Virus record (IMG/VR): IMGVR_UViG_3300045135_000832
Location: 1-20,781 of that record
Source: a virus
Reading direction: 5' to 3' (one strand)
Length of the DNA stretch: 20,781 nucleotides
Under the pieces are notes generated by a model. That model was given only the letters and a program-made list of their open reading frames with translations, searched no databases and was not told where the DNA came from. A program made the position numbers and the translations under genes. Positions 1 through 20,781 of this stretch are shown here, piece by piece. Positions within the stretch are counted from its first letter, which is position 1. Each line of letters opens with the position of its first letter.

Positions 1-102
1 GGCAGTTAGAGGTTCCGCCGCAGGATTTGCCTTTGCTTATGTTGTTGATTTTAGACAAGTATTCGATGTCGAATGTGCTTGAACAGGCACGAAACAGCAG
101 GT
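1..102. other. Unassigned left edge with small dyads
   Basis: I see no convincing gene in this stretch on either strand. It holds a compact dyad at 61-74 (ATTCGA, two bases, TCGAAT). A quasi-palindrome follows directly at 75-90, with GTGC at 75-78 and GCAC at 87-90. The spacer of the first dyad is too short for an RNA hairpin, so a protein-binding site is more likely if it matters at all. It lies just beyond the presumed transcript end at about 103, where the leader of the next minus-strand gene to the left could begin. Confidence 0.3.
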
Positions 103-244
103 AAAAAAATCGAGCAGGGCGCTTTATCAGAATCAACACTGCAACTCAATTGCTACACCGGGTGACTCAAGGGTGGTGATTTTGGTTATGGTTGAAGCTA
201 CCAAATGCGCTAACATTCCGACACTTCACCGCGCCCTGCACGAT
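103..244 (-). terminator. Structured 3' element with U7 tract (terminator or small RNA)
   Basis: Read on the minus strand, a 14-nt arm at 244-231 pairs with an arm at 122-109, with 13 of 14 positions complementary around a perfect 9-bp GC-rich core. A run of seven T's at 109-103 follows immediately. The 108-nt interior holds smaller stems: a 6-bp one at 181-186/200-205 and a 4-bp one at 141-144/150-153. A strong stem followed by a U-tract is the signature of intrinsic termination, but the closing loop is far larger than usual. It may therefore be a folded RNA of about 140 nt released from the 3' end of the operon. It begins four bases after the stop of the last small ORF. Confidence 0.5.
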
Positions 245-248
245 CACT

Positions 249-344
249 TTAGAACGGCGGCTCTTCGCCATCATATGTTGGTTTCCAGACTACACTCACG
301 CCATGCATGGCTTTGATGTAATCCTCTAGGCAGCTACCCCACAT
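249..344 (-). CDS. Small 31-aa ORF, unknown function
   Basis: A 31-residue reading frame (MWGSCLEDYIKAMHG...GEEPPF) starts two bases after the stop of the Cys/His-rich protein gene and ends four bases before the paired 3' element. Its composition is ordinary for a folded small protein, with an amphipathic segment (LEDYIKAM) and an acidic-proline tail. The tight spacing fits the packed gene order of this operon. The ribosome-binding site is weak: a GGAG lies about 13 bases upstream, inside the preceding gene, so translation may depend on coupling. I do not recognise a family. Confidence 0.4.
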   Translation of the reverse strand: MWGSCLEDYIKAMHGVSVVWKPTYDGEEPPF

Positions 345-346
345 CT

Positions 347-724
347 TCAATCTTCATCTCCGTCATCATCGTGGTCGCCTTTGCCGTGACCGTGGTGCCC
401 GCCATGATGCCCGCCTTTGCCGCCGTGGCCCTTGCCCTCGCTTGGCGCGCTAGGCGCTTCTGCTGGGGCGCTAGGGGCCTCTGTGGCTGCTTCTGTCGCT
501 GTGTTGCTAGGTGTGTCTGGCCCATTGCCATACTGACCCATTGGGGCACCGCATTCTTTGTTTTGGCATGGCTTGATTTGTTCACATGCGCTTAGACCGA
601 AAAGCACAAAGAGCGCGGCTGAGTATAGCACTATTGCAAACCTGATTGGTTTGTCTGTTGCGGTTGTGGCTATTCTTCTTGGGCATAGCCTTCCCTGTTC
701 ACAGTCTTGGTTGCAGCAAATCAT
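347..724 (-). CDS. Cys/His-rich membrane protein or lipoprotein
   Basis: This 125-aa protein has three parts. The N-terminus carries clustered cysteines (C3, C4, C8, C14) in a CNQDCEQGRLCP context, a pattern I know from many small phage proteins and likely to bind metal. A hydrophobic segment at about residues 29-46 ends in a lipobox-like LSAC with Cys at 47. The remainder is low-complexity: Ala/Pro/Glu-rich at 74-96, then Gly/His/Lys-rich with seven histidines between 100 and 118, ending in an Asp/Glu run. The cytoplasmic head would be long for a lipoprotein signal, so it may instead be a type II membrane protein with the His-rich tail outside. A GGGGA ribosome-binding site precedes the ATG and overlaps the stop region of the upstream HTH gene. 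Function is unknown; metal sequestration or envelope interaction is speculation. Confidence 0.65.
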   Translation of the reverse strand: MICCNQDCEQGRLCPRRIATTATDKPIRFAIVLYSAALFVLFGLSACEQIKPCQNKECGAPMGQYGNGPDTPSNTATEAATEAPSAPAEAPSAPSEGKGHGGKGGHHGGHHGHGKGDHDDDGDED

Positions 725-733
725 GTATGTCCC

Positions 734-1036
734 CTATTTGCTTAATTTGCTTGAGTAGCCGCCTCTAATCTCTGCGATTCTGCGGCCTATTGTGCGCTCT
801 GATTTTCCGATTATCTGTGCAATCTCTGATCTATTTTTCCCCGCGACCAGAGCGGCACGAATTTTCATTTCCTCAGTTTGCTCTTTTTTGTGCCACTGAT
901 TTGTGTGTGGCTTTCCGAAGTAGAATGCTGGATTGGGCGCCATGAGTGGATTGGCTTTTACATCAATCGCATTTTGTGCCTTCCACGCTTTGTAATACAG
1001 ATCCTGATACCGATCTGTTTGCATTTTGCTTTTCAA
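734..1036 (-). CDS. Small HTH DNA-binding protein
   Basis: This is a 100-aa basic protein. The C-terminal half (about residues 56-95) reads as a helix-turn-helix of the resolvase/sigma-like type: a helix, then RSEIAQIIGKSERTIGRRIAEI with the recognition helix around SERTIGRRI. The N-terminal half is rich in aromatic residues and Lys and has no recognisable fold. I chose the TTG at 1036 because a GGAG sits seven bases upstream. The next ATG at 1024 has no comparable site. This choice makes the gene overlap its upstream neighbour by 74 bases in another frame. It probably regulates transcription of phage or host genes, or binds DNA during replication; the target is unknown. Confidence 0.6.
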   Translation of the reverse strand: MKSKMQTDRYQDLYYKAWKAQNAIDVKANPLMAPNPAFYFGKPHTNQWHKKEQTEEMKIRAALVAGKNRSEIAQIIGKSERTIGRRIAEIRGGYSSKLSK

Positions 1037-1181
1037 TTGATTTCTCCAGAATGTCTAGAAGCGCGTGAATTTCCTCTCCGCGCTGCTTTCCGTATGGCAA
1101 GTCTAGGCGCTCAGCGTCGTAAATCATTACATTAGCTTTGCGCCGTAACTGCCTGATAATGCCGGAAATTACTACGTCCAC
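963..1181 (-). CDS. 72-aa protein of unknown function
   Basis: The frame is open from 1232, but the likely start is the GTG at 1181, seven bases after a GGGAG ribosome-binding site located inside the DUF3846-like gene. It overlaps that gene's end by ten bases. The protein has a basic N-terminal helix (IIRQLRRKA), then a mixed segment with YDAERLDLPYGK and a helical stretch (GEEIHALLDILEKSIEKQ). The last 20 or so residues are encoded under the start of the HTH gene. No family is recognised. An alternative start is the ATG at 1127, which would leave a 54-aa protein. Confidence 0.5.
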   Translation of the reverse strand: MDVVISGIIRQLRRKANVMIYDAERLDLPYGKQRGEEIHALLDILEKSIEKQNANRSVSGSVLQSVEGTKCD

Positions 1182-1399
1182 TTCGCATCTCCCTTGAGAA
1201 CGATTGCTGGCCCTACGATGCCAGTTCCACACAGTTTTGTTGCCTGCTCGTTGAATGGCAATCCACGCAGAAGCCCCTCTTCGTTTACGAGAATTTGCCA
1301 GTCTCTATGCGTTGGTGAGCGAACCATTTCGACATATCCACCAACGATCTTTTGCGCCTCTTCCAGTGTAGGCGCGGTTTCATCAAACACATGCAGCAT
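1172..1399 (-). CDS. DUF3846-like phage protein
   Basis: This 75-aa protein matches the pattern I know for DUF3846: a GGYVEMV segment near residues 20-26, then ILVNEEGLLRGLPFN at about 36-50, and a closing IVGPAIVLKGD at about 61-71. Members are small acidic phage proteins of undetermined role, usually among early or accessory genes. The ATG is preceded by AGGGGA at a five-base spacing, and upstream of that by a CTAGAAAA element and further CTAG motifs. The gene follows the primase-helicase gene after a 54-base gap and is the first of a chain of overlapping small genes. Confidence 0.7.
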   Translation of the reverse strand: MLHVFDETAPTLEEAQKIVGGYVEMVRSPTHRDWQILVNEEGLLRGLPFNEQATKLCGTGIVGPAIVLKGDAKWT

Positions 1400-1460
1400 T
1401 ACGATCCCCTTTTCTAGATGTATGGGATTTCTAGCATAATATACTAGACAAGTCTATAGA
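1400..1460. promoter_or_regulatory. Cluster of CTAG motifs before the small-gene block
   Basis: The gap between the primase-helicase stop and the DUF3846-like start holds three CTAG motifs (1414-1417, 1431-1434, 1444-1447) plus the 8-bp palindrome TCTATAGA at 1453-1460. The two motifs nearest the gene both read CTAGAAA on the minus strand, 17 bases apart. On the minus strand an AT-rich TATATTAT resembles a -10 element, but I find no good -35 at the right spacing. The site could be an operator, a promoter for the last small genes, or both. Confidence 0.35.
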
Positions 1461-3667
1461 TTTTCACGACCTGTGCGGGGCTGATACGTCCCGCTATCCA
1501 GCGGCCCACTTACAACGCCAAGCCATTTCTTAGCGCCTTGTGGCGACTGTCTGTATGTATCTACGCGGCCCATGTTCTGAAGCTTTGTGACAAGCTGTTT
1601 GACTGTTGCCTCGCCAAGGTTTTGCAGCGCAATGATGCATGGCTCTGTTGGCTCAGATGTTCTGGCGCTCTCATAGATGCCATCTGTTGCTCCGCCCTTG
1701 GTGACAGCATTGCCTTGGATCTCGCGCATGCGGATGAATTCGAACACATGCTCTAGGCGTTCTCTCACGAGGTTTGAGCCTTGCAGGTTTGCAATCTCTT
1801 GGCTGCGATCTTCGAGCAGGCCAGTGTTTGGGTTGCGGATGAAGTTCCTGATTTCCCGGTTTGCTGGGCCGTTTGACTTTACGACTGCGCCATCGAACAC
1901 GGCATTGCGAGTGTAGGGGATTTGCAAATCTTTGCACCGTGCGCGCGCCACCCCTTCTTCGACCTGCCACACGGCGAATGCTGATCGGACGCCATCTACA
2001 ATGGCTGAGGTGCCGCGAATAAGGTTTCTCGCTTGCTCTGGCGTTGTGATGGGCTCGTTGTCTTTGATCTTGGCCATGTGGTGGTTGACCATGACTGTGG
2101 CGCCTGTTTCCGTTGCGATCTGCGCAAGTAGGCCCATGAACGCTGCCCCGGCTGCGGGGTCTGCGTTTACGTCAGCGTGAACGAATGAAGCCATTGGGTC
2201 CACGATGATAAGGGCTAGGTCATCTATCTCTAGGATTTGTTCGTATAGACGATCAAAATCAGGCGACACCATGTAGGTATTGTCGGCTTTCATCATGATT
2301 GGAAACACGCCGCCTTCGTTGGGCAGCGGTATCACGAACAATTCGTGGAGATAATCTTCGCGCTCCCGCATTGGATCTAGGCGCTCAATACGGCGATGCA
2401 GTTCGCCGCGATCATCTTCGGCTGACAGAATGATTGCGCTTCCGTGATGCGCCACAAGCCCTCCGAAAGAGTTCTGCATGCCCTTTCCTGACGCAACTTT
2501 CATGGCGAGATCTAAGGTCATCATGCCCTTGCCGCTGTCCCCGGCTGCAGCGAAAACCACTGGAACGCCAAGCGGAATGGTGTCACCGATTAGAAACTTC
2601 TGGACGGGTGCTGGCCCTGCAAACTGGTTCTTAGCCAGAAGGCTCCCATCCTTGAGTGAGATGGTTTTTTTGACTTTGTTATTGGGCGCGCTGAGGAACC
2701 GACCAATGTCGAAGCCCTCTTCTATGGCGTCGGCTGCGTCCCACTTCTTTGGCTTGCCTTGTGGGGGCGTAAGCATTGTGACGGACTTAGCCCCGGCATT
2801 GACCGCCAGTTCTTGGACAAGCTTTGCCAGCTTCATGCCTGCCTGATCGTTGTCAGGCCATATGACGAGTTCTTTACCGTGAAGCGGCGAAAAGTCGAAT
2901 TTGTGCTTTGTATTTGCCGAAAGCATTCCGGCCCCGCCAATGGTGCATGTGGCGGTATAGCCTAGTTTGGTCAGTGCATCCGCGCATTTTTCCCCTTCGA
3001 CCCAAATGATTCGGTCTGATCTAGCAATGTCTGGAAGATTGTAGAGGGGGCGTGATTCTGGCAGGCGCGGAAACTGGCGAAACTCTTTTTTCGCGTTCCC
3101 TTCTGCATCCAGAACAATTTCACCTGTTTCGTCCCTTTCGATGTAGCGACGGACTGCAACGAGAATTTCGCCATCCTCTGACAGATACAGATATTCTCCA
3201 TCATGAGGCGTATTTGCGTCAATGATTGTTTTGCGCCTCTGTTGCGCAGGTTCTGTTTGCTGTGTGTTTTCAGATGGTTGGCTGACTAAGTTAATGTTGA
3301 TTGGGTTCATCGGCGGAGCTGGTCTGTCGGCTCTCAGATAGGATTCGAAGTGCGCCGCCACTTGCTTGATGTTCCATCCATATGCCGCCATCAGGATTTT
3401 GGTAATGCCGCCGATGCCTTCATGCGTGTTGAAATCTTTTCCACGCATGAAGTTTTGGCTCATGGGATCGATGTCGATCTTGAGCGACTGCCCGGCTTCC
3501 CCTGACAGAGAGCCGATATAGAACTCATTACGAACAACTCTACCGTTTGGGTAGGCTCGTTTTAATTCATCGATCTGCACATGACGCGGCACTTTGTCCG
3601 TAATCTGAGCAACAACATCTTCGTTACCAACACTATATCTTGTGTTGTCATACACTCGGAATGTCAT
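1454..3667 (-). CDS. Toprim / RepA-like AAA primase-helicase
   Basis: This 737-aa protein combines a Toprim-type primase domain with a RecA-fold helicase domain. Toprim motifs are EGE at residues 224-226 and DND at 272-274 (in VIWPDNDQAG). Walker A is GDSGKGM at 376-382, which fits the RepA/AAA_25 group. Walker B is LIIVD at 486-490, followed by a VNHHM sensor-like segment at 527-531 and RGTSAIVDGVRSA at 551-563. I see no N-terminal zinc finger; the first 110 residues are uncharacterised and a Gln/Pro-rich linker follows at about 117-142. Such fused enzymes prime and unwind DNA at phage forks. The ATG at 3667 has a GGGA ribosome-binding site, with a perfect 12-bp hairpin just upstream. Confidence 0.85.
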   Translation of the reverse strand: MTFRVYDNTRYSVGNEDVVAQITDKVPRHVQIDELKRAYPNGRVVRNEFYIGSLSGEAGQSLKIDIDPMSQNFMRGKDFNTHEGIGGITKILMAAYGWNIKQVAAHFESYLRADRPAPPMNPININLVSQPSENTQQTEPAQQRRKTIIDANTPHDGEYLYLSEDGEILVAVRRYIERDETGEIVLDAEGNAKKEFRQFPRLPESRPLYNLPDIARSDRIIWVEGEKCADALTKLGYTATCTIGGAGMLSANTKHKFDFSPLHGKELVIWPDNDQAGMKLAKLVQELAVNAGAKSVTMLTPPQGKPKKWDAADAIEEGFDIGRFLSAPNNKVKKTISLKDGSLLAKNQFAGPAPVQKFLIGDTIPLGVPVVFAAAGDSGKGMMTLDLAMKVASGKGMQNSFGGLVAHHGSAIILSAEDDRGELHRRIERLDPMREREDYLHELFVIPLPNEGGVFPIMMKADNTYMVSPDFDRLYEQILEIDDLALIIVDPMASFVHADVNADPAAGAAFMGLLAQIATETGATVMVNHHMAKIKDNEPITTPEQARNLIRGTSAIVDGVRSAFAVWQVEEGVARARCKDLQIPYTRNAVFDGAVVKSNGPANREIRNFIRNPNTGLLEDRSQEIANLQGSNLVRERLEHVFEFIRMREIQGNAVTKGGATDGIYESARTSEPTEPCIIALQNLGEATVKQLVTKLQNMGRVDTYRQSPQGAKKWLGVVSGPLDSGTYQPRTGRENL

Positions 3668-3698
3668 TATATTGTCCCTATCTACCTTTTGGTGGTCC

Positions 3699-3739
3699 TA
3701 AAGGCTGGCGTATTGACCCTCCACCCGCGCCAGCCTTTA
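3699..3739 (-). promoter_or_regulatory. Perfect 12-bp intergenic stem-loop
   Basis: The arms at 3739-3728 and 3710-3699 (TAAAGGCTGGCG and its complement) pair perfectly around a 17-nt loop. The stem begins with the stop codon of the Cas4-like nuclease and ends about 30 bases before the primase-helicase ATG. No T-run follows on either strand, so it is not a typical intrinsic terminator. It is more likely an mRNA processing, stabilising or translation-control element between the two genes. The loop carries GGTGG, which could pair with a CCACC just downstream of the stem. Confidence 0.55.
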
Positions 3740-4525
3740 CTCCCCTTTCCAGCAAACGTCGCTGTATTCGCAGAACTTGCAAAGAAAGAAGTCTTTATTT
3801 TGCGCTATGCGGGGCAGGATGTCACCCGCCTTTGAGGCAGTCAATATGTTTACGGCCTTATCGCTAGACGCTTGGGCCAAAGCAGAGTTGAACGGCACCA
3901 ACTCGTAGTAAATCTCGCTGGTGTTTTTATTCACAACAGTAAACAGCGCGGGGTTTTCCGTTAACTCCATGTATGCCTGATACAGAGCGATCTGCGCTGC
4001 ATATGTTGGGTTTGCCTTTGCCACTCCATGCCGAACAAATTCCTTGAACTTCTTGTCGTTGGCGGACTTGTTTTCCCACAGGCATGGGTAGCCCATAGCT
4101 ACGGGGCCCTCACAGATCACCCCGTCTATGTGGCCTTTGATTTCATCATTGGCGATAGAGAATCCGAACTGCTTACCCATGCTGTCCTCGGTGCGCAGAT
4201 CAAACCCGGCGTCACGTAGCCACTTGGCGGCGTAATCTTCAATTGCGTGGCCGAACTCAAAGATGCGCAGCGTTTGCGCGCTGAACTCTGAGCCTTCATC
4301 TTGCGGGTAATTGAGATAGCGATACTGAATTTTGCGTGCGCATTCGTCACCGATGCTGGATGCGCCAAGATATTTGCGGCGCTCTCTCTTGCTGTTCTGC
4401 TCAACAATGGCTGCATCCACGGCCTCTGCAATCAGCTTTGTCGTTGGGTCTACTTCCTCAGAACGGGATGCTTGTAGGAGGCCAAGTGCCCGTTGACTGA
4501 TAGTATTTTTCTTCGAGTTTGGCAC
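3737..4525 (-). CDS. Cas4/AddB-like PD-(D/E)XK nuclease with Fe-S cysteines
   Basis: This 262-aa protein has the RecB-family nuclease order: His93 in EFGHAIEDYAAKWL, Asp134 in KGHIDGVI, Glu151 and Lys153 in LWENKS, and Gln178 in YAAQIALYQAY. One N-terminal cysteine (C62) and three C-terminal cysteines (C249, C252, C258, spaced CX2CX5C) match the 4Fe-4S layout of Cas4 and AddB. The likely role is exonuclease processing of DNA ends for phage recombination or replication; there is no CRISPR context here. The start is a GTG at 4525 served by GGAGG about nine bases upstream. It lies inside the preceding small gene, giving a 68-base overlap, and a CTAGAAAA element sits just before the ribosome-binding site. 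Confidence 0.8.
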   Translation of the reverse strand: MPNSKKNTISQRALGLLQASRSEEVDPTTKLIAEAVDAAIVEQNSKRERRKYLGASSIGDECARKIQYRYLNYPQDEGSEFSAQTLRIFEFGHAIEDYAAKWLRDAGFDLRTEDSMGKQFGFSIANDEIKGHIDGVICEGPVAMGYPCLWENKSANDKKFKEFVRHGVAKANPTYAAQIALYQAYMELTENPALFTVVNKNTSEIYYELVPFNSALAQASSDKAVNILTASKAGDILPRIAQNKDFFLCKFCEYSDVCWKGE

Positions 4526-4682
4526 AGCTGACTTCCTCCGTTAATTTTCTAGCTTCCTGCAGCGCAAAGATCAGGACGTGAACTTGGTCCTCGGTCAAAT
4601 CGCAGAATCGCGTTTCCCAGCCAAACTTGCTGAGTATGTATGCCAGCTCTTCTATAGCTGGCTTTGCTATCAGATCATCCAT
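4458..4682 (-). CDS. 74-aa protein of unknown function
   Basis: This is a small acidic, mainly helical protein with a hydrophobic core pattern (IEELAYILSKFGWETRF, then DQVHVLIFALQEARKLTEEV). Its ATG at 4682 has GAGAGGG five bases upstream, and the gene begins nine bases after the stop of the acidic 104-aa gene. The last 22 codons run under the start of the Cas4-like nuclease in another frame. No family is recognised. Its position suggests an accessory factor of the replication operon. Confidence 0.55.
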   Translation of the reverse strand: MDDLIAKPAIEELAYILSKFGWETRFCDLTEDQVHVLIFALQEARKLTEEVSCAKLEEKYYQSTGTWPPTSIPF

Positions 4683-4690
4683 TGTCCCTC

Positions 4691-5005
4691 TCAGTGCATG
4701 GTTTCTTCATCTGTATCCAAGATCAGATCCATGAGCCGATACATCTCGTCCTTGTCTTTGTTCTTGTTCATGAACTGTAGAGACAGGGTTGTTGTATCTA
4801 GCTCAATGATTGCTGACCCGAACAAAACTTCTGATTCGTCGGACTCGTGGTCGTTGATCATCTCCCGGATTATCTCGTTTGCTTTTTCGTGAATTTCTTC
4901 AACATCTGACGCATCGCTGCAAAAGCAAATGATATCGTGCTCGACGGTGCTCACCTCGTGATCTTCCATCAGTGCCATGAGAAGATTCATTTCAAACCGT
5001 GCCAT
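4691..5005 (-). CDS. Acidic 104-aa protein of unknown function
   Basis: This strongly acidic protein (many Asp/Glu, for example in EDHEVSTVEHD, NDHESDESEV and DTDEETMH) shows alternating helices and strands and no membrane segment. The ATG at 5005 follows AAGGAG with a ten-base spacer. A TTG at 5008 would have an ideal seven-base spacer and is a real alternative, adding one residue. The gene overlaps the end of the 53-aa gene by about 14 bases. No family is recognised; acidic small phage proteins sometimes act as DNA mimics, but nothing here proves that. Confidence 0.55.
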   Translation of the reverse strand: MARFEMNLLMALMEDHEVSTVEHDIICFCSDASDVEEIHEKANEIIREMINDHESDESEVLFGSAIIELDTTTLSLQFMNKNKDKDEMYRLMDLILDTDEETMH

Positions 5006-5153
5006 CAATGTGTGACTCCTTCTTGCCGTATCGCAAGCTTACAGCCAAATCTGCCAAAAGGTGTGGTAAATCTTTTGGAGGGATGGTGGCAGTTTTTTCG
5101 CTGCCAACCCATACCTCAAGGCCGTGCTCTGTGATCTGCCACGCTGGCCTCAT
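4992..5153 (-). CDS. 53-aa protein coupled to the helicase gene
   Basis: This short frame starts with an ATG that overlaps the helicase stop as ATGA, the classic translational-coupling arrangement. A GGAG lies eight bases upstream inside the helicase gene. The product (MRPAWQITEHGLEVWVGSEK, then TATIPPKDLPHLLADLAVSLRYGKK) reads as two or three beta-strands followed by a helix, with normal composition. It fills what would otherwise be a 140-base hole in a tightly packed operon. Its end overlaps the next gene's start. No family name is known to me. Confidence 0.65.
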   Translation of the reverse strand: MRPAWQITEHGLEVWVGSEKTATIPPKDLPHLLADLAVSLRYGKKESHIDGTV

Positions 5154-6820
5154 AGGTAACGCTCCACGAAGTTATCGATGTTGCGCTTGTTCCACAGGTA
5201 GCCAAGCATGCAGGACGCTTTGTATTTGGTCCACGAGAAGTCCATGAAGTTGACGTGAACGCCCTGAGCGGCCAGCAGGCTGCGCTGCTTTTCACTCATC
5301 TTCTGGTCCAGCCACCGCTTGGTTTTCTTTGCGGAATTACCATCTTCGATCTCACGCAAGAAATCATCCGCCGCTGCTGTTGCCTGTGCCTTGCCGCCCA
5401 CCGACAGGATTTTGACACGACTGCCTGTTTCGTTTTTCTTACCGAACGCCACAGACACTTCGCCAGTGTTGGCAACGCCAACAAAGCCAGAGAAGCCCAG
5501 TGCCATCATGAGGGCGCCATTGCCGAACAAGTCGATCCAGCGGAACGGCGACATAGCCATCAAGTCGTATTCTGTGAGCGTAAACTCTTCCAGAACTTCC
5601 TTCTCTTGGCCACGGAATGCATGGCCACAGAACGGGCACTCACGAATGTTGACAGCCAGCTCAGAGCCACAGTCCGGGCATTCCTTTGTCGGGGAATCAA
5701 ATTCTTCTTCGCGCTTCGGCTTACCGTCTAGGTTCACGTCCTCATCGATTGAGCCGTGCGTCAGGACGCTTGTGCCAAAGTCCATAACGATGCAGTCGGT
5801 CTTTACGACGCCGGGGAACTCTTCTGGGTTTACGGTGCGCAGGCCACGGCCAATCATCTGCACCATGGTGCCCTTCTGCGAACATGGCCGTGTGAGCACC
5901 ACACAGGACACAGGAGGGGCATCAAAGCCTTCTGTAAGCACTGCCACGTTGACGACCACTTGCACGTCCCCATGGGCCAAATCATGCAGTATCTGGGCAC
6001 GCTCGTCTTTGGGGGTGTCTCCAGTCACGACCTCGGAATGAACGTCGTGCTCTAGGAACACTTCATTCAGCGCCATTGCGTGATTGATCGTGCTGCAGAA
6101 CACAACGGTCTTGCGATCCCCAGCCTTTTCCTTCCACTCTTTGACGACGCTCTGGTTGATCACTTGGCGGTTCATAATTGCTTCGACCTCTTCCATGTCG
6201 AAGTCGTTGCCACGCCGTGAAACGTTTTCCAGCTCACCGGAAACGCCCAAGTCGATCACATATGTCTTTGGCTTCACGAGGAAGCCTTCACGGATTAAAG
6301 TCGTGATTTCAATCTGGTGCGCGCAGTTGGTGAACACGTCGCGCAGACCCTTGCCATCGCCACGATTTGGTGTGGCTGTGAACCCCACGATCTCCGCGCT
6401 TGGGTTGTCGTTGCGGACTGCATTGATCACCTTGCGGTATGTATCAGCGGCTGCATGGTGGCTTTCGTCTACCACCACCATGTCAAATTTGGGGCGCCGC
6501 TCTAGATTCCTATCGCGCGAGATTGTCTGCACCATAGAGAATACGGCATTGCCATCCCAGTGCTTTACGGTGCCGTTTACGATGCTGGTTGTGATGTAGG
6601 GATTTACGCGCTCAAACTTGGCTTTGTTCTGCTCTACCAACTCGTCTCGGTGTTGGATTACCAAAACCTTTTTGCCATCCTTGTAGCGTTTGCCAATGAG
6701 GGCTGAGAGCATGATTGTTTTGCCAGCCCCTGTAGGGGCGACAACGATGGTGTTTCCGTGCTTATCAAGCGCCTTACAGGCATCAGCAACGGCCACCTCT
6801 TGGTAGGGGCGCAGTAGCAT
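5150..6820 (-). CDS. SF2 DEAD/DEAH-type helicase with zinc ribbon
   Basis: With the start at 6820 the protein has 556 residues. Superfamily 2 motifs are clear: Walker A APTGAGKT at 28-35, DESH at 118-121, TATP at 148-151, TEGFDAP at about 296-302, and motif VI QMIGRGLR at 321-328. A zinc ribbon follows with cysteines 381, 384, 395 and 398 (CPDCG...CPFCG). The group resembles RecG/UvsW/type III restriction-like DNA helicases that phages use to remodel forks or recombination intermediates. I chose the ATG at 6820 because GGAG lies six bases upstream; in-frame alternatives at 6832 (ATG) and 6865 (GTG) lack a convincing site. The 94-base gap upstream carries unusual RNA structure. Confidence 0.85.
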   Translation of the reverse strand: MLLRPYQEVAVADACKALDKHGNTIVVAPTGAGKTIMLSALIGKRYKDGKKVLVIQHRDELVEQNKAKFERVNPYITTSIVNGTVKHWDGNAVFSMVQTISRDRNLERRPKFDMVVVDESHHAAADTYRKVINAVRNDNPSAEIVGFTATPNRGDGKGLRDVFTNCAHQIEITTLIREGFLVKPKTYVIDLGVSGELENVSRRGNDFDMEEVEAIMNRQVINQSVVKEWKEKAGDRKTVVFCSTINHAMALNEVFLEHDVHSEVVTGDTPKDERAQILHDLAHGDVQVVVNVAVLTEGFDAPPVSCVVLTRPCSQKGTMVQMIGRGLRTVNPEEFPGVVKTDCIVMDFGTSVLTHGSIDEDVNLDGKPKREEEFDSPTKECPDCGSELAVNIRECPFCGHAFRGQEKEVLEEFTLTEYDLMAMSPFRWIDLFGNGALMMALGFSGFVGVANTGEVSVAFGKKNETGSRVKILSVGGKAQATAAADDFLREIEDGNSAKKTKRWLDQKMSEKQRSLLAAQGVHVNFMDFSWTKYKASCMLGYLWNKRNIDNFVERYL

Positions 6821-6846
6821 GTGGGGCTCCATTTTTCTAGAAAGTC

Positions 6847-6881
6847 TGGGGGGTTTTGGGCCCACTGCCCCCCATCAGTGG
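6847..6881 (-). promoter_or_regulatory. Putative H-type RNA pseudoknot before the helicase start
   Basis: On the minus strand stem 1 is CCACTG at 6881-6876 paired with CAGTGG at 6867-6862. The loop it closes holds TGGGGGG at 6874-6868, which is exactly complementary to CCCCCCA at 6853-6847. The connecting loops are one nucleotide (6875), zero, and eight nucleotides (6861-6854, GCCCAAAA). These lengths match what a 7-bp and a 6-bp coaxial stem need in an H-type pseudoknot. It ends 26 bases before the helicase ATG and 16 before its ribosome-binding site, so translational control is the natural guess. A simple G-rich 7-bp hairpin with a 14-nt loop is the competing fold. Confidence 0.55.
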
Positions 6882-6886
6882 TCTAG

Positions 6887-6904
6887 CAGGTTTGGAGTAA
6901 CCTG
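6887..6904 (-). promoter_or_regulatory. 6-bp hairpin with a loop complementary to the helicase RBS
   Basis: CAGGTT at 6904-6899 and AACCTG at 6892-6887 pair perfectly around the loop ACTCCA on the minus strand. It sits ten bases after the stop of the ssDNA-binding protein gene and five bases before the pseudoknot. The loop bases CTCCA are complementary to TGGAG at 6831-6827, which contains the helicase ribosome-binding site, so a loop-to-RBS contact is possible. There is no T-run, so it is not an intrinsic terminator. Confidence 0.4.
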
Positions 6905-6914
6905 TGCCGCTAGA

Positions 6915-7544
6915 TTAGCGATTAGCCCAACTTGGAACTGCGCCGCCCATTGCGGGTTGCTGCTGGCCCATCTGCTGCTGTTGCGGCTGATACTGTGCCG
7001 CTGCAGGTGTGGCCATAACTGGCGCTTGCCCAGTTGGGATAAAATCCTTCTGGTTGGCGGTAATAGCTGCCATCAGACGGTTAGTGTCTTGGTAGCCATT
7101 GGTGCCTTTCTTGATACCAACTTTCGCACAAATCTCCATGCCGTTCAAGTCGGCCACGCCACTGATCTGGCGACGTTGCTGGGCTTGAGGTGACATATCT
7201 GCCGGGTCCAAACCATTGGCGCTTTCAATGATTGCGCGCAGGGTTTGTAGACCAATCTCTTTGGCCTGTGGAATGCCGCTCTGACCCATCTTATCGCCAT
7301 CGACAAAAATGCGATCCCAAAACTTGCGACGGTCATGTTCGCCACCAACAATGGTGAATTCCAATTCCATCCACTTGGCGCTCGACGACTGCGACCGCTT
7401 AAACCACGGGCCCATGCCAAACTCAGGAATTTCCATATCCCCAGCTTTCAGTGCGATGATAGCGCGACATACGGTGCCATTAGGAATCAGGGTGCGCTCC
7501 ATTTGAGGCGCTTCGGATACTGGTGCTTGGTTTAGGTTCAGCAT
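6915..7544 (-). CDS. ssDNA-binding protein candidate (DUF669-like)
   Basis: This 209-aa protein has an N-terminal beta-rich domain (residues about 1-165), including CRAIIALKAGD, ELEFTIVGGEHDRRKFWDRIF and a later ICAKVGIKKGTNGYQDTNRL. The order resembles the DUF669-type single-strand-binding proteins that lie beside phage annealing recombinases. The tail from about 170 is low-complexity, rich in Gln, Pro, Ala and Met, and ends in SWANR rather than the acidic tip of bacterial SSB. The ATG has an excellent AAGGAGA site located in the last codons of the Sak4-like gene, three bases away. The likely role is coating ssDNA and cooperating with the Sak4-like ATPase; this is inferred from fold pattern and context. 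Confidence 0.6.
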   Translation of the reverse strand: MLNLNQAPVSEAPQMERTLIPNGTVCRAIIALKAGDMEIPEFGMGPWFKRSQSSSAKWMELEFTIVGGEHDRRKFWDRIFVDGDKMGQSGIPQAKEIGLQTLRAIIESANGLDPADMSPQAQQRRQISGVADLNGMEICAKVGIKKGTNGYQDTNRLMAAITANQKDFIPTGQAPVMATPAAAQYQPQQQQMGQQQPAMGGAVPSWANR

Positions 7545-7546
7545 GA

Positions 7547-8407
7547 TTATTCTCCTTCGCTAGAGTTTTGCTGATTAGGATCAACGAATGTCAGTTGGCG
7601 TTCTGCCTGAGTTGGTCCAGAACCCATCTTTTCGATTAGTTTGCCAAGGTGTGGCTCTTCCAGAACATCAAGTCTGCCAGAACGATCTTTGGCTGGATAG
7701 CCCCATTGGTTAAGGGGGTTGCAGACGAATGCCCGGAACGGGCCATTGTCACCAGTCATGACAGCCATTGTGATTACTTCATCCACAATGCCGGGCAGCT
7801 CTCTGCCAGTCTTGCTGCCTTCGATCTGCAGCTGGAATTGCTTGCGACCGTAGTCATCAGTCGATTCATCTAAGATGCCAACGAAGATAACATTCTTTGC
7901 GCGAATGTGCTGCAGATGCGTAAGCCACGCCATCATTTCACGGCCATGCATGCCATAGGCTGCACGGGTGTCCAGCTTGCCTGTGCGATCAGAGCGCGAC
8001 TCTGGTTGCTGCTGGCAATATTGAAAGCACAAACGGCCCGCGACAGTGATACTGTCCACGAAGATAGTGTCATACTTGGAAAGCATGTTTTCTGGATCGC
8101 CATAGGTTTGGCACACATAGTCATAGTGCGCCTTGCCGTATGGCTGATCATCTGACAGCGACGGGTTTGGCCCGCCGATGTAGCATGCAAAGTCACGACA
8201 CTCGGCCCAAGTTTTCGGGCGGATAACGTCAATCGCATAGCCTTCGATTGCTGCGTCACCCGCTTCTAGGTCCATAAACAGAGTTGTGTCAGGATTGAGC
8301 GTGCGGGCGAGTGTGGTTTTACCCACACCGCTTTGACCGCACACAACAATCTTGTGGCCACGTTTCTCTGCAAGCCGCTGTTCAGCGGTAATAATTTGCA
8401 GTCCCAT
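7547..8407 (-). CDS. Sak4-like RecA-fold ATPase
   Basis: This is a 286-aa P-loop protein with Walker A GQSGVGKT at 24-31 and a Walker B-like TIFVDS at 113-118, followed by LQHIRAKNVIFVGILDE. Its size, the early Walker A and the IEGSKTGRELPGIVDEVI segment match phage AAA_24/Sak4 proteins, short RecA-like ATPases that stimulate single-strand annealing. It lies next to an ssDNA-binding candidate, as Sak4 genes usually do. The ATG has GAGGGT upstream, overlapping the stop of the 133-aa gene, which implies coupled translation. The C-terminal tail (residues about 270-286) is polar and acidic. Confidence 0.8.
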   Translation of the reverse strand: MGLQIITAEQRLAEKRGHKIVVCGQSGVGKTTLARTLNPDTTLFMDLEAGDAAIEGYAIDVIRPKTWAECRDFACYIGGPNPSLSDDQPYGKAHYDYVCQTYGDPENMLSKYDTIFVDSITVAGRLCFQYCQQQPESRSDRTGKLDTRAAYGMHGREMMAWLTHLQHIRAKNVIFVGILDESTDDYGRKQFQLQIEGSKTGRELPGIVDEVITMAVMTGDNGPFRAFVCNPLNQWGYPAKDRSGRLDVLEEPHLGKLIEKMGSGPTQAERQLTFVDPNQQNSSEGE

Positions 8408-8409
8408 GA

Positions 8410-8811
8410 TTAACCCTCAACGAGATTGAATGTGATAGTGCCAGTCTCTGTAGTCCGGCACCCCTCTAGCTGCGCCCTAACCGCTGGGGGTGCAGCTTTG
8501 TATTTCGCCTCTTCGACAGCAAACGTCAGCTTGCCGTAGTGGCGCGCATCTTCTGGCGCCATGCTGTTAAGAACGTCACGCAGTTTCTCCTGATCCCACG
8601 TCACCTTCTTATTGACGACGACCTTGAGGCGCGAGTTGCCAGCCATAACATATGTGGTGCCAAAATCCTTGCCCTGCCCAGCAAGGTTTGCTTTTGCGGC
8701 ATCAAGATATGCATTTTCTAGCTGATCGTTAATGTCTTTGATTTCACCGCGCAGGCCATCAATAAGCTCTTTGAGCTCGTGCCTACGCTCAAGCAATTCA
8801 AGCGTATTCAT
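8410..8811 (-). CDS. 133-aa coiled-coil protein beside the Sak4-like gene
   Basis: Residues 1-40 form a clear heptad-type coiled coil (LELLERRHELKELIDGLRGE and onward). A beta-rich part follows, with YVMAGNSRLKVVVNKKVTWDQEKL and FAVEEAKYKAAPPAV, ending in TGTITFNL. I recognise this architecture from small phage proteins encoded beside annealing recombinases, but no function is established. A strong GAGGAG ribosome-binding site lies upstream, buried in a long hairpin that fills the intergenic gap. A role as accessory subunit of the recombination complex is inferred from location only. Confidence 0.65.
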   Translation of the reverse strand: MNTLELLERRHELKELIDGLRGEIKDINDQLENAYLDAAKANLAGQGKDFGTTYVMAGNSRLKVVVNKKVTWDQEKLRDVLNSMAPEDARHYGKLTFAVEEAKYKAAPPAVRAQLEGCRTTETGTITFNLVEG

Positions 8812-8812
8812 C

Positions 8813-8861
8813 GCTATCTCCTCTTTTCTAGAGCCCTCAGTCTAGGAAAGTATGAGATAGC
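8813..8861 (-). promoter_or_regulatory. Long hairpin covering the RBS of the 133-aa gene
   Basis: The gap between the DUF1064-like stop and the ATG at 8811 is almost entirely one dyad. GCTATCTC at 8861-8854 pairs with GAGATAGC at 8820-8813 (8 of 8). Then, after a small internal loop, CTTTCCTAG at 8850-8842 pairs with CTAGAAAAG at 8831-8823 (8 of 9) around a ten-base loop. The ribosome-binding site GAGGAG at 8823-8818 lies inside the stem and the ATG begins one base after it. The RNA form could hide the RBS; as DNA it could be an operator with CTAG half-sites. Confidence 0.6.
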
Positions 8862-8863
8862 TG

Positions 8864-9238
8864 TCAACGATGTTTTTTGGAGAGGAAGATTTCGATGCCG
8901 TGCACCGCCTTCATCAGCTTCTTTTTCAGTTTAAAATCAGCTGTTTCGACGCCCTTCGCATCTTCGACAATGCTTTCCCAAACGCCATCTGCGTTCTCGC
9001 GCTCGTAGCGAAAGTCAGCGATATATGTGCAAATCTTTTGGTCATTTACGACTATGGGAAAGCGCACTTGGAGTTCTAGGTTGCGGCAACGCCCGGCCTT
9101 CTCCAGTGACTTCAGGTATAGGTAACGTTCTGATTCCCACTTGGAATCGAACTTGATTCCATCAACCACAGTTTTCTTGTTCCCATACTTGGGCCTTGAC
9201 CTTCTGAGGCTGGGATTATATGTTGGCTTCGAGAACAT
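8864..9238 (-). CDS. DUF1064-like phage nuclease (RecU-like fold)
   Basis: This 124-aa protein matches the DUF1064 pattern: KYGNKKTVVDGIKFDSKWESERY near the N-terminus, LELQVRF at 54-60, YIADFRY at 72-78 and IVEDAKG at 90-96. Candidate catalytic residues of a PD-(D/E)XK nuclease are Glu35 or Glu37, Asp75, and Asp93 with Lys95. Related proteins are proposed endonucleases or Holliday-junction resolvases in phage recombination. The frame is open to 9346, but the extra 36 residues overlap the divergent RHH gene and look non-native, so I place the start at the ATG at 9238. It lacks a clear ribosome-binding site. It is the first gene of the replication module. Confidence 0.7.
   Translation of the reverse strand: MFSKPTYNPSLRRSRPKYGNKKTVVDGIKFDSKWESERYLYLKSLEKAGRCRNLELQVRFPIVVNDQKICTYIADFRYERENADGVWESIVEDAKGVETADFKLKKKLMKAVHGIEIFLSKKHR
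9196..9224 (+). promoter_or_regulatory. Candidate sigma70-type promoter for the RHH gene
   Basis: TTGACC at 9196-9201 (5 of 6 to the -35 consensus) is followed, after exactly 17 bases, by TATGTT at 9219-9224 (4 of 6 to -10). Transcription would begin near 9231 and leave a leader of about 24 bases before the RHH start at 9255. The promoter lies inside the N-terminal coding part of the divergent nuclease gene. It was found by eye and has no experimental support. Confidence 0.4.
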
Positions 9239-9254
9239 TCTGGGAGATATTCTA

Positions 9255-9470
9255 GTGGCTGACCCGGCGAAATACAAGAGCATTAGTGTAAGCAAAGAGA
9301 CGTATGACAAGGTTGTTGAGATGGCGCAGTCGGCGCGCAGAAACATCTCGCAGCAGCTGTCTCTGATTGTTGACGATGCATATGAAGATCAAGGCTATAG
9401 CGCACCTGCGTCTAATGGTGCGACCACCCGCGTTTATTCGGGTGGCCTGAGTGCTGTGATCGAAGACTAG
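9255..9470 (+). CDS. Ribbon-helix-helix (Arc/CopG-like) regulator
   Basis: This is the only plus-strand gene in the window, 71 aa. Residues about 6-40 read as an RHH fold: a short strand (YKSISVS), helix A (KETYDKVVEMAQSA), a turn, and helix B (NISQQLSLIVDDAYED). The tail is Ser/Gly/Thr-rich. The start is a GTG at 9255 preceded by GGGAGA at about seven bases; the longer open frame from 9141 only runs through the nuclease gene. Its stop and that of the 961-aa virion gene share the palindrome CTAG at 9467-9470. RHH proteins bind DNA as dimers of dimers and usually repress their own and neighbouring promoters. Its place between the virion and replication modules suggests a switch regulator. Confidence 0.75.
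   Translation: MADPAKYKSISVSKETYDKVVEMAQSARRNISQQLSLIVDDAYEDQGYSAPASNGATTRVYSGGLSAVIED
9282..9310 (-). promoter_or_regulatory. Candidate leftward promoter for the replication module
   Basis: On the minus strand TTGTCA (9310-9305, 5 of 6 to -35) and ACTAAT (9287-9282, 4 of 6 to -10) are separated by 17 bases. The start would fall near 9275, leaving about 37 bases before the nuclease ATG. The site lies inside the RHH coding sequence, so the two divergent transcripts would overlap for about 45 bases. It was read by eye and is weak at -10. Confidence 0.35.
9424..9445. repeat. 7-bp inverted repeat near the convergent stops
   Basis: CCACCCG at 9424-9430 and CGGGTGG at 9439-9445 pair perfectly around an 8-base loop, within the last codons of the RHH gene and about 22 bases before the shared CTAG. 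Neither strand has a following T-run, so intrinsic termination is not well supported. It may still slow polymerases at the convergent junction, or be chance in a coding region. Confidence 0.3.
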
Positions 9471-12352
9471 AGAAGACTTGCGCTGCCCAAGCCGCCTAGT
9501 AGTGTCGCTGCCACTGCTGGGTTTTCGCGTGCGCGGTCACGAATAGTCTGCTGCGCGCCATTGCTCTGCACCTGTGGCAGGCTTGGAGCAGTCACTTGCG
9601 GAACTGGCGTCTGAGGCATCGCACGGCGGCGCTCCTGCTGCCTCTGCTGCTCTTCATACGTATTCATTAAAGCCTGAGCCTGACGAGTTACTTCGCGCAC
9701 TGATTCATCACCAGCTTGGACTGTCAGCTGTGCTGTGGCGCTGTTCAGGCCGTTTGCAATGATCTTGCCGAGCTGGTTTGCCTTGCTGGCATTTGCTGCG
9801 CCTCTGCTGAGCGCCGCGTATTGTGCGTCGATGTTTTTGTAAAACAAATCGCTCGACAGAAGGCGACCTATCACAGAATAGCGTGCCAGCTTGCCAAGGT
9901 TTTTGAATGGGCTTGTGGCGATACCAGCAGCAACAATGCCGCCGCCATCCACCGTTTGCGAGTTGAACACAAGCACACGACCGAACTTGTTCATGTCTTT
10001 GGCCATCTGATCGCCAAAAAGCGCGCCAAGCTTGCCTGACTTGTATTCTTTCTGCAGACGATTTCCAAAAGCTTTAAGCTGCTTTGGATCTGTCATGAAT
10101 GAATCGCCAAAGTCACCAATCAGGTTTTCCATGTAGTAGCCGCGAATCTTGTCTTTGGCAGACTGCTGGTTCGCAAAATACTTCATGATGCGGTTGATGT
10201 CGTCAGGCTTGGTCGCTGCGTTTGCCACCAAAGAAGCAGCTTCCATCGGGTCCATATTTGGGCTCGACAGCTTTCTAATAAGCGAGTTGCTCATGACTTC
10301 ATGTGCGTCACGCTGAGCCAGTGCTAGGTTTTTCAGCAACCCAATGCTCGGGCCTTTGTCGCCAAGGGCTGAGCCTGCAAGAACGTCTTCAACAGCACGA
10401 ATAACAGTATCATCCACTTTCGAAAGAGAGGTGGCCGCAAGCTCATCACCTAGATCCCGCAGCTGACGTGCCACAACTTGGCCGAACAATTCATCAGCTG
10501 TTGAGCCAAGATCATCGATTGCCTGCTTGAACTTGTAGCCATTGAACTTCTTTGGGTCCAAGTCATTCACAGCGGCGCCAAGATTTTTTCTGATCCACTC
10601 ACCACCGACGCGCTGCTTGAGTGCAGCAAAGTCAGTCACATCACCAAGAACGGTTTCTAGGCGGCGAATGGATTCAGGGTTATTAGGACGCACAAGCTTG
10701 TTCGCAATGTTCGCAGGGTTTACGCGAACACCGTTGCGAATTTCGTTGCGGATAGCGTTGATACTGGCAATGTCGCCAATCTCTTCCAGCTTTCTGCTGC
10801 CTTCACGGAAAAAGCTACGAGCGTCTCCAAAGCTTTTAGAGGCAGCGCGAACCTTAGCGATGCCTTGAGGGTCTAGCATGCGACCAGAGTTTAACAACAT
10901 GGATTCAAGGTTGCCAGCATCCAGAACAGCATCGATCTGCTTCAGGATGGGGTCGCCATACTGCTGAATGGTGTTCTTCCCGGGATTGCGCATCAGGAAG
11001 TCATTCAGGTTTTTTCTCAAGTAATACAATTGGCTAAAGGACGAATTTGAACCAACTGCGGCCAGAGAATCCAGCATGCCTTTTGCTTCAGTGACGTTTC
11101 CGCCAATGGTGGACTTTTGCAATTTGCGAAGTGAGTCCTTTGCAGCATTTGCAATTTGCCCAGTGGGAATGACTTCCACGTTGCCAACCGCGTCTTTGAT
11201 AGCCTCATCGATGCTGCTGAACTTTGCCGCAGCTTGAGAATCAAAGGTTTCGACAGCTGTCTTCAATCCATTGAACAGATCATCATCTATCGCCAAGTCC
11301 TTCTCGGACGCACGCCCAAGATCATCAGCGTAGTCACGCAAGCCACGCAGAACTGCTTTCGCTGCATTCTTTTCGGCTTGTTTCACAGAATTGTTCGCGT
11401 TCTTAGCAGCTTCCATTAGAACGCGACCAAGATCATCAGGGTCAGCTGTTCCAGCCACGGACCGAAGTTTCTCTACCTCATCAACGATAGCCTGTGCGTT
11501 TTTCTTTGTCCGTGTAGATCCACGGAACACTTGTTCGCCAATTGCCTGAGCGCGAGAAATAAGTGGGTTGCCGCCAATCAATCCAACAGCAGGCATGACG
11601 CCGAGCTCACGGGATTCACCATATGCACGCAGCTGATCTTCGTTTAGTGCGCGCGGCATAGAGCCTTTTGCAACGGCACCGAAGCCTTTAGCAACCAACC
11701 CGAACAAAGCTTCGCCTGTGCCAGCGATTGCAGCCTCTGTGAGCGCGTCCTTGGCAATTTCGCTACCACTTTGCTTTGATGTTCCTGTGGCCGCTTCTAC
11801 GGCCTCTTCTGCCAAGCTGGCGCCGCCAGCGCCAATGGCAGCACCAATAGCCGCGCCGACAATGGGAACTGGAATAGCAGCTTGACCAGTGATTGCGCCA
11901 GCAACAGCACCACCCACTTCTGGACCAAAACCAGCCAAGTCAGCAAAGTCATACCTGCTTACGCCAGCTTCATCGATGACTACGTTCTTGTCTGTTTCCA
12001 TGCCGAATTTGGCGGCACCCTGCGGTGTGAGTGCAAGCTTGCCGCGCGGATCACGAATGTAATCACCTTCGCCAAGGCCATACTTGCCAAGCTGCGCAAC
12101 CTCTTCGTCAGGGGTTTCAGCAAGGCTTACAGACGCACGCAGTCCAGCGTCCTTAACGCCAGTGGAATAGTCAAACCCCTCGAACATGCCTTTCTGCTGC
12201 TGACGAGCAGAGGCTACAAAATCTTCAGGCAAAAACTTTTCAGGGCTTGCAATCACCTGATTGATTTTACGAGCTTCTTGTGAGGTCGGTTGCTCCCCAG
12301 AAATTTTAAAGTTTACGGGACCAAGGCTGGTATCAACGGTGATTGTTGCCAT
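9467..12352 (-). CDS. 961-aa internal virion / DNA-ejection protein candidate
   Basis: This is the largest protein in the window, and probably an internal virion protein ejected with the DNA in a short-tailed phage. It opens with a small beta-type segment (ITVDTSLGPVNFKISGEQPT). At about residues 147-190 it has a Gly/Ala-rich hydrophobic stretch with many GxxxG spacings (GGAVAGAITGQ, VGAAIGAAIGAGGA) that could insert in a membrane. The middle is long, helical and rich in Ala, Lys and Asp. The C-terminus has a Gln/Arg-rich coiled coil (EEQQRQQERRRA) and ends in AATLLGGLGSASLL. A GAGGG site precedes the ATG, and the gene follows the 568-aa gene by 12 bases. No enzymatic motif is seen, so the assignment rests on size, composition and position. 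Confidence 0.6.
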   Translation of the reverse strand: MATITVDTSLGPVNFKISGEQPTSQEARKINQVIASPEKFLPEDFVASARQQQKGMFEGFDYSTGVKDAGLRASVSLAETPDEEVAQLGKYGLGEGDYIRDPRGKLALTPQGAAKFGMETDKNVVIDEAGVSRYDFADLAGFGPEVGGAVAGAITGQAAIPVPIVGAAIGAAIGAGGASLAEEAVEAATGTSKQSGSEIAKDALTEAAIAGTGEALFGLVAKGFGAVAKGSMPRALNEDQLRAYGESRELGVMPAVGLIGGNPLISRAQAIGEQVFRGSTRTKKNAQAIVDEVEKLRSVAGTADPDDLGRVLMEAAKNANNSVKQAEKNAAKAVLRGLRDYADDLGRASEKDLAIDDDLFNGLKTAVETFDSQAAAKFSSIDEAIKDAVGNVEVIPTGQIANAAKDSLRKLQKSTIGGNVTEAKGMLDSLAAVGSNSSFSQLYYLRKNLNDFLMRNPGKNTIQQYGDPILKQIDAVLDAGNLESMLLNSGRMLDPQGIAKVRAASKSFGDARSFFREGSRKLEEIGDIASINAIRNEIRNGVRVNPANIANKLVRPNNPESIRRLETVLGDVTDFAALKQRVGGEWIRKNLGAAVNDLDPKKFNGYKFKQAIDDLGSTADELFGQVVARQLRDLGDELAATSLSKVDDTVIRAVEDVLAGSALGDKGPSIGLLKNLALAQRDAHEVMSNSLIRKLSSPNMDPMEAASLVANAATKPDDINRIMKYFANQQSAKDKIRGYYMENLIGDFGDSFMTDPKQLKAFGNRLQKEYKSGKLGALFGDQMAKDMNKFGRVLVFNSQTVDGGGIVAAGIATSPFKNLGKLARYSVIGRLLSSDLFYKNIDAQYAALSRGAANASKANQLGKIIANGLNSATAQLTVQAGDESVREVTRQAQALMNTYEEQQRQQERRRAMPQTPVPQVTAPSLPQVQSNGAQQTIRDRARENPAVAATLLGGLGSASLL

Positions 12353-12364
12353 GTGAATCCCTCA

Positions 12365-14071
12365 TCACTGCGTTAGGTCAATAGTAGCAGAGCCACCTTC
12401 AGTGTTTACCTTAAAGCCGCCACGCACTCCAATTCTTTCGTTCAGAATTTTTTGTGCGCGCTGATATTCTTGAGGAGTAGCAAACTGATCAGGCTCCATC
12501 GTAAGATCGATGTAGTTGTCCAGAGCCTTCACCTTGCCAGTAAAGATAGACTTCATCTGAGCCAAGCGAAACAGTGCTTCCTGTGGGTTTCCAAATAAAT
12601 CCAAGTTGCCAAATGCAGCATCAATGCGCTCAAGGTCTACGTTGGAAATACCGTTGCCAGTTTCTTGAGTAAGCATGCGCTTAAACTCTGTCAGCAAGCT
12701 ATCCTTCAAAGCTGCACGCTTTGCTTCTGGGCTCAGACCTTCTTCACCAAAGCTAACCTTGGCATCTTTTAGGCCAGCGCCAACGAGAACTGAGTTCAGT
12801 CTATCAGTGAGCATGGAGATAGTTGGAGATGGGCTATTGGCGTAGTCTGTGACTGCCTGCTCCATCTGATTAATACTATCCAAGGCGTTATATGCCGACC
12901 CATAGCCTTTGGCCAATGTCGTCGCTGCTTGAGTCCCATCAACAAAAATGCCATTACCAGATGATGTGCCACGACGAATTTTTAAATTGGGGATAACCTC
13001 AATGTCAGTCGTGTTTTTGATATCTGGACCCTCAGCCGCTTTTTCTGCTGCCTTGGCTTCAAGCTCCATTTGCTTCAGCATAGCTTCTTGAGCAAATTTA
13101 AGCTGCTCAAGCTGAAGCGCAGCACGAGCATCGCGGCCAGCCTGAAGGCGGCCAAGAGCATATTTGCCAGCCGCCAACTGCGCGGCTTTAGCTTCAGACT
13201 TTGCAGCCTCTAGCTTTGGCAAAGCCGCCTCACCAGCTTCACCAACAGAGCGTAAGATGCGGCCAACGTTAAATCCTTTGCCAGCACGGTTCTGCATAAG
13301 CGCCAATCCAAATGCCATCAAAGCCGCACTTTTGTCCGGCTTTCCAGAAATATCTACGCCAGTAGCCTCTGCAAACTCTTGTTTGTATTTTTCCAAAAGG
13401 TCTTCTTTAGACATTTCAGCAGTGTCTTCAGGCTTTCCAGACGCCTGACCAAATTCTTTCATCGCAGATACAAAGGCATCCTGAACAGCAGATGCGCTTT
13501 GGTCAGCGTCCATCTTCTTACTCAAAACTTTCTGAACATCACGCTCAGTTTTGGCTGCTTGCGCATCAGCATAATCTTGACGCTCTGTGGCACCCTCTAC
13601 CTTCATGCCGCGACCGCTGTAACGGCGACCATCGGTCATGCCGCTGCCAGACATGCCGACTTCTGGCGGCATTTGGAAAGGCTCAATTTTTTCTGGAGTA
13701 ACAGCATTTGCAGCAGCGCCAGAGATTGTCTCTATACGACTTGCAATTGGGTTGGGCTCAAACAGCATCCCGCGCAACTCATCGCCCATGATGTCGTAGT
13801 CAGCTCCAGTTTCTTCAAATCCCAAAGCAGACGCCACAGGAGATGCAGCCTCATATGCTACACCCGCAATGGGAGCACCTAAGCGTGACAACTGGTCCAT
13901 AATGCCAAGGACAGGGCCCATGGACATACTACGCTGCAAACTTTCAAGGCCAGAACCAATGCCACGACGCAATGGCGCGGTTCTTTCCGAGATGCGCTGC
14001 GCACGCTGACGCGCATCGTCTGTTGCCCCCAGAACCCCCAGACCTTGCGTTAAAGCTTTGTTCTCAGCCAT
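12365..14071 (-). CDS. 568-aa virion protein, likely internal
   Basis: This is an Ala/Gly/Glu-rich protein without enzyme motifs. The first 125 residues alternate short helices and Gly-rich turns (RRGIGSGLESLQ, APIAGVAYEAASPVASALG). Residues about 246-275 carry SAALMAFGLALMQNRAGKGFNVGR, a motif type I associate with structural proteins of marine podoviruses. Residues about 285-350 form a long Ala/Glu/Lys coiled coil. The C-terminal third is helical and ends in a short acidic tail. The ATG is preceded by AGGGGG, and the gene lies 12 bases after the 371-aa gene, so the four virion genes form one translational chain. It is probably an internal core or ejection protein. Confidence 0.55.
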   Translation of the reverse strand: MAENKALTQGLGVLGATDDARQRAQRISERTAPLRRGIGSGLESLQRSMSMGPVLGIMDQLSRLGAPIAGVAYEAASPVASALGFEETGADYDIMGDELRGMLFEPNPIASRIETISGAAANAVTPEKIEPFQMPPEVGMSGSGMTDGRRYSGRGMKVEGATERQDYADAQAAKTERDVQKVLSKKMDADQSASAVQDAFVSAMKEFGQASGKPEDTAEMSKEDLLEKYKQEFAEATGVDISGKPDKSAALMAFGLALMQNRAGKGFNVGRILRSVGEAGEAALPKLEAAKSEAKAAQLAAGKYALGRLQAGRDARAALQLEQLKFAQEAMLKQMELEAKAAEKAAEGPDIKNTTDIEVIPNLKIRRGTSSGNGIFVDGTQAATTLAKGYGSAYNALDSINQMEQAVTDYANSPSPTISMLTDRLNSVLVGAGLKDAKVSFGEEGLSPEAKRAALKDSLLTEFKRMLTQETGNGISNVDLERIDAAFGNLDLFGNPQEALFRLAQMKSIFTGKVKALDNYIDLTMEPDQFATPQEYQRAQKILNERIGVRGGFKVNTEGGSATIDLTQ

Positions 14072-14083
14072 GTAGGCCCCCTA

Positions 14084-15199
14084 TTAAGAAGACTGATTGA
14101 TGCCCTGCAGAGCAGTGTAGGCACCAAGCCCAGCCACAAATGGATTTGTAGCAGGGGTATATGTGTTCTGCGTCGAACTGTAGATATTAGCAGATGGAGA
14201 TCCAGTAAGGGCGCCATATGCGTAGTTGTATGGCAGCAAAGCCTGCTCAGTCGGGCGCTGATATTCCATGCGTGCAGTATCAATCATTTTCTGACGATAG
14301 TCACGCTCAGCCTCACCAACGCCAGTCATGTATGCCAAGTCAGCCGGACCCAGAGCCGAATATACACGCCCAATGTCTGCAGTGGTGCCGCCAAGCTGAC
14401 CATAAGCAGAACCGATCTGTCCAATTTGAGAGCCTACCTGACCAACAGACTGGCCCAGACCACCCATCAACCGACCAGCTTCCAAGTTGCGAAGCTGACC
14501 TTGCTGATAAGCATTCTGAGATGCCGTTAATGCCTGCTCGTAGTTTCTTGCCTGCAGATCAGCTGCCGCTTTAGCCTTGGCGTCGAGAATGGAACGCTCC
14601 ACCTCAGCCGCTTGAATGCCTTGACGCGAACCACCAAAGGCGCCAGCGCCAACAGCAGATGCTGCGGATTTCTGACGAGCAACGTCGCCCTGACGCTCAA
14701 TGTCTTTCTCAACCTGCTGCAGGACATTTGCAGTGTATGGAGACATGAACTGCTCGACATACTGGCTTGGGTCATACATGCCACGACCAGCCTGAATATA
14801 CTCAGTGGCTGGCTGGAAGTATTCGCCTGTCTGCCCAAGCTGCCCCAAACCCATTCCGAGTGTTTCGCCAGCAGCTCCAGTGGACTGCCTTGCTGCGTCG
14901 AAATATGGCGAGTAACGCTGCAGAAAATCAGGCGTGCCATCGCCATCTAAGTCTTGCGACAGTGCTTGCGATGCAAAAGTCTCAAGGCCAAAGCCAGTAA
15001 TATTGCCCGCCTCGTCACGACCAATCTGAGACGCTAGTGCGTATGGAGCAATCTTGAAAAGCTCAGGGTCTTGAATCAACCCGCCGCTGAACCCACTGCC
15101 AGCATCGTAGTTGCCAAAAATGGCGTCGAGAAGTGCTTTTTCTCGAAGCTCAATATACTCTGGGCGACGTTGAACTGTAGTTACGCTTTGATCAGCCAT
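14084..15199 (-). CDS. 371-aa virion protein with a calcium-binding-like loop
   Basis: This Gln/Gly/Tyr/Ala-rich protein has a conserved-looking centre (YDPSQYVEQFMSPYTANVLQ, then VEKDIERQGDVARQKSAASA, GAFGGSRQGIQAAEVERSIL) that I associate with structural proteins of marine short-tailed phages. Residues 83-91 read DLDGDGTPD, a DxDGDGxxD loop like those that bind calcium in EF-hand and thrombospondin-type repeats. Residues about 250-285 contain glycine at regular 3-4 residue spacing (LGQSVGQVGSQIGQIGSAYG), an amphipathic glycine-zipper pattern. The start at 15199 overlaps the preceding gene's stop by eight bases, with AAGG upstream. It is likely part of the internal core or tail; the exact place is unknown. 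Confidence 0.6.
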   Translation of the reverse strand: MADQSVTTVQRRPEYIELREKALLDAIFGNYDAGSGFSGGLIQDPELFKIAPYALASQIGRDEAGNITGFGLETFASQALSQDLDGDGTPDFLQRYSPYFDAARQSTGAAGETLGMGLGQLGQTGEYFQPATEYIQAGRGMYDPSQYVEQFMSPYTANVLQQVEKDIERQGDVARQKSAASAVGAGAFGGSRQGIQAAEVERSILDAKAKAAADLQARNYEQALTASQNAYQQGQLRNLEAGRLMGGLGQSVGQVGSQIGQIGSAYGQLGGTTADIGRVYSALGPADLAYMTGVGEAERDYRQKMIDTARMEYQRPTEQALLPYNYAYGALTGSPSANIYSSTQNTYTPATNPFVAGLGAYTALQGINQSS

Positions 15200-16013
15200 A
15201 ATTGTTCGCCTTATTTTCGAGAGTGCGCATCATCGAATACGCTTTCTCAATGCCCTTCTTAGAGTCGCCGTTGCCAAGGCCCTTTATAGCATTCTTGGTA
15301 AGGACAAATTCACCCGCCATAAGCATAGCAGGAACATCGTCCTTTTGGCCAGAGCCTTCATGAGGCATGATACCGCCGTTACGGCGCGGGAAATACTGAC
15401 CATCAACCGTTCCGCCATACTCCATTCGACGTGGAACATTTAGCCTAGTGTATCCCTCAACGCCGCCAAATGGCTTCGGAGGTGGGCCAACTTGGTCTTC
15501 TTGGTCAAACACCTTGGAGCCAATGCCAGATACAAGAGCAGTCGCAAGGGCCTCGCCAACTGGAGAGTTTAAAAGGTTTACCAAGCGGTTATCTGGGCCA
15601 AAAATTCCAGAGTCTACAAGAAACTTGGAATAACCAAGGGTGCCGGGCGCCTGCTCAAATTTGCTAATGGATTTTGGCCGCGCTAAAGAAGATGCAACCT
15701 TCCGCCCTGCCTCACTCATTGTTGGCTTAGCGTCCGCGTCCATTTTGTTGCTGATTGCATTTTGGGCAATGTTGATGGCACGATCAGCCTGTGTTTCAGC
15801 AGCGCCAATGCCTTGGCTTTCACTTGATCCGCCAAACAAGTTGCTGAAAATGTTCTGGTTTCCGCCTTGACCAAGAGCAGCGTTGATGCCTTGATTGAGC
15901 AGAGTAATCTTTAGGGTTTCGCCAAGGTCAGGATCATTGCCCATGATTCTTTCACGGGCGTAATTTCCTACCGCTTGCGTCCCAAGGTTTCTAACAAAAT
16001 CCCAAAAGCTCAT
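15192..16013 (-). CDS. 273-aa virion protein with C-terminal DDVPAML motif
   Basis: The protein starts MSFWDFVRNLGTQAVGNYA and continues with Gly/Asn/Gln-rich helices. Near the C-terminus it carries NGGIMPHEGSGQKDDVPAML followed by MAGEFVLTKNAIKGLGNG. That motif (GxGxxDDVPAMLxxGEFVxxxxA) recurs at the C-terminal ends of many phage internal virion and tape-measure proteins and marks this as a structural protein. The extreme end is helical (EKAYSMMRTLENKANNYG). GGAG stands seven bases before the ATG, and the 70-base gap upstream contains a dyad with a CTCTAGAG palindrome. No enzyme signature is seen. Confidence 0.6.
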   Translation of the reverse strand: MSFWDFVRNLGTQAVGNYARERIMGNDPDLGETLKITLLNQGINAALGQGGNQNIFSNLFGGSSESQGIGAAETQADRAINIAQNAISNKMDADAKPTMSEAGRKVASSLARPKSISKFEQAPGTLGYSKFLVDSGIFGPDNRLVNLLNSPVGEALATALVSGIGSKVFDQEDQVGPPPKPFGGVEGYTRLNVPRRMEYGGTVDGQYFPRRNGGIMPHEGSGQKDDVPAMLMAGEFVLTKNAIKGLGNGDSKKGIEKAYSMMRTLENKANNYG

Positions 16014-16033
16014 CGCTTCACTCCAGTATCTTA

Positions 16034-16070
16034 ATGCTTTTTACCACACTATCTCTAGAGTTCAAAGCAT
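16034..16070 (-). promoter_or_regulatory. Intergenic dyad with CTCTAGAG core
   Basis: ATGCTTT at 16034-16040 and AAAGCAT at 16064-16070 form a perfect 7-bp inverted repeat. The 23-base interior includes the 8-bp palindrome CTCTAGAG at 16053-16060. On the minus strand the interior reads CTCTAGAGATAGTGT, which shares CTCTAGA and GAGATAG with the hairpin before the 133-aa gene. It may be an operator, a promoter-proximal element or an mRNA hairpin. There is no terminator-like T-run. Confidence 0.35.
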
Positions 16071-16083
16071 AGGTGTTTCAGGT

Positions 16084-16380
16084 CTACGTTGTGACCACAC
16101 TGACTGACCCAACTGCACCAGTCCCTAAAGACCCGCGCAGGTGAGGTGTGTTGCCTTGTGTGATCTTCACATAGCCGCCGTGATTGAATATCGCGCCATC
16201 TTCTAAGCCATAGTCATCATTTTGAAGGTTCGTAAATACAGTGAAAGTGTTGCGACCTTCGCCGGGGTTTTGCTGGCCTTCCATGTAAATTGAAATAGCC
16301 CTTACGAGTTCAGCAAAATACTGTTGCTGATAACCCTGAGGCGGAAGTGGGAAATACGGTAGAACAAGATTTCTAGACAT
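16084..16380 (-). CDS. 98-aa virion-associated protein, unknown function
   Basis: This small protein begins MSRNLVLPYFPLPPQGYQQQ, has a helical segment (YFAELVRAISIYMEGQQNPG) and a beta-rich end (HGGYVKITQGNTPHLRGSLG, then VGSVSVVTT). Its start shares one base with the stop of the tail gene (TAATG), so the two are translated together. I know similar short proteins directly downstream of gp10-like genes in marine phages; none has a proven role. A tail or head-completion accessory is the best guess. Confidence 0.55.
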   Translation of the reverse strand: MSRNLVLPYFPLPPQGYQQQYFAELVRAISIYMEGQQNPGEGRNTFTVFTNLQNDDYGLEDGAIFNHGGYVKITQGNTPHLRGSLGTGAVGSVSVVTT

Positions 16381-18284
16381 TACCTTTTCCCATCAGTCCG
16401 CATATCAACCCTTGGAATTCCAAGCCTCCAAGTCACGCCTAAAGCGTCAGATGAAATCTTTATAGACATTTGACGACCACGAAGGCGGAAATCTATCTTT
16501 TCCCTGTCATTGTCATAATATGAACCCGTAGAAGTCTTTACGTATGCACCGCGAGAAATGTTTCGCACAGCCATAGTGACATTAACATATGGGTCTGCAG
16601 ACACTGAGTTGTCAAAAACAACATCAGGGAAAACCGTGCGGATTGACGCAAACTTATCACCGTCATCAATGTCTATCGGGCTAGACTGGATATAAGACTC
16701 AATTGGCGATGGTGGGTTCGTGCTGCCATCATCAAAGCCAATGTCATGAGAGTAAAGATATCCGTCTTCAGAAGCTGCTACTGGGCTGGCTATAGAGCCG
16801 CGATCAGTCCATGCAGTTCGCCCAAGAGAACCAAAATACCAAAGGTTTTCCATGTAGTTAAAGACTACATATCGATCATTAACAGTGCTGGACTCAGATG
16901 GGTAAAACCACCAAACCTCTGAGTGTTGAGTGTTTGAAGAGGCGAACACTTGATCGCCTTGAGAATAGTTAAAGTCATCAAACACATAAGAGCGAACGGC
17001 AGACGGAAGACGCTGAACAGCACCGTTATACATGTAAAACTCGCCACGGCCCATCCAGAACACCGTGTCGTCAACCGCGACAGCAGCATTTGGACCCTGA
17101 ATCGTGGTGTTTTCCGAAATCATGTTTACGCCAAAAGTAAATGGCGGGCCAAGATACTGCATCGCATACATAGATGCGTCAGTAAAAATCAGAATTTGCT
17201 GACGAGTCTCAATAGCTGTGATGATTTCAGAGCCAGAGCCGATTCTAATGTCGCCAGCTGTATTGCTGGTCGTTGGCGTCCAGTCTGCAGCGTTTTCTTG
17301 CGACGAGAATCTTATCAAAAGAGGGTCTTGGTTGCCCACGTCATCCACAGGATCACAGCCAAATGCAACAATGTGACGGTCGCGGTCGGAAACAATAACC
17401 CTGCGTGCGGTTGTTGGAGCACCGTTGGCATTTGGAAGGTCAGATAAAGCAACAGCACGCTGGAAAGAGCCTGAAGACAGGCTTCTATCCCAGTAATAAA
17501 TATTGCCGTTTCTTGGGTTGATTAGCAAATCTTCACCAAAGTTGTCTTGCGACCAAGTGCGCATGTTGCCAGACAAAATGGTTGTGCTAGCAGCAGAGCC
17601 CCAAGCGCCACGGCTCCATGCACCAGCACCCCACCCTGTGCCAAAGACAGCAACATCCAAGCCAACGTTGATTTGATAAGCACCGACAACGCTTGAACCG
17701 CCGTTTCCTGTGTCTGATGCGTTTGCCGCAACAAGACTTGGGCTCAGCGTTCCGCCAACAGTAATACTAACAATTGACGTATTTGGGCTTCTAGCAAGGA
17801 TAGTGTATGTTGATGCATCAACAATGCTAGCAACTTCATACTCTTGGTTTAGAACATCAGCGGTAATGTTGCCACCCAAAGAGGTCGCGCCACTGAATGT
17901 AACGAAATCACCTTCAATCGCGCCGTGGTTCGTGTGCGAAACGGTAATCGTAGAAGATCCGTTAACAGCGGAAAAAGTCACATCCCCAGCATCAGACGTG
18001 GCTCGTATTGGCGTAATGTCATTAAGCTCACCACCCTCTTCAATGTAAAACTTAATGTTTGTTCCAATGCCCAGAAGCTTGCTGCCAGTAAGATCAACCC
18101 AAGGCAATAAAGACCTTACAGACCCAAGGTAGGAGAAGCTGCCATAGCGTGACCACCCACCAATTTTTTGCGGGAAACCTTTGGTGAATCTTATTTTGTC
18201 ACAATCGTGCCAGCCACCCTCGTTGGAGTAGCTGGTGATCTCACGGTTGATACCGGGGCGAAACTGAATTTTCGTAAGCGGCAT
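16380..18284 (-). CDS. P22 gp10-like tail/nozzle protein (DNA stabilisation)
   Basis: This is a 634-aa beta-rich protein without coiled coils. The N-terminus (MPLTKIQFRPGINREITSYS, then GWHDCDKIRFTKGFPQKIGGW) is the form typical of a widespread phage family described as packaged-DNA stabilisation protein, related to P22 gp10, which forms the tail hub. Repeated short blades such as VFWMGRGEFYMYNG, YVVFNYMENLWYFGSL and GYLYSHDIG suggest a propeller-like architecture. A Ser/Thr/Gly-rich insertion at about residues 93-200 looks like an added beta domain. The ATG follows AGGAG at seven bases. The gene starts the virion block after the lysis cassette. Confidence 0.65.
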   Translation of the reverse strand: MPLTKIQFRPGINREITSYSNEGGWHDCDKIRFTKGFPQKIGGWSRYGSFSYLGSVRSLLPWVDLTGSKLLGIGTNIKFYIEEGGELNDITPIRATSDAGDVTFSAVNGSSTITVSHTNHGAIEGDFVTFSGATSLGGNITADVLNQEYEVASIVDASTYTILARSPNTSIVSITVGGTLSPSLVAANASDTGNGGSSVVGAYQINVGLDVAVFGTGWGAGAWSRGAWGSAASTTILSGNMRTWSQDNFGEDLLINPRNGNIYYWDRSLSSGSFQRAVALSDLPNANGAPTTARRVIVSDRDRHIVAFGCDPVDDVGNQDPLLIRFSSQENAADWTPTTSNTAGDIRIGSGSEIITAIETRQQILIFTDASMYAMQYLGPPFTFGVNMISENTTIQGPNAAVAVDDTVFWMGRGEFYMYNGAVQRLPSAVRSYVFDDFNYSQGDQVFASSNTQHSEVWWFYPSESSTVNDRYVVFNYMENLWYFGSLGRTAWTDRGSIASPVAASEDGYLYSHDIGFDDGSTNPPSPIESYIQSSPIDIDDGDKFASIRTVFPDVVFDNSVSADPYVNVTMAVRNISRGAYVKTSTGSYYDNDREKIDFRLRGRQMSIKISSDALGVTWRLGIPRVDMRTDGKR

Positions 18285-18330
18285 AATGATCTCCTACTTC
18301 GAACACTATACATTCAAAGACATCAGTTCG

Positions 18331-18561
18331 CTAGACATCTCCGCAGCCAGCATCCAATGCCGCTATAAGAGCCGCTCCAGTTTTTATGGACTGTTTACCA
18401 CCGTCCTCCAGCAAGGCCTCTGCGTGGGCGTCCCTGAGCCGCAAACTACCGTCACAAATTGCGTTTGGACTTGCGCTCAAGCAGGAACTCAACGCCATCG
18501 CTGGGGTCAGCATCATCCATGCGCTTGCGTGTTTCCACGTATTCATTAAGTTCGCGCTCAT
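18331..18561 (-). CDS. Rz1-like outer-membrane spanin lipoprotein (overlapping gene)
   Basis: This 76-aa frame begins inside the Rz-like gene in a different frame, the arrangement known for lambda Rz/Rz1. The ATG at 18561 has an excellent AGGAG six bases upstream. Residues 1-26 resemble a lipoprotein signal (MSANLMNTWKHASAWMMLTP, then AMALSS) ending in the lipobox LSSC with Cys at 27. The mature part is about 50 residues with two further cysteines and a LRDAHAEALLEDGG...TGAALIAALDAGC pattern. Unlike classical Rz1 it is not proline-rich. It would bridge to the inner-membrane spanin and fuse the outer membrane at lysis. The function is inferred from position, overlap and lipobox. Confidence 0.6.
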   Translation of the reverse strand: MSANLMNTWKHASAWMMLTPAMALSSCLSASPNAICDGSLRLRDAHAEALLEDGGKQSIKTGAALIAALDAGCGDV

Positions 18562-18682
18562 GCTCTGCTCCTGCCTCGTCTGATCTGCCGCGCAAATAGG
18601 CCGCGCCGATAGCAACCAATGCTGCCCCAGCGGCGTAAATCCAAAGCTTGAACCTTCCAATCAGCGCCAACCCGAAGCCCAT
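18452..18682 (-). CDS. Rz-like inner-membrane spanin (short)
   Basis: This 76-aa protein has one N-terminal membrane segment (about residues 11-29, FKLWIYAAGAALVAIGAAY) followed by a charged helical domain (RGRSDEAGAEHERELNEYVE, then TRKRMDDADPSDGV) and a basic tail. This is the topology of an i-spanin, although it is about half the length of lambda Rz. It overlaps the end of the lysozyme gene by 22 bases, with AAAGG about eight bases before the ATG, and it contains the start of the Rz1-like gene. Its partner would be the lipoprotein encoded in the overlapping frame. Confidence 0.6.
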   Translation of the reverse strand: MGFGLALIGRFKLWIYAAGAALVAIGAAYLRGRSDEAGAEHERELNEYVETRKRMDDADPSDGVEFLLERKSKRNL

Positions 18683-19335
18683 GCCTTCAGCCTTTCTCTA
18701 AGGATAAACAGGGCCAAAAGGGCTACAAGAATACAGCCAACCAAAGCAATGATCTGAGCGGTGCCATCCAGCGCATTCAGAGCGCCTACAGCGCCGCCTA
18801 CAGCCGTTGCACCCTGCACAACAGAACTTTGCACAGTGCGGCTCTGCGCAGGCGTTGTGCGGCTCTTGGGGCGAATGCTGGGCTCTGGAGTTGCCACTGG
18901 TGTCAAAAACAGCTCCACCTCAGCGTTGCGACGGTTAATCAAACCTTGCACCACCTTGCCGCCAGCTTTCTTCCACATCCGCATAGCGTCGGGAACGCGG
19001 GAAACTTCACCAGCATTAAAGCGTTTGAGAGCAGACGACTTTTTAAAGGCGCCGACGCCAATATTATACGCCAGAGAAACAAACGCAGAAAACTGGTTTT
19101 CATTGATCGGCGCGGTAATCATGGGGCGGATTTTGTTGGCGAAGTCAGCTACTACTTTTTCTAGGTAATAGTCAGCTTCTTCTTGGGTGAGCGTAGTGTC
19201 TGGCCCAACTTCAATGAAGCCTGCGCGGCTTGTGAGGCCGTAGCCCACGGTCCACACGCCTGCCACGTCTTTGTAGGCTTTCAGCTTACAGCCTTCCCAC
19301 CGTTTAATAAGGTCTAATCCTGCTTGGTTGATCAT
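18661..19335 (-). CDS. GH24 lysozyme with C-terminal membrane anchor
   Basis: This 224-aa endolysin is T4-lysozyme-like. The catalytic triad follows the Glu-8-Asp-5-Thr spacing: Glu14 in RWEG, Asp23 and Thr29, within the WTVGYG motif region. The family core runs to about residue 140 (RRNAEVELFL). A Pro/Ser/Thr/Arg linker follows, then a Gly/Ala stretch and a strong C-terminal transmembrane helix (AQIIALVGCILVALLALFIL) with a basic end (RERLKAWASGWR). It cleaves the glycan backbone of peptidoglycan. The start at 19335 is firm: AAGGAGGT lies just upstream, inside the preceding gene; the longer frame to 19554 is spurious. A C-terminal anchor is unusual compared with N-terminal SAR endolysins. 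Confidence 0.85.
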   Translation of the reverse strand: MINQAGLDLIKRWEGCKLKAYKDVAGVWTVGYGLTSRAGFIEVGPDTTLTQEEADYYLEKVVADFANKIRPMITAPINENQFSAFVSLAYNIGVGAFKKSSALKRFNAGEVSRVPDAMRMWKKAGGKVVQGLINRRNAEVELFLTPVATPEPSIRPKSRTTPAQSRTVQSSVVQGATAVGGAVGALNALDGTAQIIALVGCILVALLALFILRERLKAWASGWR

Positions 19336-19336
19336 C

Positions 19337-19609
19337 TCAACCTCCTTGAGATTTGAACATATATGTGGCGCCAGCAGCAACAACGATCCAGAAAATGCGC
19401 TCGGCAAACCGCAGCGCCTGCCCATTGGTTCCCACATTCTGCTCAAGCTTGCTAATGCGCTCTGCAATGTCGGCCTGCATGGTGTCGTATTTATCCATGC
19501 GCTTGAATAAGCTAACCATCCGCTCTTCCATGCGGGCCAATGACACAACAGCATCAGACAGCGTGTCTAACTTGTTTTCAATTCTCTCTAACCGCTGATC
19601 GTCTGCCAT
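19337..19609 (-). CDS. Coiled-coil / single-TM lysis protein (XhlA-like)
   Basis: This 90-aa protein consists of a long heptad coiled coil (about residues 5-60, RLERIENKLDTLSDAVVSLA and onward) and a C-terminal transmembrane helix (about 68-85, IFWIVVAAGATYMF). The order matches XhlA-type haemolysin/holin-associated proteins that work with a small holin. The gene begins directly after the TAA of the 46-aa TM gene, with AGGAAG as its site, and its stop is one base before the lysozyme ATG. It probably helps open the inner membrane or regulates the lysozyme; biochemical evidence for this topology class is limited. Confidence 0.6.
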   Translation of the reverse strand: MADDQRLERIENKLDTLSDAVVSLARMEERMVSLFKRMDKYDTMQADIAERISKLEQNVGTNGQALRFAERIFWIVVAAGATYMFKSQGG

Positions 19610-19750
19610 TTACTTCCTCATTGCATCGTCTAGCAAAATGATTTCAAGCCGCTGAACAGCCAATTTCAGCTCAAGCGTGCTGTTGGTAACCCAAGAAAGC
19701 ACAGCCATTACAGCCGCCACTAATGCACCTATAATAACTCTGTTTTCCAC
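19610..19750 (-). CDS. 46-aa single-TM holin-like protein (GTG start)
   Basis: This short gene reads MENRVIIGALVAAVMAVLSW, then VTNSTLELKLAVQRLEIILLDDAMRK. Residues about 5-21 form one transmembrane helix, followed by an amphipathic helix. The GTG at 19750 is preceded by GAAAGG at about nine bases; an in-frame TTG further upstream has a weaker site. Its TAA is immediately followed by the ATG of the coiled-coil/TM gene, so the two are coupled. Size, membrane segment and place at the head of the lysis cassette make it a holin or holin partner candidate, but it has no family match that I recognise. Confidence 0.6.
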   Translation of the reverse strand: MENRVIIGALVAAVMAVLSWVTNSTLELKLAVQRLEIILLDDAMRK

Positions 19751-19784
19751 AAAAAACGACCTTTCAATTGGCGTCAATGCACAC

Positions 19785-20267
19785 TTAAGAACTAAGAACT
19801 CTTACGGTTATCCAGTCAACATTTGCAGATGTTGGACGAATAATGGTTAGGTTTGTCTGAGCCTCGGCCCAAGACTTAATCTCCTCAGTTTGAGGAAGGT
19901 AGCCGATGCTGTGAGTAAAGCCGCGCTGGATTGCATCTTGTGTGTAAGCTGACTGCAAGTCAGACACCAAGTTACTGCCGCGATACTCAGGCCGAACGTA
20001 AATGTTAATTGGCATTGCCATTACAGCGCTTGGCCCAACTTCAGCTAGCAACTCAGGGCAAAGGCAGGGGTGGCTTTCATGAATCGTGCCATAACAATAT
20101 GTTCCGACAACCAGATCGTTGTCAGTAGCATAAACAATGTATGGCGACACCATGATCTTGTTAAACATCTGATTGGCATCGCTAACGCCATCAAGCAAAG
20201 CAAAGCTGTTCATCAACTGATTGCGCTGGGCAATGAAGTCAGACTGTTGAGCAACGTGAAAAATCAT
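19785..20267 (-). CDS. GNAT-like N-acetyltransferase near the tail fibre
   Basis: This 160-aa protein has a GNAT-like layout: strand-rich middle (IVYATDNDLVVGTYCYGTIH), then the acetyl-CoA motif A-like segment INIYVRPEYRGSNLVSDLQS at about residues 87-106 with the RGS turn, and AIQRGFTHSIGYLP after it. Its start overlaps the stop of the tail-fibre gene as ATGA, so the two are co-translated. A possible role is acetylating the fibre or a host surface component, but the substrate is unknown. The motif is degenerate (RGSN rather than QxxGxG/A), so catalytic competence is uncertain. Confidence 0.55.
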   Translation of the reverse strand: MIFHVAQQSDFIAQRNQLMNSFALLDGVSDANQMFNKIMVSPYIVYATDNDLVVGTYCYGTIHESHPCLCPELLAEVGPSAVMAMPINIYVRPEYRGSNLVSDLQSAYTQDAIQRGFTHSIGYLPQTEEIKSWAEAQTNLTIIRPTSANVDWITVRVLSS

Positions 20268-20781
20268 GAGTAAGCTATCTCCACATAACCAGCAGTGCCA
20301 GAAGAACCCGATCCATTGTTGTAACCGCCAGAGCCCCCAAGACCATTGCCACCGTTTGAGAAATAACCACCCGGGCCACCGCCAATAGAAGCGCGGAGAA
20401 CGCTAAGGTAGGTCACGGAACTGCTGCCGCCTGAACCACCAGCATTTGGGGTTGTTGCATTCACACCCGGCGCAGCACCACCGCTACCGCCAGCACCAAC
20501 AACAAGGCTAATAGTGTTCCCGCTGGTAACAGAGAAGGTAGCCGAAGAAGTACCAGAAGAACCGCCGTTGCCACCAAACTGAGGGGTGTAAGTGCCAAAC
20601 TTGGAGTTATAACTATAGTAGCCAGACGCGCCGCCACCATCACCACCGTTCACTGTTACAGTTACAGACGTAACTCTGTTTGGGACAGTCCAATTGTAAG
20701 ATCCAGCCGTGCTAAACGTCACTGTGCCAGAAATAATTAACTCTGCATTGTAGAAATCTGAGATAGATATTTCACCAGATT
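20264..20781 (-). CDS. Glycine-rich tail fibre/tip protein, 5' end outside window
   Basis: The frame is open to the window edge, so only the C-terminal 170 or so residues are visible. The GTG at 20722 is not needed as a start. Upstream of it the frame continues with SGEISISDFYNAELIISGTV, a form common near the ends of phage tail fibres. The rest is a glycine-rich domain (VTVNGGDGGGASGYYSYNSK, GAGGSGGAAPGVNATTPNAG, and a closing GTAGYVEIAYS). Such domains form trimeric polyglycine-helix tips that contact the host surface in other phages. A host-recognition role is therefore likely, but the receptor is unknown. Confidence 0.7.
   Translation of the reverse strand, partial: SGEISISDFYNAELIISGTVTFSTAGSYNWTVPNRVTSVTVTVNGGDGGGASGYYSYNSKFGTYTPQFGGNGGSSGTSSATFSVTSGNTISLVVGAGGSGGAAPGVNATTPNAGGSGGSSSVTYLSVLRASIGGGPGGYFSNGGNGLGGSGGYNNGSGSSGTAGYVEIAYS

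Follow-up and report, generated by a model that had tools for sequence, protein, structure and literature searches.

A structured RNA family with a covarying pseudoknot core at the 3′ edge of a single-stranded DNA-binding protein gene in uncultured phages

Between the genes for a putative single-stranded DNA-binding protein (SSB) and a DNA helicase in IMG/VR virus record IMGVR_UViG_3300045135_000832 lies a short gap in which an earlier note had recognized an H-type pseudoknot at 6847–6881; the note proposed that the SSB, or a ligand, may control helicase translation through it. The locus raises the question of whether this RNA is real and, if so, which gene it serves. Coordinates are those of the window, the whole stretch of 20,781 nt that was analyzed. 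Read in RNA sense, the minus strand from 6881 to 6847 is CCACUG-A-UGGGGGG-CAGUGG-GCCCAAAA-CCCCCCA, and the stems and loops are exactly as had been claimed. Stem S1 pairs CCACUG (6876–6881) with CAGUGG (6862–6867) over six perfect base pairs, stem S2 pairs UGGGGGG in the S1 loop (6868–6874) with CCCCCCA (6847–6853) over seven, and the connecting loops measure 1 nt (L1; A6875, between the 5′ strands of S1 and S2), 0 nt (L2), and 8 nt (loop 3; 6854–6861). When both strands of the window were shuffled in 100-nt blocks, pseudoknots with at least six perfect pairs in S1 and at least seven in S2 were expected 0.025 times per window; the window holds two, the one at 6881–6847 and another of equal stem lengths at 6026 on the plus strand, opposite the helicase coding sequence, which is probably there by chance. 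Folding energy reveals no excess stability at the site (z −0.58 and −0.21) because the folding program cannot form pseudoknots, and plain folding programs favor the S2 hairpin (−14.5 to −15 kcal/mol). The duplex energies of S1 (−7.7 kcal/mol) and S2 (−14.0 kcal/mol) add up to −21.7 kcal/mol when no loop penalty for the pseudoknot is charged, which makes the pseudoknot plausible, though not proven by energy. Its reality is settled by the comparative evidence from related phage sequences.

The gene immediately upstream of the element (6915–7544, minus strand) gives a profile match to phrog_2300, and two homologues of its product match phrog_6015, ‘single strand DNA binding protein’. The AlphaFold model of the product (pLDDT 82) has as its best PDB match the OB-fold ssDNA-binding protein PrgE (8s4s, Z 9.3; 8s4t, DNA-bound, Z 8.2), which binds ssDNA as well as dsDNA (PMC11137577). 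Judged from the predicted fold, the product is very likely an SSB, in agreement with the earlier reading of this neighbor.

Relatives were sought by DNA pattern and with SSB proteins, namely that of the window and three diverged homologues, giving more than 300 IMG/VR loci and two MAG loci (L001, L002, and so on). The same contig is often represented by more than one locus, and counts are given over the 187 distinct SSB loci whose downstream sequence extends for 100 nt or more. Within ~110 nt of the SSB stop codon, 174 of the 187 carry the pseudoknot, compared with 1.5% in shuffled regions. The DNA pattern scan was made without the SSB, and its matches nevertheless adjoin SSB genes; at L120 and L126 the contig end is reached with the SSB tail still seen. 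At L292, L296, and L304 the element stands behind inserted DNA, which is a gene in L292 and L304. One group of SSB relatives is devoid of the element (the eight loci L283, L285, L287–L290, L295, and L298), as are the nearest GenBank relatives of the SSB, from Acidithiobacillus phage AcaML1 and Wolbachia phage WO. Where long contigs were tested, each record holds one convincing copy, always at the SSB locus; a covariance model search of the window found no further copies above noise, and a second match in the Maricaulis MAG is weak (22.4 bits, E 0.06) and was taken as chance. The carriers, uncultured viruses of bacteria that are mostly marine, form a large group, and blastn with the 4-kb region as query found no match among GenBank phages. 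The two MAG loci are binned in a Rhodobacteraceae MAG (L264, WTIQ01000492.1) and in the Maricaulis MAG (L265, NZMJ01000063.1), hinting at alphaproteobacterial hosts if the binning, which may be wrong, is accepted; a search of 390 further genomes from the order of the Rhodobacteraceae MAG did not find the element.

Alignment of these loci supports the coordinates 6847–6881 for the pseudoknot itself but makes them too narrow for the conserved element, which starts at 6914: by this comparison, the pseudoknot forms the center of a new structured RNA of greater length on the minus strand (6914–6847, mRNA sense). The fold spans ~68 nt and places a bulged hairpin directly 3′ of the SSB stop codon, followed by the S1/S2 pseudoknot. 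In the hairpin, strand A (UCUAGC, 6909–6914) adjoins the stop codon and has strand B (GCUAGA, 6882–6887) as its pairing partner, as is also seen in the alignment, where relatives have CUAACG/CGUUAG or UUGGCG/CGUCAA. Between the two lie a bulge, GGCA (6905–6908), and a hairpin, H, taken from the computed fold (6887–6904; CAGGUU at 6904–6899, loop ACUCCA, and AACCUG at 6892–6887); G6887 is able to pair in A:B or in H. A further helix, T1, which was absent from the earlier description, pairs the GGC of the bulge (6908–6906), leaving A6905 unpaired, with the GCC at the start of loop 3 (6861–6859). T1 has only 3 bp in the window, and its assignment rests on T1-only controls and on its variants in relatives (GCGGC/GCCGC, GCCUC/GAGGC, GCGUC/GACGC, ACGGCA/UGCCGU, AGGGCA/UGCCCU, and CGC/GCG). 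If T1 and S2 coexist, few loop 3 bases would remain to span S1. A covariance model matches 6847–6914 with 81.9 bits, the window being among the sequences used to build that model.

We aligned 37 non-redundant elements (alignment A1) over the five helices S1, S2, T1, A:B, and H. Across these copies 89.9% of pair cells hold, compared with 75.0 ± 0.8% after shuffling and 40–52% with partners slid. Paired cells make up 92.8% of S1 (58% shuffled), 98.2% of S2 (80%), 87.2% of T1 (81%), and 95% of A:B (92%), and for each of these four helices the covariation score lies above all 500 shuffles; H is the least conserved, with 65% of cells paired. Double changes are found in 6/6 pairs of S1, 6/6 pairs of S2, and 3/5 pairs of A:B, and on the SSB tree they amount to 33 independent events in S1, 15 in S2, three in T1, and five in A:B plus H. 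The covariation check in related phages suggested by the earlier note therefore finds a pseudoknot maintained by compensatory changes across 37 diverse copies. Such changes strongly indicate a fold under selection, kept by structure rather than sequence, and on this comparative evidence the conserved RNA structure is almost certainly real.

Scored without bias in the treatment of wobbles, the non-Watson–Crick pairs of S1 comprise seven G-U and one A-C, so the coding, mRNA-sense strand is the constrained, folding strand. The same count bears on whether the element might instead work as a single-stranded DNA structure during replication or recombination of the phage, perhaps as a site for loading or priming; an ssDNA role was at one time suggested for the STAXI motif. 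The neighborhood does contain genes for SSB, helicase, Sak4, and primase, and the position is kept inside or outside coding regions, with other genes inserted on either side; however, the 7:1 preference for G-U over A-C fits RNA better, the element always lies in the mRNA sense of the operon, and some SSB relatives are without it, and we consider this role improbable.

Among positions at least 90% conserved in the 37-copy alignment, every one is paired except A6905. A single unpaired base of this kind argues against a ligand aptamer or ribozyme, and likewise against the small-molecule ligand once offered as a possible controller. Rfam has models for the SAM-II, preQ1, and pistol RNAs, in which numerous unpaired bases are conserved; the present element shares their pseudoknot strand order but matches none of those models and has no conserved unpaired core. 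An undescribed class of self-cleaving ribozyme or metabolite riboswitch would be in keeping with the compact multi-pseudoknot fold and with a core order, S1a-S2a-S1b-S2b, like that of the pistol and SAM-II RNAs, but it faces the same scarcity of conserved unpaired positions, the lack of an Rfam match, and downstream genes that share no metabolic theme, and is very improbable.

In the window the gene downstream of the element encodes a DNA helicase (5150–6820, minus strand; ResIII/Helicase_C domain matches). The longest helicase open reading frame begins at GTG 6865, inside the pseudoknot; the true start is probably ATG 6820 (6820–6818), behind the RBS GGAG (6830–6827), and homologues begin MLLRPYQ or MILRPYQ. 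The helicase start lies no more than 130 nt from the SSB stop codon in 126 loci, and in 35 of the 174 loci another gene stands between element and helicase. By names that rest on reading the sequence, the intervening gene most often encodes a nuclease-like ‘MRPTYET’ protein and otherwise SleB-like hydrolase-type, small cysteine-rich, or other proteins. The nuclease-like gene (~138 aa, MRPTYET...KMPKQYHLDYC...FCEVKVR) occupies one site between element and helicase in L001, L009, L027, L087, L096, L136, L146, and L147, for which intergenic homing is a possible explanation. In L286, L305, and L326 a small HTH-like gene overlaps the SSB stop codon, and its reading frame contains the entire element (L286:3632–3910; L305:3615–3930; L326 around 3620–3940); there the pseudoknot stretch appears to be selected both as RNA and as protein; a similar HTH-like gene, without the element, occurs in L283-type phages. 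Because the next gene varies and the element can lie inside frames, the element tracks the SSB locus, not the helicase, and an untranslated leader is not required. The earlier proposal of specific control of helicase translation is not supported, in view of the intervening genes, the inserted DNA in L292, L296, and L304, and the in-frame elements.

Translational control of whichever gene follows, by pairing of the H loop with its SD or by ribosomes that finish the SSB and open the fold (translational coupling), is a separate matter. Pairing of the H loop with the SD region that follows it is better than with permuted SD regions (P 0.0004 over 56 pairs and 0.003 over distinct loops, P values that ignore phylogeny), whereas against the SSB's own RBS, for which an anti-SD role was considered and rejected, the loop shows nothing (P 0.58). 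In the window the CUCCA of the H loop faces UGGAG, and a start codon lies ~10–32 nt past the element in nearly all relatives. Yet a large clade with an AGGUG SD has no loop–SD match, the UCUAG motif beside the SD (motif C, described below) also precedes unrelated genes, and in L286, L305, and L326 the element is inside the frame and therefore cannot gate that gene's initiation; such control is, in our judgment, unlikely. A programmed −1 frameshift stimulator was rejected, there being no slippery heptamer at the right distance (5–9 nt before the pseudoknot) and no fused frame: S1 starts 33 nt after the SSB stop codon with the hairpin intervening, the helicase frame has a stop at 6877–6875, and GTTAAAC in L305, being out of frame and too distant on the upstream side, could not serve as a slippery site. 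A scan for Rho-independent terminators found none at the element.

As far as covariation can establish it, a large phage lineage has a selected RNA-sense fold at the 3′ edge of its SSB cistron, from which we infer cis-acting post-transcriptional control centered on the SSB message. The element would most likely be either a 3′ boundary of that message or an operator bound by the SSB, two mechanisms that the evidence fails to separate. As a folded 3′ boundary it would act in cis on the polycistronic replication mRNA: the compact pseudoknot would stop or slow 3′-to-5′ exonucleases, possibly also RNA polymerase or ribosomes, and the SSB segment would be longer-lived or more translated than the following genes, since SSB is needed in large amounts. 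We tentatively put this mechanism (mRNA stability or differential expression) first, slightly above the operator, because different genes can follow the element and the element itself can be part of a coding sequence. It is favored by the placement of the pseudoknot directly after the SSB stop codon in 174/187 loci, and at the SSB 3′ edge even inside a frame, by the covariation in S1, S2, T1, and A:B, by the single copy at the SSB locus of each long contig tested, and by folding of the coding strand; the near absence of conserved unpaired bases is what a shape-based rather than ligand-binding role would lead one to expect. In the lambda sib retroregulator and in bacterial intercistronic stabilizer hairpins, structured RNA downstream of a gene likewise sets the fate of the upstream message, but these are hairpins without a covarying pseudoknot, and we only infer a comparable effect here. 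Against a 3′ boundary, a plain hairpin would suffice as a barrier, and the elaborate fold with T1 may point to specific protein recognition; other DNA lies between SSB and element in L292, L296, and L304, and SSB relatives without the element exist; and the weak match between H loop and next SD would suggest control of the downstream gene instead.

Were the element an SSB-responsive operator like that of T4 gene 32, free SSB would recognize it, spread on adjacent mRNA, and repress translation of the following gene or genes or alter the fate of its own message. The T4 pseudoknot is the nucleation site for gp32, overlaps a neighboring reading frame, and has an endonuclease gene alongside (PMC535899, PMC3014915), and M13 gp5 is a second SSB that acts as a repressor (PMC535899). 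These precedents, the strict linkage of the element to the SSB gene, and the OB fold in the structure model of the linked protein make such an operator possible; the element nonetheless stands behind the SSB gene and not in front, the gene after it is not constant, and no UUAAA-type spreading site was noticed. More speculative, and doubtful on balance, is a new class of phage cis-regulatory RNA with a fold of its own, in which loop 3 of the pseudoknot is fastened to the hairpin bulge. Such an RNA would sense free SSB, coupling gene expression to how much ssDNA the infected cell contains, T4-type control having evolved in an unrelated lineage and behind the SSB gene.

By analogy, the element would be likest in its working to the T4 gene 32 pseudoknot, yet it is not a member of the T4-type operators, because it lies behind the SSB gene, has no UUAAA tract, and carries extra helices. 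The gene 32 operators of T4, T2, and RB69 are, like it, RNA pseudoknots (~28 nt) beside a phage SSB gene that may overlap a neighboring frame and adjoin an endonuclease gene (PMC535899, PMC3014915), and both are H-type with stacked stems and a short loop 1 (here L1 is 1 nt and L2 0 nt). In contrast, the T4 pseudoknot is in the leader of the SSB gene, whereas the present element starts right after the SSB stop codon; the T4 operator is followed by UUAAA repeats, of which 6846–6831 holds none; and the bulged hairpin and the bulge–loop helix T1 are additional here. The likeness implies no kinship between the window SSB and gp32. According to a 2010 review, translational autoregulation by a viral RNA pseudoknot may be confined to T4-type gene 32 (PMC3014915). 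Another pseudoknot reported near ssDNA-binding protein genes is the STAXI motif (Rfam RF01728), for which an RNA or ssDNA role was proposed (PMC2864571). In STAXI, pseudoknots stand in tandem, two or three together, and frequently carry UUCG loops, whereas the present element has one pseudoknot, preceded by a hairpin, and occurs once per record; the RF01728 model had no match in the window or in records G003–G005, and in G006 it gave a 10.6-bit partial match elsewhere (gathering cut-off 40.5). In searches of Rfam 15, neither the window region (E ≤ 5) nor six relatives (E ≤ 1) matched any family, a chance mir-16 match aside, and no description of the element was found in the open literature. 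On sequence comparison, it represents a family of structured RNAs in uncultured phages that is new, well supported, and missing from Rfam. It adds a second pseudoknot to the one already linked with a phage SSB, with an architecture that differs from the T4 type, strong covariation, and recurrence in metagenomic phages. Its covarying natural variants are ready-made compensatory mutants, and structure and function are therefore directly testable in a laboratory strain.

Just before the SD, outside the element, the window carries UCUAG (motif C; 6837–6841, minus strand), and CTAG occurs there in 123 of the 174 loci, L128, L193, and L265 being examples of its absence. A switch in which strand B (GCUAGA) pairs with this UCUAG was considered and rejected, as the CTAG–SD arrangement recurs before other window genes. 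UCUAG(A/C) lies just upstream of the SD of several minus-strand genes in the window (8831, 7563, 6840, and 1417), for example as CTAGAAAAGAGGAG, CTAGCGAAGGAG, and CTAGAAAAGGGG, and the arrangement also precedes the SSB in many relatives. Since it is found before other window genes (8831, 7563, and 1417), motif C is probably a recurring RBS module and not part of the pseudoknot fold.
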